Source: Paracoccaceae bacterium (GTDB taxonomy: Bacteria > Pseudomonadota > Alphaproteobacteria > Rhodobacterales > Rhodobacteraceae). From it: a stretch of 64,000 bases of DNA. A model generated the notes under the pieces. It had not been told where the DNA came from. It saw only the letters and a list, made by a program, of their open reading frames with translations, and searched no databases. The stretch spans positions 62,001 to 126,000 of the forward strand of contig JANQRE010000001.1 in NCBI GenBank assembly GCA_028284705.1. The letters are read 5' to 3'. Position numbers and translations under genes: made by a program. Each line of letters starts with the position of its first letter. The stretch's first letter is position 1. Positions 1 through 64,000 of this stretch are shown one piece after another.

Positions 1-219
1 AAATGACAGGCGTGCAAGCGCATATTCTCCCTCCAGAAGACCGGGCGATACGTAATAGAACCCCAAGCGATAATCCCAGCCGGATCGAAATCCGTCTTCT
101 GTTGGTTCAATGTCGAACTCTTGCCAATAACGATCTTGCGCAAAACCGGGAGAGGCGTTTGTCATCGAGGTAACAATGGCCCAAACGGCAAAAATCATCA
201 GCGATATCAAGAAACGCAT
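1..219 (-). CDS. Secreted protein of unknown function, partial (C-terminus off the left edge)
   Basis: The reverse strand opens with ATG at 219 behind a GGGGAGA ribosome binding site and reads 73 codons without a stop to the window edge. The first about 28 residues form a signal peptide: a charged MRF start, a hydrophobic stretch and a likely cleavage after ASPGFAQ. The visible mature part begins with aromatic and acidic residues (DRYWQEFD) and contains GWDYRLGFYYVSPG. I do not recognise the family. It is too short for the ORF track because it is truncated. It is probably a periplasmic or surface protein, transcribed leftwards on its own or with genes outside the window. Confidence 0.6.
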   Translation of the reverse strand, partial: MRFLISLMIFAVWAIVTSMTNASPGFAQDRYWQEFDIEPTEDGFRSGWDYRLGFYYVSPGLLEGEYALARLSF

Positions 220-311
220 CCGTCAATCTCCCCAAATTCACGGCCCCTGAGACTACCGTGAATCGATCTCCGCAGTGAAATCAAGAAAAAAGCCGGATCG
301 GCGTTAAGAGC

Positions 312-980
312 TTACCCGTGGCTGGCGGTCGCCAGTCCCAACACGCCGACGCCGATCAACGACAAAGCCCAGACAGCCTCCAGATCGAACCAGCTCTTGC
401 GCAGGAAGGTGAGGCCAAGCCAGCGATAGACCGCATAGGCCACACCGCCCCCGGCGATCATCATCGCACCCGTATGGGCCAGCGTCACGCCCGCTAAAAT
501 CCCCGCATTCCGCGCAAATAGTTCCGACGCGGCCAGGTGCCCGCCCTCCAATTCCTCCGGCCCGCAAAGGCCCAGATAGATCGGCACCAGCATCAGCGCC
601 GCGCCATGCACGATGGCCACTAGGAAGGACCAGAGCGCCAGCCGATGCGGCGGCACGCGGGCCAGAAAGCGCGGATGGCGGCGGGTGATCAGCAGGTACA
701 AGCCAACGCCGATCACCAGAAGACCCGCCCCCCAGCGCAACTCTTCTGTGTAGGTCAGCAGCGACGACAACATCGAAAAGGGAAGCAAGATCAATAACAT
801 CGCCAAAAAATGCCCCAGCGACAGCGCCCCTAACGCACGAAAGAGCGCCGCCGGTTTGCTCTCCATCAGGGCAGACGACACCGCCAGCGGCCAGCCCATG
901 CCGGGGTTCACGCCGTGATAGAGGCCGCTCAGCACCACGGCGAGCCACAGGCCCGCCGTCGTTGTCATCACATCGCCCAT
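312..980 (-). CDS. Multi-pass membrane protein next to methanethiol oxidase
   Basis: This 222-residue protein is almost entirely hydrophobic, with about six predicted membrane spans. Polar histidine motifs sit at the span ends: YHGVNPGMGWP near residue 22, IVHGAALM near residue 123 and LAHTGAMM near residue 167. Intramembrane His motifs of this kind recall NicO/RcnA-type metal transporters, but I cannot assign the family. Its start lies 13 bases after the mtoX stop on the same strand, so the two are very likely cotranscribed. Known MtoX enzymes need copper, and their clusters often contain copper-handling proteins, so a role in metal supply is a reasonable inference. A second in-frame ATG lies four codons in. 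Confidence 0.7.
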   Translation of the reverse strand: MGDVMTTTAGLWLAVVLSGLYHGVNPGMGWPLAVSSALMESKPAALFRALGALSLGHFLAMLLILLPFSMLSSLLTYTEELRWGAGLLVIGVGLYLLITRRHPRFLARVPPHRLALWSFLVAIVHGAALMLVPIYLGLCGPEELEGGHLAASELFARNAGILAGVTLAHTGAMMIAGGGVAYAVYRWLGLTFLRKSWFDLEAVWALSLIGVGVLGLATASHG

Positions 981-993
981 TTACACGCCCGAG

Positions 994-2391
994 CTAAACG
1001 TTCGGATAACAGAAACTGTCCGTCGAGCAGTCGCCCCCTTCGAGCCTGATCTGATGGCTGCGATATCCTTCCGGGAACTCGACCCAGAAATCGGGATCAA
1101 GCTCGAACTTGCCGCCCTCATTGCGCGCCATCACCATCGCCGCGCCCCGGTCTCCGGGATAGAACTGGTCATCCCAAGTCGAATAAAGCGAGTTCGTCCA
1201 ATAGACCCGCTTCCCGTCCCGGCTGATCTCCACCATCTGCGGGCCATAACCGAAATCCTTGCCATTTGGATGCTTGGTCTTTTTCACGATCCCGCCGATC
1301 TCGACCTTGCCAGCCAGTTTCGGGTTCATCGGGTCGGAGACATCATATTGATGCATCTCACCCAAGCCCCAGCAGGCAACGTAGAGATATTTGTCGTCCA
1401 GCGAGAGGTCGATATCGGTCACCAGCGGCGGGCACGCGCCAAAGCCTTTCAGAAGCTCCGGCAGGTCATCGGCATCGGCAGGCACGGGATCAATGGTGAT
1501 CGTCTTCTTCGCTTGCCATTCGCCATCGTCATCGCGCCACCAGGTGAAGATCGCGCCCTGCAGATTGGTCGTGTCGACCACAACACCACAGAAGCCATAT
1601 TCCTTCACCGGGTCATGGGCCGGCCGGATTTCCAGCGCCATCTGGTGGTTCTCCCCCAGATCAATCGACTTGGTCACTTTCCGTCCGCGCAAATCCCAGA
1701 AATGGATCGTGTGGCCATATTTGTTCGACAGTAAATCCTCCGGCACGATGCCGTTCTCAAACTGTGGCGGCAGGCCCCATTCGGAACTCACCATGTAATC
1801 GCGCGGCAGGTTCCACCAGAAATCGTAATGCTTGTCCTGAATGCCCCGGTCCATCTCGTAGCGGCCCAGAATGTCGAAGGTCTCGCAATCCATGATGAAG
1901 ATGCCCGGCGGGCCATCGGTGCCATCCTCACCGCCGCCGCCAAGGGTCGAAACATAAATCCCCTCCGGCCCGCAATGGATCGTATGCGGGCGCGAATAGC
2001 CGGTCTTGGCGAACAGTTCTTCCGGCTCGATGATCTTGTGAATTTTCGCTTTCAGCGGCTCCTTCACATCAATGACGTAAATCCGCGAGGACCGAATGCC
2101 CGGAATAATCAGATAGCGTCGCTCCAGAAACGCATGGCCCGTCAGCGGCGACAGCGCCGAGGAACAGGCATTCCAGCCGAAATGGTGAAATTCGTCGCCC
2201 TTATTTGGCATCATCAGCGAATGCACGATCTGCCCGTAGGTCTCGGATGTGGGGTCCACGTCGACAACCGCCAGCCCATCGGGTTGCGAGCCATCCGGAC
2301 TCAGCATCAAGGTGAATGCCAGTTTCTCTACCGGCGCTTCCATGGCCATTTTGGCAGAGGGGTAAAATGTCGGGTCGGGTCTCAGGTTCAT
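994..2391 (-). CDS. mtoX: Methanethiol oxidase / SBP56 family (selenium-binding protein)
   Basis: The 465-residue product matches the SBP56 family along its length. The conserved HHFGWNACSSALSP segment carries the family cysteine near residue 75. Typical later blocks are SRPHTIHCGPEGIYVSTLG, the EWGLPPQFENG region and the C-terminal HQIRLEGGDCSTDSFCYPN. Bacterial members are methanethiol oxidases that convert CH3SH and O2 to formaldehyde, H2S and H2O2. In marine Rhodobacterales methanethiol comes from DMSP demethylation. Most characterised MtoX proteins are exported, but I see no clear signal peptide with this start. The ATG is preceded by GGGAGG at good spacing. It heads a two-gene unit with the membrane protein downstream. 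Confidence 0.9.
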   Translation of the reverse strand: MNLRPDPTFYPSAKMAMEAPVEKLAFTLMLSPDGSQPDGLAVVDVDPTSETYGQIVHSLMMPNKGDEFHHFGWNACSSALSPLTGHAFLERRYLIIPGIRSSRIYVIDVKEPLKAKIHKIIEPEELFAKTGYSRPHTIHCGPEGIYVSTLGGGGEDGTDGPPGIFIMDCETFDILGRYEMDRGIQDKHYDFWWNLPRDYMVSSEWGLPPQFENGIVPEDLLSNKYGHTIHFWDLRGRKVTKSIDLGENHQMALEIRPAHDPVKEYGFCGVVVDTTNLQGAIFTWWRDDDGEWQAKKTITIDPVPADADDLPELLKGFGACPPLVTDIDLSLDDKYLYVACWGLGEMHQYDVSDPMNPKLAGKVEIGGIVKKTKHPNGKDFGYGPQMVEISRDGKRVYWTNSLYSTWDDQFYPGDRGAAMVMARNEGGKFELDPDFWVEFPEGYRSHQIRLEGGDCSTDSFCYPNV

Positions 2392-2564
2392 CTGTCAAAT
2401 CCTCCCAGATCAGAACGCAGTTGAAAGTCTTGTGATTTAATTGTCTGACATTTGATCTGGGATTCTCAGATTCGGTCAACAAAATTCCAAGCCGCAGCGC
2501 AGCATCAGGCAGAATTGGGCCTGTGATATGGGCTCAGCACACGCGAAACTGCGAGGCTTTGCGG

Positions 2565-3407
2565 CTACAACTCGGTACGCACCCGCCAAAGCTCGGGGAA
2601 CAATTCCACCTCCAGCATCCGCCGCAGATAGCTGACACCGCCGGTGCCGCCCGTGCCCCGTTTGAACCCGATCACGCGTTCAACAGTCGTGACATGGTTG
2701 AACCGCCAGCGCCTGAAATAATCCTCAAAATCCACCAGTTTCTCGGCCAGTTCATAAAGCGCCCAATGCCCCTCCGGATCGCGATACACCCAGGCCCAGG
2801 CGGCCATGACTTCGGCGCTGAACGCATAGGGTTTCGCAAAGTCACGGCTCAAAACACTGGCCGGGATCGCCACGCCCGCACGATCCAGCGCCTGCAAGGC
2901 CTCGTCATAAAGCGATGGCCGGGCCAGTTCCGCCTCGATCTTGGCCAGAATGTCAGGCCGGTGCTCATGCGGCCGGATCATCGCCGGGTTCCGGTTTCCC
3001 ACCGCAAATTCAATCAACCGATACTGCCAGGACTGAAACCCAGAGGACTGCCCCAGATCATCGCGAAACGCGGTGTACTCGCTCGGCGTCATGGTGCGCA
3101 GAACGTCCCAGGCGCTGTTGAGCTGTTCAAAGATTTTCGCCACGCGCGACAACATCTTGAAAGCGGGCTGCAAACGGTCCCCTCGGATCTCTTCCCGCGC
3201 CGCACCGATCTCATGCAGGATCAGCCGCATCCACAACTCGGATGTCTGGTGCTGGATGATGAACAGCATCTCATCATGGGTCTGCGTCTGGGTCGTCTGC
3301 GCCCCCAACACCAGATCAAGCTGCAAATAGTCGTTGTAGGACATGCGCCCATCAAAACGCATCTGCGCGCCTTCCTGTGCAGGGTCATAGGGGGGCGTGT
3401 CGGACAT
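2565..3407 (-). CDS. kynA: Tryptophan 2,3-dioxygenase
   Basis: The 280-residue haem enzyme opens the indole ring of tryptophan to N-formylkynurenine, the first step of the kynurenine pathway. Family hallmarks are visible: [24 protein letters not shown] (substrate and haem contacts) near residues 45-60, SGFQSWQYR, and near the C-terminus [23 protein letters not shown], which holds the proximal haem histidine. I chose MSDTPPYD at 3407; the longer track ORF adds 57 non-homologous residues. No kynurenine formamidase or kynureninase lies beside it. It is transcribed divergently from the HD-domain gene. Confidence 0.93.
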
Positions 3408-3552
3408 CTCTGGCAGCCTTTTCTGGTGCGTCTTGAGGCATGCTACGCAGGCAGGCTCTTGTCGAAAAGCCACATAATGCTGTCGTAAACCGTCTGGCGT
3501 CGCGCGCGCCTTGGCGGCACACTTAGTCCCAGGGTTCGTCGGAGGCGCCAGC

Positions 3553-4149
3553 ATGGACACAGTCAAATTCACCGCCATGAAAGACGGCGATAAGGAGGAT
3601 TACGAGTTCCTCCACCCGCTGGAGGTCGAATACGCGTCCGGCACCGCCGACCGTCTTCTGAAGGCGCTGGTCACCCTCGACGAAAGCCTGTCGGGCTACC
3701 AGATCACCCGCCTCGGCCACTCCCTGCAATCTGCCAGCCGCGCCGAGCGTGACGGGGCTGATACAGACTGGATCGTCTCCGCGCTCCTCCACGATATCGG
3801 CGACATTTTCGCGCCCTATAATCACGACGAATATGCCGCCACGATCCTGCGCCCCTTCGTGCGCGAGCAATGCGCCTGGGTTGTCGAAAAACACGGCGAT
3901 TTCCAACTGCTTTATTTCGGCCACCACGTGGGCGCTGACCAACACAAGCGCGACCAATATAAGGGCCACAAATATTTCGACGATTGCGCCGAGTTCTGCG
4001 AACGCTGGGACCAATCCAGCTTCGACCCCGATTACGACCCACTCCCTCTCGATCACTTCGAAGCGCGCGTGCACGAGGTCTTCGCTCGGCAACCCTACGA
4101 CCCCGACATCCTGCGCCCCGGCCACCGCGAACCCTTAACCCGCCATTAA
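3553..4149 (+). CDS. HD-domain metal-dependent protein (PhnZ-like)
   Basis: This 198-residue protein contains an HD-type metal site: [10 protein letters not shown] near residue 57, LLHDIGD near residue 80, the following NHDEYAA, and FGHHVGAD near residue 119. The extra histidines after the HD pair resemble the PhnZ/TmpB branch, whose members are mixed-valent di-iron oxygenases of phosphonate breakdown rather than phosphohydrolases. No phosphonate genes lie nearby, so the substrate is unknown. The ATG at 3553 has a GGAGG site 8 bases upstream, which decides against the longer track start. It is divergent from kynA, with which a metabolic link cannot be shown. Confidence 0.75.
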
Positions 4150-4288
4150 GGTTAACGCGCCGCCCCTCCCGGCTTCATTCTGGCAAAAATACTCAAAATC
4201 CCACCTTCGCCATCCGGCGGCCACGCGGACCCTTTCCCTCCGCCGATCCCTCCGCTATCTGGTCGCCTGACCAAAGGATGACCTGACG

Positions 4289-7200
4289 ATGGCCCTCGAC
4301 AAGACCTTCAACGCCGAAAGCGCAGAACCCCGCCTCTACCGCGCGTGGGAGGAGGCCGGCTGTTTCACCGCCGGTGCCAACGCGAAGCCCGAGGCCTCAA
4401 GCTTCTGCATCATGATCCCGCCCCCCAATGTGACGGGCGTCCTGCATATGGGCCATGCCTTCAACAACACGCTGCAGGACATCCTGATCCGCTGGCACCG
4501 CATGCGGGGTTTCGACACGCTCTGGCAGCCCGGCACGGATCACGCTGGCATCGCCACGCAAATGGTTGTCGAGCGCCAATTGGCGGAGACCCAGCAACCG
4601 GGGCGGCGCGAGTTGGGCCGCGAGGCCTTCACTGCGAAAATCTGGGAGTGGAAAGAGCAATCCGGCGGCACGATCCGCAGCCAGCTCAAACGCCTTGGCG
4701 CCTCCTGCGACTGGTCCCGCGAGGCCTTCACCATGTCCGGCGCCCCCGGCGCGCCTGAGGGGAACGAGGGCAATTTCCACGACGCCGTCATCAAGGTCTT
4801 CGTCGACCTCTACAACAAAGGCTACATCTATCGCGGCAAGCGGCTGGTGAACTGGGACCCGCATTTCGAGACCGCGATCTCCGATCTCGAGGTCGAGAAC
4901 ATCGAAACCCCGGGCTATATGTGGCACTTCAAATACCCCTTAGCAGGGGGGGCATCCTATACGTATGTCGAGAAGGATGACGAGGGGAACATCGTTCTCG
5001 AGGAAGAGCGGAATTACATCTCCATCGCGACCACCCGGCCTGAAACCATGCTCGGCGACGGCGCGGTGGCGGTTCATCCGTCCGACGAACGCTACGCCCC
5101 TATCGTCGGCCAGCTTTGCGAAATCCCCGTCGGCCCCAAAGAGCACCGCCGCCTGATCCCGATCATCACCGACGACTACCCCGATCCGGATTTCGGCTCG
5201 GGCGCGGTGAAGATCACCGGCGCCCATGATTTCAACGACTACCAGGTCGCCAAACGCGGCAACATCCCGATGTACCGCCTGATGGACACAAAAGGCGCCA
5301 TGCGCGACGACGGCGCGCCTTACGCCGAGATGGCCAAGATCGCCATGGCCGTCGCCAAGGGCGAGCGCGAGTTGACGGAGGCCGAGGCCGACACGATCAA
5401 CCTCGTCCCCGACGACCTGCGCGGCCTCGACCGGTTCGAGGCGCGCAAAAGAGTTGTCGAGCAAATCACCTCCGAAGGCCTCGCCGTCACAATCCCAAAC
5501 CCGGACTATGACCCCGACGCGGAAACCGATGACGGTAGGGTGGGCAACACTTTGCCCACCATCCCCTACGTCGAAAACAAACCGATCATGCAGCCCCTCG
5601 GCGACCGCTCAAGGGTCGTCATCGAGCCGATGCTCACCGACCAATGGTTCGTCGACACCGACAAGATCGTCGGCCCGGCCTTGCAGGCGGTCAAAGACGG
5701 CACCGTCAAAATCCTGCCCGAGAGCGGAGAGAAGGTCTATTACCACTGGCTGGAAAACATCGAGCCCTGGTGTATCTCCCGCCAACTCTGGTGGGGTCAT
5801 CAGATCCCTGTTTGGTATGGGCCGCATATGGTTGAACATGCGGACAAACCTCTTTCCGAGCGCTTTGTTGTCAACCCTCCTTCTGGGATGCTCACTAAGT
5901 CATCGCAATATGATCAGCACTGCTGTCCGACTGAAGCAGAGGCTCTTTCCTGGTACCGCTCAATTTTCGACGCAGACATTCGAGTCGTTGACGACGAAAA
6001 AGAGTTCAAGTTGGCCATGGCCGATCTCAATGACGGCAAAATTGATTGGGTGCCGATCTACAGGGAAGAAGACGTCCTCGACACCTGGTTCTCCTCGGGC
6101 CTCTGGCCGCTCGGCACGCTGGGCTGGCCGGATGACACGCCGGAACTGGCCAAATACTTCCCGACGTCAACGCTGATTACCGGTCAGGATATCCTCTTCT
6201 TCTGGGTCGCGCGCATGATGATGATGCAGATCGCGGTTCTGGACGATTCGAAGCCCATTAAAGACCGAATTCCTTTCGATACGGTGTATCTCCACGGCCT
6301 TGTCCGCGATGCCAAGGGCAAGAAGATGTCGAAATCCACCGGCAACGTCATCGACCCGCTCGACATCATCGACGAGTACGGCGCAGACGCCCTGCGTTTC
6401 TCCTCCGCCGCGATGGCCGCGCTTGGCGGCGTGCTGAAACTCGACATGGAACGGATCAAAGGCTACCGGAATTTCGGCACCAAACTCTGGAATGCGGTCC
6501 GGTTTGCCGAGATGAACGACGTGTACAGTGTCGGGACGGATGCTGTACAGAAACCAGACGCAAACCAGACGCTGAATCGCTGGATCATCGGCGAGGTCGC
6601 CAAGACCCGGGAAGCTGTGGACGAGGCGCTCGCCGCCTACCGTTTCAATGACGCCGCTGACGTGCTTTATAAGTTCATCTGGAACAAGGTTTGCGACTGG
6701 TATGTCGAGTTCTCCAAGCCCTTGTTTTACGACGGTTCTGAGGATCAAAAAGCGGAGACACGCGCCACCATGGCCTGGGTTCTCGACCAGTGCCTGATCC
6801 TCCTCCACCCCATCATGCCCTTCATCACCGAAGAGCTGTGGGGCGAGACCACAAACCGCTCCGAAATGCTCGCCGTCACCGATTGGCCGACCTACCAAGC
6901 CGCTGATCTGATTGACGAAAACGCTGACCGCGAGATCAACTGGGTGATCAATCTTATCGAGGCGATCCGCTCCGCCCGCGGCGAAATGCACGTGCCCGCT
7001 GGCCTCAAAGTCCCGCTGGTCCAGGTCGATCTCGACCCCACCGGCCAAGAGGCATGGGCCAACAACGAAGCCCTGATCCTCAAGCTCGCCCGCATCGATT
7101 CCGTCTCAAAAGGCGAGGCGCCCAAAGGCTCTGTCTCGATCCCGGTTCCCGGCGGCAATTTCGCCCTGCCCTTGGCGGATATCATTGATATCGCTGAAGA

Positions 7201-7396
7201 AAAGACGCGTCTCGAGAAAACTCTCGGCAAACTGCAAAAGGAAATCGGCGGCCTCAAAGGCCGGGTGAACAACCCGAAATTCGTCGCCTCCGCCCCCGAA
7301 GATGTGGTAGAAGAGGCCCGTGAAAACCTCTCCGCTCGCGAAGCGGAAGAGGAGAAACTCCTCGCCGCCTTGGAGCGTCTGAAAGAGGTCTCATGA
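4289..7396 (+). CDS. valS: Valyl-tRNA synthetase, long form
   Basis: This class Ia aminoacyl-tRNA synthetase charges tRNA-Val. The Rossmann-fold signatures are [14 protein letters not shown] (HIGH motif, near residue 50) and KKMSKSTGN (near residue 683). The editing domain lies between, and the C-terminal coiled-coil arm ([16 protein letters not shown]) ends the protein. At 1035 residues it exceeds the 951 of E. coli. The excess includes three variable stretches: residues about 408-425 with a dispersed palindromic repeat, about 512-592 between HQIPVWYGP and [11 protein letters not shown] with lower GC, and about 745-760 with a second dispersed repeat. The core motifs are intact, so the enzyme should be active. 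It heads a run with the SH3 and DUF1992 genes. Confidence 0.97.
5534..5564. repeat. Dispersed palindromic repeat inside valS
   Basis: The sequence reads GTAGGGTGGGCA, a short loop, then TGCCCACCATC, giving an 8-bp perfect stem that extends with mismatches. It is in frame in valS and encodes [11 protein letters not shown] near-identical copy lies at 43350-43376 in the carB-tdk island. The two copies agree in both arms and differ only in the loop. Confidence 0.7.
6528..6560. repeat. Second dispersed repeat inside valS
   Basis: A 33-base stretch contains GTGTCGGGACGGATG followed by CTGTACAGAAACCAGACG. It encodes [11 protein letters not shown] in the valS frame. The same two blocks recur at 44570-44613 with one substitution and an 11-base insertion between them. 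The site falls in a variable surface segment of the protein. Confidence 0.7.
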
Positions 7397-7731
7397 TCCG
7401 CCTGTGCTTAGCCTTGATCGCCCTCGCATCCCCCGCCTTCGCCGATGCCGACGGCCCGGATGCCTGGCAGGTGACGGGCGTGGCGGCAAACGATGTTCTG
7501 AACCTGCGGGCAGGCCCCGGAACAGAATACCCGATCAAGGGCGCCCTCCCGCCTAACGCACGGAAAGTTAAGGCAGATATCTGCGTGCCGACCCTGACGG
7601 ATGGCGAATATTTCGCCCTCTCCGAGAAGGACAAGGACGCCATCGCAGGCCTCCAACGCTGGTGCCATGTGACCGGGGCGGAAGGCCAGCGCGGCTGGGC
7701 AAACATGCGCTACATGGCGGAAGACCCCTGA
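7393..7731 (+). CDS. Secreted bacterial SH3 (SH3b) domain protein
   Basis: This 112-residue protein has a signal peptide ending near SPAFADA. One SH3b domain follows, recognisable by [20 protein letters not shown] and the closing [11 protein letters not shown]. Such domains bind peptidoglycan or cell-wall ligands, so a periplasmic place is likely. Three cysteines/tryptophans in the middle (DICVPT, RWCHV) may form a disulphide. The ATG overlaps the valS stop (ATGA), which implies translational coupling. The exact role is unknown. Confidence 0.8.
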
Positions 7732-8060
7732 TGCCGGACAAGTTCAGCAAACTCGTCGAACAGCAGGTCGCCAAGGCCCGCGCCGAGGGGCAGTTGGACG
7801 ATCTTGAGGGCGAGGGTGAACGCCTGCCCGACCACCCCGAGGAAGCCTATATCGACGCTGGCACTGCCGCCGGTCACCGCATCATGGCGCAGGCGGGTGT
7901 GGTCCCCGAAGAGATCGAGTTGAAACGCCAACTCGACGCGGCGTTGGATGACCTCTCAAAGGCCACGGAGGAAACGAAGAAAGCCGCAATGGCCAAGGTC
8001 GCTGATCTCGAAATGCGCCTCTCCATCGCCCGGGATGCGCGGCGCAAGTTCTTCAAATAG
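7731..8060 (+). CDS. DUF1992 / DnaJC28-domain protein
   Basis: This 109-residue cytoplasmic protein carries the DUF1992 signature near its start: VEQQVAKARAEGQLDDLEGE followed by GERLPDHPEE. The rest is helical and charged. The family is named from the DnaJC28 conserved domain but has no J domain, and its function is not known. The start overlaps the stop of the SH3 gene (TGATG). The stop codon directly abuts the stop codon of the convergent crotonase gene, with no room for a separate terminator. Confidence 0.85.
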   Translation: MPDKFSKLVEQQVAKARAEGQLDDLEGEGERLPDHPEEAYIDAGTAAGHRIMAQAGVVPEEIELKRQLDAALDDLSKATEETKKAAMAKVADLEMRLSIARDARRKFFK

Positions 8061-8825
8061 TTACTTTTTCATAGCTCGCGCGATTGCCGCCATCTGATCC
8101 GGCTTGCCGATCAAACCGACCTGCTCTGTCGCCTCGGCTATCAAAACCTCCGCCCGATCTGCCGTTTCCGCCGTGCCAATCAACCGCTTGGCCGCCCGGA
8201 TCGCCGAAGGGCTTTGCCCGGCAATCACCTGCGCCAATTCCATGGCGCGCGCGAGCGGGTCATCCGCCATCTCGGTCACCAGACCAGCATCCAAAGCGTC
8301 GCCCGCGTCCAGCACCTCGGCCGTATAGATCAAGCGCCGCATCACATCACTGCGCACAAGCTGCGGCAACAGGACCATCCCGCCCATATCCGGGATCAGA
8401 CCCCATTTCATCTCCATGATCGACAGCTTCGCATCGGGAGCAGCCACGCGGATATCCGCCCCGAGCGCCAATTGCATCCCGGCTCCAAAACAGACCCCAT
8501 GGATCGCGGCGATGACCGGCACGTCCAAATCGCGCCACGCCAGCGAAAATTCCTGAAACCGGTTGGCATCGCCATGGGAGCGTTTCAGCACCAATTCGTC
8601 CATGTCCTGGCCCATCACACTTGAGAGCGAAACGATGTCGATCCCGGCGCAAAAGCCGCGCCCTTCGCCAGACAGAACAACGCAATCAATCTCCGCCTCA
8701 CGCAGGGCATGCGCGGCTTCGATCACTTCGTCGAGCATCTCCAGACTGATCGCGTTCAGCTTGTCAGGCCGCGCCAGCGTCACATGGGCAATTCGGTCGG
8801 TAATCTCGGAGTGAACGTGGGTCAT
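8061..8825 (-). CDS. Enoyl-CoA hydratase/isomerase (crotonase) family protein
   Basis: The 254-residue protein has the crotonase fold. The first oxyanion-hole segment is near GRGFCAGIDI (residue 60). The second is HGVCFGAGMQLALGADI near residue 110, and EMKWGLIPDMGG is near residue 135. The glutamate that follows the second GxG in true hydratases is glutamine here (GMQLALG), while the second acid (E of EMKWG) is kept. It may therefore be an isomerase or another crotonase rather than a classic hydratase. No CoA ligase or thiolase lies beside it. Confidence 0.85.
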   Translation of the reverse strand: MTHVHSEITDRIAHVTLARPDKLNAISLEMLDEVIEAAHALREAEIDCVVLSGEGRGFCAGIDIVSLSSVMGQDMDELVLKRSHGDANRFQEFSLAWRDLDVPVIAAIHGVCFGAGMQLALGADIRVAAPDAKLSIMEMKWGLIPDMGGMVLLPQLVRSDVMRRLIYTAEVLDAGDALDAGLVTEMADDPLARAMELAQVIAGQSPSAIRAAKRLIGTAETADRAEVLIAEATEQVGLIGKPDQMAAIARAMKK

Positions 8826-8863
8826 AGACCGACGCTAGGCCGCCGTACTGCGCGACGCCAGCG

Positions 8864-9022
8864 TTACCTCACGATACGCTCCACCGCACGCATCATGCCC
8901 AAGCCCTTGTCATAGACCAGTTCCAGCACAACCCGGGGTTTGCGGGTGAGCGTCACACCCACGCCTCTCAGCCCCACAGCAGCGGCGCCACTTGCCAGAA
9001 ATCCACGTCTCGTCAGTGCCAT
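8864..9022 (-). CDS. Small Tat-signal protein (too short for the ORF track)
   Basis: A 52-codon reverse ORF begins MALTRRGFLASGAAAVG, a clear twin-arginine signal (TRRGFL followed by a small-residue hydrophobic core). Only about 30 residues remain after it, ending in a basic helix (DKGLGMMRAVERIVR). An ATG three codons further upstream (9031) is also possible. It occupies the otherwise empty gap before hisC and is divergent from it. The family is unknown. The strong Tat motif and the position suggest a real gene, but codon evidence is limited by length. Confidence 0.6.
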   Translation of the reverse strand: MALTRRGFLASGAAAVGLRGVGVTLTRKPRVVLELVYDKGLGMMRAVERIVR

Positions 9023-9083
9023 AGCTCTCATATGGACACTCGGCCCTCTTGCGCCCAGGGGAAATTGGCGGCCTTATTACCCT

Positions 9084-10196
9084 ATGAGCAAACCTCGCCT
9101 GACACCGCTTGCCAAAAGTCTGCCTGCCTCCGTGCCCTTCGTCGGCCCCGAAGCGCAGGAACGCGCCCTTGGGGCACCGTTCGATGTACGCCTCGGCGCA
9201 AATGAGAGCGTTTTTGGCCCCTCACCAAGGGTCATTGAGGCAATGTCGAAGGCAGCGGGCGAGACTTGGATGTATGGCGACCCCGAAAACCATGATCTGA
9301 TCCAGGCGCTTGCCGCGCATCACGAGGTCAGCCCGAAAAACGTTATGGTCGGCGAAGGGATCGACGGGCTTCTGGGCTACACGGTTCGGCTTTTTGCCGG
9401 TCCGGGCGATGCCGTGGTGACCTCTGAGGGCGCCTATCCGACCTTCAACTATCACGTCGCAGGCTATGGGGCCGAACTTCACAAGGTGCCTTACAAGGAC
9501 GACCATGAAGATCCGGACGCGCTGCTTGCCAAAGCGCGGGAAACCGGCGCGAAGCTGATCTATCTGGCCAATCCCGACAATCCGATGGGCACCTGGCTGT
9601 CCCGCGATGTGATCCATCGGATGATTGCCGATCTGCCGGAAGGTGCGCTTCTGATCCTCGACGAAGCCTATCTCGACACGGCTCCGGATGGTGCCATTCC
9701 GGAGATTAGTGTCGATACACCGAATATCCTGAGAATGCGCACGTTTTCAAAAGCTTACGGTATGGCTGGCGCCCGTGTGGGCTATGTGATCGGGTCGGAG
9801 GAGAACATCACGGCGTTCAACAAAGTGCGCAATCACTTCGGCATGAACCGGGTCAGTCAAGCCGGCGCGTTGGCAGCACTCGCCGACCAGGCCTACTTGA
9901 AAGATGTTCTCGCGCGGATTGCCGATGCGCGGGAGAGGATCGCGGAGATTGCGCGAGAAAACGGTCTCGAACCTCTGACATCTGCCACCAATTTCGTGAC
10001 CATCGATTGCGGGTCTGAGGGAGATTTCGCACGCGAGGTGCTGGCAAATCTCATCGACCTCGGCGTGTTTGTGCGCATGCCATTTGTAGCGCCGCAGGAT
10101 CGCTGTATCCGCATCAGTTGCGGCCCTCCGGAGCATCTAGCAGTGTTCGCTAACGCCTTGCCCAAGGCTTTGGAGAAGGTGCGCACGCAGTCGTAA
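9084..10196 (+). CDS. hisC: Histidinol-phosphate aminotransferase-like PLP enzyme
   Basis: This 370-residue fold-type I aminotransferase shows VRLGANESVFGPSP (substrate arm), YLANPDNPMGTW and LDEAYLDTA, and the PLP lysine in TFSKAYGMAGARVGY (K223). The C-terminal arginine motif is RCIRISCGPPEHL. These features fit the HisC branch, which swaps the amino group between glutamate and imidazole-acetol phosphate. Related paralogues act on aromatic amino acids, so the substrate is not certain. The ATG at 9084 is chosen because homology begins there; the track ORF carries 48 unrelated residues upstream. No other his genes are nearby. Confidence 0.85.
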   Translation: MSKPRLTPLAKSLPASVPFVGPEAQERALGAPFDVRLGANESVFGPSPRVIEAMSKAAGETWMYGDPENHDLIQALAAHHEVSPKNVMVGEGIDGLLGYTVRLFAGPGDAVVTSEGAYPTFNYHVAGYGAELHKVPYKDDHEDPDALLAKARETGAKLIYLANPDNPMGTWLSRDVIHRMIADLPEGALLILDEAYLDTAPDGAIPEISVDTPNILRMRTFSKAYGMAGARVGYVIGSEENITAFNKVRNHFGMNRVSQAGALAALADQAYLKDVLARIADARERIAEIARENGLEPLTSATNFVTIDCGSEGDFAREVLANLIDLGVFVRMPFVAPQDRCIRISCGPPEHLAVFANALPKALEKVRTQS

Positions 10197-10253
10197 CTTT
10201 CCTTTCATCAGTTTTCGGCTAGGTTCACTATCAGAGCCTCGGAGGACACCCCC

Positions 10254-10430
10254 GTGCAAAACCGTCGCTACAGCGAAGCGCCCAACTACACTCAAGCCTT
10301 TCTTTGGATGGCGGGCCTGTCGCTTTTCATTGTTCTTTTCGCACTCTGGGCGGCCTTTGGATATGTCGTCTCGTTGATTTCCGGCTACGGGTTGCATCTG
10401 CTGATCGGACGCCTGCCAAAGCGCTCTTGA
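10254..10430 (+). CDS. Small single-span membrane protein (too short for the ORF track)
   Basis: A 58-residue ORF starts with GTG at 10254, seven bases after a strong GGAGGA site. It has a polar N-terminus (QNRRYSEAPNYTQ), a long hydrophobic region (about residues 17-48, one or two spans) and a basic end (GRLPKRS). The good ribosome site and a stop-free, codon-biased frame support expression. The function is unknown. It lies downstream of hisC on the same strand with a 57-base gap. Confidence 0.65.
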   Translation: MQNRRYSEAPNYTQAFLWMAGLSLFIVLFALWAAFGYVVSLISGYGLHLLIGRLPKRS

Positions 10431-10509
10431 TCGAAAATTGGGGTTAACGCGCGCGCCTCGCGAACCCCCCTGTTCTCCATCTGATCAAAACCACCAAAAC
10501 CCTGCGGGA

Positions 10510-11706
10510 TCATTCCGCGCACATCTTGGCCGCAGCCGCGACCCCACCGGGCCCGTGGGGAATGTCCAAAGCCTGCAAACCCGCCTCAATGCTGCCAAGT
10601 GTGCCGAGCAGCATATGCGCATTGAGATGTCCCATATGTCCGACCCGGAAAAAGCCATCCGCTGCCGGATCGTCAGGCGTTGCCATTCCAAGACCGATCC
10701 CGAGCGTGACCCCTGCGCGCTCGGTCAGCCAGTTGCGCAACTGCGTCCCGAAGGGTGCGCCGATGCGCACGGATGTCACCGCATTGGAGCGATGCGCCGG
10801 ATCGGACACGTTCAGCTCAATCGGACCCTCTGCGCCCCAGGCGTCAAACGCCGCCCAGACGGCGCGGGCCAGTTGCGCGTGACGCGCCCAGATTGTCTCC
10901 ATCCCCTCTTCATGGACCATCATGTCGAGCGCCGTGCGCAGGCCATAGAGATGGTGGGTCGGCGCGGTGCCACACCAATATTGGTAATATTGCTCGGGAT
11001 GCGCCCGCGGCACCCAATCCCAATAGCTGGAGACGCGCTCGACCTTCTGGCGTGCGACCGCCGCTTTATCGTTGAAATACACAAAACACATGCCTGGCGG
11101 GGTCATCAGCCCCTTCTGTGAACCCGCAATCACCACATCGACACCCCATGCATCCATCTGCATCTCATCGCAGCCCAGACAGGCAATGGAATCCACCAAA
11201 AGAAGCGCCGGATGCTCAACCGCATTCAGGACCTGACGCAGGGCTTGAATGTCATTTTTGACCGAGGTTGCGGTGTCCACCTGGACGGCCAGTATCGCCT
11301 TGATCTCATGCGCTTTGTCGGCGCGCAAAGTGGTTTCGACCGCGTCGAGATCAATCGGCGAGCGTTTCCCGAAATCGAGAAGCTGCGGCTCGATCCCAAG
11401 CCGCGCGGCCATATCCGCCCAGCCATGGCTGAACATACCGGTTACCGGAACCAGGACCTTATCGCCGGGGTTTAGAACATTGACGAGAGAGGCTTCCCAG
11501 GCCGCATGACCATTGCCGATATACATCGCGACATGGCCCTCGGTACGGGCCACTGCCTTCAAATCCGGCACCAGCCCCGCGGTCATATCGATCAGCTCGC
11601 CGGTATAGATGTTCGGCGCCGGGCGATGCATGGCCTGGAGCACGCGATCCGGCATGATCGAGGGGCCGGGGATCGCAAGCGTGTGGCGTCCATTGGCGAG
11701 GGTCAT
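10510..11706 (-). CDS. Class V PLP aminotransferase (alanine/serine-glyoxylate type)
   Basis: The 398-residue protein has the class V signatures IPGPSIMPDRVLQAM at the N-terminus, YIGNGHAAWEA, LLLVDSIACLG and the PLP lysine in AGSQKGLMTPPG near residue 200. Late blocks include YGLRTAL and FRVGHMGHLN. The family transfers amino groups from serine, alanine or aspartate to glyoxylate. Neighbours do not specify the donor. I chose ATG at 11706, which has AAGGA eight bases upstream, over the GTG two codons earlier used by the track. Confidence 0.85.
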   Translation of the reverse strand: MTLANGRHTLAIPGPSIMPDRVLQAMHRPAPNIYTGELIDMTAGLVPDLKAVARTEGHVAMYIGNGHAAWEASLVNVLNPGDKVLVPVTGMFSHGWADMAARLGIEPQLLDFGKRSPIDLDAVETTLRADKAHEIKAILAVQVDTATSVKNDIQALRQVLNAVEHPALLLVDSIACLGCDEMQMDAWGVDVVIAGSQKGLMTPPGMCFVYFNDKAAVARQKVERVSSYWDWVPRAHPEQYYQYWCGTAPTHHLYGLRTALDMMVHEEGMETIWARHAQLARAVWAAFDAWGAEGPIELNVSDPAHRSNAVTSVRIGAPFGTQLRNWLTERAGVTLGIGLGMATPDDPAADGFFRVGHMGHLNAHMLLGTLGSIEAGLQALDIPHGPGGVAAAAKMCAE

Positions 11707-11788
11707 GAGCACTGTCCTTCTGCGCTGATCCGACCAGAGTTAGGCCGCCGCACAGATCGGGTCAATCGTCGGCCTGTGATGAGGTGCA

Positions 11789-12472
11789 TCACCGTTTCTG
11801 ATAGCTCTGTGCGAGCACCACGGGATCAGTTCCTGCGAGGTATCGGGTCAGGGTCAGGAGATTCCGCGCGCCTCGCCGCAACCAACCCTCCCGCAGGTAT
11901 TTCTCCGCCCCCGTCATGGCGGTGGCGTCCAGCACGCGCAGCCGACCTTTCAGAGCGCGCGCAATCGCGACGTCTTCCATAAGCGGCTGGTCAGGATAGC
12001 CGCCAACCTCCTCATAAAGCGCGCGCGAGATCAGCAGCCCCTGATCTCCATAGGGCAGATCGAAGAGCCGCGTGCGGGCATTCGCCCAATACGCCACCAG
12101 CCGTGCCGCGAGACCTCGCGCGCGGAAACGCAATGTGAAAACCGCTGCCGTTTCAGCGCTTTGCATGTGATGGGCCACAGCACTGGCCCAGTCTTCGTGC
12201 AGATGCGTATCGGCATGCAGGAACAGAAACCACTCCGCCTTGGCCAGATCAGCACCGACAGCCAATTGCCCACCACGGCTAGGTTCTGTGGTCAACATTT
12301 CCGCACCAGCGGCCTCGGCCATCTGCCGCGTGTCATCCTCCGATCCACCATCGACAACAATCACCTCGCGAATGATCCCAACCTCAACGCCCGGCAGCAG
12401 CGCATCGAGGGTCGGCGGCAACTCGCCCGCAGCATTCAGGGTCGGAATAATGATCGAAACGCGCGGAGCCAC
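11789..12472 (-). CDS. TIGR04283-type glycosyltransferase family 2 protein
   Basis: The 227-residue GT-A enzyme begins VSIIIPTLNAAGELPPTLDAL and contains VIVVDGGSEDDTRQ and the metal-binding FLHADTHLHEDW. It then has the family's PYGDQGLLISRALYEEVGGYP and PLMEDV. Members of this group include the glycosyltransferase of arsenosugar biosynthesis (TIGR04283). No arsenic genes are visible here, so the acceptor is unknown. It is divergent from ygfZ with a 75-base gap. Confidence 0.85.
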   Translation of the reverse strand: MAPRVSIIIPTLNAAGELPPTLDALLPGVEVGIIREVIVVDGGSEDDTRQMAEAAGAEMLTTEPSRGGQLAVGADLAKAEWFLFLHADTHLHEDWASAVAHHMQSAETAAVFTLRFRARGLAARLVAYWANARTRLFDLPYGDQGLLISRALYEEVGGYPDQPLMEDVAIARALKGRLRVLDATAMTGAEKYLREGWLRRGARNLLTLTRYLAGTDPVVLAQSYQKR

Positions 12473-12547
12473 GGGGCAAACTCACATCTGTTCTGTTCGC
12501 GCCGAAACACCTATATCAGACGGAATCGTATGACGAGTGCTTCCATC

Positions 12548-13297
12548 ATGACCCAGCCCCGCACCATTCTGAAAGTCACCGGCAGTGATCGCATCGAGTT
12601 CCTGCAGGGGCTAATCACCAACGATATGGAGCGCTTGAGCTCCGGTCCGATTTACGCGGCTTTACTGACGCCGCAGGGGAAGTACCTATCCGATTTCTTT
12701 GTCTTGAACGATCCGACCGATCACAAGGCGATACTTATCGACACCCATGCCGATCTTGCGCCCGGTCTTTTCAAACGCCTGTCCTTCTTCAGACTGCGCG
12801 CCGATGTGACGATTGAGGAAAGCCCGCTCAAGGTGTTGCGCGGGACGGGCGAGATGCCGAAAGGTGCGGTGCGCGACCCCCGCCACAGCGATCTTGGCTG
12901 GCGTCTTTATGGCGAGACTGAGGGTCAGGATGAAACGGACTACGATTCCATTCGGGTGAAACACAATATCCCGGAGGCATTCTCCGAACTTATCCCGGAT
13001 GAGACCTATATTCTCGAAGCCGGGTTTGAGCGCATCCATGGCGTTGATTTCAAGAAGGGATGTTACGTCGGGCAGGAGGTCACGGCGCGGATGAAGCACA
13101 AGACCGAACTTCGCAAGGGTTTTGTGCGGGTTGCGCTTCTGGGTCCGGTTTGTCCTGGGACCGAAATCCTGGCCGCAGGTCGCGCGGCGGGCAAGATATG
13201 CACAGTGGCTGGCAAGGAGGCGATTGCGTATTTGCGTCTCGACCGGGCCAAAAATGACCTCAGCGCTGGCGATACGATTGTGGTCTATCCTGCTTGA
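12548..13297 (+). CDS. ygfZ: Folate-binding protein YgfZ (iron-sulphur cluster repair/assembly)
   Basis: This GcvT-like tetrahydrofolate-binding protein helps to maintain certain Fe-S enzymes such as MiaB. The diagnostic motif KGCYVGQEVTARM is intact, and the N-terminal SDRIEFLQGLITND is typical. The length (249 residues) fits alphaproteobacterial members. Another ATG lies 18 bases upstream (12530, giving MTSASIMTQ) behind a weak GGAA. I prefer the inner one because homology starts with the RTILKVTG strand, but this is not settled. Confidence 0.9.
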   Translation: MTQPRTILKVTGSDRIEFLQGLITNDMERLSSGPIYAALLTPQGKYLSDFFVLNDPTDHKAILIDTHADLAPGLFKRLSFFRLRADVTIEESPLKVLRGTGEMPKGAVRDPRHSDLGWRLYGETEGQDETDYDSIRVKHNIPEAFSELIPDETYILEAGFERIHGVDFKKGCYVGQEVTARMKHKTELRKGFVRVALLGPVCPGTEILAAGRAAGKICTVAGKEAIAYLRLDRAKNDLSAGDTIVVYPA

Positions 13298-13565
13298 GTC
13301 GGCAGAAGTACCCCGCGTTTCTTACGTTCAGGTGGCTCGGCATTCACATGTGCGGCGGCCCGATATGCGCCCCAACATTCACAATTTCTCCTTAAGTTTT
13401 AGGCCTGAGTAGGATTCTATTCACCAAGCCTTCTCACAACACCAGGGCCCCCTCAGTCATCCCGCAAGCCCGCGATCCTCCGCGGCAATCCTGCGCAAGG
13501 CACCGGCTCCCTTGCGACTCCCCTGATCCCGCGTTACCCCAGAGACAAGCCAGACAGGACGCGCC

Positions 13566-14414
13566 ATGACCGACGACCCAAAGACACTTGTCTCCACCGA
13601 ATGGTTGGCAAACCACCTCTCCGACCCCGATCTGCGCGTGCTCGACGCCTCCTGGTATCTGCCGGATATGGGCCGGGACGGGCGGGCGGAATATGACCGG
13701 GGACACATCCCCGGCGCACGCTTCTTCGATATCGACGAAATATCCGACACGCGTTCCGCCCTGCCGCATATGGCTCCGCCGGTGGAGAAATTCATGTCGC
13801 GGATGCGCGCCATGGGGGTGGGCGACGGCCATCAGGTGGTGGTCTATGATGGCCACGGTATATTCTCTGCCGCGCGCGTCTGGTGGCTCTTCCGACTGAT
13901 GGGCAAGACGGATGTCGCGGTGCTCGATGGTGGCTATCCGAAATGGATCGCAGAGGGGCGTCCGACCGAGGATCTGCCCCCGGTGCTGAAAGAGCGCCAC
14001 ATCACCGTGCAGCGCCAGGCACATATGGTGCGGGACGTGACACAAGTGGCCGCCGCCTCAAAACTTGGCGATCACACGATCCTGGATGCCCGCGGCCCTG
14101 GCCGGTTCAAGGGCGAGGAACCTGAACCGCGCGAAGGCATGCGGGCGGGGCACATCCCCGGCTCCACCAATGTGCATTACGCCACACTTCTGAACGAAGA
14201 TGGCACAATGAAATCCCCCGAAGCCCTGCGCACACAGTTCGAGGTGGCAGGCGCCGACCTCACCAAACCGGTGATCACCACCTGCGGGTCCGGAGTCACC
14301 GCCGCGATCATCTCGCTGGCGCTGGCGCGGATCGGACATGACAACAACTCGCTCTATGACGGCTCCTGGGCCGAATGGGGCAAATTTGACCAACTGGCAG
14401 TGGAGACTGGCTGA
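13566..14414 (+). CDS. sseA: 3-mercaptopyruvate sulfurtransferase (rhodanese family)
   Basis: The 282-residue protein has two rhodanese domains. The N-terminal one is inactive and contains VLDASWYLPDMGRDGRAEY. The C-terminal one holds the active-site loop CGSGVTAA (cysteine near residue 240), where G-S-G-V-T is typical for mercaptopyruvate rather than thiosulfate enzymes. It transfers sulphur from 3-mercaptopyruvate to thiols or cyanide. The stop overlaps the start of the next aminotransferase (TGATG), and aminotransferases can make mercaptopyruvate from cysteine, so the two may act in sequence. Confidence 0.92.
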   Translation: MTDDPKTLVSTEWLANHLSDPDLRVLDASWYLPDMGRDGRAEYDRGHIPGARFFDIDEISDTRSALPHMAPPVEKFMSRMRAMGVGDGHQVVVYDGHGIFSAARVWWLFRLMGKTDVAVLDGGYPKWIAEGRPTEDLPPVLKERHITVQRQAHMVRDVTQVAAASKLGDHTILDARGPGRFKGEEPEPREGMRAGHIPGSTNVHYATLLNEDGTMKSPEALRTQFEVAGADLTKPVITTCGSGVTAAIISLALARIGHDNNSLYDGSWAEWGKFDQLAVETG

Positions 14415-15598
14415 TGCTTGAGAAACTGGAACAACCGGCCCCCGACAAGATCATCCAGCTGATGGGGATGTTCAAAGCGGATGCGCGCGAGAACAAGGTC
14501 GATCTGGGCGTTGGCGTCTACAAGAATGCCGAAGGTCACACGCCGATCATGCGCGCGGTGAAAGAGGCCGAGCAGCAGCTTTGGCATGCGGAAACCACGA
14601 AGGTCTATACCGGGCTGGCTGGCGACGCGGGCTTTCACGACGTGATGATCGACCTGATCCTCGGCAATTCCGTCACCCGCGATCAGGTCGCCGCTGCGGC
14701 CACGCCGGGTGGCACGGGTGCTGTGCGCAATGCGCTTGAGATGATCAAGATGGCAAGCCCCGACGCCACGGTCTGGATCAGCAACCCGACCTGGCCGAAC
14801 CACCCGGCCATCATCAAATATGTCGGCCTCAACATGGCTGAATATCGCTATATCGATCTCGCCACCCGCACGGTCGACTTCGGCGGCATGATGGAGGATT
14901 TGAGTGGCGCAAAACCGGGTGATGTGGTGCTGCTGCATGGCTGCTGTCACAACCCGACCGGAGCCAATCTGTCCCATGCGCAATGGCAGGAAGTGGCGGA
15001 TCTGCTGACTGCCAAAGGCCTGATCCCCTTCGTGGATATCGCCTATCAGGGCTTCGGGGATGGGTTGGAGGCGGACGCGTTCGGCGTGCGGCATCTTGCG
15101 AAAACCCAACCCAACCTCGTCATCGCGGCGAGTTGCTCAAAGAATTTCGGCATCTATCGCGAGCGCACCGGGCTTCTATTGGCCATCTCGCAGAACGCTA
15201 AACAGACCGGCGCCGTGCAGGCCAATCTCGCCGCGATCAACCGGCTGAACTACTCTTTCCCGCCCGATCACGGGGCGCGGCTGGTGACGATGGTCCTGAA
15301 CGATCCCGCCTTGCGCGCCGATTGGGAGGCGGAGCTGGAAGAGGTGCGCTCAGGAATGCTCACACTGCGCCAATCCCTCGCCGATGCCTTGCGCAAACGC
15401 ACCAATTCCGACCGGTTCGATTTCCTTGCCGAGCATCGCGGCATGTTCTCACGCCTTGGCGCGACGCCGGAACAGGTGGCCGAGATGCGCGAGACCCACG
15501 CGATCTACATGATCGGTGACAGTCGGATGAATATCGCGGGCCTTAACCAGGCGACGATCCCGCTTCTGGCCGATGCGATTGTGGCGGTCGGGGTTTAG
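14414..15598 (+). CDS. Aromatic/aspartate aminotransferase (class I, TyrB/AspC type)
   Basis: The 394-residue enzyme matches the Ia aspartate/aromatic aminotransferase group. It shows DLGVGVYKNAEG, TPGGTGAVRNAL, WISNPTWPNH, HGCCHNPTG and the PLP lysine in SCSKNFGIYRERTG (K243). It overlaps the sulfurtransferase by one base and is probably cotranscribed with it. The pairing suggests cysteine to mercaptopyruvate to sulphur transfer, though aspartate or aromatic substrates are equally possible. Its stop codon lies inside the inverted-repeat element that follows. Confidence 0.88.
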   Translation: MLEKLEQPAPDKIIQLMGMFKADARENKVDLGVGVYKNAEGHTPIMRAVKEAEQQLWHAETTKVYTGLAGDAGFHDVMIDLILGNSVTRDQVAAAATPGGTGAVRNALEMIKMASPDATVWISNPTWPNHPAIIKYVGLNMAEYRYIDLATRTVDFGGMMEDLSGAKPGDVVLLHGCCHNPTGANLSHAQWQEVADLLTAKGLIPFVDIAYQGFGDGLEADAFGVRHLAKTQPNLVIAASCSKNFGIYRERTGLLLAISQNAKQTGAVQANLAAINRLNYSFPPDHGARLVTMVLNDPALRADWEAELEEVRSGMLTLRQSLADALRKRTNSDRFDFLAEHRGMFSRLGATPEQVAEMRETHAIYMIGDSRMNIAGLNQATIPLLADAIVAVGV

Positions 15599-15703
15599 AG
15601 CAGAAATCGGTAAATCTGCATCACCTAACGCTACCTGAAATCAAGGATTTCAACGCGTTACGCGATGCATCATTTCGCAGATTGAACCAATTTCGCTCTA
15701 AAC
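15593..15703. repeat. 111-bp imperfect inverted-repeat element (MITE- or REP-like)
   Basis: The ends GTTTAGAGC and GCTCTAAAC are perfect inverted copies. The inner arms (AATCTGC, GAAATC/GATTTC) continue the pairing to a small AAG apex. The element lies between convergent genes and contains the stop codons of both the aminotransferase and the small gene that follows. As RNA it would form one long hairpin from either strand, so it may also end transcription in both directions. Confidence 0.75.
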
Positions 15704-15901
15704 GAACCCCAGTTTCCGCAGCGCCCGGGAGGCTTTGTCCCGCCGCTCGGGATCGTTTGACAGCACATCCTTGTTCAGCTGTTGTACGGTAAGATGTAGG
15801 GTCTTCTTCGCGACGCGGTCACTCACAAAGTTCGGCGCTTCTTCGTCGCTCAGCCCGAGGATCACATCCGAGCTGACGCCCGCAACGTCAAAAGAGTCCA
15901 T
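15698..15901 (-). CDS. Small conserved-looking cytoplasmic protein of unknown function
   Basis: This 67-residue acidic-to-basic protein begins MDSFDVAGVSSDVILGLSD and ends in a charged helix (DPERRDKASRALRKLGFV). I do not recognise a domain. The start is chosen at 15901 because GGGGGA lies five bases upstream; an ATG directly before it touches the ribosome site, and the track start at 16018 has no support. The stop codon TAG is provided by the end of the inverted-repeat element, so the element's insertion could have set the present C-terminus. Confidence 0.55.
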   Translation of the reverse strand: MDSFDVAGVSSDVILGLSDEEAPNFVSDRVAKKTLHLTVQQLNKDVLSNDPERRDKASRALRKLGFV

Positions 15902-16143
15902 CATCTTCCCCCAATCCGGTCCCCGCGATTCGCAGGCAGAGTGTAACGTGCCGCGGCGCAGAATCCCTGATTTTCTTATCCACAGGGTTACACACAAATC
16001 CCGCGCATCGGAGACCAAACCTGGTGAGGCCCTCGGTCGGCTCCAATGAGCGCCCTCTTGTCAGCCGTTTCGGAATGCCGTAGGCAGCGCCTCGCCCCTT
16101 GAGGGCCAAGTCTCCGACCACCTTGTCAAAACGGAACAGACCC

Positions 16144-16791
16144 ATGACACGCATTCTTCCCGGCATTCTTGCCATGGCGACCATTGTCGTCGCCTCCAAC
16201 ATCCTCGTGCAGTTCTTCGTCGGCGACTGGCTGACCTGGGGCGCCTTCACCTATCCCTTCGCGTTCCTAGTGACCGACATCATGAACCGCGTCTACGGGG
16301 TCGCTGCGGCGCGCAAGGTGGTGTTTGCCGGCTTCATCGTCGGGATCATCTGTTCGCTCATTGGCACGCAGGTGATGATCGATCTGGCGCCGGATTTCTC
16401 CGCGCCTGCAGTGACCTTGCGCATCGCCATCGGCTCGGGCACGGCGTTCCTGATCGCGCAATTGGTGGATGTGGCGATCTTCGACCGGCTGCGGGAGGGC
16501 TCCTGGTGGCGCGCGCCTCTGGCCTCGACGCTGATCGGATCGACGCTGGACACCACGCTCTTCTTCTTCATCGCCTTCTCTGGCGCGGCCAGCGCGGTGC
16601 TTGGCACCGACCACAACACAGAGTTCTTCAACGAGGTCGTCGCCACGCCCTTTGGCACCGATCTGACCCGCTGGATCGGCACCGCAGGCGTCGATTGGTG
16701 CGTGAAGGTTGGCATCGCGCTCATCGCTTTGATCCCCTTCCGTGTGATCGTCACGAAACTTTCACACGGGAAAGCTGCAAAAATGTCTTGA
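16144..16791 (+). CDS. yhhQ: Queuosine precursor transporter (YhhQ/VUT family)
   Basis: The 215-residue inner-membrane protein has six predicted spans and the family blocks FTYPFAFLVTDIMNRVYG, LIAQLVDVAIFDRLR and ASTLIGSTLDTTLFFFIAF. The family imports preQ0/preQ1 for queuosine tRNA modification. The track's first 15 residues are dropped because homology begins MTRILPGI at 16144. No other queuosine gene and no recognisable preQ1 riboswitch is seen in the 240 bases upstream. A perfect DnaA box (TTATCCACA) overlaps the end of the gene at 16793, and another lies upstream at 15976. Confidence 0.88.
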   Translation: MTRILPGILAMATIVVASNILVQFFVGDWLTWGAFTYPFAFLVTDIMNRVYGVAAARKVVFAGFIVGIICSLIGTQVMIDLAPDFSAPAVTLRIAIGSGTAFLIAQLVDVAIFDRLREGSWWRAPLASTLIGSTLDTTLFFFIAFSGAASAVLGTDHNTEFFNEVVATPFGTDLTRWIGTAGVDWCVKVGIALIALIPFRVIVTKLSHGKAAKMS

Positions 16792-16849
16792 GTTATCCAC
16801 AAGATGTGGCACGTTCCTAAACAACAGCAACCAAAGAAAGGAGGTGTCC

Positions 16850-16906
16850 ATGTCTAGAGTGATTTTGGAGAGAGGTGTCGAGCAAGGCTTGGAGGGACGC
16901 AGCTAG
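16850..16906 (+). CDS. 18-residue ORF behind a near-perfect ribosome binding site
   Basis: ATG at 16850 lies four bases after AAAGGAGGTG and encodes MSRVILERGVEQGLEGRS, then TAG inside a hairpin. Nothing is known about such a peptide. It may be a leader ORF whose translation controls folding of the downstream anti-Shine-Dalgarno region, or only a by-product of the RNA sequence. Confidence 0.35.
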   Translation: MSRVILERGVEQGLEGRS

Positions 16907-16975
16907 GGGCAGCCCCCTAACGTTTACCAACAGGTCGGGTCAGACCCACTTGACCCACCTCCTAAAGAAACTCGG

Positions 16976-17010
16976 AAGGGTCGCGGCGCTGTTTCGCGGC
17001 CCTTTCTCAT
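16976..17010 (+). terminator. Intrinsic terminator
   Basis: The stem AAGGGTCGCG pairs with CGCGGCCCTT with one G-U pair around a nine-base loop, followed by TTCTCATTT. It ends the candidate small RNA and sits between that RNA and the convergent lipase gene. Confidence 0.6.
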
Positions 17011-17055
17011 TTGATGCCTTGAAGCGTCACCCCACGAGGCGGATCGCAAGGCCGG

Positions 17056-17859
17056 TCAGTCCGGCACCAACTCGTTGATTGTCTCGGTCACAGCGTCCGA
17101 AACCTCTTCGGCGGCCTCGGTCACTTCCTCCGTCACCACTTCGGTGATCTCGGTCACCATGTCGCCGATGGTCAGATCGGGATCGAAGGCGCCGTTCTCC
17201 AAAAATTCCATCGTCTGCGCCACGACGAGCGGCGCGTTCATCATGAAGGTATGGGTGACCGGCAATTCGATATGATCGGCCATCCCGTCCACATGGGTAC
17301 TTGCGACCGAAACCTTGCCGTCATCCGGCCCGGGAATGAGCGAGGAGTAAAACGGGTTCAGACTTTGCGTGCCAGCGATCACGCCCAGGTCAAACTGGAC
17401 CGGTCCCAGTGCCAGTGGCACGCTGTCCTCGCCGGTGCCCAGTTGCAGGCCCGCCGGTCCATTCACCCAGCGAAAGGCTTCGATGTCACCCAAGCGGTCC
17501 ACCAGTTCGGAGCCCTGATTGGGCGGGCCCAGCATCACGGTGCGTCCCATGCGGGGGATGTCATGTTCGGCCAGATAGGCCCTGAGCAGAATGCCGCCCA
17601 TGGAATGGGTCACGAAATGCACCGTCTCGCCCGGTCCGCATTGTCCCAAAGCGCCCGGGATCGTCGCCCAGGCCAGATCGTCCACGGTATCGCTGGTCGA
17701 GGGATAGCCCGGATTGACCGTGCGAAACCCCGCCGCCTCAAGGCTCTCTTCCATCACTGTCAGCGACAGCGACGAGCGCGCCAACCCATGCAGCAGCACC
17801 ACGCAATCGGCGGCGGCCACGCTGGGCATCAGCATCAATGCGGCAATCAGACGTTTCAT
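17056..17859 (-). CDS. Secreted alpha/beta-hydrolase (lipase-like) with acidic helical tail
   Basis: The 267-residue protein has a signal peptide ([17 protein letters not shown]), then [11 protein letters not shown] near residue 22 and the nucleophile elbow THSMGG near residue 96. PNQGSE and a late histidine (THTFMMN) follow. These fit the serine hydrolases related to extracellular lipases and PGAP1-like proteins. The last about 40 residues are a glutamate/threonine-rich repeat ([18 protein letters not shown]) that is probably one long helix. The start is chosen at the signal peptide; the track ORF adds 17 residues. The substrate is unknown. Confidence 0.8.
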
Positions 17860-17921
17860 GGCGCACATATATACATTAGAGATGACGCTTTCATCACTGA
17901 CCCACATCAACCTTACGTCAC

Positions 17922-18371
17922 ATGTCCAAGCCTCCTCGTCTCGCCGTGCGCGCTGTAATCGTGAAAGATGCGCGCCTCCTGCTGGTCAACGCCTATGGCG
18001 GCGGCGTCTCGGACCTTTGGTGTGCGCCCGGCGGCGGGGTGGAGATCGGCACGTCCCTGCCCGACAATCTCACCCGCGAGGTGCATGAGGAAACCGGCCT
18101 GACCATCGCGGTCGGTGCGCCCTGTCTGGTGAACGAGTTCCACGACCCCGCTCACCGCTTCCATCAGGTCGAAATCTTCTTTCGCTGCGAGATCACCGGC
18201 GGTCATCTGACGGAGGAGTGGCGCGACCCGGAGGCCGTGGTCACGGAGCGCCGCTTCTTCTCCCCCGCCGAGTTGGAGACGATCAGATTGCGCCCAAAAA
18301 GCTTGCAAATGATCGCCTTCGACCCAAATTCAGCGCTACATTATGACCCGCTTGAACGCATTGTTAAGTAG
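17922..18371 (+). CDS. NUDIX hydrolase
   Basis: The 149-residue protein contains the full Nudix box [24 protein letters not shown] (residues about 37-60) that binds Mg2+ and cleaves nucleoside-diphosphate-linked compounds. LWCAPGG precedes it. The exact substrate cannot be told. It is divergent from the lipase with a 62-base gap and lies 74 bases upstream of topA on the same strand. Confidence 0.88.
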
Positions 18372-18445
18372 CTCCTGTTGACAATCGCTTTGGCTCGACC
18401 ACATGTATCGCCGCCAGAGCAGGTTCCATTTTATCGAGGGTATTG

Positions 18446-21007
18446 ATGCCGGTTGTCGTCGTCGAATCTCCAGCTAAAGCTAAGACAATAAACAAATATC
18501 TGGGCTCCGATTACACGGTTCTGGCCTCCTATGGCCATGTGCGCGACCTGCCGCCTAAGGACGGTTCCGTCGATCCGGATTCGGATTTCGAGATGTTGTG
18601 GGAAGTGGATTCCGGCTCCAAAAAACATGTCAAAGCCATCGCCGATGCGCTGAAAGACGATAACGCCTTGATCCTCGCAACCGACCCCGATCGGGAAGGC
18701 GAAGCGATCTCCTGGCACCTCGAAGAGGCGCTGCGCAAACGCAAAGCGATCAAGAAGGACACGCCGGTCAGCCGCGTCGTTTTCAACGCGATCACCGAGT
18801 CTGCCGTGACCGAGGCAATGCAGAACCCGCGCCAGGTCGACCAACCCCTTGTGGACGCCTATCTCGCTCGCCGCGCGCTCGATTATCTCGTGGGCTTCAA
18901 GCTCTCGCCTGTCCTCTGGCGCCGCCTGCCCGGTGCGAAATCCGCCGGTCGTGTGCAATCCGTCTGCCTCCGCCTCATCGTCGAGCGCGAGATGGAGGTC
19001 GAGAAGTTCAAGGCGCAGGAATACTGGTCCGTCAAAGCGCTTCTCGCCACACCGCGCGGTCAGGAATATGAGGCCCGACTGACCGTTCTTGGCGGCAAGA
19101 AACTCGACAAGTTCGATATCGAGAACGAAACCGCCGCCGAACTCGCCGTCCAAGCGATCAATTCCCGCGATCTCAGTGTCAAATCGGTCGAGGCCAAGCC
19201 CGGCACCCGCAATCCCTCGCCGCCCTTCATGACCTCCACCCTCCAGCAGGAGGCGTCGCGCAAATTTGGCATGGGCGCGCGGCAGACCATGAGCACGGCC
19301 CAGCGCCTCTACGAGGCTGGCTACATCACCTATATGCGCACCGACGGCATCGACATGGCGCCCGAAGCCGTGCACGCCGCCCGCGATGCAATTAGAGACC
19401 GCTATGGTGCGGACTACGTGCCGGGCGAGCCGCGGATGTATAAAAACAAGGCCAAGAACGCGCAGGAAGCGCATGAATGCATCCGTCCCACGGACATGAC
19501 GCTCGCCGCCGAAGACCTGAAGGTCACTGAGCCCGAACAGCGCAAGCTCTACGATCTGATCTGGAAACGCACGCTCGCCTCGCAAATGGCAGCCGCGCGT
19601 CTGGAACGCACCACCGTTGATGTCTCGAGCGCCGACAGCCAAGTCGTTCTGCGCGCCACTGGTCAGGTGATCCTCTTCGACGGCTTCATGCGCGTCTATG
19701 AGGAGGGCAAGGACGATCAGGTCATCGATGATGACGACAAGCGCCTGCCACAAATCGCGCAAGGCGAAGCAGCGGACAAGCGCTCCGTCACGCCGGAACA
19801 GCACTTCACCCAGCCCCCGCCCCGCTATACCGAGGCAACGCTGGTCAAGAAGATGGAGGAACTCGGCATCGGGCGGCCCTCCACCTATGCCTCTATCGTC
19901 ACGACGATTCAGGACCGCGAATATGTCCGCAAGGAAAAGAACCGCCTGATCCCCGAGGATAAAGGGCGCCTCGTCACGGTCTTCCTGATCAATTTCTTCC
20001 GCCAATATGTCGGCTACGAGTTCACTGCGAACCTCGAAGAGGAACTCGACGACGTCTCCGCCGGCAACCGCAACTACAAGAACGTGCTGGGCCGGTTCTG
20101 GCAGGATTTCTCCGTCGCCATCGCCGAGGCGCTCGATCTGTCGATTACCGAGGTTCTGGAGAAGATCAACGAGGTCCTCGAACCCCACCTCTTCCCGCCC
20201 AACGAAGACGGCACTGATCCCCGTCTCTGCCCCAATTGCGGCGCCGGGCGGCTGTCGATGCGCACCGCACGTTCGGGTGGCGCCTTCATCGGCTGCTCCA
20301 ACTACCCCGAGTGCCGCTATACCCGCCCGTTCGGTCCTCCGGGTGGCGACGAAGACACCGGCATCCCGCCCGAAGGCAAGATGCTCGGCGTGGATGCGGG
20401 CGACAATATCTGGATACACAAAGGTCGTTTCGGCCCCTACGTGCAGCGCGGCGAGGCCACGGAAGACAACAAGAAACCGCCCCGTCAGTCGGTGCCAAAA
20501 GATTGGCCCGAGCCCGGCTTCCCGCTGGAAGAGATCAATCTCGATCACGCGCTGAAACTTCTGACCCTGCCGCGTCTCATCGGTCAGCACCCGGAAGATG
20601 GCGTGAATGTCTGGGCCAATATCGGGCGCTACGGTCCTTACATCAAACACGCCGAGAGCACGTCCGAGCGTGGCGGCACCAACGCCAATCTCGACAGTAT
20701 GGACGAGGTCTTCACCGTCGGTATGAACCGCGCCGTGGAACTGCTTGCTCAGAAAATCGCCAGCCGTGGCGGGCGTGGGGCAACCGCAAAACCGCTTAAG
20801 GAACTGGGCGACCATCCCCAAAGCGGCGGCCCCGTGAGCGTGATGGAGGGTCGCTACGGCCCCTACGTGAAATGGGAAAAGGTTAACGCCACGTTACCAA
20901 AAGGCACTGAGCCTGAGAGCGTGACCATGGAGATGGCCATCGAACTCATCGCCGAACGCGCCGCCAAAAAGGGCAAAGGCCGCAAAAGAGCCAGGAAAAA
21001 CGCGTGA
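18446..21007 (+). CDS. topA: DNA topoisomerase I
   Basis: The 853-residue type IA enzyme relaxes negative supercoils. The Toprim domain opens with VVVVESPAKAKTINKYLG and has ATDPDREGEAISWHL. The catalytic tyrosine is in YITYMRTDG (Y296). One C4 zinc ribbon (CPNCG...GCSNYPECRYTRPF) lies near residue 600, followed by alphaproteobacterial C-terminal repeats (GRFGPYVQRGE, GRYGPYIKHAE, GRYGPYVKWEK) and a lysine/arginine tail. ATG at 18446 is preferred to the TTG one codon earlier, with GAGGG six bases upstream. DprA, often upstream in this group, is not present. Confidence 0.97.
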   Translation: MPVVVVESPAKAKTINKYLGSDYTVLASYGHVRDLPPKDGSVDPDSDFEMLWEVDSGSKKHVKAIADALKDDNALILATDPDREGEAISWHLEEALRKRKAIKKDTPVSRVVFNAITESAVTEAMQNPRQVDQPLVDAYLARRALDYLVGFKLSPVLWRRLPGAKSAGRVQSVCLRLIVEREMEVEKFKAQEYWSVKALLATPRGQEYEARLTVLGGKKLDKFDIENETAAELAVQAINSRDLSVKSVEAKPGTRNPSPPFMTSTLQQEASRKFGMGARQTMSTAQRLYEAGYITYMRTDGIDMAPEAVHAARDAIRDRYGADYVPGEPRMYKNKAKNAQEAHECIRPTDMTLAAEDLKVTEPEQRKLYDLIWKRTLASQMAAARLERTTVDVSSADSQVVLRATGQVILFDGFMRVYEEGKDDQVIDDDDKRLPQIAQGEAADKRSVTPEQHFTQPPPRYTEATLVKKMEELGIGRPSTYASIVTTIQDREYVRKEKNRLIPEDKGRLVTVFLINFFRQYVGYEFTANLEEELDDVSAGNRNYKNVLGRFWQDFSVAIAEALDLSITEVLEKINEVLEPHLFPPNEDGTDPRLCPNCGAGRLSMRTARSGGAFIGCSNYPECRYTRPFGPPGGDEDTGIPPEGKMLGVDAGDNIWIHKGRFGPYVQRGEATEDNKKPPRQSVPKDWPEPGFPLEEINLDHALKLLTLPRLIGQHPEDGVNVWANIGRYGPYIKHAESTSERGGTNANLDSMDEVFTVGMNRAVELLAQKIASRGGRGATAKPLKELGDHPQSGGPVSVMEGRYGPYVKWEKVNATLPKGTEPESVTMEMAIELIAERAAKKGKGRKRARKNA

Positions 21008-21123
21008 TCAAGGGGCTTCTGACCCTTGTGGCGATTTTCCTTCTGCTCGTCGGCCTGCTCGTCTTCGCCAAAACCCGCCCCGCAAATAGCGCCACGCCTG
21101 TGGTGCTTTTGCATCACGGATAA
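21004..21123 (+). CDS. Possible 39-residue membrane peptide overlapping the topA stop
   Basis: A GTG at 21004 overlaps the topA stop (GTGA). It opens a short frame with a basic N-terminus (MIKG when GTG is read as Met) and a strong single membrane span rich in Leu, Val and Phe, followed by KTRPANSATPVVLLHHG. Translational coupling to topA is possible. However, the stretch is fully antisense to the arginine-rich C-terminus of the convergent glycosyltransferase ORF, and at most one frame is likely to be constrained there. Confidence 0.4.
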   Translation: MIKGLLTLVAIFLLLVGLLVFAKTRPANSATPVVLLHHG

Positions 21124-22423
21124 GCTCAGGTCTCCGCGATAGGAGCCTGCGCCGCGCTCGACGTCTGAGCGGCGGCGATCCCGTAAAGAACGCGATGGCG
21201 GATTTTGTGGTTCGTTCCGGATGGAACTTTTGCCCCGCCGCGCGTGCCTCACGCACCGCCACCCCGTAAGCAGCTTCGTCGTCCCAAAGCGATGTCAGAG
21301 CGTTCCACCACCGCGTGACCGTCTCCGGATCAGGAAACTGGAACGGGTCGGACCTGCAAACGGCGGGGATATCAAGGAGCCTGCCAGCCCCGTTCAGGGC
21401 CTCCGGCAACCCGCCATGGGTGCTGGCCAGAACCGGCACGCCGGACAAATGCGCCTCGACCGCCGCGCGGCCAAATCCTTCGCGCCAATAGGACGGCATC
21501 AGCAGCATAGAGGTCCGGGCATAGATGCTGGCCATATCCCGCTGCACCGGCAGCAGGTGGACATTCGGCAGAGACGTCAGATCGACGGAAGCCTGCCGCA
21601 GCACATCGCGCGTCATCAGACCTTCGAGCACCAGAAACCTCATATCTGGCCGGTCCTGAGCCGCCCTCCGCGCCAGTTCGATCAACAAAGTCAGACCCTT
21701 CTGGGGCACAGGGTTGATCAGGGTGACATAGCCGCGACGCCGCTCGGCATCTGACCTGCTGTCGCCCGGACCGGGCTCGGCCACAAACCGATCGGGTGCT
21801 ATGATCGGGTGCACAACGTCCACGGGGCCTGAGAGGCGCGCGCCGTAATGCGCGGCAAGAAATTGCGAGGGACAGATCGCGCGATCGCCGGAGTGAAACC
21901 AGTCGCTCCCGGGGATTTCCGCGTTGCCGAGATAGAAAACCACCTGTGCTCCGGTCGCGCGGATGGCCGCATGCAGGTGCCTGGCATGCGATCCGGTCCC
22001 ATAGGTGATGACGATGTCAGGGGTCCGCGCCGCGAGAAAAGCCCGGCAAGCTTGTTGCATCCGACGGCACTCCTCGCCGGTCAACGCGTATTTGCGCGAG
22101 CTTTCTGTGCGCATCACGAAATGCCGGACCTGGGAGCGCGTCACCTGAACGATTCCGTTGCGATCTGCGGTCATTGTGCTTCCGGTTTGCGCGATCCGGT
22201 CCTCCAACACGACCTCGCTATTGGTATCGAACAGGGCGGCGGAGAAACTCGTGGCCTCAGCCCCATGTCGCGCAAGGGCCTCCAGGATCGCATGGATCGA
22301 ATGTGCAATCCCGCTGGCATCATCAAGCAGGCATTTCGATCCGATATAGGCGATCCGCAGACCGCGCCCGAACCGGCCATTTGGTTGGGCGGCGGGCGCA
22401 GTCAATTGCGTTTGGTTGTCCAC
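21008..22423 (-). CDS. GT-B glycosyltransferase (group 1/GT4-like) of the ECF-sigma block
   Basis: The 471-residue protein has a Rossmann start (RIAYIGSKCLLDDASGIAHS) and a donor-site domain with GYVTLINPVPQKGL near residue 245. The retaining-GT signature is SYWREGFGRAAVEAHLSGVPVLAS near residue 330. The residues after about 410 become arginine-rich (RRRARRRLLSRR) and continue until the window base next to the topA stop, so the true C-terminus may be earlier. Its start lies 12 bases after the 106-residue gene, so the two are probably one unit under the upstream ECF-type promoter. The acceptor is unknown; the small proteins encoded upstream are plausible targets. Confidence 0.8.
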   Translation of the reverse strand: MDNQTQLTAPAAQPNGRFGRGLRIAYIGSKCLLDDASGIAHSIHAILEALARHGAEATSFSAALFDTNSEVVLEDRIAQTGSTMTADRNGIVQVTRSQVRHFVMRTESSRKYALTGEECRRMQQACRAFLAARTPDIVITYGTGSHARHLHAAIRATGAQVVFYLGNAEIPGSDWFHSGDRAICPSQFLAAHYGARLSGPVDVVHPIIAPDRFVAEPGPGDSRSDAERRRGYVTLINPVPQKGLTLLIELARRAAQDRPDMRFLVLEGLMTRDVLRQASVDLTSLPNVHLLPVQRDMASIYARTSMLLMPSYWREGFGRAAVEAHLSGVPVLASTHGGLPEALNGAGRLLDIPAVCRSDPFQFPDPETVTRWWNALTSLWDDEAAYGVAVREARAAGQKFHPERTTKSAIAFFTGSPPLRRRARRRLLSRRPELIRDAKAPQAWRYLRGGFWRRRAGRRAEGKSPQGSEAP

Positions 22424-22435
22424 GATTTCGAGCTG

Positions 22436-22756
22436 TCAGAGCGTGAGGTCGAATTCCAGAAAGGCCGGCTCACCGGGTTCGACATAGTAGTCCTTGGACG
22501 ACTCGATTGATGCGCCGATAACGTGGCTCGGCACTGGTCCCAAAAGGAGTGACGCGAGATCGTTGGAAACATCCAGCACTAGGGAACCATCATCGGTTTC
22601 GAAGACGAAGTCGTCGAAGGCGAGGACTTGTAAGGCGTCGCCTTTCGGTTGCGGTTCGGGATCACGCTGCAGATCGAGCTCGTCGATCATATCATCGCCG
22701 GACCCGCCAAATACGTCGGGGTTGGTGTTCGCATCAAATTTCAAAGCTGTTGGCAT
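22436..22756 (-). CDS. 106-residue acidic protein of unknown family, with one RTX-like nonapeptide
   Basis: The product begins MPTALKFDANTNPDVFGG and continues with GGSGDDMID, which fits the RTX calcium-binding nonapeptide once, and only once. The rest is acidic with alternating hydrophobic residues (QVLAFDDFVFETDDGSLVL) and looks like a beta-rich domain. It has no signal peptide, membrane span or cysteine. The ATG has AGGAGA at good spacing. A CATCC/CCGA promoter-like element lies about 45 bases upstream. It may be a type I secretion substrate or a modified small protein; neither is shown by the sequence. Confidence 0.65.
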   Translation of the reverse strand: MPTALKFDANTNPDVFGGSGDDMIDELDLQRDPEPQPKGDALQVLAFDDFVFETDDGSLVLDVSNDLASLLLGPVPSHVIGASIESSKDYYVEPGEPAFLEFDLTL

Positions 22757-22799
22757 TTTTCTCTCCTATGGTTTTGGCAACTCCATGCCGTGTGCAGGT

Positions 22800-22828
22800 G
22801 GATCGGGAGTTGCCGGCTGTTTGGATGC
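22800..22828 (-). promoter_or_regulatory. ECF-type promoter candidate upstream of the 106-residue gene
   Basis: On the reverse strand GCATCCAA is followed, with exactly 16 bases between CATCC and CCGA, by CCGATCC. The arrangement is the same as at 23475-23504 and 23560-23587 and resembles the known SigK type (CCATCC/CCGAAT). It lies 44 bases before the ATG. Confidence 0.6.
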
Positions 22829-22904
22829 AGGGATCACGCGCTCGTGAAGCCCCGCATGTCCGGTGTGACAGGCGAGGCGCTGGCCGCGTCCTCGCCTGAC
22901 GCAG

Positions 22905-23423
22905 TCACCCGATGGACTCGATTACGCGTTTCAGGACACTCGGCGGGAACTTCCGCGGGTCCTCCAAACGGGTCGTGCCGTCCGGTCCAAGAAGGCTGCC
23001 GGGTCCATCTATTTGCAAGGGCACGCACAGGCCGTCGATCGACGAGACAACGATCACCACGCTCGCCTTTTCGACGGCGATGAAGCAATGCGGGTCATGC
23101 GGATCGACGATCAGGAACGGACGCACATAGATCTCGAGCGGGTCTGTGTCGCGGAATTTTGCATCCGCGAAGGGGATACAGACACAATCGTCAGGGCAGG
23201 TGCCGCGCACGCTTTCAGCCGCAGCTTTCAGGCGCTGTTCGGCCAGGCGGATCAGTTTCTTCTGCTGAGCTGGCGAGCAGGTCGCGCCGAAGCTGAATTC
23301 AATCACCCGCGCCTCTTTGACGGACACGATGGTGATGCGGCACTCGTTGCCAACACAGGCCCAAGGGTCCAAATCGGGGCCCGGCAGGGGTATCAGATCA
23401 GGTGGGTTAGAATTGCTACACAT
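22905..23423 (-). CDS. 172-residue cysteine-rich protein of unknown family
   Basis: No domain is recognised. The protein has eight cysteines in pairs or clusters (MCSNS, WACVGNEC, GATCS, GTCPDDCVC, PHCFI, GLCVPL), a helical stretch with KKLIRLAEQRLKAAAESVRG, and several beta-type stretches (ASVVIVVSS). No signal peptide or membrane segment is seen, so the cysteines may bind metal or be modified in the cytoplasm rather than form disulphides. AAGGAG lies seven bases before the ATG. It is the first gene of the leftward unit and has its own CATCC/CCGA promoter-like element. It faces the sigma factor gene divergently. Confidence 0.65.
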   Translation of the reverse strand: MCSNSNPPDLIPLPGPDLDPWACVGNECRITIVSVKEARVIEFSFGATCSPAQQKKLIRLAEQRLKAAAESVRGTCPDDCVCIPFADAKFRDTDPLEIYVRPFLIVDPHDPHCFIAVEKASVVIVVSSIDGLCVPLQIDGPGSLLGPDGTTRLEDPRKFPPSVLKRVIESIG

Positions 23424-23474
23424 ATCTCTCTCCTTTCAATGAAATCGGCGCACCCTCTTGGCGACGCCAACCAT

Positions 23475-23504
23475 GGAATCGGAGAGACAGCAGCGATTGG
23501 ATGC
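23475..23504 (-). promoter_or_regulatory. ECF-type promoter candidate upstream of the 172-residue gene
   Basis: On the reverse strand GCATCCAA and CCGATTCC are separated so that 16 bases lie between CATCC and CCGA. The element is 52 bases upstream of the ATG and shares form and spacing with the other two elements of this block. Confidence 0.65.
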
Positions 23505-23559
23505 AGGCGGTTGCGAGATTTCCCGCAAAATCGGCCGTTTTCACCAAGTCGTGAACATT

Positions 23560-23587
23560 TCATCCAAATCGATGTCTCGGACCGAAC
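23560..23587 (+). promoter_or_regulatory. ECF-type promoter candidate upstream of the sigma gene
   Basis: On the forward strand TCATCCAA and CCGAAC are separated by the same 16-base spacer. It points to the sigma/anti-sigma pair and suggests autoregulation. The transcript would have a long leader that contains a 16-codon ORF. Confidence 0.6.
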
Positions 23588-23622
23588 TGGAAGTGTTCAC
23601 GATTTCTTGAGGAGATGACCCC

Positions 23623-23673
23623 ATGCCCCGTTGTTTTCGATCCGATCCTGACCATCCGGCGCCTCGACTGTGA
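23623..23673 (+). CDS. 16-codon leader ORF before the sigma factor
   Basis: ATG at 23623 follows GAGGAG at good spacing and encodes MPRCFRSDPDHPAPRL. Its TGA overlaps a GTG at 23670 that opens the long form of the sigma ORF. This could couple translation of the two, or be a regulatory leader. The length makes it uncertain. Confidence 0.3.
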   Translation: MPRCFRSDPDHPAPRL

Positions 23674-23774
23674 GAACCTGCTTTGAGGGACAGGCCTTGC
23701 CCTCTTCCCGCCAGGTGTCGCCCACCGCGCGGGATTTCTCGCGCGGGCATTCCGTGTTACATGAGACATTCGGA

Positions 23775-24311
23775 GTGGAGACTGGCCTCTTGCTGGATGA
23801 CGAGAAGCTCGCTGGGTTAATCACGCGCACGGCAGAGGGTGACCGCGAGGCTTTCAGGTCGCTCTACGATCAGACCAGCGGCTGGATGTTGGCCATCTCG
23901 ATGAAGATACTGCGCCGTCGCGACCTGGCCGAAGAAGCCATTCAGGACGCCTTCGTGTCGATCTGGAAACAGGCAGAGCGTTACGACAGGACATCCGGAT
24001 CGCCGCGCGGCTGGATGGCGACGATCACGCGACGGCGGGCCATAGATCGGTTGCGGGCGAGCCCCTGGTTGGCACGCGAAAACTCGGAGATACCGGATGC
24101 CGCCGGGATCATCGCGCGCCTGCCCGAACGGCTCGCGTTGCGGCAATGCCTTGAGCGACTGGACGCGCGCACCCGACACTCGATCTGTCTTGCTTATCTG
24201 TACGGCCTGTCACATAGCGAGTTGAGCGAGAAGACGGGGCTCCCGCTCGGCACGATCAAGTCGCGCTTGCGGCGGGGCTTAATGTCTTTGAAGGAGTGCC
24301 TGGAAGAATGA
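23775..24311 (+). CDS. ECF sigma factor, SigK-like
   Basis: The protein has sigma region 2 (FRSLYDQTSGWMLAISMKILRRRDLAEEAIQDAFVSIWKQ) and region 4 with the helix-turn-helix YGLSHSELSEKTGLPLGTIKSRLRRGL. This is the SigK-like ECF layout. The start is unclear: GTG 23775 gives the usual length of about 178 residues. GTG 23754 and GTG 23670 (213 residues, the track ORF, coupled to a leader ORF) are also in frame. It overlaps its anti-sigma gene by ATGA. The divergent genes carry the same promoter-like element as this gene, so it probably controls them and itself. Confidence 0.88.
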   Translation: METGLLLDDEKLAGLITRTAEGDREAFRSLYDQTSGWMLAISMKILRRRDLAEEAIQDAFVSIWKQAERYDRTSGSPRGWMATITRRRAIDRLRASPWLARENSEIPDAAGIIARLPERLALRQCLERLDARTRHSICLAYLYGLSHSELSEKTGLPLGTIKSRLRRGLMSLKECLEE

Positions 24312-24799
24312 GTAAAAAGAAACCCCATCTGGCCGACCTTCTGTTTGATGGCAGTTCCGACGACGACATGTCGCCGGACCTGTTGGCGATGGAAACCAGG
24401 CTGGCGGCGCTGCATGGCGATGCGGCTGAGACACCCTCGCCTGATCTGTGGGACCGGATCGAGACGCGCATCGACCGCGATGCCTCCGCTCCGGGAACCG
24501 AGACCATCCCGCTCGAAGAAGGCGTCTGGGAAATCCTGACCGAAGGGATCGAACGCAAGGTGGTGCAAATCGACAGCGCCGCCGGGTTGCAGAGTTACTT
24601 CATCCGCATGCGATCCGGTGCCGTCTTTCCGATCCATCAACATGACGCCGACGAGCACTGCGTGATCCTGGACGGAGAACTCGAGATCGGCGGTCATGTG
24701 CACGGGCCCGGCACGTTTCATCTGGCCAGAAGCGGGCAACCGCATGTTCCCATCACCGCAAGAAGCGACGCGCTTTTCTTCATCCGCGGCGCCATCTGA
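24308..24799 (+). CDS. Cytoplasmic cupin anti-sigma factor (ChrR-like C-terminus)
   Basis: The 163-residue protein lacks membrane spans. Its N-terminal part ends in PDLWDRIETRIDRD, similar to the helix after the anti-sigma domain in RskA-type proteins. It lacks the HxxxCxxC zinc motif of ChrR. The C-terminal half is a ChrR-type cupin with metal ligands in FPIHQHDADEHCVILDGELE and a later histidine (GQPHVPI). It most likely holds the sigma factor inactive until the cupin senses a signal, perhaps a metal, oxidant or small molecule. The overlap with the sigma stop (ATGA) supports partnership. Confidence 0.82.
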   Translation: MSKKKPHLADLLFDGSSDDDMSPDLLAMETRLAALHGDAAETPSPDLWDRIETRIDRDASAPGTETIPLEEGVWEILTEGIERKVVQIDSAAGLQSYFIRMRSGAVFPIHQHDADEHCVILDGELEIGGHVHGPGTFHLARSGQPHVPITARSDALFFIRGAI

Positions 24800-25045
24800 C
24801 AAAGCGATTTGGGCAGAGCGGTGATGCCGTTATGCACAGCGAAGGGGCATGTCTGACCCTGGCTCGACCGCTAAATCGGCCCAAGACAGCTCCGGTTGAT
24901 GCCAAAAGTCTGGCCGGCAGCGCCGGTGCCGGAATCCAGGGGCGCGGCTGCGAGACTGAGGTCGATCCTGACCGAGATAACGTGCATGGCTTGAATTTCC
25001 CCGGCAACTGCCCGACATGGAGGGAAGATCACCAAAGGACCCTTC

Positions 25046-25624
25046 ATGGACCTCAAAAGCCCCGAGACGCTCGACTTTCTCCTGCGCCGCCGTTCCCGCC
25101 CAGCCAAAACCCTCACCGGTCCCGCGCCTGATGCGGAGACCGTGAAAACGCTGATCACTGCCGCGGCCCGCACACCCGATCACGGCAAGCTGGAGCCCTG
25201 GCGGTTTCTGGTGCTGGAGCGCGCCGCGCTGGACCGGCTTGCCGCCCTCGCACAGACCCGTGGAGAGGCCCTGAACCACGACCCGGACAAACTGGCAAAG
25301 ATCATTGCCATGTTTGCCGATGCACCACTTGCCGTCGCCGTGATCAGCTCGCCCAAACCGTCGGAGAAGATCCCCGAGATGGAGCAGACCCTTTCCGCCG
25401 GTGCTGTGTGCCTGGCGCTTCTCAACGCCGCGTTGGCGAGCGGCTGGGGCGCCAATTGGCTCACCGGCTGGACGGCGTTTGACCGTCCGTTCCTGACCGA
25501 GGGGCTCGCGCTTGAGGCCCATGAATTCGTCGCCGGGTTCATCGTGCTCGGCACCGAGACGGCCACCCCACCGGACCGCCCGCGTCCCGACACCGAGGCC
25601 CTTACCACATGGGTGACCGCATGA
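25046..25624 (+). CDS. Nitroreductase family protein (YdjA-like)
   Basis: This 192-residue FMN-dependent oxidoreductase of the small nitroreductase group has the N-terminal LLRRRSRPAKTL that binds the FMN phosphate. AAARTPDHGKLEPWRFLVLE, GAVCLALLNAALASGWGANW and a C-terminal FIVLGTE follow. The natural substrate is unknown. Its last codons overlap the next membrane-protein gene (ATGA). The 240 bases between it and the anti-sigma gene hold no further ORF or motif that I can support. Confidence 0.88.
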   Translation: MDLKSPETLDFLLRRRSRPAKTLTGPAPDAETVKTLITAAARTPDHGKLEPWRFLVLERAALDRLAALAQTRGEALNHDPDKLAKIIAMFADAPLAVAVISSPKPSEKIPEMEQTLSAGAVCLALLNAALASGWGANWLTGWTAFDRPFLTEGLALEAHEFVAGFIVLGTETATPPDRPRPDTEALTTWVTA

Positions 25625-26295
25625 TCAGCGACGCGCTGAAAGCTATCGGTCAGATCGGCGATCCGCCCTTCCTGCGGGTCCTCGGGCTCGGCGTCGGCCT
25701 GACCATTGCGCTGCTCTTTGCCTTCACCGTTGCCTTCGCCTGGACGGTGGGTCTGATCGTGCCGGACGCCTTCACGATCCCCTGGCTGGGCGAGATCACC
25801 TGGATCGACAATGCGCTCTCCTTCGCGGTGGTGCCCTTGATGATGGTGCTGTCGGTCTTTCTGATGGTGCCCGTCGCCTCTGCTTTCACCGGCCTGTTTC
25901 TCGATCAGGTCGTCGATGCGGTGGAGGCGAAACACTACCCGTCCGCACCCGCTGTCTCGCCGCTCTCGCTGTCCGAAAACCTCACCGAGAGCTTACGGTT
26001 TCTGGGCGTGCTGATCGTCGCCAACCTTGTCGCTCTGATCCTCTACATCACCCCGCTCGCGCCCTTCGTGTTCTGGGGTCTCAACGGGTTCCTGCTCGGT
26101 CGGGAATACGCCACGCTTGTCGCGCAACGCCGCTTGGGCAATGCAGGCGCGCGGGATTTCCGAGGCGCCAATCGCTGGCAAATCTGGGGTTTAGGCATAC
26201 TGATGGCCGTGCCGCTGACCGTTCCGATTGTGAACCTGCTGGTCCCTGTGATCGGCGTCGCGGCTTTTACCCATCTCTACCACCGCTTGAGCTAG
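25621..26295 (+). CDS. EI24/CysZ-domain membrane protein
   Basis: The 224-residue protein has four to five hydrophobic spans and the EI24-type regions PPFLRVLGLGVGLT, VASAFTGLFLDQVVDAVE and FWGLNGFLLGREYATLVAQRR. CysZ members are sulfate channels; many alphaproteobacterial members are simply EI24-domain proteins of unknown substrate. ATG at 25621 is preferred over the track start four codons upstream because it forms the ATGA overlap with the nitroreductase stop. Confidence 0.82.
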   Translation: MISDALKAIGQIGDPPFLRVLGLGVGLTIALLFAFTVAFAWTVGLIVPDAFTIPWLGEITWIDNALSFAVVPLMMVLSVFLMVPVASAFTGLFLDQVVDAVEAKHYPSAPAVSPLSLSENLTESLRFLGVLIVANLVALILYITPLAPFVFWGLNGFLLGREYATLVAQRRLGNAGARDFRGANRWQIWGLGILMAVPLTVPIVNLLVPVIGVAAFTHLYHRLS

Positions 26296-26352
26296 GCATG
26301 ACGCTCTGATCTGCCCCTGACGCTCAATTTTCTTAAGAGTGCCGCCACTCAA

Positions 26353-26365
26353 CTAAAAATTTTAG
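26353..26365. repeat. AT-rich palindrome 1
   Basis: CTAAAAATTTTAG is a perfect palindrome around a central A. It lies between convergent genes and shares the core TAAAAATTTTA with the palindrome 80 bases downstream. Confidence 0.5.
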
Positions 26366-26426
26366 ACGTAGGACCCCAACACCTTGTGGCCGGGTGGAGC
26401 AAAGCGTTTGGAAACCACAAGACATA

Positions 26427-26454
26427 TGGTTAACCAGTTTAAAAATTTTAAACT
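26427..26454. repeat. AT-rich palindromes 2 (TGGTTAACCA plus a 19-base palindrome)
   Basis: TGGTTAACCA directly adjoins AGTTTAAAAATTTTAAACT. Both are perfect inverted repeats, in an AT-rich stretch that stands out from the GC-rich surroundings. A protein-binding site or remnant of a mobile element is possible. Confidence 0.5.
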
Positions 26455-26519
26455 CGTTAACCTGCCTTTAACTCGTTTTGACCCCACGGCGAGGCCACCC
26501 ATCAGGGTGGATGAGCGCA

Positions 26520-26795
26520 TCAGCTCCCGGGTCCAAATCGTGAGTAAAGATCGAAATTGTCTACGCTCAGCACACCGTAGATGATCCCCAGACAGATCGG
26601 CACCCACAGGCAAAACGCGACGATCGTGGTGATCCAGAACTTGCGCCGCATCTGTGGATTGGACGGGGCGCTGGCCGGCGTGCCGGGCACCACATCTCCC
26701 ACATCGCCCTGGCTCTGGTTTCGCAAGGGCAGCACCACGAAGAGCACCAAGAACCAAAGCACTGCAAAAACAACGAGGGCCGAGGTCACCGCCAT
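26520..26795 (-). CDS. DUF1467 membrane protein
   Basis: This 91-residue protein has two spans (ALVVFAVLWFLVLFVVLPL and FWITTIVAFCLWVPICLGII) joined by a polar loop, which is the DUF1467 layout. The start overlaps the stop of the methylmalonyl-CoA epimerase gene (ATGA), an arrangement common in this bacterial group. The function is unknown. The longer track ORF on this strand (26362..26889) is in another frame and is rejected. Confidence 0.85.
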   Translation of the reverse strand: MAVTSALVVFAVLWFLVLFVVLPLRNQSQGDVGDVVPGTPASAPSNPQMRRKFWITTIVAFCLWVPICLGIIYGVLSVDNFDLYSRFGPGS

Positions 26796-27199
26796 CAGGC
26801 TTGCTCCAACTCGACCAGGGTGCCGGTGAAATCCTTGGGGTGCAGAAACAGCACCGGCTTGCCATGGGCGCCGATCTTCGGCTCACCATCGCCCAGAACC
26901 CGCGCGCCCTGGGCTTTCAACTGATCCCGCGCGACCAGAATATCATCCACCTCATAGCAGATGTGATGGATGCCACCGGACGGGTTCTTGTCCAGAAACC
27001 CCTGGATCGGAGAGTTCTCCCCCAGAGGATAAAGCAGCTCGATCTTCGTGTTCGGCAACTCGATGAACACCACAGTCACCCCGTGATCAGGCTCGTCCTG
27101 CGGCGCGCCAACATTTGCCCCCAGAGTATCGCGATATTGCGCGCTGGCCGCGTCCAGATCCGGCACTGCGATGGCCACGTGGTTCAACCGTCCGATCAT
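26795..27199 (-). CDS. mce: Methylmalonyl-CoA epimerase
   Basis: The 134-residue vicinal-oxygen-chelate protein interconverts (R)- and (S)-methylmalonyl-CoA in propionate catabolism and the ethylmalonyl-CoA pathway. Typical features are LNHVAIAVPDLDAA with a metal histidine, FIELPNTKIELLYPLG with the metal glutamate, GGIHHICYEVDD and FLHPKDFTGTLVELEQ. I use the second ATG (MIGRLNH), which has AAGGA eight bases upstream. The track's first ATG is inside that ribosome site. Methylmalonyl-CoA mutase is not in the window. Confidence 0.93.
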   Translation of the reverse strand: MIGRLNHVAIAVPDLDAASAQYRDTLGANVGAPQDEPDHGVTVVFIELPNTKIELLYPLGENSPIQGFLDKNPSGGIHHICYEVDDILVARDQLKAQGARVLGDGEPKIGAHGKPVLFLHPKDFTGTLVELEQA

Positions 27200-27366
27200 C
27201 TTTCTCATCCTTCGCTGTCAGGCTGGCGCTCTTATGCCCCTGACATAGGGCGGCCACAAGCCGGGCACAGCCGCGCCCCATGGCCGCAGGGCTTTACCTT
27301 TCGTTAGGCAGAATTGACGACACTGAGTCGCGAGACAAGACGACTCACGCTGCTGGAGATCTTGAT

Positions 27367-28104
27367 ATGCCAACGCCACATACCCCGATTGACCTCGGTC
27401 TCGGACCGCTTCCCTTTCAGGCCACCCCGAACCGTCCGCTGCTTGGACTAACGGTCCTCGTCGTGGAAGACAGCCGCTTTGCCTCCGAGGCGATCCGCCT
27501 CCTCTGCATCCGCTCCGGGGCGCGCATCCGCCGCGCGGACAGTCTGCAAGCAGCGCATCGGCACCTGCGGGTCTATCGCCCGTCGGTCGCGATCATCGAT
27601 CTGGGCCTGCCTGACGGTTCCGGCCTCGACCTCATCAAGGCTCTGACCCAGGGAGACGAGACCGGCAGACCCATCATCATCGCCACCAGCGGCGCCGATG
27701 GCGAGGGCCTCGTCGAGGCCGCGCTCACAGCCGGGGCCGACGATTTCCTCGCCAAACCTATCGAGGGCGTCGGCCAGTTTCAGGAGATGATCCTGAAACA
27801 TCTCCCCGAAGAGCTGCGCCCGCGCGGTCTGCGCAGCATCAGCAATGAGGGCGTCGACCCGGATGATTTCGCGCTGGCCGAAGATCTCGCGCATATCGAG
27901 GAACTTCTGACCAAGGACACCAAAACGCTCGGCTATATCACGCCCTTCCTGCAGGGCCTCGCCCGGCTTTCCGGGGATCGGGAGTTGCGGGGCGCGGCGG
28001 ATGTGCTGAACGCGGTGCAAAAATCGGGCGGCGATCTCGATGATGCGATCCGCGATGTGCGCCGGATTATCAAGGCCCGCGTCTCGGTGATGGAGCCGGT
28101 CTAA
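27367..28104 (+). CDS. Response-regulator (REC domain) protein with helical C-terminus
   Basis: The 245-residue protein has a receiver domain from about residue 27: LTVLVVEDSRFASEAIRLL, the phospho-acceptor in IIDLGLPDGSGL (D78), and the late lysine in DFLAKPIE. The C-terminal 100 residues form helices without a DNA-binding or enzyme motif that I recognise and may be a phosphotransfer or protein-binding module. ATG at 27367 has GGAGA seven bases upstream. No histidine kinase is adjacent. Its stop overlaps that of the convergent acetyltransferase gene. Confidence 0.85.
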   Translation: MPTPHTPIDLGLGPLPFQATPNRPLLGLTVLVVEDSRFASEAIRLLCIRSGARIRRADSLQAAHRHLRVYRPSVAIIDLGLPDGSGLDLIKALTQGDETGRPIIIATSGADGEGLVEAALTAGADDFLAKPIEGVGQFQEMILKHLPEELRPRGLRSISNEGVDPDDFALAEDLAHIEELLTKDTKTLGYITPFLQGLARLSGDRELRGAADVLNAVQKSGGDLDDAIRDVRRIIKARVSVMEPV

Positions 28105-28814
28105 AGCGCCGGATCGGACCCCGGGCGCACCAGACGCGTCAAATCCGACAGGCGTTCGATCTGACGGCCTTCGGCGTCGAAATTCTCCGGCCTGAGCCAG
28201 GCCTCAAACGCTTCTTTCAACGCCGGCCATTCGGCATCGATCACAGCAAACCACGCGGTGTCGCGATTGCGACCCTTATAGACAGTGGCTTGCCGAAACA
28301 CGCCCTCATAGCTCAGCCCCAGCCGTTGCGCGGCGCGGCGTGACCCCAAATTCAATGCATCGCATTTCCACTCAAACCGCCGGTAGCCTGCATCAAAGGC
28401 CCAGCCCATCATCAGATAGAGCGCCTCGGTCGCCACCCGCGTGCCCTGCAACTCTTTCGCCAGGTTGATATGCCCCACTTCGATGGAGCCACTCTCCGGC
28501 GCGATCCGCAGATAACTCGCGACACCACCGAAATGCCCGGTGCCGCGGTCCTTGATCGCATAAAACCGCGGATCGTCGCCGCTGGTGATATCCCGCACCC
28601 AGCGGTGATAACTCGCCGCGGAGGTGAAGGGCCCATAAGGCAGATAATCCCAAATCGCATCATCGGCACTGTTGGCACAGTGGAGATCCGCCGCATGGGC
28701 ATCGGCATTCAAAAGCTCAAGCCGCGCATACCGCCCATCGAGAGCCGCAAAGCTGGGCCGCTCCGGCGGCGCCCATCCCGGCACCGGCACCCCAAAGGTT
28801 TTCTCATCACTCAT
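28101..28814 (-). CDS. GNAT acetyltransferase (RimJ/RimL type)
   Basis: The 237-residue protein matches RimJ/RimL-like N-acetyltransferases: FYAIKDRGTGHFGGVASYLRI, the acetyl-CoA segment GTRVATEALYLMMGWAFDAG, and FEWKCDALNLGSRRAAQRLGLSYEGVFRQ. The acceptor is unknown. The ATG at 28814 is preferred to the TTG six codons upstream used in the track. It ends in a four-base tail-to-tail overlap with the response regulator. Confidence 0.87.
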   Translation of the reverse strand: MSDEKTFGVPVPGWAPPERPSFAALDGRYARLELLNADAHAADLHCANSADDAIWDYLPYGPFTSAASYHRWVRDITSGDDPRFYAIKDRGTGHFGGVASYLRIAPESGSIEVGHINLAKELQGTRVATEALYLMMGWAFDAGYRRFEWKCDALNLGSRRAAQRLGLSYEGVFRQATVYKGRNRDTAWFAVIDAEWPALKEAFEAWLRPENFDAEGRQIERLSDLTRLVRPGSDPAL

Positions 28815-29008
28815 CACATCAAACCCGGCCAACTGCTCACGCGCTTTTCGCCAAAGAACAGAGAATTGCCGCGATTGTCGACTAAAATTGGCCCGAAAAG
28901 ACCCGGTCGATACCGGGTTTGTGGCGCATTCCTGCCTTGTTTCACCGCGATATTGACCTCAACGCGGGCCACTGGCTTGCCACGTAACGATGACATGAGG
29001 AGATGACA

Positions 29009-29197
29009 ATGCTGAACGCGATCAAGACTTTTGCCAAGTCCGAAGACGGTGCCTCCGTGGTCGATATGACCATGTTGATGGCCGCTCTGACCGGTCTGGC
29101 GCTTGCTGTGACCACGCAAGTCGCGGGTGGTCTGGAAGACCTGTCCGGCGATGTCGAGGCGACCGTCGCCGCGCAGGACGCAGGCGCCGCCTGGTAA
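29009..29197 (+). CDS. Flp-pilin-like small protein
   Basis: The 62-residue protein resembles type IVb Flp pilins: a short charged leader (IKTFAKSEDGAS) precedes a hydrophobic helix (MLMAALTGLALAVTTQVAG). The position normally held by the glutamate after the processing site is aspartate (GASVVDM). ATG at 29009 lies six bases after GAGGAG; the earlier ATG in the track touches the ribosome site. No tad/cpa assembly genes are nearby, so processing and function are uncertain. Confidence 0.65.
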   Translation: MLNAIKTFAKSEDGASVVDMTMLMAALTGLALAVTTQVAGGLEDLSGDVEATVAAQDAGAAW

Positions 29198-29204
29198 GCC
29201 TGCC

Positions 29205-30431
29205 TCAGGCCAGCAGTCCGGGGTCACGCCCCAGATCAAGGCCCGGGAAGACACGGGTTTGCAAACTGGCCGCATCGCTGCCGAAGAGCCCCGCCATCAA
29301 CCAGGCGGGATACGCTCTGACATCTCCCGTCGGCATCAGATCGCGCCGCCCGTAAAGCGCCGCTTCGTCTAGTCCGGGCCATTTGCCAAAGACCTGACCG
29401 CCACGAATGGCCCCACCGGCCATCACCATCGCGCCCGCTGTACCATGATCGGTGCCGCGGGTTCCGTTTTCCCGCGCCGTGCGCCCAAACTCCGTCACCG
29501 CCACAATCGCTGTGCGATCCCAATGCGGGCCCAGATGCCCTTTCAGCGTCAGGATCGCTTGCGAAAGCCCGTCCAAAGCCCGCCGAATGCCACGCTCCTG
29601 CCCACGATGCGTGTCCCATCCGCCGATGGAAAACGCTGCGATCCGGGCATCTTCCGCCAGCCGGCGACCAGCGAAATCCGCCAGAACCGCCGCCTGTCCA
29701 GCCTGCTGCTGCGCGCGAATAAGTTCGCGCATCTCGTCTTTCGAGAGGCCAAAGCTGTCGCCACTGGCCACGCCGAGGCTTTCGGCGATCTCAATCGCCT
29801 CGACGCTGGTGTCCCGAAACAGGGGATCATCATGGTAAATCTGATCCAGCAGCAGTCGCGCCTGCGGCGACATGTCGAGCCGCGCATCGGGCGACCAGGA
29901 GTTGACCGGCGCAGGCCCTGAGACGATCTTCATCTCTTCGCGACCCACCGCAAAAGCGGTCTCCGAACTCGCGTTCGGCATGATCTGTAAAAGCCGGTTC
30001 AGCCAGCCGTCGCGCACCGACGAAATCGGCACATCCATGCCAGTCCCTGCCTCCAGCATATCCTGCCCGTCAAAATGCGAGCGCTTGTCGCGATAGGGGG
30101 TGGAAACGGCTTGGGCAAAGCCCAGATGCCCATCGCGCCACAGCCCTTGTAGTGGTGCAAGTGCCGGGTGCATCCCGTAAAACCCATCGAGATCGAAGCT
30201 CTCATCGCGCGCACGGGAGGCCAGCCTCGGACGGTATTGCCCAAGCATCGGATCGCCCAAAGGCCGCACCACGTCGAGCCCATCCATCGCGCCGCGCAGG
30301 ATGATCACCACCAGCCGGTTCTCGCCCGGGGCAGCGGCCAGCGTAACAGGTGTGATCAGCGGGCTCGCAGCCAGCGAACAGCCCAGCGCCGAGGCGCCGC
30401 GCAGGAAGTTGCGTCTGCTCAGATCACCCAT
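29205..30431 (-). CDS. DUF1501 Tat-exported protein
   Basis: The 408-residue protein starts with a Tat signal (LSRRNFLRGASALGCSLAAS) and has DUF1501 blocks: VIILRGAMDGLDVVRP, AFSIGGWDTHRGQ and VAVTEFGRTARENGTRGTDHGTAGAMVMAGG, related to the sulfatase/phosphatase fold. It lies three bases after the DUF1800 gene on the same strand. This pair occurs together in many bacteria and is thought to be periplasmic; its biochemical role is not known. Confidence 0.9.
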   Translation of the reverse strand: MGDLSRRNFLRGASALGCSLAASPLITPVTLAAAPGENRLVVIILRGAMDGLDVVRPLGDPMLGQYRPRLASRARDESFDLDGFYGMHPALAPLQGLWRDGHLGFAQAVSTPYRDKRSHFDGQDMLEAGTGMDVPISSVRDGWLNRLLQIMPNASSETAFAVGREEMKIVSGPAPVNSWSPDARLDMSPQARLLLDQIYHDDPLFRDTSVEAIEIAESLGVASGDSFGLSKDEMRELIRAQQQAGQAAVLADFAGRRLAEDARIAAFSIGGWDTHRGQERGIRRALDGLSQAILTLKGHLGPHWDRTAIVAVTEFGRTARENGTRGTDHGTAGAMVMAGGAIRGGQVFGKWPGLDEAALYGRRDLMPTGDVRAYPAWLMAGLFGSDAASLQTRVFPGLDLGRDPGLLA

Positions 30432-30434
30432 TCC

Positions 30435-31814
30435 TCACCTCCTCTGGAACGCTGGCGAGGCGAGGACCAATCCGATCCCCTCCCGCCGCGTCTCCGCTGA
30501 TTTCGCTGCGAAAGCGAGACGTTCATCCGCCAATTCGCCCAATGCCGTGTCGAGAAATGTGCGCGGATCGGGCAGGCCGCGGAACACCACCGACGGTGCT
30601 GACATCGCCCATTGCAACCGCGCCGCGAGGCCTTGCGGCGTGATCCAGGCTTCCGCCTCTTCCGGCCAGCCATCCGGGCCACCCGGGCGCAACCAGGGCT
30701 GGCCCATCGCCGCCAAAGGTCCGCCCAGATAAGCGGTCAGCTTGCGGCGATTGTAGCGCTCAAACACCGCGGGCGGAGCCGCCAGCGCGCGCATCGTCGA
30801 GGTCATGAAATCGATCGGCTGCTTCACTTTCGCCCCGAAGGACGCCCAGCTTGCCGGGTGCTCCAGCATCGCCCGATAGACCTCCGCCAGATCGCCATCG
30901 GTTGCTAGAAACCGGTCCCGCATCGCAGCAACAAGCGCCGGATCGGGGTCATCCGCCACAAAATGGGTCGCCAGTTTCTGGGCAATATGCGCCGCTGTCG
31001 CCTCATGGGTCGCGAGGAATTTCAGGGCGGCGTGAATGTCGCCGATATTCGGCCCGCCGCCGCCGAAAGAGCGTCCCAACACCGTCTCCGCCCCCGGCTC
31101 GACAATGCGCGGGCGGAAGGTAAACCCGTTTTTCAGATTGGCCGACAACCCGGTCAGAAGCTCCGCCATCTGCCGCACATCGGTCTGGCTATAGGCCGCG
31201 CCCACGCCCACGGTGTGCAGCTCCAACAGCTCCCGCGCGAGGTTTTCGTTCAGACCCCGCTTGCCGCCGCGCCCGAACTGCGAGTTCGGCCCGATGGAGG
31301 AGGTCTGATCGAGGTAATTCAGCATCATCGGATGGGTGACCACGGCGACCAGCATGTCTTCAAACCGCCCCGCCACATGCGGTCGGATCGCCTCTTCGAC
31401 ATAATGCGGCACCGCAAAGCGGGTCAGCGCATCCTTGCCCACCACGGTGAAATGATCCGCCCAGAACCGCGCCAGCCGTTCGCGAAACCCGTCCTGAGTG
31501 GTGATCGAGCGGCCCAGACCGGCGGCAAAGCTCTTCAACAACTCGCGATTATATTCCCCGCGCGCCTTGCGAAAGATGTCCTGAAGCTTCTCCGCATCCG
31601 GCCCATCGCGCCCGCGCCGGTAGTTCCGGCGCAGCTCGGCGACCTCCTGCATTTTCGAGCGCAAACTGTCGAATTTAGGGATCGGGAACGCCGCTGCCGC
31701 GCGATCCGGGCCCCGCAATCCGGCCATGACCGCTTCAACAGAGGTCGGCGGCGCCACATCCGGCGACAACCCTTCCCCGAACCGTATCGCGGCAATGTCA
31801 GGTCGAAAGCTCAT
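30435..31814 (-). CDS. DUF1800 protein
   Basis: The 459-residue protein carries DUF1800 features: AAIRFGEGLSPD, RERLARFWADHFTVVG, MLNYLDQTSSIGPNSQFGRG, NENLARELLELHTVGVGAAYSQTDVRQMAELLTG and LATHFVADDPD. It is the partner of the DUF1501 gene just downstream. No clear signal peptide is present at this start, so it may rely on its partner or stay in the cytoplasm. Its activity is unknown. Confidence 0.9.
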   Translation of the reverse strand: MSFRPDIAAIRFGEGLSPDVAPPTSVEAVMAGLRGPDRAAAAFPIPKFDSLRSKMQEVAELRRNYRRGRDGPDAEKLQDIFRKARGEYNRELLKSFAAGLGRSITTQDGFRERLARFWADHFTVVGKDALTRFAVPHYVEEAIRPHVAGRFEDMLVAVVTHPMMLNYLDQTSSIGPNSQFGRGGKRGLNENLARELLELHTVGVGAAYSQTDVRQMAELLTGLSANLKNGFTFRPRIVEPGAETVLGRSFGGGGPNIGDIHAALKFLATHEATAAHIAQKLATHFVADDPDPALVAAMRDRFLATDGDLAEVYRAMLEHPASWASFGAKVKQPIDFMTSTMRALAAPPAVFERYNRRKLTAYLGGPLAAMGQPWLRPGGPDGWPEEAEAWITPQGLAARLQWAMSAPSVVFRGLPDPRTFLDTALGELADERLAFAAKSAETRREGIGLVLASPAFQRR

Positions 31815-31935
31815 GATCTCTCACACGTGTCACCAAAGGATTTCCGTCGCGCGCCATGAGACTATCGCAATTTGGTAAAAATTTCAGCCCATTCCGGGGC
31901 GCTCAGCGGCGGTTCGCCACCGGGATTTGAGACCC

Positions 31936-32439
31936 TCAGAACCGGAACCCATGCGGATAGTCGTGCAGCGCGTCAAAATCCGCTTTGCCGATCTCGATCC
32001 CGCCTTGCCGGAGCAGCGCAAATCCCATCGTCAGGTGGAACAGGAAATTTGGCATACCGAACAGATGCAGAAACTCCTCGCCCTTCTGCTCCAGCTCGGC
32101 AAACCCGGCGCGGTGCTTGATGATCCGATCCCGCGCATCGTCAAAATCCGCGCGCTGAAGATCGCTCAGTTTCTCCCGCGCAAACCTGATCCGCGCCACC
32201 AACCCGTCGTGATCACGCCCGAGGTCGGGGAAGTCCGGCTCCGCTTTTCCCGCCAACGGATAGGCCACCCGCAGCGTAAACCCGGCCGCTGTGACGAACT
32301 GTTCTGCCGCGGTGAACATGTCCGGCACCAGCCGCGCTTCCAAAAGCTCCGGCTGATGGCGCGATTTCCTCACCAGCGCGTCGGCCCGGTCGAGATAGTG
32401 CAGAAACACCGGCACACTTGCGTCATAAAGCGACGCCAT
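31936..32439 (-). CDS. DUF1993 protein
   Basis: The 167-residue protein matches DUF1993: YDASVPVFLHYLDRADALV at the start, LVPDMFTAAEQFVTAAGFT, and FLFHLTMGFALLRQGGIEIGKADF near the end. The family has a DinB-like four-helix bundle, and its function is unknown. It starts four bases after the aspS stop on the same strand and is probably cotranscribed with it. Confidence 0.85.
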   Translation of the reverse strand: MASLYDASVPVFLHYLDRADALVRKSRHQPELLEARLVPDMFTAAEQFVTAAGFTLRVAYPLAGKAEPDFPDLGRDHDGLVARIRFAREKLSDLQRADFDDARDRIIKHRAGFAELEQKGEEFLHLFGMPNFLFHLTMGFALLRQGGIEIGKADFDALHDYPHGFRF

Positions 32440-32443
32440 GGCG

Positions 32444-34318
32444 CTACTCCTGCGGGATGACGCGCAGACCCAGCTCCATCAACTGATCGGAGGTCGGATC
32501 GCTCGGCGCGTTCATCATCAGATCTTCGGCCCGCTGGTTCATCGGGAACAGGATCACTTCGCGGATATTCGCGGTATCGGCCAGCAGCATCACGATCCGG
32601 TCGATCCCCGCGGCACATCCCCCATGCGGCGGCGCGCCAAACTTGAACGCGTTGACCATGCCACCAAAGCGCGCGCGCACTTCCTCTTCGCCATAACCGG
32701 CCAATTCAAATGCCTTGAACATGATCTCCGGCTTGTGGTTCCGGATCGCGCCCGAGACCAGCTCATAGCCGTTGCACGCCAGGTCATATTGATAGCCCAG
32801 CACGTCGAGCGGATCGCCGTCCAGCGCGTCCATGCCCCCTTGCGGCATCGAGAACGGGTTATGCCCGAAATCGACGCGCCCCGTCGCATCATCCTTCTCG
32901 TAAATCGGGAAATCGACGATCCAGGCAAAGGCGAAGCGGTCGGTCTCGGTCAGCCCCAGCTCGTTGCCGATCTCGACCCGTGCCTTGCCTGCGACGCCTT
33001 CGAAATGCGCTGGCTTGCCACCCAGGAAGAACGCCGCATCCCCGACGCCCAGTCCCAGTTGCTGCCGAATAGCTTCCGTGCGTTCCGGCCCGATATTCTT
33101 GGCCAAGGGTCCGGCGGCTTCCACCTTCGTTTGCCCCCGCTCTTTCCAGAGTTCGACCTGAGCCTCAACCACTTCTCTTGTGTTATCGTGGTCGCCAAAC
33201 ATTGGATCACCCGGGAGAACCTCTCCGCCCGACACTTCTCGCCAGAAGATGTAGCCCATCCCGGGCAGCCCTTCTTTCTGCGCAAAGGCATTCATCCGGT
33301 CACAGAATTTCCGCGACCCACCGCCCGGCGCCGGAATGGCGCGGATTTCCGTGCCCTCTTGCTCCAAAATCTTGGCGAAGATCGCAAAGCCCGACCCGGC
33401 AAAATGCTCCGAGACCACTTGCATCTTGATCGGGTTGCGCAGGTCCGGCTTGTCGGTGCCATACCAGAGCGCGGCGTCGGCATAGGAGATTTGTGGCCAC
33501 TCCCGATCGACCTTGCGACCGCCGCCGAACTCCTCGAACACGCCCGTCAGAACCGGCTGGATCGCGTCAAACACGTCCTGCTGCTCGACGAAACTCATCT
33601 CCATGTCCAACTGATAGAAATCCGTCGGTGAGCGGTCCGCCCGCGGGTCCTCATCCCGGAAACACGGCGCGATCTGGAAGTATTTGTCGAAGCCCGACAC
33701 CATCAGAAGCTGTTTGAACTGCTGCGGGGCTTGCGGCAGCGCATAGAACTTGCCCGGATGCAGGCGGCTCGGCACCAGAAAGTCCCGCGCACCCTCAGGG
33801 CTCGAGGCCGTGATGATCGGCGTCTGATACTCGCGGAACCCAGAGTCCCACATGCGACGACGCATCGAGGCCACCACATCCGAGCGCAGGGTCATGTTCT
33901 TCTGCATCGCCTCGCGCCGCAGATCGAGAAAGCGATACCGCAGGCGCGTTTCTTCGGGGTATTCCTGATCGCCAAAGACCATTAGCGGCAGTTCATCCGC
34001 CGCGCCCAGCACTTCCATGTCGCGGATGAAAATCTCCACCTCTCCGGTCGGGATTTTCGGGTTCACGAGGGCTTCGTCCCGCGCTTTCACCTCGCCATCG
34101 ATCCGGATGCACCATTCGGAGCGCACCTTCTCCACCTCACCAAAGACCGGCGAGTCCGGATCGGCCAGAACCTGCGTCATGCCATAGTGATCCCGCAGGT
34201 CGATGAACAGCACGCCCCCGTGGTCACGCACGCGGTGCACCCAGCCAGCCAGACGGACGGTTTCGCCGACATTCGATTTGTTCAGATCAGCACAGGTATG
34301 GCTGCGAAAAGCATGCAT
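32444..34318 (-). CDS. aspS: Aspartyl-tRNA synthetase
   Basis: This 624-residue class IIb enzyme charges tRNA-Asp, possibly also tRNA-Asn if it is non-discriminating. The N-terminal OB fold has [23 protein letters not shown]. The catalytic domain has [34 protein letters not shown], the bacterial GAD insertion, and [16 protein letters not shown] (motif 3). The start MHAFRSHTC at 34318 is where homology begins; the track ORF adds 34 residues. The nucleophile-free fold is intact. Confidence 0.96.
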
Positions 34319-34469
34319 TTCAGGGGTCTTTCGAAAGAAAAGAAACGTCGCGCTGATACACATGCGCGAACACGGAAAGTCAAGCGTCGGTGAGGTTGAC
34401 AGTCCAGAAATGGACACCACGTTAACTTTTTAGCAAAATGGGTTCCGAAATCCTGCTGGGGTAGAGTTT

Positions 34470-35669
34470 TTGACGATTTGGATGCGTCTACTTGACCGGG
34501 TTTTTCGCAGCTTCTTCCTGCAGGGGCGGCTGGATGTTACGTGGCCCGATGGAACCACCTCCCGCTATGGGGATGGGGTCGGCCCGCATGTTGCGACAAC
34601 GCTGCATAGCGACGACCTGCCTTACGCGATGCTGCGAAACACCGACCTGGCCGTCGGGGAGGGGTTCGTCTCGGGCGATCTGGAGATCGAGAATGATGAT
34701 CTCGACACGTTCTTCGAACTGGTCCTGACCAATCGCGAGGCCGGAAACAGCCTGTTCATGCGCACAACCCGGCATCTGCGGCATGTCTGGCGCAACCTGA
34801 TGCTGCGCAACCCGATCGGTCAGGCGCAGCAGAATGTCGCCCATCACTATGATCTGTCGGCGGAGCTTTATGACCTCTTCCTCGATCCAGACCGGCAGTA
34901 TTCCTGCGCCTATTTTGCCAAGCCGGACATGACACTGGCCGACGCGCAGCTCGCCAAAAAGCGTCATATCGCCAAGAAATTACTGCTTGAGCCAGAGATG
35001 CGCTTGCTCGATATCGGCTGCGGCTGGGGTGGGATGGCGCTGACCTTGGCCGAGGAATTCGGTGTCCACGTCACCGGCGTCACGCTCTCGAAAGAACAGC
35101 ACGCCATGGCCCGCGACCGGGTCGAAGAGGCCGGTCTCACCCACAAGATCGACATCCGCCTTCAGGATTACCGCGAGGTCGAGGGCACATTTGACCGCGT
35201 CGTCTCCGTCGGCATGTTCGAACATGTGGGTCCACGCAATTACGGCGAGTATTTTTCCCAGCTGAACCGTTTGATGGGCCCCGAAGGCGTCGCACTCATC
35301 CACACCATCGCAGGCACCGGTCCGCCTCGCGTCACCAGCCCCTGGATCACCAAATATATTTTTCCCGGTGGGCACATCCCGGCACTTTCCGAGGTTGCGC
35401 ATCATATCGAGCGTCACGAGTATCAGCTCACCGATCTGGAGGTTTGGCATCTGCATTACGCAGAAACGCTGAAACACTGGCATGACCGCTTCATGGCCAA
35501 TGCCGATAAGGCCGAAGAGCTCTATGATGCCCGCTTCGTGCGGATGTGGCGCTACTATCTCAAAGCGGCCGAGATGACCTTCCGTTATGGCCGCCAGGTC
35601 GTCTTCCAGATGCAGTTCGCGAAGGGACACGGCGAAGTTCCGCTCACCCGCGACTACGTTTACACCTAA
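34470..35669 (+). CDS. Cyclopropane-fatty-acyl-phospholipid synthase paralogue 1
   Basis: The 399-residue SAM-dependent enzyme is of the Cfa family. HHYDLSAELYDLFLDPDRQYSCAYF lies near residue 128, the SAM loop LDIGCGWGGMALTLA near residue 177, then VTGVTLSKEQ and KYIFPGGHIPALSEV. It should add methylene bridges, or related methyl groups, to membrane lipid chains. It starts with TTG at 34470 (GGGGTAG upstream) or ATG four codons later. A close paralogue follows 118 bases downstream on the same strand. It is divergent from aspS. Confidence 0.9.
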   Translation: MTIWMRLLDRVFRSFFLQGRLDVTWPDGTTSRYGDGVGPHVATTLHSDDLPYAMLRNTDLAVGEGFVSGDLEIENDDLDTFFELVLTNREAGNSLFMRTTRHLRHVWRNLMLRNPIGQAQQNVAHHYDLSAELYDLFLDPDRQYSCAYFAKPDMTLADAQLAKKRHIAKKLLLEPEMRLLDIGCGWGGMALTLAEEFGVHVTGVTLSKEQHAMARDRVEEAGLTHKIDIRLQDYREVEGTFDRVVSVGMFEHVGPRNYGEYFSQLNRLMGPEGVALIHTIAGTGPPRVTSPWITKYIFPGGHIPALSEVAHHIERHEYQLTDLEVWHLHYAETLKHWHDRFMANADKAEELYDARFVRMWRYYLKAAEMTFRYGRQVVFQMQFAKGHGEVPLTRDYVYT

Positions 35670-35787
35670 AAGCTTGACGCGCGCTAAGGTAAGGAATCCC
35701 TAACCTTTGCCTTTACCCCAACGGGAATTAGTGTCACGTGCCGCTATATGGGTGGGGGCCGTAGCTGCGACTGGGAACGGAACGACT

Positions 35788-37077
35788 GTGAAAATTTGGG
35801 AAACCGTGCTTGAGCGCCTGCTGGCCACGCTCATCAAGACAGGACAAATGACGGTCACGATGCCATCGGGCAAAACCGTCTCCATCGGACAAGGCGACCC
35901 TCAGGTTACGCTCACCATCCACGACCCGACCCTGCCCCGCAAACTGATCCTCAACCCCGAAATGGCCATGGGCGAAGGCTATATGGATGGTGGCTACACC
36001 GTCGAAGGCGACGACATCCGGGGCGTCCTGACCCTTGCCGTGCGCAACTTTTCCGCCGGTCACCTGCCGCGGTCGCAGAGAATTGCCCGCGCTCTGCGGA
36101 TTGCGAAACGCAAATGGGATCAGTGGATCCCGAAAACCATCGCCCAAAGGAACGCGGTGCATCACTACGACATCTCCACGCCCTTCTACTACCTCTTCCT
36201 CGACGAGGACCGCCAATATACCTGCGCCTATTTCCGCGATCCCGGCATGACGCTGGAAGAGGCGCAAGCCGCCAAAAAGAAGCACCTCGCCGGGAAACTC
36301 CTGCTGAAACCCGGCATGCGTGTGCTTGATATCGGCTCCGGCTGGGGCGGTCTGGCGATCACTCTGGCGCAGGACTATGGCGTGCATGTCACCGGCGTCA
36401 CGCTCTCGAAAGAACAACTCGACGCCGCCCGCGCGCGCGCGAAAGAGGCTGGCATCGCAGACAAGGTCGAATTCCGCCTGCAGGATTACCGCGATGTGAC
36501 GGAAAAATTCGACCGCATCGTCTCCGTCGGCATGTTAGAGCATGTCGGCCAGCCGCAATACGCCACCTATTTCCGCAAGATCGAGGAAAACCTCGCCGAG
36601 GACGGCATCGCAATGGTGCATTTCATCGGTCGCACCTCGCCGCCGGGAAATCTCAGTCCCTGGTTCCAAAAGTACATTTTCCCAGGCGGCTACACGCCCG
36701 CGCTGTCCGAAGTTCTGCGCGAGGTCGAAAAGACCACGCTGGAGCAAGCCGATATCGAGGTCTGGCGCACCCATTACGACCGCACGCTCTGGGAATGGCT
36801 GCAACGCTTCGAGGCCAAGCTACCGGAAGTCCGCGCCATGGGCTATGACGAGCGCTTCATCCGCATGTGGCGCTACTACCTGATCGCCTCGGAACTGTCG
36901 CTGTCCGACATGCCCCACGTGCTCTACCACGTACAGCTCCACAAACATCAAACTACGGTCCCGATCACCCGGGACTACCTGTATGTCGATGGCGCCTCTG
37001 AACCACATTCGAGCTTCCCCGGAGGTGCCGCGCCGGAGTATGTGGAGGAGGAGAAACCTCTGAAAGCGGCCGAGTAG
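35788..37077 (+). CDS. Cyclopropane-fatty-acyl-phospholipid synthase paralogue 2
   Basis: The 429-residue Cfa-family protein has HHYDISTPFYYLFLDEDRQYTCAYF near residue 145, LDIGSGWGGLAITLA near residue 195 and YIFPGGYTPALSEV. It shares the VTGVTLSKEQ block with paralogue 1 but has a longer tail (PEYVEEEKPLKAAE). The start is GTG 35788 (MKIWETVLERL); the track ORF adds 27 upstream residues. Its stop overlaps the GTG start of the FkbM gene. One paralogue may modify a different lipid, since tandem copies in this group often diverge. Confidence 0.9.
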   Translation: MKIWETVLERLLATLIKTGQMTVTMPSGKTVSIGQGDPQVTLTIHDPTLPRKLILNPEMAMGEGYMDGGYTVEGDDIRGVLTLAVRNFSAGHLPRSQRIARALRIAKRKWDQWIPKTIAQRNAVHHYDISTPFYYLFLDEDRQYTCAYFRDPGMTLEEAQAAKKKHLAGKLLLKPGMRVLDIGSGWGGLAITLAQDYGVHVTGVTLSKEQLDAARARAKEAGIADKVEFRLQDYRDVTEKFDRIVSVGMLEHVGQPQYATYFRKIEENLAEDGIAMVHFIGRTSPPGNLSPWFQKYIFPGGYTPALSEVLREVEKTTLEQADIEVWRTHYDRTLWEWLQRFEAKLPEVRAMGYDERFIRMWRYYLIASELSLSDMPHVLYHVQLHKHQTTVPITRDYLYVDGASEPHSSFPGGAAPEYVEEEKPLKAAE

Positions 37078-37922
37078 TGACGCAATCAAGCGGCTTAAAG
37101 GACTGGGTGCGGGCCATCTCGCGCCGCCAAAAGGCAAAGATGCGCCTAAAGCGTCCGCCGGTCGAAACCCCCTTCGGCTTCAAGATCAGCGCGCCGCGTG
37201 CGATGCAGGACGGCAGTTTCGAGCGCTCCGATGTCCGCATCATCCGACAGATCATGGACGCAAGCGATCTCTTCATCAATATCGGCGCAAATGTCGGATA
37301 TTATTGCTGTTTTGCGCAGATGGCGGGTCTCCGGACCATCGCCGTCGAACCCCAGCCCAACAATGCCACCCTGCTCATGCGCAACATGCGCGCCAATCGC
37401 TGGGGCGACAATATCACGATCCTGCCCGTTGCCGTCGGCGATACACCCGGCATCGTCGATATGTATGGCGAGGGCACAGGTGCATCGCTCGTCAGAGGCT
37501 GGGCGCGCAATCCGGTCCATCTCGCGCGGCAGGTTCCGGTCGTGCGCCTCGATGACGTGGTTCCACCCCTCGATCCAGCGCAACAGACATTCATCCTCAT
37601 GGATGTCGAAGGGTTCGAATTGCACGCGCTGCGCGGCGCCTCCACGCTGATCAACGCCCCGACGAAACCGATCTGGATGATCGAAATCTCTCTGTCTCGC
37701 CACCAGCCCGATGGCTCCACTTTAAGCGAGACCGCCGGCGCCACATTCGAGATCATGAAAACAGCGGGCTATGAGGCCTACGAGGTGGGCGAAACGCTCA
37801 TCCCCCATGAGTGGGACGTCATCGAGGCCGCCTGTCGTGGGGAACCCACCCCCATCCAATGGCATAATTTCGTTTTCGTCGCAGCGGGCACGGATATCAC
37901 AACGCTCCTGGCAGACGACTAA
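37077..37922 (+). CDS. FkbM-family methyltransferase
   Basis: The 281-residue protein has the FkbM features INIGANVGYYCCFAQMAG (SAM site), IAVEPQPNNATLLMRNM and FILMDVEGFELHALRGAS, and ends with a WHNFVFV strand. It should methylate a hydroxyl or a similar group of a sugar, lipid or small molecule. The GTG start overlaps the last base of the preceding Cfa gene, so the three genes from 34470 may form one lipid-modification unit. The acceptor is unknown. Confidence 0.88.
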   Translation: MTQSSGLKDWVRAISRRQKAKMRLKRPPVETPFGFKISAPRAMQDGSFERSDVRIIRQIMDASDLFINIGANVGYYCCFAQMAGLRTIAVEPQPNNATLLMRNMRANRWGDNITILPVAVGDTPGIVDMYGEGTGASLVRGWARNPVHLARQVPVVRLDDVVPPLDPAQQTFILMDVEGFELHALRGASTLINAPTKPIWMIEISLSRHQPDGSTLSETAGATFEIMKTAGYEAYEVGETLIPHEWDVIEAACRGEPTPIQWHNFVFVAAGTDITTLLADD

Positions 37923-38608
37923 AACGGCCGCACCACATTGCCGGAATAGAAATACGCTCCCATCCCGACCGCAAACAGGACCACGCCCGCCACCGAATGT
38001 AGCAACACGGCTTCGGGGAAGTTCTTTCGCACCTCGTAGGACCAAGCGAAGAGCAATCCGCCGAAAAAGGTCATCGCCGCGACGACCCAACTCCAATACA
38101 TCAGATGCGCAAAGCTGAAGATGCCCGCATTCAACAAAAGCGCCCCGCGCGCGGGCAGGATCGCGGCGTAGCGGCGGAAAAACAGCGGGCGGAAGACCAG
38201 TTCCTGCGGCAAGGCCGAGACCAGCGGATAGAACAGCGCGATCATCCAGATGATCGGCCAGCCATTGGCCAGTCGCGGCGGGTCCGGACCCAAAAGCTGA
38301 AATAACCGCTCCGGCGCCGTTGCGTGCAAGATCCAGTAACTCGCCACGCCGGTGACCACACCCACCGCCACCACAAGGCTCAAGTTGATCCGCGTCATGC
38401 CTTCGAAGAGCGACCGCCAGCGAAACTCCCGAGTAAAAGCCAGAAGCACCAATCCCAGCGCCGTCACCGCAAAAAGCGCCGTGAACATCATGCTGGGCGG
38501 GAAAAACACCGCGATCACCAGCGGAATGCCTACAAAGAACAGCGCAAATTCAAAGCGTTTCCAGCTCAAGAGCCATGCGCTCGGGCGGTTCTCTGTGGTC
38601 AGGTCCAT
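37919..38608 (-). CDS. CPBP-type intramembrane protease family protein with variant first motif
   Basis: The 229-residue protein has about seven membrane spans and the CPBP (Abi/Rce1) motifs. The first is QELVFRPLFF near residue 136, where the usual double glutamate EExxxR has become QE. The second is FSFAHLMYW near residue 165, and the third is LLHSVAGVVLFAVG near residue 203. The remaining glutamate, arginine and histidines are kept, so it may still be a protease, but the change is worth noting. It ends tail-to-tail with the FkbM gene. Confidence 0.82.
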   Translation of the reverse strand: MDLTTENRPSAWLLSWKRFEFALFFVGIPLVIAVFFPPSMMFTALFAVTALGLVLLAFTREFRWRSLFEGMTRINLSLVVAVGVVTGVASYWILHATAPERLFQLLGPDPPRLANGWPIIWMIALFYPLVSALPQELVFRPLFFRRYAAILPARGALLLNAGIFSFAHLMYWSWVVAAMTFFGGLLFAWSYEVRKNFPEAVLLHSVAGVVLFAVGMGAYFYSGNVVRPF

Positions 38609-38735
38609 GAGAGCCTAAATAAGCGCTCTCGGGCATTTCTCCACCCCTCTTTTCCAACGGGCTGAAACCCGCTTGCACGCACCCGCGCCAGCCCTTAAAC
38701 CCACGACAATTTGCATGGACTTGGGGTTAGAGCCG

Positions 38736-41700
38736 ATGCCGAAAAGAACCGATATCAATTCGATCATGATCATCGGCGCCGGCCCCATCGTCATCGGTCA
38801 AGCCTGCGAGTTCGACTATTCCGGCGCCCAGGCCTGCAAGGCGCTGCGGGAGGAGGGCTACCGCGTCATCCTCGTCAATTCGAACCCGGCCACGATCATG
38901 ACCGACCCGGGCCTCGCCGACGCCACATATATCGAACCGATCACGCCGGAGATCGTCGCCAAGATCATCGAAAAAGAACGCCCCGACGCGCTTTTGCCGA
39001 CCATGGGTGGCCAGACCGGCCTCAACACCTCCCTAGCCCTGGAAGAAATGGGCGTGCTTGAGAAATTTGGCGTCGAGATGATCGGTGCCAAGCGCGACGC
39101 CATCGAGATGGCCGAGGACCGCAAACTGTTCCGCGAGGCCATGGAACGGCTCGGTCTCGAAAACCCCAAAGCCACCATCGCCAACACGATGGAGGAGTGC
39201 ATGGCCGCGCTCGAACATGTGGGCCTGCCTGCCATCATCCGCCCTGCCTTTACGCTGGGCGGCACCGGTGGTGGTGTCGCGTACAACCGCGAAGACTACG
39301 AAAACATTTGTAAATCCGGCCTCGATGCCTCACCGGTCAGCCAGATCCTGATCGACGAGAGCCTGCTCGGCTGGAAAGAATACGAGATGGAGGTCGTGCG
39401 CGACAAGGCCGACAACGCCATCATCGTGTGCTCCATCGAAAACGTCGATCCGATGGGCGTGCATACGGGCGACTCGATCACCGTGGCCCCGGCGCTGACC
39501 CTCACGGACAAGGAATACCAGATCATGCGCAACGGCTCGATCGCCGTGTTGCGCGAGATCGGGGTGGAGACCGGCGGCTCGAATGTACAATGGGCGATCA
39601 ATCCCGCCGATGGGCGCATGGTGGTGATCGAGATGAACCCGCGCGTCTCCCGCTCCTCCGCTCTGGCCTCCAAGGCCACCGGTTTCCCGATCGCCAAGAT
39701 CGCCGCGAAACTCGCGGTCGGCTACACGCTCGACGAACTGGACAACGACATCACCAAGGTCACGCCCGCCAGCTTCGAGCCGACCATCGATTATGTCGTC
39801 ACCAAAATCCCGAAATTCGCCTTCGAGAAATTCCCCGGCTCCGAGCCCTTCCTCACCACCGCGATGAAATCCGTCGGCGAGGCGATGTCCATCGGTCGCA
39901 CGATCCACGAGTCGATGCAAAAGGCGCTGGCCTCCATGGAATCGGGCCTCACCGGGTTTGACGAGGTCGACCTGCCTGGCATGCCCGGCGTCGATGCGGT
40001 GCAATGGCAGGACACCGAGGATGACATCATCCCGCGCATCGTGGTGGGCCGCGATGCCACCGCGCAGGAGGCCATCGACAAGACCCTCACCCGCGAGCTC
40101 GCCCAGCAGACCCCCGACCGTCTGCGCGTCATCGCCCACGCTATGCGCTTCGGCTTCACCAATGACGAGATTAACCAGATCACGAGGTTCGACCCCTGGT
40201 TCCTCGCCCGCATCCGCGAGATTGTCGCCCGCGAGGCCGAGATCGCCCGCGACGGCCTGCCGCTCACCGAGGATGCCCTCCGCGATCTCAAAATGATGGG
40301 CTTCACCGATGCCCGCCTCGCCCATCTCACCGGCCGCAACGAGGCCGATGTGCGCAAAGCCCGCCAGAACCTCGGCGTCACCGCGGTCTTCAAACGCATC
40401 GACACTTGCGCCGCCGAGTTCGAGGCCCAGACGCCCTACATGTATTCCACCTACGAGGCCCCGATGATGGGCGAGGTCGAGTGCGAGGCCCGGCCCTCAG
40501 ACGCCAAAAAAGTCGTCATCCTCGGCGGCGGCCCCAACCGCATCGGCCAGGGGATCGAGTTCGACTATTGCTGCTGCCACGCCTGTTTCGCGCTCACCGA
40601 TGCGGGTTACGAGACCATAATGGTCAACTGCAACCCCGAGACCGTCTCCACCGACTACGACACCTCCGACCGCCTCTATTTCGAGCCGCTCACCTTCGAG
40701 CACGTCATGGAAATCCTCCGCGTCGAGCAGCAAAACGGCGCGCTCCACGGCGTTATCGTCCAGTTCGGCGGCCAGACGCCCCTGAAACTCGCCAACGCGC
40801 TCGAAGAGGCCGGGATCCCCATCCTCGGCACCTCCCCCGACGCCATCGATCTCGCCGAAGATCGCGAGCGCTTTCAGCAACTGGTCCAGCAACTCAACCT
40901 CAAGCAGCCCAAAAACGGCATCGCCCACACCGACGCCCAGGCCATGGAGATCGCCCAGGACATCGGCTTCCCCCTCGTCATCCGCCCGTCTTACGTGCTC
41001 GGCGGTCGCGCCATGGAGATCGTGCGCGACCAGGCCCAGCTCGAACGCTATATCTCCGAGGCCGTCGTCGTCTCCGGCGACAGCCCCGTGCTGCTCGACA
41101 GCTACCTCTCGGGTGCTGTCGAACTCGATGTCGACGCGCTCTGCGACGGCACGCAAGTCCACGTCTCCGGCATCATGCAGCATATCGAGGAGGCCGGCGT
41201 GCATTCCGGCGACAGCGCCTGTTCCCTGCCCCCCTACTCTCTCAGCACGGACACGATCACCGAAATCCGCCGCCAGACCGAGGCGCTCGCAAAAGCCCTC
41301 AACGTCGTCGGCCTCATGAACGTGCAATTCGCGGTCAAGGACGCAGAAATCTACCTCATCGAGGTCAACCCGCGCGCCTCCCGCACCGTCCCCTTCGTCG
41401 CCAAGGCCGTAAACTCGCCCATCGCCTCCATCGCCGCGCAGATCATGGCCGGCGCCAAGCTCTCCGACTTCGACCTCACCGACCCGATGATCGACACCTA
41501 CGCGGTGAAAGAGGCCGTGCTCCCCTTCGCCCGCTTCCCCGGCGTCGACACGATCCTCGGCCCCGAGATGCGCTCCACCGGAGAGGTCATGGGCTCCGAC
41601 GCCGATTTCCACCGCGCTTTCCTCAAGGCCCAGATGGGCGCCGGTGTCGCCTTCCCCGAAGACGGCAAAGGCAAGGTCTTCCTCTCCATCCGGAACGAGG

Positions 41701-42056
41701 ACAAGACGCCGACCATGCTCGAGGCCGCGCAAACCGTCGCGGCGCTCGGCCACAAGCTCATCGCCACGCGCGGCACCGCCAAATGGCTCTCCGAGCACGG
41801 GCTCGATTGCGAGACCGTCAACAAGGTCTATGAGGGTCGGCCGGATGTGACCGACCAGCTCAAGGACGGTCTGATTTCCCTGATCTTCAACACCACCGAG
41901 GGCGCTCAGGCCATCGAGGACAGCAAGTCCATCCGCTCCATCGCCCTCTACGACAAAATCCCCTACTACACGACCGCCGCCGGCTCCCACGCCGCGGCGC
42001 TTGCGATGAAGGCCCGGGTTGAAGGGGATGTCGGGGTTATGGCGTTGCAGGGATGA
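38736..42056 (+). CDS. carB: Carbamoyl-phosphate synthase large subunit
   Basis: The 1106-residue enzyme makes carbamoyl phosphate from bicarbonate, ammonia and two ATP, feeding pyrimidine and arginine synthesis. Two homologous halves are visible: each has an ATP-grasp domain, marked by [17 protein letters not shown] and [17 protein letters not shown]. The C-terminal MGS-type allosteric domain has [13 protein letters not shown] and [16 protein letters not shown]. The start MPKRTDINS at 38736 matches family convention. carA is not in the window. The gene ends directly against the convergent accessory gene. Confidence 0.97.
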
Positions 42057-43088
42057 TCAAATCGAGTTCATCGCTTTCTCGAGCGTCTTTGTCGTGTCAA
42101 AATCCTCGAGTTTTTGAATACACTGCTGCGCACGTTCTCGAGCAAAATTCGAAGCGTGCTGATCAGTCATCGCATTGACCGCAAGTCGAAGCACCGCTTC
42201 CCTCTCTTCATCCGTGAATTTCTCGATCTCAAAAACATAGGCCCGTTGTTCGGCTTCTGGCTTTCCAAGCATACAAGAGACAATTAGGTCAAAAACATAT
42301 GGCAGCTCTGGCAGGTTCAAGTTCCGTGCGGCGTCAGCGTAATTGTTGTACCTAGCTCTTAGCTTATTCCAATCTTGAAGCAGCTTATCGTCGCTTACGC
42401 CTTCCGGATCGAAATTTGCAACAATCAGTTCTCGACCGAGCCCGACGACCATAGAAAAAACAGTCTCCTGTTTTTCAAGCATCAAATCGCCAAATCCTTG
42501 CTCCAATACGGCGACCAAATCGTTGCGTTCCGCCTGAACAAAAGCGTCTATCACACCCTCAAGTACCGGGGTGAAATCTGCGAATTGAGTATAGTGCCGA
42601 TCATGTGCAAATGGCGTTATTAAATCTAAAAGCGCCTTCGCTTGACCTTCGCTAAAATGGCGATTGTCATCTATCTCTTGGGTCATCGCGCTAATCGTCA
42701 ATAGCGCTCGGCTGTCACTCCAGGACCTCTTGGCTTGGCGAGTGTTCTCGGCGACAAAGCTATTCAGTGAATTCTCGATTGTCGTTTGTGCCTCTTGCAC
42801 GATGGTTGGTATTTCGTTCCTGACCGTATCTTGCGCGGCCTCGATGGCCGCCAACCGCGCAGACTCCTGTAGCGAGCCTGAAAAAAGCGTCGCTACCCCG
42901 GTCAACCCAGTAACAATCAATGCACCCCCAACGGTGAGAAATACCGCATTGCGTTGCCTCATCGTCGCAGCGTTGCGGTCGATCTTTTCAATCGCGCTGT
43001 CCGCGACAGAGCTCGACAACATTTCCAAGAAAAATTGATTGTCAGACGCAAACTTGTGAAAATCTGACTTTGTCTCCGTATCGCTCAT
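42057..43088 (-). CDS. Low-GC single-span membrane protein of unknown function
   Basis: The 343-residue protein has one membrane span (NAVFLTVGGALIVTGLTGVATLFSG, about residues 46-70) after a charged N-terminus (KIDRNAATMRQR). A long helical, soluble C-terminal part follows. I recognise no family. The coding sequence is clearly poorer in GC and less biased in codon use than its neighbours, which suggests acquisition. GGAG lies seven bases before ATG 43088. It directly abuts the carB stop and opens the carB-tdk island. Confidence 0.75.
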   Translation of the reverse strand: MSDTETKSDFHKFASDNQFFLEMLSSSVADSAIEKIDRNAATMRQRNAVFLTVGGALIVTGLTGVATLFSGSLQESARLAAIEAAQDTVRNEIPTIVQEAQTTIENSLNSFVAENTRQAKRSWSDSRALLTISAMTQEIDDNRHFSEGQAKALLDLITPFAHDRHYTQFADFTPVLEGVIDAFVQAERNDLVAVLEQGFGDLMLEKQETVFSMVVGLGRELIVANFDPEGVSDDKLLQDWNKLRARYNNYADAARNLNLPELPYVFDLIVSCMLGKPEAEQRAYVFEIEKFTDEEREAVLRLAVNAMTDQHASNFARERAQQCIQKLEDFDTTKTLEKAMNSI

Positions 43089-43311
43089 TTTCGTGCTCCA
43101 CAAAAATTGATTTTGAGAACACCCTATTTTTCTTGCGTTATTCGAGCGTGAAATTAGTGTGAAGGGTTCGCGAATACGCCAGGAGTCTCACAAAGCAAGC
43201 CATCAATTTGCTGCCCCTAGGAACGTTTTTCTCGGCGACTTCAGCGCTTCTGCCGATCCGCGTCCTCTTGCCGTTGGGCTTCGCGCGCCGACTCGCAATC
43301 AGCGAGCCATA

Positions 43312-43339
43312 GTTTGGTGCGTGAGATCACGCACCAAAC
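43312..43339. repeat. Perfect 28-base palindrome
   Basis: Two 13-base arms (GTTTGGTGCGTGA and its complement) are separated by two bases. The strength and perfection suggest a mobile palindromic element or a protein-binding site. Confidence 0.7.
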
Positions 43340-43349
43340 CGCAGCAAGC

Positions 43350-43376
43350 GTAGGGTGGGCAATTCTGCCCACCATC
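43350..43376. repeat. Dispersed palindromic repeat, second copy
   Basis: GTAGGGTGGGCA and TGCCCACCATC flank a short AATTC-type loop. The arms are the same as those of the copy inside valS at 5534-5564. Confidence 0.7.
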
Positions 43377-43584
43377 TTCCAAAGCGCAATCGCCGGACCG
43401 TGGGATGGCGACAGAACGGACATGCTGCAGCGGTTTATCGCGCCACGTTATAAATAGCTCAAAGCGACGCGCCAACGTCACCAAATCGCCAGCCCGTGGG
43501 GGCGGTCTGGCGATTGCGCGGCGGCTTCGCCTTGATTCCGCGCTTGGGCGCAAAGCACCAAGGCCGGATATATACCTGTGTCTA

Positions 43585-43887
43585 CTACTCCGATATCTCA
43601 CCGTCTTGAGAAACTGACAGAGACATACCGCTCATTAATTCGGACTCGCTCATGGAGCGCCCAGTTTTCACGAGCTGCTTTTCGTCAATCGTCCACCCAT
43701 CAACCCAGTCTGAGCACCGGGCATCCCGAAAAACACTCACGGCGTAGCTCCAACCATGTTCTTCGGTGAATGACATGCCATTCACTACCCCGAACATGCG
43801 ATCAATCTCCGCGTAGTCTTCGGTGGTACTAATGATCTGCACAACTTCGTAAAAGTCGAACATCGGGGGCGGCATTTTCTTCGACAT
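43585..43887 (-). CDS. Imm31-like immunity protein, orphan
   Basis: The 100-residue protein contains FYEVVQIISTTEDYAEIDRM and GWSYAVSVFRD, which resemble the Imm31 family of polymorphic-toxin immunity proteins. No cognate toxin, Rhs or secretion gene is nearby, so it is an orphan. AGGAGG lies nine bases before the ATG. The start lies inside the 3' end of the BrnA-like ORF, an overlap of 103 bases in another frame. It may protect against toxins of neighbouring cells. The family call is from pattern memory and should be searched. Confidence 0.6.
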   Translation of the reverse strand: MSKKMPPPMFDFYEVVQIISTTEDYAEIDRMFGVVNGMSFTEEHGWSYAVSVFRDARCSDWVDGWTIDEKQLVKTGRSMSESELMSGMSLSVSQDGEISE

Positions 43888-44489
43888 GTGAATACCCCTC
43901 CTCTGATCGTGTCGCCATTTTCAAGCGTAACGCGGGCTTTCCACAGTTGCGAGTGCTGCACCACCCGCTTGGCCGCCTCCAACTGCCCCGTCTTGCGGGC
44001 TTCCATCTCCGCCATGACCTGCGCTTCGATCTCGCGCTCGAACTCCAACTGCGAGCGGCTTTTTCGCAGGGCCGACTCCTTCTCCTGCCGGGCCAGTGTC
44101 ACGGACAAGCGCTCAAGTTCGGCATCGGCATGGTTGCGGCCCCGGTCGGCATCATCCACCCAGCGCTCGAACCGCGATGCATCGACCACCACGCCCGACA
44201 GCCGGGAATGCATATAGGCCCGCAGCACGTCGTTCATCCGGGTCAGGTAGCCGCGCCCCGTCACCCGAAAAAATTTCAGCACGTCTTCATCCACCCGCAT
44301 TGTGATCTTTTTCTTCTTCGGCTGATCCGGGCGGGTCGCGATCTCCTCCCATTCATCGGGCAGGGCCTCGCTGTCGTGAAACGCCCGGTGCAGATCATAT
44401 TCCAGCCGCTTGAGCACATCCGTCATCAGGTAATGCTCCAGCCGCTGGCGCTTGGTCATGTTTTCGCGGACGGTCGGTTGCTGTTCCAT
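43785..44489 (-). CDS. BrnA-like ribbon-helix-helix protein, possibly with a foreign C-terminus
   Basis: Residues about 58-97 (KKKITMRVDEDVLKFFRVTG then GYLTRMNDVLRAYMHSRL) match the BrnA/CopG antitoxin type of DNA-binding domain. A charged helical section follows. The last about 33 residues (after IRGGVFTCRRKCRPRC) run across the start of the Imm31-like gene in a different frame and look unlike a conserved domain, so the gene may have lost its original end. No BrnT toxin partner is seen. It may be a stand-alone regulator. Confidence 0.6.
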   Translation of the reverse strand: MEQQPTVRENMTKRQRLEHYLMTDVLKRLEYDLHRAFHDSEALPDEWEEIATRPDQPKKKKITMRVDEDVLKFFRVTGRGYLTRMNDVLRAYMHSRLSGVVVDASRFERWVDDADRGRNHADAELERLSVTLARQEKESALRKSRSQLEFEREIEAQVMAEMEARKTGQLEAAKRVVQHSQLWKARVTLENGDTIRGGVFTCRRKCRPRCSTFTKLCRSLVPPKTTRRLIACSG

Positions 44490-44569
44490 CTCTCACCCCG
44501 AATTCAAATCACGGGGGCGGAGACTGCCGTCAAAAGGTTAACAAAATTCGGAGGCACCGGTCGCTACAC

Positions 44570-44613
44570 GTGTCGGGACGGATGCCATACGGATGCTGTA
44601 CGGAAACCAGACG
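44570..44613. repeat. Second dispersed repeat, island copy
   Basis: GTGTCGGGACGGATG and CTGTACGGAAACCAGACG, with an 11-base insertion between them, match the in-frame copy in valS at 6528-6560. It lies in the non-coding gap between the BrnA-like and CII-like genes. Confidence 0.7.
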
Positions 44614-44642
44614 GCAATTTCTGGCCGTCGGAGAAAGGGTAA

Positions 44643-45110
44643 TCACCCGCCGGGATGGGCGGTTTCCTCTTCCAGATGCAGTTTCATTTCGACCAGAACT
44701 TTCTGCAGCGCCAGCGTCTCCTGCAGCATCCGTTTGGCCTCATTCGCGGTGATGACGCCGTCGTCGATCGACTGGTTATATTCGCTCATCAGCATCGCAA
44801 ATCTCTGCGCCAGCGCGACCACATTCGTGTTCACCGAAGAGCGTTCCTCGTTCTGGCGCTCTTCGTTGTAACTAATTGAAATCCCGTTCATTTCTGCAAG
44901 AGCAGAGGTGACATGCGGGTAGCTGGAGGCGGCCTCCAAAGCGGCCACGGCATCAATGGGCATGAAGCGGTCGGCATGTTCATCGGCATCGGAATAATAG
45001 CGCCCCAGCGTGGCCTTGGACCGCCCCGTCAGCTCGCAAGCCGGCTCCACGCCCACATCCTTCACCAGCGCTTCGGTGTGTTTCTTAAGATACCGATATT
45101 TCACGCTCAT
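44643..45110 (-). CDS. CII-like phage-type regulatory protein
   Basis: The 155-residue protein has a likely helix-turn-helix near the N-terminus (VEPACELTGRSKATLGRYY) followed by a helical coiled-coil-like C-terminus (ANEAKRMLQETLALQKVLVEMKLHLEEE). It resembles the phage regulatory CII/CP76 type and may be a remnant of a prophage or a domesticated regulator. The start MSVKYRYL at 45110 is chosen because the predicted domain begins there; the track ORF adds 14 residues. It is divergent from tdk. Confidence 0.6.
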   Translation of the reverse strand: MSVKYRYLKKHTEALVKDVGVEPACELTGRSKATLGRYYSDADEHADRFMPIDAVAALEAASSYPHVTSALAEMNGISISYNEERQNEERSSVNTNVVALAQRFAMLMSEYNQSIDDGVITANEAKRMLQETLALQKVLVEMKLHLEEETAHPGG

Positions 45111-45253
45111 CGCATGCCCCCGTTTCGGCAGTACCCCCGTGTCATACGACAAAACTACCCCCAGTTACACCCGCAAAATACCATAAAAAACAGGGGTTTC
45201 ATTACACCTCCCGCGCCTTGCAAACCTGCCGCACGAAGGATAGCAAATGGCCC

Positions 45254-45835
45254 ATGGCCAAGCTCTATTTCCACTACTCCACGATGAATGCCGGCAAATC
45301 GACGCTGCTGTTGCAAGCGGCGCATAACTACCAGGAAATGGGCATGGAGACCTATCTTCTGACGGCCAATTTCGATGACCGCGCCGGAGAGGGACAGATC
45401 GGGTCACGCATCGGCATCGCACGCTCGGCGGACACTTACGGCAACACCACCGATCTCTATGCTATGATCGCCGCACGTCTGGACAAAGGCCCGGTGGCAT
45501 GTGTCATGGTCGATGAAGCACAGTGGCTCTCGAAGACCCAAGTCTGGCAACTGGCCCGCGCGGTGGATGATTTGAGCGTGCCGGTGATGTGTTATGGGCT
45601 GAGGGTCGATTTTCGGGGCGAGTTGTTCCCCGGTTCGGCAACACTCTTGGCCTTGGCCGATGAAATGCGCGAGGTCCGAACAATCTGCCATTGCGGAAAG
45701 AAAGCGACGATGGTGATCCGCAAAGGGCCGGACGGGAAAGCACTGACCGATGGCGACCAGGTGCAGGTGGGTGGAAACGAGACGTACCTCTCACTCTGCC
45801 GGAAGCACTGGCGCGAAGCAGTCGGAGACCGCTAG
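45254..45835 (+). CDS. tdk: Thymidine kinase
   Basis: The 193-residue type II thymidine kinase phosphorylates thymidine for salvage. It has the P-loop STMNAGKSTLL, the DEAQW segment (VMVDEAQWLSK) and the zinc-binding ICHCGKKATMV, with a late cysteine (LSLCRKHW). The start MAKLYFHYST at 45254 agrees with the family. It closes the accessory island and converges with the hydroxyacid dehydrogenase gene with a short overlap. Confidence 0.95.
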   Translation: MAKLYFHYSTMNAGKSTLLLQAAHNYQEMGMETYLLTANFDDRAGEGQIGSRIGIARSADTYGNTTDLYAMIAARLDKGPVACVMVDEAQWLSKTQVWQLARAVDDLSVPVMCYGLRVDFRGELFPGSATLLALADEMREVRTICHCGKKATMVIRKGPDGKALTDGDQVQVGGNETYLSLCRKHWREAVGDR

Positions 45836-46779
45836 ACCTTGTTCGGCAGAGGTTGACCGTCGGCGAAAGCGTTAACGTTTGCGAGCGCCATGAGCCCCAT
45901 TTCGGTCCGTACTTCTAGAGAGGCGGTGCCCAGATGCGGCAGAAGCGTGACGTTCTCCATGTCGATCAGCGCCTGCGGAACGGAGGGTTCAAACTCGTAG
46001 ACATCAAGGCCTGCGCCGGCGAGTTGTCCGTCCTGAAGAGCCGCGATCAGTGCGGTCTCATCGACCACATCACCGCGGGAGATATTGACGAAAATCGCGT
46101 GCGGTTGCATCGCCTCGAAGACGGATTTTCCGATCAGATGATGGGTCGCGGGGCCGCCGGGTGTGGCGAGTACGACGACATCAGAGGCAGCAGCAACCTC
46201 TTCTATACTCGCCAGTTGAGTGGCGCCCTCGACGGATTTCTCGGAGCGGTTGGCAAAGACAATCTTACAGTCAAAACCAAGTCGACAACGATCTGCAATC
46301 GCTTGCCCGATCCGGCCCATCCCAATGATTCCAATGGTTTTTCCGCTGACATGAAGGCCCAACATCTGGGTCGGTTGCCAGCCGGTCCATTTGCCCGCAC
46401 GGAGCAGGCGTTCGCCTTCCCCGGCACGGCGGGCGGTCATCAGGATCAGCGTCATCGCGATATCTGCCGTCGCATCCGTGACGGCGCCGGGCGTATTGGT
46501 CACGGGGATACCCTTTGCCTTCGCGGCTTCCACGTCGATGTGATTGAAGCCCACACCGAAATTCGCAATCAGGCGGCAAGTCGGGGTCTCACAGGCCGCA
46601 ATTGCAGCGCCGGTGAACTGATCGCCGAGGGTCGGCAGGATCATGTCGTAGGAGGCAAGTGCCTCGGTCACTTCCGCCTCGCTCATCGCCGTGTCGGTGT
46701 CCCGCAGGGTCACGTCATAGCGCGCGCGGGCTGCCTCCATGACTGCCTCGGGCAACGCCCGGGAAATCAACAATTTCAT
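45832..46779 (-). CDS. D-isomer 2-hydroxyacid dehydrogenase (glyoxylate/hydroxypyruvate reductase type)
   Basis: The 315-residue NAD(P)-dependent enzyme has NFGVGFNHIDVEAAKAKGI, the nucleotide site IGIIGMGRIGQAIADR, NISRGDVVDETALI and the catalytic H in LLPHLGTASLE. It probably reduces glyoxylate or hydroxypyruvate, although 2-hydroxyacid specificity is broad. Its start overlaps the csaA stop (TGATG), so it follows csaA and proC in one operon. Confidence 0.9.
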   Translation of the reverse strand: MKLLISRALPEAVMEAARARYDVTLRDTDTAMSEAEVTEALASYDMILPTLGDQFTGAAIAACETPTCRLIANFGVGFNHIDVEAAKAKGIPVTNTPGAVTDATADIAMTLILMTARRAGEGERLLRAGKWTGWQPTQMLGLHVSGKTIGIIGMGRIGQAIADRCRLGFDCKIVFANRSEKSVEGATQLASIEEVAAASDVVVLATPGGPATHHLIGKSVFEAMQPHAIFVNISRGDVVDETALIAALQDGQLAGAGLDVYEFEPSVPQALIDMENVTLLPHLGTASLEVRTEMGLMALANVNAFADGQPLPNKV

Positions 46780-47117
46780 CAGTAGAGCCTTCCCCCGACC
46801 GGTACGTCCTTGTCCGGTTTCAGGAGAACAACCTCGCCCTCCTCATCCGGCACGCCAAGAACTAGGATTTCCGACATGAATTTCCCGATCTGTCGGGGCG
46901 GAAAGTTGACGACAGCCATGACTTTGCGGCCCGGGAGCGTTTCAACATCATAGTGCTTTGTGATCTGGGCCGAGCTTTTCTTCTCCCCCAGTTCTGATCC
47001 AAAATCGACCCAGAGCTTGATCGCGGGTTTGCGCGCCTCGGGGTAAGGCTCGGCCCGCGTAATCTCGCCAACGCGGATATCGACTTTCAGGAAATCGTCG
47101 AAGCTGATCTCGCTCAT
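46779..47117 (-). CDS. csaA: tRNA-binding/chaperone protein CsaA
   Basis: This 112-residue OB-fold protein is like the C-terminal tRNA-binding domain of methionyl-tRNA synthetase. Signatures are DDFLKVDIRVGEI, KPAIKLWVDFG, KKSSAQITKHY and NFPPRQIGKFMSEILVLG. CsaA has been linked to protein export and chaperone function, and can bind tRNA-like RNA. It overlaps proC upstream and the dehydrogenase downstream by a few bases. Confidence 0.92.
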   Translation of the reverse strand: MSEISFDDFLKVDIRVGEITRAEPYPEARKPAIKLWVDFGSELGEKKSSAQITKHYDVETLPGRKVMAVVNFPPRQIGKFMSEILVLGVPDEEGEVVLLKPDKDVPVGGRLY

Positions 47118-47929
47118 GAGGCTTTTCCCAATTCCCGACCTCGGTCGGCTGCGGCTTTGACCGCACGGCGCAGCAGGGGTGGGAAACCTGTTTCCGCATC
47201 CATCAGGACCTCGAGTGCCGCCTGTGTGGTGCCATTCGGGCTGGTGACATTGATGCGCAACTGGGTCGGGTCTTCCTCGGCCTGTTCCGCCAAATGTCCG
47301 GCACCGGCGACGGTTGCCTTCGCCAGTTGCATCGCCATCGCAGCGGGCAAGCCTTCGTTCACGCCTGCAGCCGCCAGGGTTTCGATCAGGTGGAACACAT
47401 AGGCCGGGCCGGAACCCGACACCGCTGTCACCGCGTCGATTTGATCTTCGCTTGTCAGCCGCACTGTTTGCCCAACGGCGCTCATCAGCGCCTCGGCAAG
47501 ATCCAAATCCTCATCGCTGGCGTTGGCGTTTCCGACCAGAGCCGTGATGCCGCGCCCAACGGCAGCGGGCGTGTTCGGCATGGTGCGGATGATCCGGGCG
47601 TCTGAGCCGAAAGTCTCCTCAAAGGCCGAAATGGGGGTTCCGGCGGCGATAGAGAGGTAAATGACATCTCCGCCAAAACCCTGCAGGGTGGGCAGCGCTT
47701 CGCCCATCATCTGCGGCTTCACAGCGATAAGGATGACAGCGGGGGTGGCGGGCAAGGTGCCGTTGATCGACGCACCTTGCGCTTTCAACCAGTCGGAAGG
47801 CTTGGGGTCGATCACGTGAACCGCGCGCGCCTCGACGCCCCGTTCCAGCCAACCAGCAAGAAGGGCCGACCCCATCTTGCCGCAGCCAAGCAGGATCAGC
47901 CCTTGCGTATTAACTTTCGAAAGATCCAT
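47114..47929 (-). CDS. proC: Pyrroline-5-carboxylate reductase
   Basis: The 271-residue enzyme makes proline from pyrroline-5-carboxylate with NAD(P)H. It has the dinucleotide site ILLGCGKMGSALLAGWLE, TMPNTPAAVGRGITAL, and the C-terminal signature ALMSAVGQTVRL followed by ITAVSGSGPAYVFH. The ATG at 47929 is preferred to the GTG one codon before it, with AGGGGG just upstream. It starts a three-gene run with csaA and the dehydrogenase, after the YbjN gene. Confidence 0.93.
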   Translation of the reverse strand: MDLSKVNTQGLILLGCGKMGSALLAGWLERGVEARAVHVIDPKPSDWLKAQGASINGTLPATPAVILIAVKPQMMGEALPTLQGFGGDVIYLSIAAGTPISAFEETFGSDARIIRTMPNTPAAVGRGITALVGNANASDEDLDLAEALMSAVGQTVRLTSEDQIDAVTAVSGSGPAYVFHLIETLAAAGVNEGLPAAMAMQLAKATVAGAGHLAEQAEEDPTQLRINVTSPNGTTQAALEVLMDAETGFPPLLRRAVKAAADRGRELGKAS

Positions 47930-47954
47930 CACGCCCCCTTATCAGGGGCGCAGG

Positions 47955-48458
47955 TTATGCGCGCCCGTAGGCCTCTGCAATGGCGACTTGCATGGATTCC
48001 TCGGGGGTCCGATCGCCCCAGCAGACCAGTTGAAACGCGGGGTAAAAGCGCTCGGACGCCATGACCGCAGCGCTCAGCATCCGGTCGATCTGCTCAGGGC
48101 CCGCGCCTGCGCCGCCAGCGAGGAGTAAGCCGTAGCGATAGACCATCAACCGTTGTGCGTGCCAGTAGCTGAAGGCGCCTGCCCAACAGGTGTCGTTGGC
48201 GCGGTTCAAAACGTCGTAGAGCGCCGGAAGTTTCTCTTCCGGTGGCTCCATTTCGAAGGTCGAGACCATCCGCAGGGTCTCGTCATAGGCCGACCAGGCC
48301 AGCGTGATCGAATAGGTGCGCCACTGGCCCTCAATGGCCATGGCGATCTGGTCGTCTGCAATTCTGTCGAAGTCCCAATCGTGATGCTCAGCCAGCGTTT
48401 CGACGAGATCGATGGGGTGAAGATCCTCAGTTTCGAGGTAATGTTCTAAGTTAGACAT
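47955..48458 (-). CDS. YbjN-domain protein
   Basis: The 167-residue protein has the YbjN (type III chaperone-like) fold features: DWDFDRIADDQIAMAIEG, LRMVSTFEMEPPEEKLPALYDVLNRAN and FSYWHAQRLMVYRYGLLL. In E. coli YbjN affects stress responses, but the molecular role is unknown. It lies 25 bases before proC on the same strand and is probably the first gene of that unit. The 179-base gap to moeB holds no further gene. Confidence 0.85.
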   Translation of the reverse strand: MSNLEHYLETEDLHPIDLVETLAEHHDWDFDRIADDQIAMAIEGQWRTYSITLAWSAYDETLRMVSTFEMEPPEEKLPALYDVLNRANDTCWAGAFSYWHAQRLMVYRYGLLLAGGAGAGPEQIDRMLSAAVMASERFYPAFQLVCWGDRTPEESMQVAIAEAYGRA

Positions 48459-48637
48459 GCCCGGCCCCTTATTTTAATCGTGTCGGGGTTTGCCTGCCCC
48501 CCAAGACACTGGGTCCCAATCAAAGGTTCGCTTTCTTACGCGCGACCCTTGCTAGATATGGTGTGCCGGATTGCGGACTCTGTAAAGGGTTATTTTGTTT
48601 AATCCACAAGAGATTGTGGTTGACAGCTCACGTTACA

Positions 48638-49684
48638 CTACTGACCGAGATGTCCACAGGTCGCGCAATCGACGCGCCTTTTCACGGAAATGCTGCGAGT
48701 TTCGCCATAGAGACCGTCATAAATCAGCATACGGCCTCTCAACGTCTCGCCGGCACCGGTGATGGATTTGATCGCCTCGAGCGCCATCATCGAGCCGACC
48801 ACACCGGGCAATGCGCCGACCACACCGGCCTCGGCACAGGATGGTGCGAGCCCGTCGGCGGCGGCTTCGGGGAACACACAAGTGTAACACGGGGCACCAT
48901 TCGCCGGATCAAAGAGGCTGATCTGACCCTCCCATTGCGAGATCGCACCGGAGATCAGGGGCTTGCCAAGCGCCACGCAGGTCTCGTTCACGAGGTAGCG
49001 CGTATCGGGGTCGTCAGTGCCGTCGAGCACGAGGTCGAAGTCGTCAATCAGGTCGCGGGCGATCTCTGCATCAAGCTTGCGGTTGAAGGGGCGGACATCG
49101 ACGAAAGGGTTTTGCGCCTTGATCGCTTGCTCGGCGGAGAACACCTTCGGCATGCCGATCCGGGCATCTGTGTGGATCACCTGACGCTGTAGGTTGGAAC
49201 TGTCCACCACATCATGATCGATCACGCCGATTGTGCCCACGCCCATGGCGGCGAGATATTGCAGAGCGGGCGCGCCGAGGCCTCCTGCCCCGACGACCAA
49301 CACCTTGGCCTGTTTGAGCCTTTTTTGACCCGGGCCACCGACCTCACGCAGCACGATATGACGGGCGTAGCGGTCGAGTTCCGCGGGTTTGAACGTGCCT
49401 TGCGGTTGGGCTGGTTCGGGTTGGGCGGCATCGTGACGGGCGCGCAACTGCCCCAGCAAGGCGCGGTAACCGAGGAAAACGGCAGCGAGCGCAGCCAAGA
49501 TCAACCAGTTGGCAAGCGATCCGCCGGTCGCGTCTTTCAAGGGGTTTCCCGCTGGCAGCGTCGCCTGGAAGAACAGCACGGCAGTGAAGAGAATGATCTG
49601 CACCGAAATCAGCGCCCGCCGCGAAACACCCATATAGCGCCCGCCAAACCACAGGATCAGCGCCAGTCCGAGGACGAGGATCAT
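48638..49684 (-). CDS. moeB: MoeB/ThiF-type adenylyltransferase with N-terminal membrane anchor
   Basis: The 348-residue protein starts with two or three membrane spans (ILVLGLALILWFGG, LISVQIILFTAVLFFQA, LANWLILAALAAVFLG). The ThiF/MoeB domain then follows with GAGGLGAPALQYLAAMGVG, DHDVVDSSNLQRQVIH and DGTDDPDTRYLVN. Zinc pairs are CYTC and CATC. It adenylates the C-terminus of MoaD or ThiS-like carriers. The membrane-anchored form, seen in this bacterial group, would place the reaction at the inner membrane. Its start overlaps the dut stop. Confidence 0.9.
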   Translation of the reverse strand: MILVLGLALILWFGGRYMGVSRRALISVQIILFTAVLFFQATLPAGNPLKDATGGSLANWLILAALAAVFLGYRALLGQLRARHDAAQPEPAQPQGTFKPAELDRYARHIVLREVGGPGQKRLKQAKVLVVGAGGLGAPALQYLAAMGVGTIGVIDHDVVDSSNLQRQVIHTDARIGMPKVFSAEQAIKAQNPFVDVRPFNRKLDAEIARDLIDDFDLVLDGTDDPDTRYLVNETCVALGKPLISGAISQWEGQISLFDPANGAPCYTCVFPEAAADGLAPSCAEAGVVGALPGVVGSMMALEAIKSITGAGETLRGRMLIYDGLYGETRSISVKRRVDCATCGHLGQ

Positions 49685-50151
49685 CAGCCGCGTCCCGTAG
49701 AGCCGAACCCGCCCGTCCCGCGGGTTGTTTCGGACAAGGCGTCAACTAGTTGAAAGCCAGCCTGCACGACCGGCGCCACGACCATCTGCGCGATGCGGTC
49801 GCCATGGGCGATGTGGAACGTCTCCGACCCGTGGTTGATCATGATCACACCGAGCGGGCCGCGGTAGTCACTGTCGATGGTGCCGGGGGTGTTGGGTAGG
49901 CTGATCCCATGCTTCAACGCGAGGCCGGAACGAGGCCTGATCTGGACCTCAAACCCTTGCGGGATCGCTAGGGACAGACCCGTTGGCACAAGCGTGCGCG
50001 CACCGGGTGCGATCTCGATGCCGCTTTCCCTCGTCTCCGGTGGAAAATTGGCGCGCAAATCGGCGCCCGCCGCGCCGTCTGTTTCGTAAGTCGGCAAACC
50101 AAGTGAGGTGTCGGCACCATCGAGGAACCGCATCTCGATGAGAACTGTCAC
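49684..50151 (-). CDS. dut: dUTP diphosphatase
   Basis: The 155-residue trimeric dUTPase shows its five motifs: [19 protein letters not shown] near residue 75, [25 protein letters not shown] and the C-terminal [10 protein letters not shown]. It removes dUTP and makes dUMP. The GTG start overlaps the coaBC stop by four bases (GTGA), so coaBC, dut and moeB are one operon. Confidence 0.95.
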
Positions 50152-51341
50152 GACAGCGCCTCGGCGATTTTTGCAGCCAGCTTTGCGGCCACCTGATCCT
50201 TGCTAAGCCGCGGCCAAGCGTCCGCGCCTTGGTCGGAAATCACGGTTACAGCGTTCTCGGAGCCGCCCATGATCCCGGTCTCGGGGCTCACGTCATTGGC
50301 CACAATCCAGTCGCAGCCCTTGCGCTCTCGCTTCGCAGTCGCGTGGGCGATCACATCATCGGTTTCTGCGGCAAAGCCCACCACCAACCCGGGGCGTCCC
50401 TTTTTCATCTGTGACACGGTCGCGAGAATGTCGGGGTTCTCGGCGAATTTCAGTGTAGGCGCTTTGCCGCCATCCTTCTTGATCTTGCTGCCGGAGGCCT
50501 CCGCCATGCGCCAATCCGCCACCGCGGCGGCGAAGATTGCAGCATCCGCGGGCAGGCTCTTTTCGACCGCCGCCAACATCTGCTGGGCAGTCTGAACTTC
50601 GACGACTTTCACACCTTCCGGTGGCGCAACATCGGCTGGACCGGTGACGAAGGTCACATCCGCGCCAAGGGCTGACAGAGCGCGCGCGATGGCGGTGCCT
50701 TGGGCGCCGGAAGAGCGGTTCGCGATATAGCGCACAGGATCAATCGGCTCATGGGTCGGGCCAGAGGTGACGAGCACATGCTTGCCTTTTAGAGGTCCGT
50801 CCGCCAGTGCCGCTTCGATGGCGGCAACGATCGCCAAAGGTTCCGACATGCGACCGGGGCCGTATTCGCCGCAGGCCATGTCGCCCTCATCGGGACCTGT
50901 GACCAGCACACCATCGGATTTCAGGGTCTCGAGGTTCCGCTGTGTCGCCGGGTGCTCCCACATGCGCACATTCATTGCCGGTGCGATGAGCACGCGCTTG
51001 TCGGTTGCCAGAAGCAAGGTCGAAGCGAGATCGTTCGCCAAGCCACCTGCCATCTTCGCCATCAGATCGGCGGTTGCGGGGGCAACGACGACAAGGTCAG
51101 CGGCGCGGGACAGCTCGATATGGCCCATCTCGGCCTCATCGGTGAGATCAAAAAGGTCGCGATAGACCTTCTGTGCCGCCAATGCAGACACGGAGAGCGG
51201 CGCCACGAACTCCTCCGCCGCCTTGGTTAAAACCGGCACCACCTCCGCGCCGCGCTCGCGCAAACGGCGGATCAGGTCTTGTGATTTGAAAGCCGCGATA
51301 CCGCCGCCGATGATCAACAAGATACGTTTGCCTGACAGCAT
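50148..51341 (-). CDS. coaBC: Bifunctional CoaBC (phosphopantothenoylcysteine synthetase/decarboxylase)
   Basis: The 397-residue protein does two steps of coenzyme A synthesis. The N-terminal FMN-dependent CoaC domain has [16 protein letters not shown], the active histidine in [26 protein letters not shown], and [14 protein letters not shown]. The CoaB domain has [33 protein letters not shown] and VGFAAETDD. All key segments are intact. It leads the coaBC-dut-moeB operon. Confidence 0.95.
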
Positions 51342-51400
51342 GGGCCTCGTCCTTACGCATCAACCCTTTGACATGTAGGCAATTTAGGCCTTGGCGGCAA

Positions 51401-52240
51401 TCAGTTGAAGGCCGCGCAAGGGTCGCCGTTCAGTGGCGTGTAGTCACCGGTGACGATCCAGTAGTCGAAGGCTGGCGTCCCCTGTCGCGACAAAATCTGG
51501 CCGACGGACGCAATTTTCACGCCCGGCTGTCCGCGCTTGAGATAGCGCGGCATACCCCAATCATTGCGCGCATGGCCATTGCCGGTGATCACCAGAACGG
51601 GACCGCCAGTCTCTTCCAGAGCCCGCAACGTCGTGCGTGCAAAGCTGGCATCGCGCAGACGTTGTGCTTCAACCATACCGGGAAGGATGTCCTCTGGCAG
51701 CGCATTGCAATGGGCCTCTGACTGCAAAGCATTTCGGGCAGTTTGTTCTTCGGGATTAAGGGTCTGATCGAGGCCGAAGAGCGCTGAATCGCCATCAAAA
51801 ACCGCAGCGGCACCCTGTTTCACGGCGGCCCGGACCTCATCTCGGGGCAAGGCTGCGCCATAAATCACAGCGTCGGGTGCCGCTTCGAAAATCGGAAAAT
51901 ACATCGCGAAATCGGGCCAATGGGTGTCCGACCAACCCAAAGCAGCGTCCAAGGCATCAGCATCATCGCGGGGCACGCCAGCTGCACCAGCCGCTTGGTC
52001 CGGGGTCAACATCTCGAACACCAGGGCGCTCGGCGTGATCTGGCGCGCGATGGCGGCTTGGTTGTCGTGATGAGCCTGATTGTCGTGCAATTCACCGACG
52101 ATCACCACGTCATAACTTCCAAGCGTACGAAACGCCGAGGGGGACAATTCCTCGGCGCTCGCGGGCAGCACGGAAAACGATGAAACCGCGCAGAGTATCA
52201 GAGTGGTGGTCTTACGCGCCCAGGAAATGATGGACTTCAC
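51401..52240 (-). CDS. ChaN-like (DUF399) secreted protein
   Basis: The 279-residue protein has a signal peptide (MKSIISWARKTTTLILCAVS..., cleavage near SAEEL). ChaN/TIKI-type motifs follow: VVIVGELHDNQAHHDNQ and ITGNGHARNDWGMPRYLKRG. Related proteins bind haem or are metalloprotease-like; activity here is unknown. I choose GTG at 52240 because it opens the signal peptide. That start overlaps the end of rpoH by 29 bases, so expression may be coupled to it. The track's longer ORF is only read-through of the rpoH region. Confidence 0.75.
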   Translation of the reverse strand: MKSIISWARKTTTLILCAVSSFSVLPASAEELSPSAFRTLGSYDVVIVGELHDNQAHHDNQAAIARQITPSALVFEMLTPDQAAGAAGVPRDDADALDAALGWSDTHWPDFAMYFPIFEAAPDAVIYGAALPRDEVRAAVKQGAAAVFDGDSALFGLDQTLNPEEQTARNALQSEAHCNALPEDILPGMVEAQRLRDASFARTTLRALEETGGPVLVITGNGHARNDWGMPRYLKRGQPGVKIASVGQILSRQGTPAFDYWIVTGDYTPLNGDPCAAFN

Positions 52241-53093
52241 TCGACTGGTTTTGCAGCGCTTTGCGCATTTTTGCGAAGGCAGCGGCCTCAAGTTGGCGTA
52301 CGCGTTCTTTCGATAGGCCCAACTCGTTGCCGAGACTTTCGAGCGTGCGGGGTTGGTCGAGAAGTTTGCGTTCGCGCACGATGAACCGCTCACGTTCGTT
52401 CAAACCTTGCATGGCTTTCAGAAGCCATTCGCGAAGGGTTTCGAGGTCATGACTATGTTCAACGGTTTCAGCGGCTTGCGCGCTGTCATCTTCGAGCGCG
52501 TCGATCCATTCGCGACCCTCATCCTCGGTTGATTGCGTCGCGTTGAGCGAGAAATCGGAGCCCGACAGACGGCCTTCCATCATCTCTACATCATGCAGCG
52601 GCACGCCGACCTCAGTGGAGATCATTTGCCGCAACTGATGCTTATCCAGCGTCTCGCCAGCGGCGGCCGCCTCGCGCTCCAGACGGGCCTGAACGCGGCG
52701 CATGTTGAAAAACAGCGATTTCTGCGACGAGGTCGAGCCGGTCCGCACCATGGACCAATTGCGCATCACGTAGTCCTGAATCGAGGCTTTGATCCACCAG
52801 ACCGCGTAGGTCGAGAAGCGCACGCCGCGGTCGGGATCAAACTTATCCGCTGCTTTCATCAAGCCGAGGCCCGCTTCCTGAATGAGATCGTTCATCGGCG
52901 CGCCATAACGTTTGAACTTGGCAGCCATGGAAATCGCGAGACGCATATAGGCCGTGATCAGGCGATGCAGCGCTTGTTCATCACGCTCATCGCGCCACGC
53001 ATAGGCCAGTTTCAGTTCGGTTTCAGCGTCCAGCAACTCCGCCTTCATCGCAATGCGCGACAAGGAATTGTCGGATTTGAAATCAAGTGCCAT
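52212..53093 (-). CDS. rpoH: Heat-shock-type sigma factor, RpoHII class
   Basis: The 293-residue sigma-70 family protein has DLIQEAGLGLMKAADKFDPDRG, FSTYAVWWIKASIQDYVMRNWSMVR and region 4 with LESLGNELGLSKERVRQLEAAAFAKMR. It lacks region 1.1 and fits RpoH. The sequence suits the second alphaproteobacterial RpoH, which in Rhodobacter serves oxidative-stress rather than heat genes. Assignment to the RpoHII branch is from memory. It overlaps the ChaN-like gene downstream and is divergent from cobU. Confidence 0.92.
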   Translation of the reverse strand: MALDFKSDNSLSRIAMKAELLDAETELKLAYAWRDERDEQALHRLITAYMRLAISMAAKFKRYGAPMNDLIQEAGLGLMKAADKFDPDRGVRFSTYAVWWIKASIQDYVMRNWSMVRTGSTSSQKSLFFNMRRVQARLEREAAAAGETLDKHQLRQMISTEVGVPLHDVEMMEGRLSGSDFSLNATQSTEDEGREWIDALEDDSAQAAETVEHSHDLETLREWLLKAMQGLNERERFIVRERKLLDQPRTLESLGNELGLSKERVRQLEAAAFAKMRKALQNQSSEVHHFLGA

Positions 53094-53186
53094 GCGGTCC
53101 TCCCCCGATGAATATTGCGTAGCGTTTTGTTAATCTTTGTGTTTGTTACGTTCGGAGTTCGGAATTGGATCACAGGAAAATTTGAC

Positions 53187-53723
53187 TTGGGCGATTTTCC
53201 TTCTAGCGCGATGATGATCGGTGGCGCCGCATCTGGCAAATCAGCTTTTGCTGAACAATTTGTGATCGCCCAGTCCGAGCATCCGATTTACCTGGCGACC
53301 GCGCAGGCCTTTGACGAGGAAATGGCCGCGAAAATCGCGGCCCATAAGGCAGATCGTGCGGCGCATGGCTGGGTCACCATTGAGGAACCTCTGGATGTTG
53401 CCGGTCGATTGAGGGAGTTCGGCTCCGACAATGTTGTGCTGCTGGATTGCGCGACAATGTGGTTGTCAAACCGGCTCGACCAAACGGAAGACAAGCGCGC
53501 GGAGATTGACGCTTTTTGCGACGCGGTGGTCGAGAGTCCCGCTCGTGTAACGGTCGTCACAAACGAGGTCGGTCAGGGGATTGTTCCAGAGAACGCCCTC
53601 GCGCGGAGTTTTCGCAACCTGCAAGGCAACCTGAATGTCAGCCTCGCCAAACGTTGCGATCTGGTCGTGCAGGTCGTGGCCGGTCTGCCGAATGTGCTGA
53701 AAGGCAGCTTGCCGGAATGGTGA
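53187..53723 (+). CDS. cobU: Adenosylcobinamide kinase/guanylyltransferase
   Basis: The protein phosphorylates adenosylcobinamide and transfers GMP in the late cobalamin pathway. It shows the P-loop GGAASGKSAFAEQF, LLDCATMWLSN and TNEVGQGIVPENALARSFRNLQG. The start is uncertain. ATG 53211 would begin only two residues before the P-loop strand. TTG 53187, nine bases after AGGA, gives 178 residues and a complete first strand, so I use it. The following phosphatase gene overlaps by seven bases. Confidence 0.88.
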   Translation: MGDFPSSAMMIGGAASGKSAFAEQFVIAQSEHPIYLATAQAFDEEMAAKIAAHKADRAAHGWVTIEEPLDVAGRLREFGSDNVVLLDCATMWLSNRLDQTEDKRAEIDAFCDAVVESPARVTVVTNEVGQGIVPENALARSFRNLQGNLNVSLAKRCDLVVQVVAGLPNVLKGSLPEW

Positions 53724-54298
53724 CATATTGGTGGGTGCGCCATGCGCCGACGCATCAGGAAGCCTTCACCGGTTGGCGCGATGTGCCGGCCGATTTGTCG
53801 GACGAGGACGCCTTGGCCCGCCTTTCGGATTTCCTGCCGGACACGGCCCATATCGTATCCTCCGATCTGACCCGCTGTGTGGCAACGGCGGACATCTTGC
53901 AATCTGCGACCCGCCCGCGCCTGCCGCATCATGCCGGGCTGCGGGAACTGCATTTCGGCGATTGGGATGGGCGGCATTTTGACGACGTGGCGAACAGCGA
54001 TCCGGAGCTGAGCCGCGCCTATTGGGAGGAGCCCGGCGACATCGCACCGCCAAATGGCGAAAGCTGGAACGCCGCGGCAGCCCGCGTCTCAGGCGCGATT
54101 GACGAAATTTGTCGCGGGTCTGGGGCCGGGCACATCATCATCGTCTCGCATTTCGGCGCGATCCTGACGCAGCTTCAGCGTGCACGCTGCGAACCTGCTG
54201 AGATCACGCTGGCTCAGAGGATCGACAACCTCTCGGTGACCGAGCTACGGCGGTCCGGCGACACTTGGGAGGTCGGTGTGGTCAATCACATCGTGTGA
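53717..54298 (+). CDS. Histidine phosphatase (alpha-ribazole phosphatase-like)
   Basis: The 193-residue phosphoglycerate-mutase-fold protein has the catalytic RHG-like motif as VRHAPTHQ (histidine in VRHA), then LRELHFGDWDGR and SHFGAILTQL with the second histidine. It is a candidate CobC (alpha-ribazole-5'-phosphate phosphatase) because it overlaps cobU by seven bases. The use of RHA instead of RHG is common in this group. Other small phosphate substrates are possible. Confidence 0.82.
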   Translation: MVTYWWVRHAPTHQEAFTGWRDVPADLSDEDALARLSDFLPDTAHIVSSDLTRCVATADILQSATRPRLPHHAGLRELHFGDWDGRHFDDVANSDPELSRAYWEEPGDIAPPNGESWNAAAARVSGAIDEICRGSGAGHIIIVSHFGAILTQLQRARCEPAEITLAQRIDNLSVTELRRSGDTWEVGVVNHIV

Positions 54299-54355
54299 TG
54301 GGCTGCGGCTCAAATCGGAATTTGCGCATTTGACCGCGGACCCTACTCTGGGCGC

Positions 54356-55228
54356 ATGACTTACGATCTTTATCTCGGTGACCGCAGCTATTCGAGCTGG
54401 TCTTTGCGCGCCTGGCTTCTGTTTGAGAAGTTCAACATCCCCGTCAAGACCCACTATGTTGATTTCGCCGCTAACAGCGTCGCCGCGCAATTGGCTGATA
54501 TCGCCCCCGCGAAAACGGTGCCGACGCTGGTGATCGACGGCAAGACCATTGTCTCAGAGTCTTTCGCCATTGCCGAAGAACTCGCCTCCCGTCACCCGGA
54601 TTTGGGCATCTGGCCCAAAGACCCGGCACATCGCGCCGTTGCGCGCACGCTCGCCGCGGAGATGGCCTCCGGCTTCGGCCCGCTGCGCAACGACTGTCCG
54701 ATGAACCTGCGGGTGGCGTATCAGGATGTTGAGATTTCCGAAGACGTCGCAGCGAATTTGCGGCGGCTCGAGGCCATATGGGACCATGCGCGCGACGTCA
54801 CCGGCGCGACGACGCCCTGGCTTTGCGGGGGCTATTCGGCGGCGGACGCGTTTTATGCCCCGGTGGCCATGCGGATCGCGACCTATGGATTAACCGTCAG
54901 TCCATCGGCGCAGGCTTACGTGAAGGCCCATCTCGAAGATCGCGCGTTTCGGCGCTGGCGGGCCATGGGGTTTGCCGCGGGCGGACTGCTACCGTGGTAC
55001 GACCGGGACTATCCGCAAGCCGATTGGCCGGGGCCGAAGCCCTTGCCAGCACGCGTTATCGAAGATGCGACGCCGGAAAACGAACTCTGCCCTTACTCCG
55101 GCAAACCCGTCACACATTTTGCCGACGTGGATGGTCGCGTCTTCGGCTTCTGCAACGCATTTTGCCGCGACAAGACCATCGCAGACGCGGAAGCCTTCGA
55201 CGGATTCCTGAAAATTTACGGATCGTAA
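54356..55228 (+). CDS. Glutathione S-transferase with C-terminal zinc-ribbon-like tail
   Basis: Residues 1-215 are a GST: GDRSYSSWSLRAWLLFEKF with the active-site serines, KTVPTLVIDGKTIVSESFAIAEEL and an all-helical C domain. After a proline-rich linker (PQADWPGPKPLPARVIE) residues about 245-290 add CPYSGKPVTHFADVDG and FGFCNAFCRDKT. That gives C-x(n)-C-x3-C with a histidine, which looks like a small metal-binding (TRASH-like) tail. GSTs normally end at about 210-230 residues, so this is a fusion. Its role may be to add metal or redox sensing. Confidence 0.82.
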   Translation: MTYDLYLGDRSYSSWSLRAWLLFEKFNIPVKTHYVDFAANSVAAQLADIAPAKTVPTLVIDGKTIVSESFAIAEELASRHPDLGIWPKDPAHRAVARTLAAEMASGFGPLRNDCPMNLRVAYQDVEISEDVAANLRRLEAIWDHARDVTGATTPWLCGGYSAADAFYAPVAMRIATYGLTVSPSAQAYVKAHLEDRAFRRWRAMGFAAGGLLPWYDRDYPQADWPGPKPLPARVIEDATPENELCPYSGKPVTHFADVDGRVFGFCNAFCRDKTIADAEAFDGFLKIYGS

Positions 55229-55273
55229 ATCTTTCCTGCCTAGCCGTAACCTTGGTTAACGCGTGAGGCCGGA

Positions 55274-56773
55274 ATGATCTCCACCGTCAAAACAGTCGCC
55301 TTCGAGGGGATCGAGGCGCGGATCGTTGAAGTGCAATGTGCGGTTACGCCGGGGCTTCCATCATTCTCCGTCGTGGGGCTGGGGGACCGGGCGGTCAGCG
55401 AAGCCAAGGATCGCATCCGCTCGGCCTTGACAGCTCTGTCGATTGCGATGCCGCCAAAACGGATCACTGTGAACCTGTCTCCCGCAGACATGCCCAAGGA
55501 GGGGTCGCATTTTGATCTGCCGATTGCTTTGGCATTGCTCGGCGCGCTCGACATTTTGCCGCTTGAAGACCTGTCTCAGACCGTTGCCTTGGGGGAATTG
55601 TCCCTTGATGGCAGTCTTGTGCCAGTGATCGGTGCCTTGCCTGCCGCCTTGGCCGCCGCGGAAGCGGATTGTCAGTTGATCTGTCCTGAGGCCTGCGGTC
55701 CCGAGGCCGCCTGGGTCGATGCGACGCGTGTGCTTGCCGCCCCCGGATTGCTCGCGATAACCAAGCACTTCAGCGGCGCGGCGACGTTGCAAAATGCGCA
55801 ACCTGGCCGGATCGAAGCGGAGCGCGATCACAAGGACCTGCGGGATGTGAAAGGTCAGGAACGCGCGAAGCGTGCTTTGGAGATTGCCGCCGCCGGTCGG
55901 CATCATTTGCTGCTGAGCGGACCGCCGGGGTCTGGCAAATCCATGCTGGCGGCCCGTTTACCGGGTCTTCTACCGCCGCTTTCTGCCACCGAAGCGCTCG
56001 AGACCTCCATGATCCACTCGCTCTCTGGCCTGATCGACGATGGCGGCATCTCGCACACCCGGCCGTTCCGCGCGCCACATCACACCGCGTCTATGGCTGC
56101 GATTGTGGGAGGCGGACGCGGTGCGAAACCCGGGGAGATTTCGCTCGCGCATAACGGCGTGCTCTTCATGGACGAGTTCCCGGAATATCCCCGCGCGGTG
56201 CTGGAAACCCTGCGCCAACCCATCGAGACTGGGGATGTCGTCGTCGCGCGGGCCAATGCGCATGTGAAATATCCGTGCAAATTCATGCTGATCGCCGCGG
56301 CGAATCCGTGCAAATGTGGACATCTGACCGATCCGGGCAAAGCCTGCTCCCGAGCGCCCAATTGCGGGGAAGACTATATGGGGCGCATCTCAGGGCCGCT
56401 GATGGACCGGTTCGATTTACGGCTTGATGTGCCGCCGGTCTGTTTCACCGATCTCGACCTGCCCAATGATGGAGAGCGGTCAGAGATGGTGGCGTCTCGG
56501 GTGGCCGCGGCGCGCGACATTCAGGCGACACGATATGCTGATCTGGACGGAATTCGCGTGAACGCCGATCTTGAGGGCGAAAGCCTCAAGGACCATGCGG
56601 AACCAAACGAGGCCGGTCGCGAACTCCTGCAAAAGGCTGCCGAGCGTTTCGGACTTTCGGCACGCAGCTATCACAGGATCATCCGGGTCGCGCGCACGAT
56701 TGCCGATCTTGCCGCCGTGCCATCTGTGACTGAAAAACACGTGGCCGAGGCGCTGACCTATCGCGGGATTTAG
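55274..56773 (+). CDS. comM: ComM/YifB AAA+ ATPase
   Basis: The 499-residue Mg-chelatase-like AAA+ protein has an N-terminal Lon-type fold (PGLPSFSVVGLGDRAVSEAKDRI), Walker A LSGPPGSGKSMLA near residue 217, Walker B VLFMDEFPEYPRAVLETLRQP and the zinc-like CKCGH segment. ComM is a branch-migration helicase for integrating imported single-stranded DNA in natural transformation. The start is chosen at MISTVKT. It overlaps the convergent gshB gene by four bases. Confidence 0.92.
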   Translation: MISTVKTVAFEGIEARIVEVQCAVTPGLPSFSVVGLGDRAVSEAKDRIRSALTALSIAMPPKRITVNLSPADMPKEGSHFDLPIALALLGALDILPLEDLSQTVALGELSLDGSLVPVIGALPAALAAAEADCQLICPEACGPEAAWVDATRVLAAPGLLAITKHFSGAATLQNAQPGRIEAERDHKDLRDVKGQERAKRALEIAAAGRHHLLLSGPPGSGKSMLAARLPGLLPPLSATEALETSMIHSLSGLIDDGGISHTRPFRAPHHTASMAAIVGGGRGAKPGEISLAHNGVLFMDEFPEYPRAVLETLRQPIETGDVVVARANAHVKYPCKFMLIAAANPCKCGHLTDPGKACSRAPNCGEDYMGRISGPLMDRFDLRLDVPPVCFTDLDLPNDGERSEMVASRVAAARDIQATRYADLDGIRVNADLEGESLKDHAEPNEAGRELLQKAAERFGLSARSYHRIIRVARTIADLAAVPSVTEKHVAEALTYRGI

Positions 56774-57717
56774 CTGCATTTGGCCTCAATGGCCTGCCAG
56801 ATTTTTTCAGCCACGTTGATCCCATCAAAGCGTTCCAATTCCTGGATGCCCGTGGGAGAAGTCACATTGATCTCGGTCAGCCAACCGCCGATGACATCGA
56901 TGCCGACAAAGACTTGCCCGTGATCGCGCAGATCGGCACCGATCCTTGCGCAAATCTCAAAGTCACGCTCGCTCAGTTTCACCGGTTCGGGACGCCCGCC
57001 CACATGCATGTTCGAGCGTGTCTCTCCTTTGGCGGGCACCCGGTTGATGCCGCCGACCGGCTCGCCATCGACCAGGATCACGCGTTTGTCGCCCTGCGCC
57101 ACGTCGGGCAGGAATTTCTGCATGATCAGCGGTTCGCGATTGATGCCGGTGAACAACTCGTGCAGCGAATTCAGGTTGCGATCCTCGGGCGTCAGACGAA
57201 ACACACCCGCACCGCCATTGCCATAGAGCGGCTTCAGGATCACGTCTTGATGCTCCGCTTTAAAGGCCTTCAGGGCCTCAAGATCGCGGGCAATCGCCGT
57301 GGGCGGCGTCAGGTCGGGATAGTCGAGAACTTTCAGCTTTTCCGGCCAGTTGCGCACCCAGGTCGGGTCGTTAACCACAAGCGTGTCCGGGTGGATGCGG
57401 TCGAGAATATGGGTCGTGGTGATGTAGCCCATATCGAAAGGCGGGTCCTGGCGCAGCCATACCACGTCCCAATCGGCGAGATCGATCTCGCGCAAGTCGC
57501 CAAGATCGGCGTGATTGCCTTGCTCGCGACGGACGGTGAAGTCCTGACCTTTGGCGAGGATCCGGCCTTCGCGATAACTCAGCATGTCCGGTGTGTAGAA
57601 AAACAGCGCATGCCCGCGCTCTTGCGCCTCTTCCGCCAGACGAAAGGAGCTATCCGCATTGATATCCACGGCCCCGATCGGGTCCATCTGGAACGCGACT
57701 TTGAGCGATTTAGGCAT
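56770..57717 (-). CDS. gshB: Glutathione synthetase
   Basis: The 315-residue ATP-grasp enzyme adds glycine to gamma-glutamylcysteine. It has MDPIGAVDINADSSFRLAEEA, WLRQDPPFDMGYITTTHIL, KPLYGNGGAGVFR and EINVTSPTGIQELERFDG. The length is normal. It lies 62 bases after the YraN gene on the same strand. The gap contains no other gene. Confidence 0.95.
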   Translation of the reverse strand: MPKSLKVAFQMDPIGAVDINADSSFRLAEEAQERGHALFFYTPDMLSYREGRILAKGQDFTVRREQGNHADLGDLREIDLADWDVVWLRQDPPFDMGYITTTHILDRIHPDTLVVNDPTWVRNWPEKLKVLDYPDLTPPTAIARDLEALKAFKAEHQDVILKPLYGNGGAGVFRLTPEDRNLNSLHELFTGINREPLIMQKFLPDVAQGDKRVILVDGEPVGGINRVPAKGETRSNMHVGGRPEPVKLSERDFEICARIGADLRDHGQVFVGIDVIGGWLTEINVTSPTGIQELERFDGINVAEKIWQAIEAKCS

Positions 57718-57779
57718 TGGCGGGTCCTTTGACTGACCCGTCCTACATGAGAGACTTGTTCACCGGAGACAAGCCCCGC

Positions 57780-58139
57780 TCAGGCCACAAGCGCGTTTTC
57801 GAGGATTTCGACCCGACCAGCAGCATCGACCAAAGCCACATCAAAACGCATATCGCCGTCAAGCCTGCCTTCGGTTTGGCCTATATATTCCAGTGCCGCG
57901 CACTGGATGCGCCCGATCTGCGCGTCCGATAGCGCCTCCGCTGCCTGTGCGTGGGTTTTGCTTTTCTTCACTTCGATGAAAATTGTTCGGTCGTTTTCCT
58001 GCATGATGAGATCAATCTCGCCGGCGGAGCCGCGAAACCGATGCGCGCCGAAACGATAGCCCTTGCGAAGATACGCGCGCGCCACGGCGCGTTCTGCCTC
58101 AAGTCCGGCGTGATAGCGCGTTTCGGGTGACTGGCTCAT
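57780..58139 (-). CDS. yraN: YraN (UPF0102) endonuclease-like protein
   Basis: The 119-residue protein has the UPF0102 nuclease-fold pattern: AERAVARAYLRKGYRF, HRFRGSAGEIDLIMQENDRTIFIEVKKSK and the later basic segment MRFDVALVD. The E..D..E-x-K layout suggests a PD-(D/E)XK type metal site. The function in the cell is unknown. It overlaps the rsmI stop by four bases, an arrangement seen in many bacteria. Confidence 0.92.
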   Translation of the reverse strand: MSQSPETRYHAGLEAERAVARAYLRKGYRFGAHRFRGSAGEIDLIMQENDRTIFIEVKKSKTHAQAAEALSDAQIGRIQCAALEYIGQTEGRLDGDMRFDVALVDAAGRVEILENALVA

Positions 58140-58999
58140 TTTGATAGCTCCAAAGCAGCCTGATAGACCTTGCGGCGCGGCAAATTCAGCGCTTCGCTGA
58201 CAACACTGGCGGCGTCCTTGACGCTCATGGTTTCTAAGGCCTTTTCCAATTCCCGCCTCATATCCTTTTCACGTTCCGCCGGATCACCATTACCGCTGGC
58301 GCGCTCCACCAGGACGACGATTTCGCCCTTCAGATTTCGTCCCTGAAGCTCCGAAACCAGATCCGTTAGCGCCCCCCGCAGCACTTCTTCGAACTTTTTG
58401 GTCAGTTCCCGCGCCACAACGCCGGATCGCTGTCCCCCAAAGGTCTGAACCAAATCATCTAACAATCCGTGAACACGTTTGGGCGATTCATAGAAAATCA
58501 GCGTGCCTGGGATTACCGACATCTCGGATAGGAACTTCTGACGCGCCGACGTCGAGTTCGGCGGAAAGCCCGCGAAAAAGAAGCGATCCGTCGCCAGTCC
58601 TGACACGGTCAATGCCGCCAATACCGCCGAGGGGCCGGGTGCGGAGATCACATTATGGCCTCCCTCAATGGCAGCGCGCGCCAATTGATAGCCCGGATCA
58701 GCGACCAGCGGCGTACCTGCCTCGGACGCATAAGCCACCGATTTCCCGGCCTCCAAAGCCTCCAACACCCGGGCGCGGTCAGCGGGTTTGCTGTGGTCAT
58801 GGTAGGAAAATACCCGGCGCCCGTCCAAAGCGATTCCATGGATATCCATGAGCTTGCGCAAGGAGCGCGTATCTTCGGCAAATAACACCTCCGCGGACGC
58901 CAAAATATCCAACGCGCGCAGCGTGATATCGCGCGCCGTGCCAATCGGCGTGGCCAGAAAATAAAGGCCCGGCGCGAGGCTTATGCGGTTTCCAGCCAT
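58136..58999 (-). CDS. rsmI: 16S rRNA 2'-O-methyltransferase RsmI
   Basis: The 287-residue tetrapyrrole-methylase-fold enzyme methylates C1402 of 16S rRNA. The motifs are GLYFLATPIGTARDITLRAL, LFAEDTRSLRKLM, GTPLVADPGYQLARAAIEGG and SAPGPSAVLAALTVSGL, and the C-terminal extension of the family is present (RRELEKALETMSVKDA). It begins divergent from the LpoA-like gene and forms an operon with yraN. Confidence 0.94.
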   Translation of the reverse strand: MAGNRISLAPGLYFLATPIGTARDITLRALDILASAEVLFAEDTRSLRKLMDIHGIALDGRRVFSYHDHSKPADRARVLEALEAGKSVAYASEAGTPLVADPGYQLARAAIEGGHNVISAPGPSAVLAALTVSGLATDRFFFAGFPPNSTSARQKFLSEMSVIPGTLIFYESPKRVHGLLDDLVQTFGGQRSGVVARELTKKFEEVLRGALTDLVSELQGRNLKGEIVVLVERASGNGDPAEREKDMRRELEKALETMSVKDAASVVSEALNLPRRKVYQAALELSK

Positions 59000-59106
59000 G
59001 AGGCCCTTCTTCTGTGGCAGCTACATTTACTTGACACAATCGACCCCTTAAGTTGCACGCCATAGGGCTGGGCGACAGCCGCTGGGGTGCGAGGAGTTCT
59101 TCGAAG

Positions 59107-60282
59107 ATGTTCAACCTTTTGGAAATCGCCCGCAAGGGCATGCGTGCGCTTGTTGGATTTGGCGCGGTTGTCGGGCTTGCGGCCTGTGACGTCGATCTGA
59201 GCCAGGTCGGCCTGCCCGGTGGAGAGAATGCATCGGGCGACAGTGTGACGGTAGCGTTACTCGTGCCTTATGGGTCCGCCAGTGCGGGCGACGACGCGGT
59301 TGCACGCAGTCTTGAGAATGCGGCACGCCTAGCCGCGAAGGACCTCGGCAAAGGGTCGGTGAATATCAAAGTTTACAATACCGCCGGACAGGCAGGCATC
59401 GCGGCGGAAATGGCCGATAAAGCTGCCGCTGACGGCGCCGATGTCATTCTCGGGCCTCTGCGGGCAGATGCAGCCAACGCTGCCGCTGTTGCGGTAGCCG
59501 ACAACAACCTCAATGTGTTGGCCTTCTCGAACAACACGTCGATCGCGGGCGGCAATCTGTTTGTATTGGGCAACACATTCGACAACATCGCCTCCCGGCT
59601 TCTGAGTTATGCAGGCTCTCAAGGGCGCACCCGGATCGTCGTGGTCTATCCCAACACCCCGGTGGGTCAGATCGCGCGCAGTTCTATCGTGCGTGCAAGT
59701 GCGGGCACATCTGTGTCGGTCGTGGGTGATGGTGCGTTCGATTTCTCGGAGGAAGGTATTGTCGAAGCTGTTCCGAAAATCGCCTCAACCATTCAATCAT
59801 CCGGTGCGACAGCGGTTATGATGACCTCCGACAGTACAGGCGCGTTGCCGATTCTGGCACAGCTTCTACCGGAGCAGGGGGTTAACCCATCGGTCACAAA
59901 ATATCTGGGCCTGGCCCGGTGGGACATCTTCCAGCAGACCTTGGCTTTGCCGGGCCTGCAGGGAGGTTGGTTTGCGCTTCCCGACCCGTCTGCGAGCGCA
60001 CAGTTCAAGTCGCGCTATGAGGCTGCCTATGGAAGCGCACCGCATCTCCTAGCGGCGCTGGCTTATGACGGGGTGGCAGCGATTGGCAGCCTATCCTCCC
60101 GGGGGCGTGCACCCTCTTCCGCAAACCTGACGCAAAACTCTGGTTTTGCCGGCGCGAACGGAGTATTCCGGTTGAGACCCAACGGGACGATCCAACGTGC
60201 CTTGGCGATCGCACAGGTGACGAACAGTCAGGTTCAGATTATTGACCCCGCTCCCAAAAACTTCCGCCGCGGCGGTTTCTGA
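59107..60282 (+). CDS. LpoA-like lipoprotein (penicillin-binding-protein activator)
   Basis: The 391-residue protein has a lipoprotein signal with the lipobox LAAC (cysteine at residue 27). It then has a type I periplasmic-binding fold (VTVALLVPYGSASAG, ADVILGPLRADAANAAAVAVADN, VVVYPNTPVGQIARSS) as in the C-terminal domain of LpoA. Such lipoproteins reach PBP1A from the outer membrane. The N-terminal TPR part of LpoA is missing. The ATG at 59107 is chosen for the lipobox spacing; GAGGAG lies upstream. It overlaps glnD by 41 bases. Confidence 0.85.
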   Translation: MFNLLEIARKGMRALVGFGAVVGLAACDVDLSQVGLPGGENASGDSVTVALLVPYGSASAGDDAVARSLENAARLAAKDLGKGSVNIKVYNTAGQAGIAAEMADKAAADGADVILGPLRADAANAAAVAVADNNLNVLAFSNNTSIAGGNLFVLGNTFDNIASRLLSYAGSQGRTRIVVVYPNTPVGQIARSSIVRASAGTSVSVVGDGAFDFSEEGIVEAVPKIASTIQSSGATAVMMTSDSTGALPILAQLLPEQGVNPSVTKYLGLARWDIFQQTLALPGLQGGWFALPDPSASAQFKSRYEAAYGSAPHLLAALAYDGVAAIGSLSSRGRAPSSANLTQNSGFAGANGVFRLRPNGTIQRALAIAQVTNSQVQIIDPAPKNFRRGGF

Positions 60283-63049
60283 TCCTCCCGAGGACGACGA
60301 CACCCCTCTGATCTGCACGCCCGCCGCGATCTTTGACGAAGCAGCGGTGCTGGCCGAGCTTGATGCTGCTGCCGCAGACGCGGTTGATTCGAAGGCCTTG
60401 CGCAAAGAGGCCGTGCGCATCCTTCGCCAGGCCCTGGAGGTCGGGAAATCGGCGATTTCCGACGCGTTTCTCGCCTCTCCCTGGGCTGCACGTGAACTGA
60501 CCCGCTCCTATACCCACCTCACCGATGGCGTGGTGCGCGCGACGCTGTATCTGGCAAAAACCCATCTGCACCCGCTGGCAAATCCAACCGAGGCCGAACG
60601 GCTCGCGCTTTTAGGCGTTGGTGGCTATGGGCGGGGCGAGATGGCGCCCTTTTCGGACGTCGATCTGCTCTTTCTGACGCCGTATAAGATCACCCCCTGG
60701 GCTGAGAGTGTCATCGAAAGCATGCTCTACGTGCTTTGGGACCTGAAACTGAAGGTTGGTCACTCCAGCCGAACCATTAAGGACTGCCTGCGCCTCGCCA
60801 AAGAAGACTTCACCATCCGCACCGCGATGCTGGAAAACCGCCTGATCACGGGCGAAGCGGCGCTTGCGGAGGAGTTGGACGAACGGCTCTGGAACGAGCT
60901 TTTCAAATCCACAGCCTCGGAATTCGTGGAAGCGAAACTGGATGAGCGTGCCGAACGCCTGCAACGCAATGGCGGGCAGCGCTACATGGTCGAACCCAAT
61001 GTGAAGGAGGGCAAGGGCGGCTTGCGCGATCTGCAATCACTGTTCTGGATCGCCAAATATGTGCGTCGGGTGCGCGATGTCGCGGCACTTGTGAAGCTCA
61101 AGGTGCTCACGCAGGACGAGTTTGACGACTTTACGAAGGCGGAGGATTTCCTCTGGGCCACCCGCGCGCATCTGCATCTGGTAGCGGGTCGCGCGATGGA
61201 GCAGTTGACCTTCGACATGCAGGTCGAGGTGGCGGCACGTCTGGGCTACAGCGACGGCGAGGGACGGCGCGGTGTCGAGTTCTTCATGCAGGACTATTTC
61301 CGCCACGCGACCCGGGTGGGAGAGCTGACCCGGATCATCCTGACCGATCTCGAGGCGCAGCATGTGAAGTCCGAGCCCGCCATCCTGGGCTTTCTGCGCA
61401 ATGCACGGCGCAAGAGGCTGAAACCGGGCTACAAGCTGCGCAATAACCGCCTCGATATCGCTGGACCGACGACGTTCCTGAAAGACCGGCTGAACCTGTT
61501 GCGGGTTTTTGAGGAGGCCCTGCGCACCGGCTATCTGATCCATCCCGACGGGATGCGGCTGATCTCCGCCAATCTGCATTTGATTGACGATGATCTGCGC
61601 TCCAACCCGGAAGCGGTTCGGATTTTCCTCGACACGCTGTTGAAGCACGGCAATCCCGAGCGCGCATTGCGGCGGATGAACGAGTTGGGCGTTTTGGGCG
61701 CCTTCATCCCCGACTTTCAGACCATCGTCGCGATGATGCAGTTCAACCTCTACCACCACTACACCGTGGATGAGCACACGATCCAGACGATTTCGCACCT
61801 TGCACAGATCGAGCGCGAGGAGCTACGCGAAGAACTTCCAATCGCATCGGGCATTCTGAAAGGCGGCGTGAACCGCAAGGTGCTCTATGTCGCGCTGTTG
61901 CTGCACGACATCGGGAAGGGTCGCCCCGAGGATCACTCGATCCTTGGCGCGAAGATGGCGAGAAAAATCGCGCCAACGTTGGGGCTGAACAGCGACGAAT
62001 GCGACACCGTAGAGTGGCTCGTGCGCTATCACTTGTTGATGTCGGATATGGCGCAGAAACGGGACATCGCTGATCCACGCACAGTCCGCGATTTTGCGAA
62101 AGCGGTGAAAACGGTGAAGCGTCTGGACCTGCTGACCGTTTTGACGGTGTGTGACATTCGTGGCGTTGGACCGGGCGTCTGGAACAACTGGAAGGCGGTC
62201 CTGATCCGCGCGCTTTATCGCCAGACGCGTGTGGCGCTCGAGGAAGGTATGGAGGCGCTCAACCGCGAGAACCGCGGGACCGAGGCTAAGAAGAAGCTGC
62301 GCGAAGCCCTGCCCGATTGGGACAAGAAAGACCTGCGCCGCGAAACCTCGCGCCACTATCCACCCTATTGGCAAGGCCTTCATGTCACGGCGCATATCGA
62401 TTTCGCCAATCTGCTGCGCGACATCGCTGATGACGAAATCCGCATCGAGCTGACCCCTGATGAGGACCGTGATGCGACGCGGGTCTGCTTTGCGATGACC
62501 GATCACCCGGGCATTTTCAGCCGGATGTGTGGAGCATTGGCTCTGGTGGGCGCGAATGTCGTTGATGCACGCACCTATACGACGAAGGACGGCTATGCGA
62601 CCGCGGCGTTCTGGGTGCAGGACATCGAAGAGAAACCCTATGAGGCGCGACGCCTGCCGCGGCTGAAATCGATGATCGAGCGCACTCTGAGAGGCGAAGT
62701 GGTCGCGCGTGATGCGTTGAAAGACAAGGATAAAGTCAAGAAACGCATGTCCAAATTCGACGTGCCGACCCATATCACCTTCGACAATGATGGCTCGGAG
62801 ATTTACACGATCATCGAAGTGGACACGCGTGACCGGCCCGGGCTTCTCTTTGACCTCACCCGCACCCTGGCAGCGGCAAATATCTACATCGCCTCGGCCG
62901 TGATCGCGACCTACGGGGCGCAGGTGGTCGACACCTTCTACGTGAAGGATATGTTCGGGCTGAAATTCCACTCCAAGTCCAAACAGGCCGCCATCGAGAA
63001 GAAATTGAGAGACGCCATCCTGTCGGGCGCGGAAAGAGCGCGCACATGA
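60242..63049 (+). CDS. glnD: Bifunctional uridylyltransferase/uridylyl-removing enzyme
   Basis: The 935-residue PII regulator senses glutamine. The nucleotidyltransferase motif is GVGGYGRGEMAPFSDVDLLF near residue 122, the HD domain LLLHDIGKGRPEDHS near residue 553, and two C-terminal ACT domains begin at TRVCFAMTDHPGIFSRM and TIIEVDTRDRPGLLFDL. The TTG start at 60242 keeps the conserved CTPAAIFDE part but overlaps the preceding gene by 41 bases and has no clear ribosome site, so a later start is possible. It overlaps murJ by ATGA. Confidence 0.95.
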   Translation: MTPLPKTSAAAVSDPPEDDDTPLICTPAAIFDEAAVLAELDAAAADAVDSKALRKEAVRILRQALEVGKSAISDAFLASPWAARELTRSYTHLTDGVVRATLYLAKTHLHPLANPTEAERLALLGVGGYGRGEMAPFSDVDLLFLTPYKITPWAESVIESMLYVLWDLKLKVGHSSRTIKDCLRLAKEDFTIRTAMLENRLITGEAALAEELDERLWNELFKSTASEFVEAKLDERAERLQRNGGQRYMVEPNVKEGKGGLRDLQSLFWIAKYVRRVRDVAALVKLKVLTQDEFDDFTKAEDFLWATRAHLHLVAGRAMEQLTFDMQVEVAARLGYSDGEGRRGVEFFMQDYFRHATRVGELTRIILTDLEAQHVKSEPAILGFLRNARRKRLKPGYKLRNNRLDIAGPTTFLKDRLNLLRVFEEALRTGYLIHPDGMRLISANLHLIDDDLRSNPEAVRIFLDTLLKHGNPERALRRMNELGVLGAFIPDFQTIVAMMQFNLYHHYTVDEHTIQTISHLAQIEREELREELPIASGILKGGVNRKVLYVALLLHDIGKGRPEDHSILGAKMARKIAPTLGLNSDECDTVEWLVRYHLLMSDMAQKRDIADPRTVRDFAKAVKTVKRLDLLTVLTVCDIRGVGPGVWNNWKAVLIRALYRQTRVALEEGMEALNRENRGTEAKKKLREALPDWDKKDLRRETSRHYPPYWQGLHVTAHIDFANLLRDIADDEIRIELTPDEDRDATRVCFAMTDHPGIFSRMCGALALVGANVVDARTYTTKDGYATAAFWVQDIEEKPYEARRLPRLKSMIERTLRGEVVARDALKDKDKVKKRMSKFDVPTHITFDNDGSEIYTIIEVDTRDRPGLLFDLTRTLAAANIYIASAVIATYGAQVVDTFYVKDMFGLKFHSKSKQAAIEKKLRDAILSGAERART

Positions 63050-64000
63050 GCCAGATCCGCCTCATGCGCGGATTTGCGACGGTTGGGGTCTGGACGCTTC
63101 TCAGCCGGGTTCTGGGCTTTGTGCGCGACATCTTCATCGCAGCGTTTCTTGGGGCCGGTCCCGTCGCAGAGGCCTTTGTCGTGGCCTTCTCCCTGCCGAA
63201 TATGTTCCGCCGCTTCTTTGCCGAAGGCGCCTTCAACATGGCCTTCGTGCCGATGTTCTCCAAAAAGGTCGAGACCGGCGAGGGGCCACTGGACTTCGCG
63301 CGTGACGCGTTTTCCGGCCTTGCTTCGATCCTGATCCTGTTCACGCTGGTGGCGCAAATCTTCATGCCCGCGCTTGTGTTCCTTATGGCGTCAGGTTTTG
63401 CCGGCGATGAGCGGTTCGATCTTGCCGTCCTCTTCGGGCGGATCGCCTTTCCCTACATCCTGTTGATTTCCTTGGCCGCCCTGCTGTCTGGCGTTTTGAA
63501 CGCCACCGGTCGGTTTGTGGCCGCGGCGGCGGCACCGGTTTTGCTCAATGTGTTGTTCATCTCGACCCTCAGCCTCGCAGCGCTTCTGGGCTGGGATTTC
63601 GGACTGACGCTTGCCTGGACCGTTCCAATAGGCGGTATCGCGCAATTGGCGCTTGTCTGGATCGCTGCATCTCGGGCCGGGTTCAGATTGACACCCCGCA
63701 TGCCGCGGCTGACGCCGGAATTGAAACGCCTGGCCATTATCGCGGCCCCCGCGGCGCTGGCTGGCGGCGTGGTGCAGGTGAATTTACTGGTCGGGCGGCA
63801 AGTGGCCAGCCAGTTCGACGGCGCAATTGCTTGGCTCTACAATGCTGACCGTCTCTACCAATTGCCTCTTGGCGTAGTGGCCATTGCCATCGGAGTGGTG
63901 CTACTGCCGCAGCTCAGCCGCAACCTCGCCGCTGAAGACTCCGCGGCCGGGCAGGAGGCCTTCAGCCGCGCAGGCGAGGTCGCGTTGGCGCTTACGGTGC
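63046..64000 (+). CDS. murJ: Lipid II flippase MurJ, partial (C-terminus off the right edge)
   Basis: At least 318 codons are visible, too long for the ORF track because no stop is reached. The start ATGAGC overlaps the glnD stop. Features of the MVF/MurJ group are GVWTLLSRVLGFVRDIFIAAFLGAG, FSLPNMFRRFFAEGAFNMAFVP and ADRLYQLPLGVVAIAIGVVLLPQLSR, with about eight membrane spans in the visible part. It flips lipid II for peptidoglycan synthesis. The order glnD-murJ is common in this group. Confidence 0.95.
   Translation, partial: MSQIRLMRGFATVGVWTLLSRVLGFVRDIFIAAFLGAGPVAEAFVVAFSLPNMFRRFFAEGAFNMAFVPMFSKKVETGEGPLDFARDAFSGLASILILFTLVAQIFMPALVFLMASGFAGDERFDLAVLFGRIAFPYILLISLAALLSGVLNATGRFVAAAAAPVLLNVLFISTLSLAALLGWDFGLTLAWTVPIGGIAQLALVWIAASRAGFRLTPRMPRLTPELKRLAIIAAPAALAGGVVQVNLLVGRQVASQFDGAIAWLYNADRLYQLPLGVVAIAIGVVLLPQLSRNLAAEDSAAGQEAFSRAGEVALALTV

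Follow-up and report, generated by a model that had tools for sequence, protein, structure and literature searches.

Three CATCC/CCGA elements as probable promoters of a SigK-like ECF sigma factor with a soluble cupin partner in a Paracoccaceae genome

In the stretch of DNA analysed here (the window, 64 kb from the genome of a Paracoccaceae bacterium), a block of genes at 21008–25000 sits between topA and a nitroreductase gene. It contains an ECF sigma factor gene, which a putative anti-sigma gene overlaps by ATGA, and two divergent units that encode a 172-aa cysteine-rich protein and a 106-aa acidic protein; the gene for the latter is probably in an operon with a glycosyltransferase gene, the gap between them being about 12 nt (Table 1). 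A further regulator gene was not found inside the block. Because topA and the nitroreductase gene are immediate neighbours in seven of nine same-genus genomes checked, we regard the block as an islet in this species, which was either gained here or lost elsewhere.

Table 1. Genes, candidate promoters and a possible leader ORF of the sigma factor block (window positions).
Feature	Position	Strand	Remarks
Glycosyltransferase, family-4 type	21008..22423	-	Pfam Glycos_transf_1 + Glyco_trans_1_4
106-aa acidic protein, no family	22436..22756	-	pI 4.05; predicted target of promoter 1
Candidate promoter 1	22803..22827	-	TG-CATCCAAACAGCCGGCAACTCCCGA-TCC; ATG of 106-aa ORF (probable operon with glycosyltransferase) 47 nt downstream
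172-aa cysteine-rich protein, no family	22905..23423	-	9 Cys; predicted target of promoter 2
Candidate promoter 2	23479..23503	-	TG-CATCCAATCGCTGCTGTCTCTCCGA-TTCC; ATG of 172-aa ORF 56 nt downstream
Candidate promoter 3	23561..23585	+	TT-CATCCAAATCGATGTCTCGGACCGA-ACTGG; 37 nt to 16-aa leader ORF, 85 nt to sigma GTG 23670
Possible 16-aa leader ORF (MPRCFRSDPDHPAPRL)	23623..23673	+	AGGAG 9 nt upstream; stop overlaps GTG 23670
ECF sigma factor, SigK-like	23670..24311	+	Pfam Sigma70_r2/r4; best PDB match SigK 4nqw; start uncertain: GTG 23670, GTG 23775 or TTG 23790
Putative soluble anti-sigma factor, 163 aa	24308..24799	+	N-terminal helices + ChrR-type cupin domain (Cupin_7)

The sigma factor, in which Pfam regions 2 and 4 are present, has M. 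tuberculosis SigK (4nqw) as its nearest match among solved structures (2e-25, 92 bits, compared to 1e-17 and 67 bits for RpoE). SigK is also the top NCBIfam model at 142.5 bits, with PRK12514 narrowly behind at 141; because this score is below the curated SigK cut-off (PRK09646, 226 bits), we call the protein SigK-like rather than SigK proper. In pairwise comparison it shares 34% identity with both SigK and RpoE, so its nearness to SigK rests on the scores. The SigK cysteine pair C133/C183, found in 94% of ECF18, 56% of ECF19 and fewer than 2% of other groups (PMC7509140), is aligned in the block's sigma factor, in a close relative from another genome (G127, see below) and at five further cupin-type loci. 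Given the nearest structure and this cysteine pair, we agree with an earlier, sequence-only reading of the window that the sigma factor is SigK-like.

The membrane anti-sigma factor RskA is absent beside the sigma gene, and the partner is a soluble protein whose cupin domain (Pfam, 4.5e-13) has the site H110-x-H112-x3-E116-x29-H146. The structural model of the partner matches the ChrR fold over both domains, with the N-terminal helix region modelled at low confidence (pLDDT ~40–65), and its scores are below the NCBIfam ChrR cut-offs (16 bits vs 124.5; 18.9 vs 300). The zinc-site N-terminal cysteines are absent; the protein has a single cysteine, C118, which belongs to the cupin domain.

For the 172-aa protein, no relatives were found in 298 genomes of the family, and its single-sequence fold was uninformative (pLDDT 38). 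A tblastn search of the other cupin-type loci found no relative of either target protein or of the glycosyltransferase.

Searching the 64-kb window for the pattern CATCC-N16-CCGA returns exact matches at the three candidate promoters of Table 1. The −35 region reads TGCATCCAA at sites 1 and 2 and TTCATCCAA at site 3, and the corresponding −10 words are CCGATC, CCGATT and CCGAAC. Within the block, a search for CATCC and CCGA at other gaps from 10 to 22 found none but one, at gap 21. The sequence-only reading had described three elements with an identical 16-base gap, each before a gene of the block. Both points hold; the coordinates fall 1–4 bases inside the limits it gave, and the genes concerned are the 106-aa ORF with the glycosyltransferase gene, the 172-aa ORF, and the sigma gene with the anti-sigma gene. 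The common form that it proposed, YCATCCAA, fits the third site only, the base preceding CATCC being G, G and T at sites 1, 2 and 3. When the sites are set against the SigK consensus as it was quoted there (CCATCC/CCGAAT), CATCC and CCGA agree, and the preceding bases and the −10 words are those just listed.

Dinucleotide shuffling gives an expectation of 1.35–1.42 matches per 64-kb window, from which the chance of three matches inside 788 bp at a given place is about 9e-7. Two other matches occur in the window, at 7427 (+) and 42031 (−), 15–19 kb from the block. Genome-wide we count 66 matches in 4.036 Mb, so the short pattern is not rare; from this density, about 0.005 triplets this tight would be expected across the genome, and no second triplet within 1 kb is present among the 66. 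The earlier judgement that three same-gap matches in 800 bases are improbable by chance is therefore upheld. An extended form that fits all known copies, CATCCR-N15-CCGAWY, has 13 genome matches, of which three, all in the block, lie no more than 100 nt before a gene, while each of the other ten is either inside a predicted gene or has no gene ahead of it. The whole-genome count that had been suggested as a check on the pattern thus points two ways: the short form is common, and promoter position is restricted to the block's three sites.

When one mismatch was allowed, all further matches in the genome were inside genes except C9:101573 (GCATCGAA...CCGATT). This site (G000:C9:101573-101600, L089), which reads GCATCGAA-N14-CCGATT, is followed at a distance of about 300 nt by a gene resembling gamma-glutamyltransferase; it is weak and could be an outlying regulon member. 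We also noted that CATCCAA-N14-CCGA has 11 genome matches, compared to a mean of 1.8 for the remaining twelve gaps in the range 8–20. The excess outside the block (8 vs 1.8) was taken as a fluctuation, with the sites inside genes or facing no gene.

A search with the anti-sigma factor found one locus closely related to the sigma/anti-sigma pair, in a Rhodobacter-named MAG from the same family and another genus (G127), with identities of 54% for the anti-sigma and 47% for the sigma factor. There, TGCATCCG-N15-CCGATCC, with the exact gap of 16, stands 51 nt before the start of the gene divergent from sigma, not before the sigma gene itself. The divergent gene encodes 346 aa and is unrelated to the block's targets. 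Eleven CATCCR-N15-CCGAWY matches occur in this genome, and the only one no more than 370 nt before a gene is the one beside the related sigma gene. This is the sole other locus with the full gap-16 motif. We then compared every 5-mer/4-mer pair at gaps of 12–20 in four upstream regions (the three of the block and that of G127); in this exhaustive search CATCC-16-CCGA was the sole pair common to all four, and random triplets of window regions had any common pair in 0.45% of 2000 trials. Unlike the window's block, the G127 sigma block has Hint-like and H-lectin-like genes nearby, as judged by eye (L033:6167-7776, 10549-11079).

Further alphaproteobacteria carry the cupin-type pair, with anti-sigma identities of 34–45%. 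In seven distant cupin-type sigma loci, CATCC-N16-CCGA was not found. Of the related loci searched for the pattern, as the sequence-only reading had suggested, G127 has it in promoter position and these seven do not have it. At L053, L054 and L057, distant cupin-type sigma pairs adjoin genes that, judged from their sequences, look like those of a c-type cytochrome and of a ferritin-like protein exported by the Tat pathway. Such neighbours likely represent a different regulon of the same sigma group.

Plasmid SigK-like sigma factors with ordinary anti-sigma genes adjoin fasciclin, DUF4331 or DUF4394 genes; where the neighbour is a fasciclin gene, the arrangement is that of the mpt83-sigK-rskA cassette already described (PMC7509140). 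At ten plasmid SigK-type loci, CATCC-N16-CCGA at gap 16 was not found before genes. However, GCATCCAA, which has six copies in total on both strands of these loci, precedes five of 21 gene starts (0.02 expected), those of sigma, DUF4331 and DUF4394 genes, and GCATCCR precedes seven of the 21 (0.57 expected). The −35 of the window's sites is therefore the one used in this sigma group, whereas the −10 differs. The plasmid-locus −35s often have an A/T tract upstream, and four occur with CCGTTT, CCGTTA, TCGTAT or CCGTAT at gap 15; in RskA-type relatives from proteobacteria, the −10 is CCGTWT-like with a gap of 15, or else a clear site is lacking. In Pseudoalteromonas and Pantoea plasmid loci (L115:2940-2990, L115:4295-4330, L119:2270-2310, L123:4280-4320), an A/T tract, TGCATCC and a CCGTWT-like word are seen before sigma, fasciclin and DUF4331 genes.

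From these sequence comparisons, it seems very likely that the three elements are promoters of the block's own SigK-type ECF sigma factor and that they make up a small, local, autoregulated regulon, whose detectable extent is essentially confined to the block. The view of the elements as ECF promoters, already taken in the sequence-only reading, gains support from the motif in promoter position in G127 and from GCATCCAA at distant SigK-type loci. Since we infer the specificity of the sigma factor, and the genome may hold several ECF sigma factors, the promoters could instead be read by another one of them. This seems improbable to us, as this genome and that of G127, which belong to different genera, have copies in promoter position only beside the related sigma genes, and SigK-type loci elsewhere have the same −35 beside theirs. 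Sites 2 and 3 are divergent and 57 bp apart, which could suit a shared regulator, and the motifs might then be repressor or activator binding sites rather than −35/−10 boxes. We consider this very unlikely given their promoter geometry, that is, two unlike half-words at a fixed 16-nt gap that are non-palindromic, gene-directed and 37–56 nt from a start codon, and given that the block has no other regulator gene; a sigma-70-like promoter was also not found in the block, a weak argument because 1.0 is expected by chance. Finally, although a short G+C-rich pattern with 66 genome matches, those examined outside the block being inside genes or facing no gene, could coincide by chance, this is hardly credible for three copies within 783 bp (a chance of about 9e-7 for any one given place) when the motif also stands in promoter position at the related G127 locus and the −35 is enriched at other SigK-type loci.

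If the three elements are promoters of the block's sigma factor, RNA polymerase with this sigma factor would read the −35 (GCATCCAA or TCATCCAA) and the −10 (CCGAWY). The adjacent soluble protein most likely keeps the sigma factor inactive, with its N-terminal helices binding sigma, and its ChrR-type cupin domain may sense a signal, which could be a metal, a ligand or an oxidant. Once released, the sigma factor would act on its own operon via promoter 3 and on the two divergent units, namely the 172-aa protein via promoter 2 and the 106-aa protein and glycosyltransferase via promoter 1. What the sequences show directly is the motif with its spacing and positions, how nearly unique it is in promoter position, its return at related loci and the relationships of the proteins; that the block's sigma factor recognises the sites and regulates itself, that the cupin protein inhibits it, and what the signal may be are steps that we infer.

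The general kind of system is known. The block is similar to SigK-RskA (ECF18/ECF19; Mycobacterium, Yersinia; fasciclin target MPT83/MPT70) in sigma sequence and cysteine pair, and it has the −35 GCATCC in common with SigK-type loci of other proteobacteria. However, SigK-RskA has the membrane protein RskA where the block has a soluble cupin partner; the block's targets, unlike those at SigK-type loci, include no fasciclin, DUF4331 or DUF4394 protein; and its −10 is CCGAWY at gap 16, compared to CCGTWT-like words at gap 15 in plasmid SigK-type loci. As in RpoE-ChrR (ECF11, Rhodobacter sphaeroides), the partner is a soluble, ChrR-type cupin protein, with a fold match over both domains, yet the N-terminal zinc-binding cysteines of ChrR are absent from it and the sigma factor is closer to SigK than to RpoE (92 vs 67 bits). 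The RpoE promoter, TGATCC/TAAGA, has a −10 that differs from the block's. ECF19 members with soluble anti-sigma factors are already on record, for example WP_016472479.1 from Streptomyces albus, which resembles the block in combining a SigK-type sigma factor with a soluble anti-sigma factor (PMC8999054). What is new is the detail: a cysteine-bearing SigK-type sigma factor with a cupin anti-sigma factor that has no zinc cysteines, and this set of targets.

It is tempting to speculate that an alphaproteobacterial SigK-type subfamily swapped membrane RskA for a soluble cupin anti-sigma factor without zinc-site cysteines, and its fasciclin/DUF4331 targets for a private set (the orphan cysteine-rich protein, the acidic protein and the glycosyltransferase), keeping the −35 while the −10 and the gap shifted; we offer this tentatively, as a scenario that may well be wrong. 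The sites provide a concrete candidate promoter sequence for little-studied SigK-type sigma factors whose partner is a soluble cupin protein rather than RskA, and they define a compact, testable regulon of three promoters and five genes in an islet. A common −35 with a varying −10 and gap could help show which parts of the sigma factor read which bases; the broader reach is modest.

The possible 16-aa leader ORF between promoter 3 and the sigma gene is not conserved in G127. In the block, it would couple its translation to that of a sigma factor carrying an N-terminal extension.

Follow-up and report, generated by a model that had tools for sequence, protein, structure and literature searches.

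What occupies the interval between carB and tdk in this Paracoccaceae genome: the remains of a single insertion, or genes of separate origin? We examined this question in a stretch of 64,000 nucleotides (the window) from a 4.04-Mb genome that is closest, among named organisms, to Litoreibacter, and compared the locus across 21 Litoreibacter genomes. A sequence-only reading of the window had listed a low-GC membrane protein, a perfect palindrome, dispersed repeats, an orphan Imm31-like gene and two putative regulators between these housekeeping genes, and had proposed a decayed mobile or defence-related insertion lacking an integrase. The listed features are real and lie together between carB and tdk, which enclose four minus-strand ORFs (the 342- to 348-aa ORF and the Imm31, BrnA-like and CII/CP76-like genes; Table 1). 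No integrase was recognized in the interval, as that reading had stated, and no transposase either; the small ORFs tested contained no further Pfam family, save for one spurious weak match. The features have, however, two origins: some are resident genes, and others are strain-specific cargo.

Table 1. Features of the carB-tdk interval and its flanks, in window coordinates
Feature	Position	Strand	Evidence or description
carB, carbamoyl-phosphate synthase large subunit	38673..42056	+	Pfam CPSase_L_D1/D2/D3, MGS
G-run motif, last 14 carB codons	42012..42053	+	Four runs of at least 3 G; atypical GGG, GTT, TTG
342-aa ORFan (342-348 aa), strain-specific cargo	42057..43085 (or 43103)	-	GC 0.49, one hydrophobic segment
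Palindrome, REP-like	43312..43339	.	13-nt arms, 2-nt centre
Second REP-like hairpin, GTAG-GGTGGGCAATTCTGCCCACC	43350..43376	.	Sequence; short matches elsewhere in genome
REPIN-like dispersed repeat	43384..43543	.	Two inverted REP-like arms around variable spacer
Imm31-family gene, strain-specific cargo	43585..43887	-	PF15591, E = 8.9e-9, above cut-off
BrnA-antitoxin-like gene, long-term slot resident	43785..44489	-	PF14384 (BrnA_antitoxin), E = 3.7e-16
CII/CP76-like regulator, core gene adjoining tdk	44643..45110	-	PF06892 (Phage_CP76), alignment A1
tdk, thymidine kinase, right flank	45254..45835	+	PF00265, E = 8e-48

Resident genes and strain-specific cargo

The assignment of a CII-like regulator was borne out by a Phage_CP76 match of 26.1 bits (cut-off, 26). 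This gene adjoins tdk in all same-genus loci examined but one (G010), with 68 to 83% identity, and is 61 to 71% identical in three other genera; mean column identity across the 16 sequences of alignment A1 was 77%. In a survey of 80 further CII-like loci, the named members of which all belong to the Rhodobacterales/Roseobacter group and the rest to MAGs, tdk was adjacent in most. Because synteny with tdk extends across the family, we consider the CII-like gene a core gene, its phage-like domain notwithstanding; its position by tdk is not a prophage setting.

The BrnA-like gene, also identified correctly by the earlier reading, occurs at the same position in six other Litoreibacter genomes (approximately 40 to 52% identity) and has long resided in the slot, outside the insertion. 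Its ORF of 234 aa requires a correction, in that it overlaps the Imm31 ORF by approximately 100 nt: its last ~34 codons come from reading through the Imm31 region in a different frame, and the conserved part of the protein spans residues ~1 to 115, with the 3' end of the gene running into Imm31. No BrnT was found among the small ORFs scanned, the neighbours of the BrnA-like gene being the CII-like and Imm31 genes. A third resident is a small lipoprotein of ~100 aa (LPFFG...YSVP), which is intact in many Litoreibacter genomes, degraded in some (e.g., G015, G007, and G002) and absent from the source genome. At four loci (L056, L057, L061, and L064), the lipoprotein gene is truncated or internally deleted.

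In the source genome, the slot is occupied by the 342-aa single-pass membrane ORFan. Its low GC content, noted from sequence alone, compares with 0.57 to 0.65 in all other window ORFs of at least 150 aa, and its single hydrophobic segment spans residues 47 to 65. The protein is predicted with low confidence to be mostly helical, and the AlphaFold model (pLDDT 50) did not have the quality that a fold search needs. None of 396 other sampled family genomes carries a relative; likewise, no relative was found among 100 related genomes, plasmids, phages, viral contigs, or the PDB, and there was no match to a defence family. From its position, its GC content, and the orphan Imm31 gene nearby, we infer that it is a defence or competition gene. 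The Imm31 gene was similarly isolated, with no other match above the cut-off among 249 family genomes and none in 100 relatives. Neither adjacent ORF has a toxin domain that would pair with it; its neighbours are the BrnA-like gene and the repeats.

The stretch between the 342-aa ORF and Imm31 contains two REP-like hairpins and an inverted REPIN-like pair, and together with Imm31 these repeats stand where the lipoprotein gene is found in many relatives. What had been called a perfect palindrome has two perfect 13-nt arms and forms a perfect hairpin, although the 2-nt centre means that it is not a perfect 28-mer; shuffled sequences gave 0 equivalent matches. The repeats are dispersed, as claimed: positions 43389 to 43543 recur at approximately 7 to 10 further places in the genome (71 to 77% identity), in addition to more partial copies. 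No Rfam RNA family was found in the repeat region. In other species, REP-like hairpins (GGGTGG...CCACCC, some with GTAG) were also observed along the right border of the slot (L057, L059, L064, and L068).

A slot with fixed borders and changing content

Across the genus, the slot lies between carB and tdk on a single contig in 18 of 20 relatives, the exceptions being G005, where a contig break splits the locus, and G020, where carB has moved. In the latter (L253), carB lies elsewhere in the genome, and the order of the CII-like gene, tdk, and pdxB is kept. The left edge of the slot is the carB stop codon, directly past which the sequences become unrelated between genomes (18 same-genus intervals, one of them empty, plus the window); the right border lies just upstream of the lipoprotein promoter. 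Between these borders, nearly every genome carries a different integrase-free cassette of ~0.6 to 1.8 kb, often of defence or toxin-antitoxin type. For example, G001 and G009 share 94% identical DNA to the right of cargo that is itself unrelated (1.8 and 1.3 kb). As a control, the tdk-pdxB interval of the same loci was at most ~360 bp wherever pdxB was found. Because the cassette differs nearly species by species, the odd genes of the window are best regarded as one occupant of a shared slot and not as a one-off, decayed phage insertion.

The occupants are diverse. They comprise XRE and M78 genes (G008); an HNH gene (G016); M78 with PIN DUF4411 (G011); a dCTP-deaminase-type gene (G001, Litoreibacter halocynthiae DSM 29467); DUF6610 with a membrane protein (G013); SEC-C (G007); DUF6615 (G002); a weak AbiJ-like match (G003); DUF4062/PDC-S60 (G009); Xre/MbcA antitoxins (G019 and G014); a C5-methyltransferase (G015); an HTH gene with a partner (G018); ThsB-TIR with a membrane protein (G006); a hydrolase (G017); and an uncharacterized 185-aa gene (G005). 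Some occupants are not defence genes, namely the DUF6778 lipoprotein of G004 and the methyltransferase of G012, and in G010 the slot is empty, with 125 bp from carB to tdk and no CII gene. Matches to the cargo included dCTPase (E = 3.6e-138), MTase_II/DruM (1.6e-137), PDC-S60 (3.7e-33), a CBASS-type HNH (PDC-M68A, 3e-27), RmrA with PIN DUF4411 (4e-18), capP (4.9e-9), and ThsB (1.1e-6; Pfam ThsB_TIR, 6e-15).

The slot is also used outside the genus. Among those of 80 sampled family genomes in which synteny is kept, both empty and occupied slots were found. Directly behind carB, one locus of another genus carries a PARIS-like AriA/AriB pair (L180) and a second, also of another genus, carries a GmrSD-type gene (GmrSD/NsnA) with an HEPN-like partner (L233); further occupants in the family are a TIR-type effector (L163) and SocA/Panacea (SocA_Panacea, L214). 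Within Litoreibacter, 7 of 19 occupied loci had PADLOC matches (E ≤ 1e-5), compared with ~4 of the 42 other window proteins that formed the small control (Fisher p = 0.016). The control count is an estimate: at least 34 families are listed, mostly many E1-E2 models on one protein, and the control matches among those listed also include two mad2 and one DpdF. Two further loci encode antitoxin domains without a PADLOC match. The slot thus has the marks of a hotspot, with the same core flanks, content that differs even between close relatives, and enrichment of known defence genes. In summary, the locus combines variable content, fixed borders, and defence-type cargo with an absence of recombination genes.

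Anomalous codon choice at the carB end

The unusual part of the locus is a codon anomaly at the end of carB. In the window, this end had the highest G4Hunter score of 51 gene ends (synonymous-shuffle p = 0.003), and across the genus loci the 16 highest-scoring of 293 gene ends were all carB, 2 of these 16 entries being labelled False by the motif filter. In the last 14 carB codons of Litoreibacter, GGG makes up 66% of the glycine codons (against 9% over the remainder of carB), GTT 59% of the valine codons (7%), and TTG 85% of the leucine codons (10%), a choice of codons that yields three to five G-tracts. Synonymous shuffles gave p < 0.01 in 16 of 19 genomes, with G004, G010, and G012 failing; by eye, G005 has the motif, and G020, in which carB has moved, is without it. 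Third-position conservation at the carB end was not raised; the anomaly is one of codon choice and not of invariance.

The G-run motif was present in 17 of 17 cassette-type slots and in 0 of 4 others (p = 1.7e-4), a split that is partly post hoc because the cassette-type slot was defined after the data had been seen and because G004 and G012 do have a gene behind carB. The split is not one inherited event, since the four motif-less genomes fall in separate clades, where all but G004 adjoin motif-bearing relatives. In the family as a whole, the link between motif and slot occupancy was not significant (p = 0.18 and 0.11). On the opposite strand, positions 41995 to 42072 are C-rich and G-poor (0.40/0.18), as at Rho sites. 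Strong intrinsic terminators lie directly behind carB in the motif-less genomes G010 and G004 (L051 and L055), and in most motif-bearing genomes no such terminator was found within 160 nt past carB.

We tentatively suggest, although we consider it doubtful, that the last 14 carB codons are a DNA signal that is kept only where the slot is in use and that either promotes exchange or stops antisense transcription. As a promoter of exchange, the sequence may act as a G-quadruplex or a Chi-like site, by analogy with the pilE G4. As an insulator, the Rho-site-like opposite strand may keep antisense transcription from incoming cassettes out of carB; the evidence for this version is no weaker than that for the recombination signal. 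Possibly, the composition of the carB end instead drifted and was carried along with exchange.

Proposed movement of cassettes and comparison with known hotspots

We conclude that the carB-tdk interval is probably a replacement slot for short cassettes, mostly of defence or toxin-antitoxin type, between core genes. One- or two-gene cassettes would enter and leave immediately downstream of the carB stop codon by homologous recombination, presumably through carB on one side and the block of lipoprotein, BrnA-like gene, CII-like gene, and tdk on the other. This route is the most likely one because integrase, transposase, and a duplicated att site are all absent. Against it, the way in which the carB end diverges agrees only weakly with exchange. 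A single past insertion of a prophage or mobile island that then decayed, leaving the CII-like and BrnA-like genes as its remnants, would account for those two domains, the low GC, and the repeats. We consider it highly improbable and reject it: the CII-like gene is a core gene beside tdk family-wide, other species have the BrnA-like gene in this position too, and neither an integrase nor the attachment-site duplication that was looked for was found. The proposal of a decayed insertion thus holds in part: some of the interval is foreign, of defence type, and integrase-free, as the comparison with related genomes that it called for shows, but it is not one decayed mobile element, and relatives share the CII-like and BrnA-like genes but neither the membrane protein nor Imm31.

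It is quite unlikely that the 3' end of carB is instead the att site for an integrase acting in trans, with each cassette bringing fresh terminal codons that carry the G-run motif. The cargo does begin flush at the carB stop, and divergence of the last 13 carB codons tracks that of the gene body only weakly: in distant motif-bearing pairs these codons are more similar than the body (84.0 versus 80.0%), in close pairs they are less similar (88.8 versus 92.5%), and between G001 and G009 identity is 83% over the last 40 carB codons compared with 94 to 96% just before. However, similar decoupling was seen in other carB windows, and the motif was single-copy. Neither a PWM scan covering the window plus every neighbouring locus nor a pattern search in 21 genomes returned a copy other than that in carB; no attR-like second copy was found, and the motif was not found in viral contigs. 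Ordinary local gene turnover with no preferred class, in which defence genes merely mirror their abundance among recently acquired genes, is rather unlikely. It would explain the DUF6778, methyltransferase, and several uncharacterized occupants and the moderate size of the PADLOC enrichment, but many different known defence and toxin-antitoxin types share one slot of ~1 kb, and PARIS-like, GmrSD-type, and TIR genes fill this slot in other genera.

The replacement slot resembles cDHS1 and cDHS2 of Pseudomonas aeruginosa in its variable defence genes, fixed core flanks, nearly constant occupancy, and lack of a single responsible mobile element; for those loci, transduction and homologous recombination via the flanking sequence have been suggested as the means of transfer (PMC10250203). 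The cDHS loci are much longer (median of 26 kb for cDHS1), lie next to tRNA/tmRNA genes, and often contain transposases, whereas the carB slot holds one cassette of ~0.6 to 1.8 kb flush with the carB stop and no recognized recombinase. Hotspots of the Escherichia coli pan-genome are likewise defined by core genes and hold different defence systems in each genome, but these are mostly integrase-bearing mobile islands and are usually empty (median occupancy, 8%) (PMC10121019); the carB slot is ~90% occupied in the genus, with no recognized mobility gene. A cross-bacteria study of gene-transfer hotspots offers a further likeness, rapid accessory turnover confined to few junctions, and its abstract contains no statement on the carB locus or Litoreibacter (PMC5635113). 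In Neisseria gonorrhoeae, a G4 is required for gene conversion at pilE (PMC3547852). The carB G-run sequence similarly adjoins a presumably recombining locus, but it lies inside a coding sequence, is known from sequence alone, and has no known silent copies. Our literature search found no paper naming the carB-tdk locus. The slot is a compact defence hotspot between core genes; loci of this kind are known, but the literature searched describes none in this lineage.

A fixed, short address behind carB means that defence genes of Litoreibacter and its relatives can be collected, one per genome. By position, the 342-aa protein and the DUF6615, DUF6610, and SEC-C genes become candidate anti-phage genes. 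Because the cassettes are small and carry no recognized mobility genes, the slot also offers a clean case for studying how defence genes may move without a mobile element, and the codon anomaly gives a specific sequence with which to ask this. If the carB end is indeed a signal, carB would be a docking gene for immune cassettes, with a landing or an insulation signal written into its own sequence.
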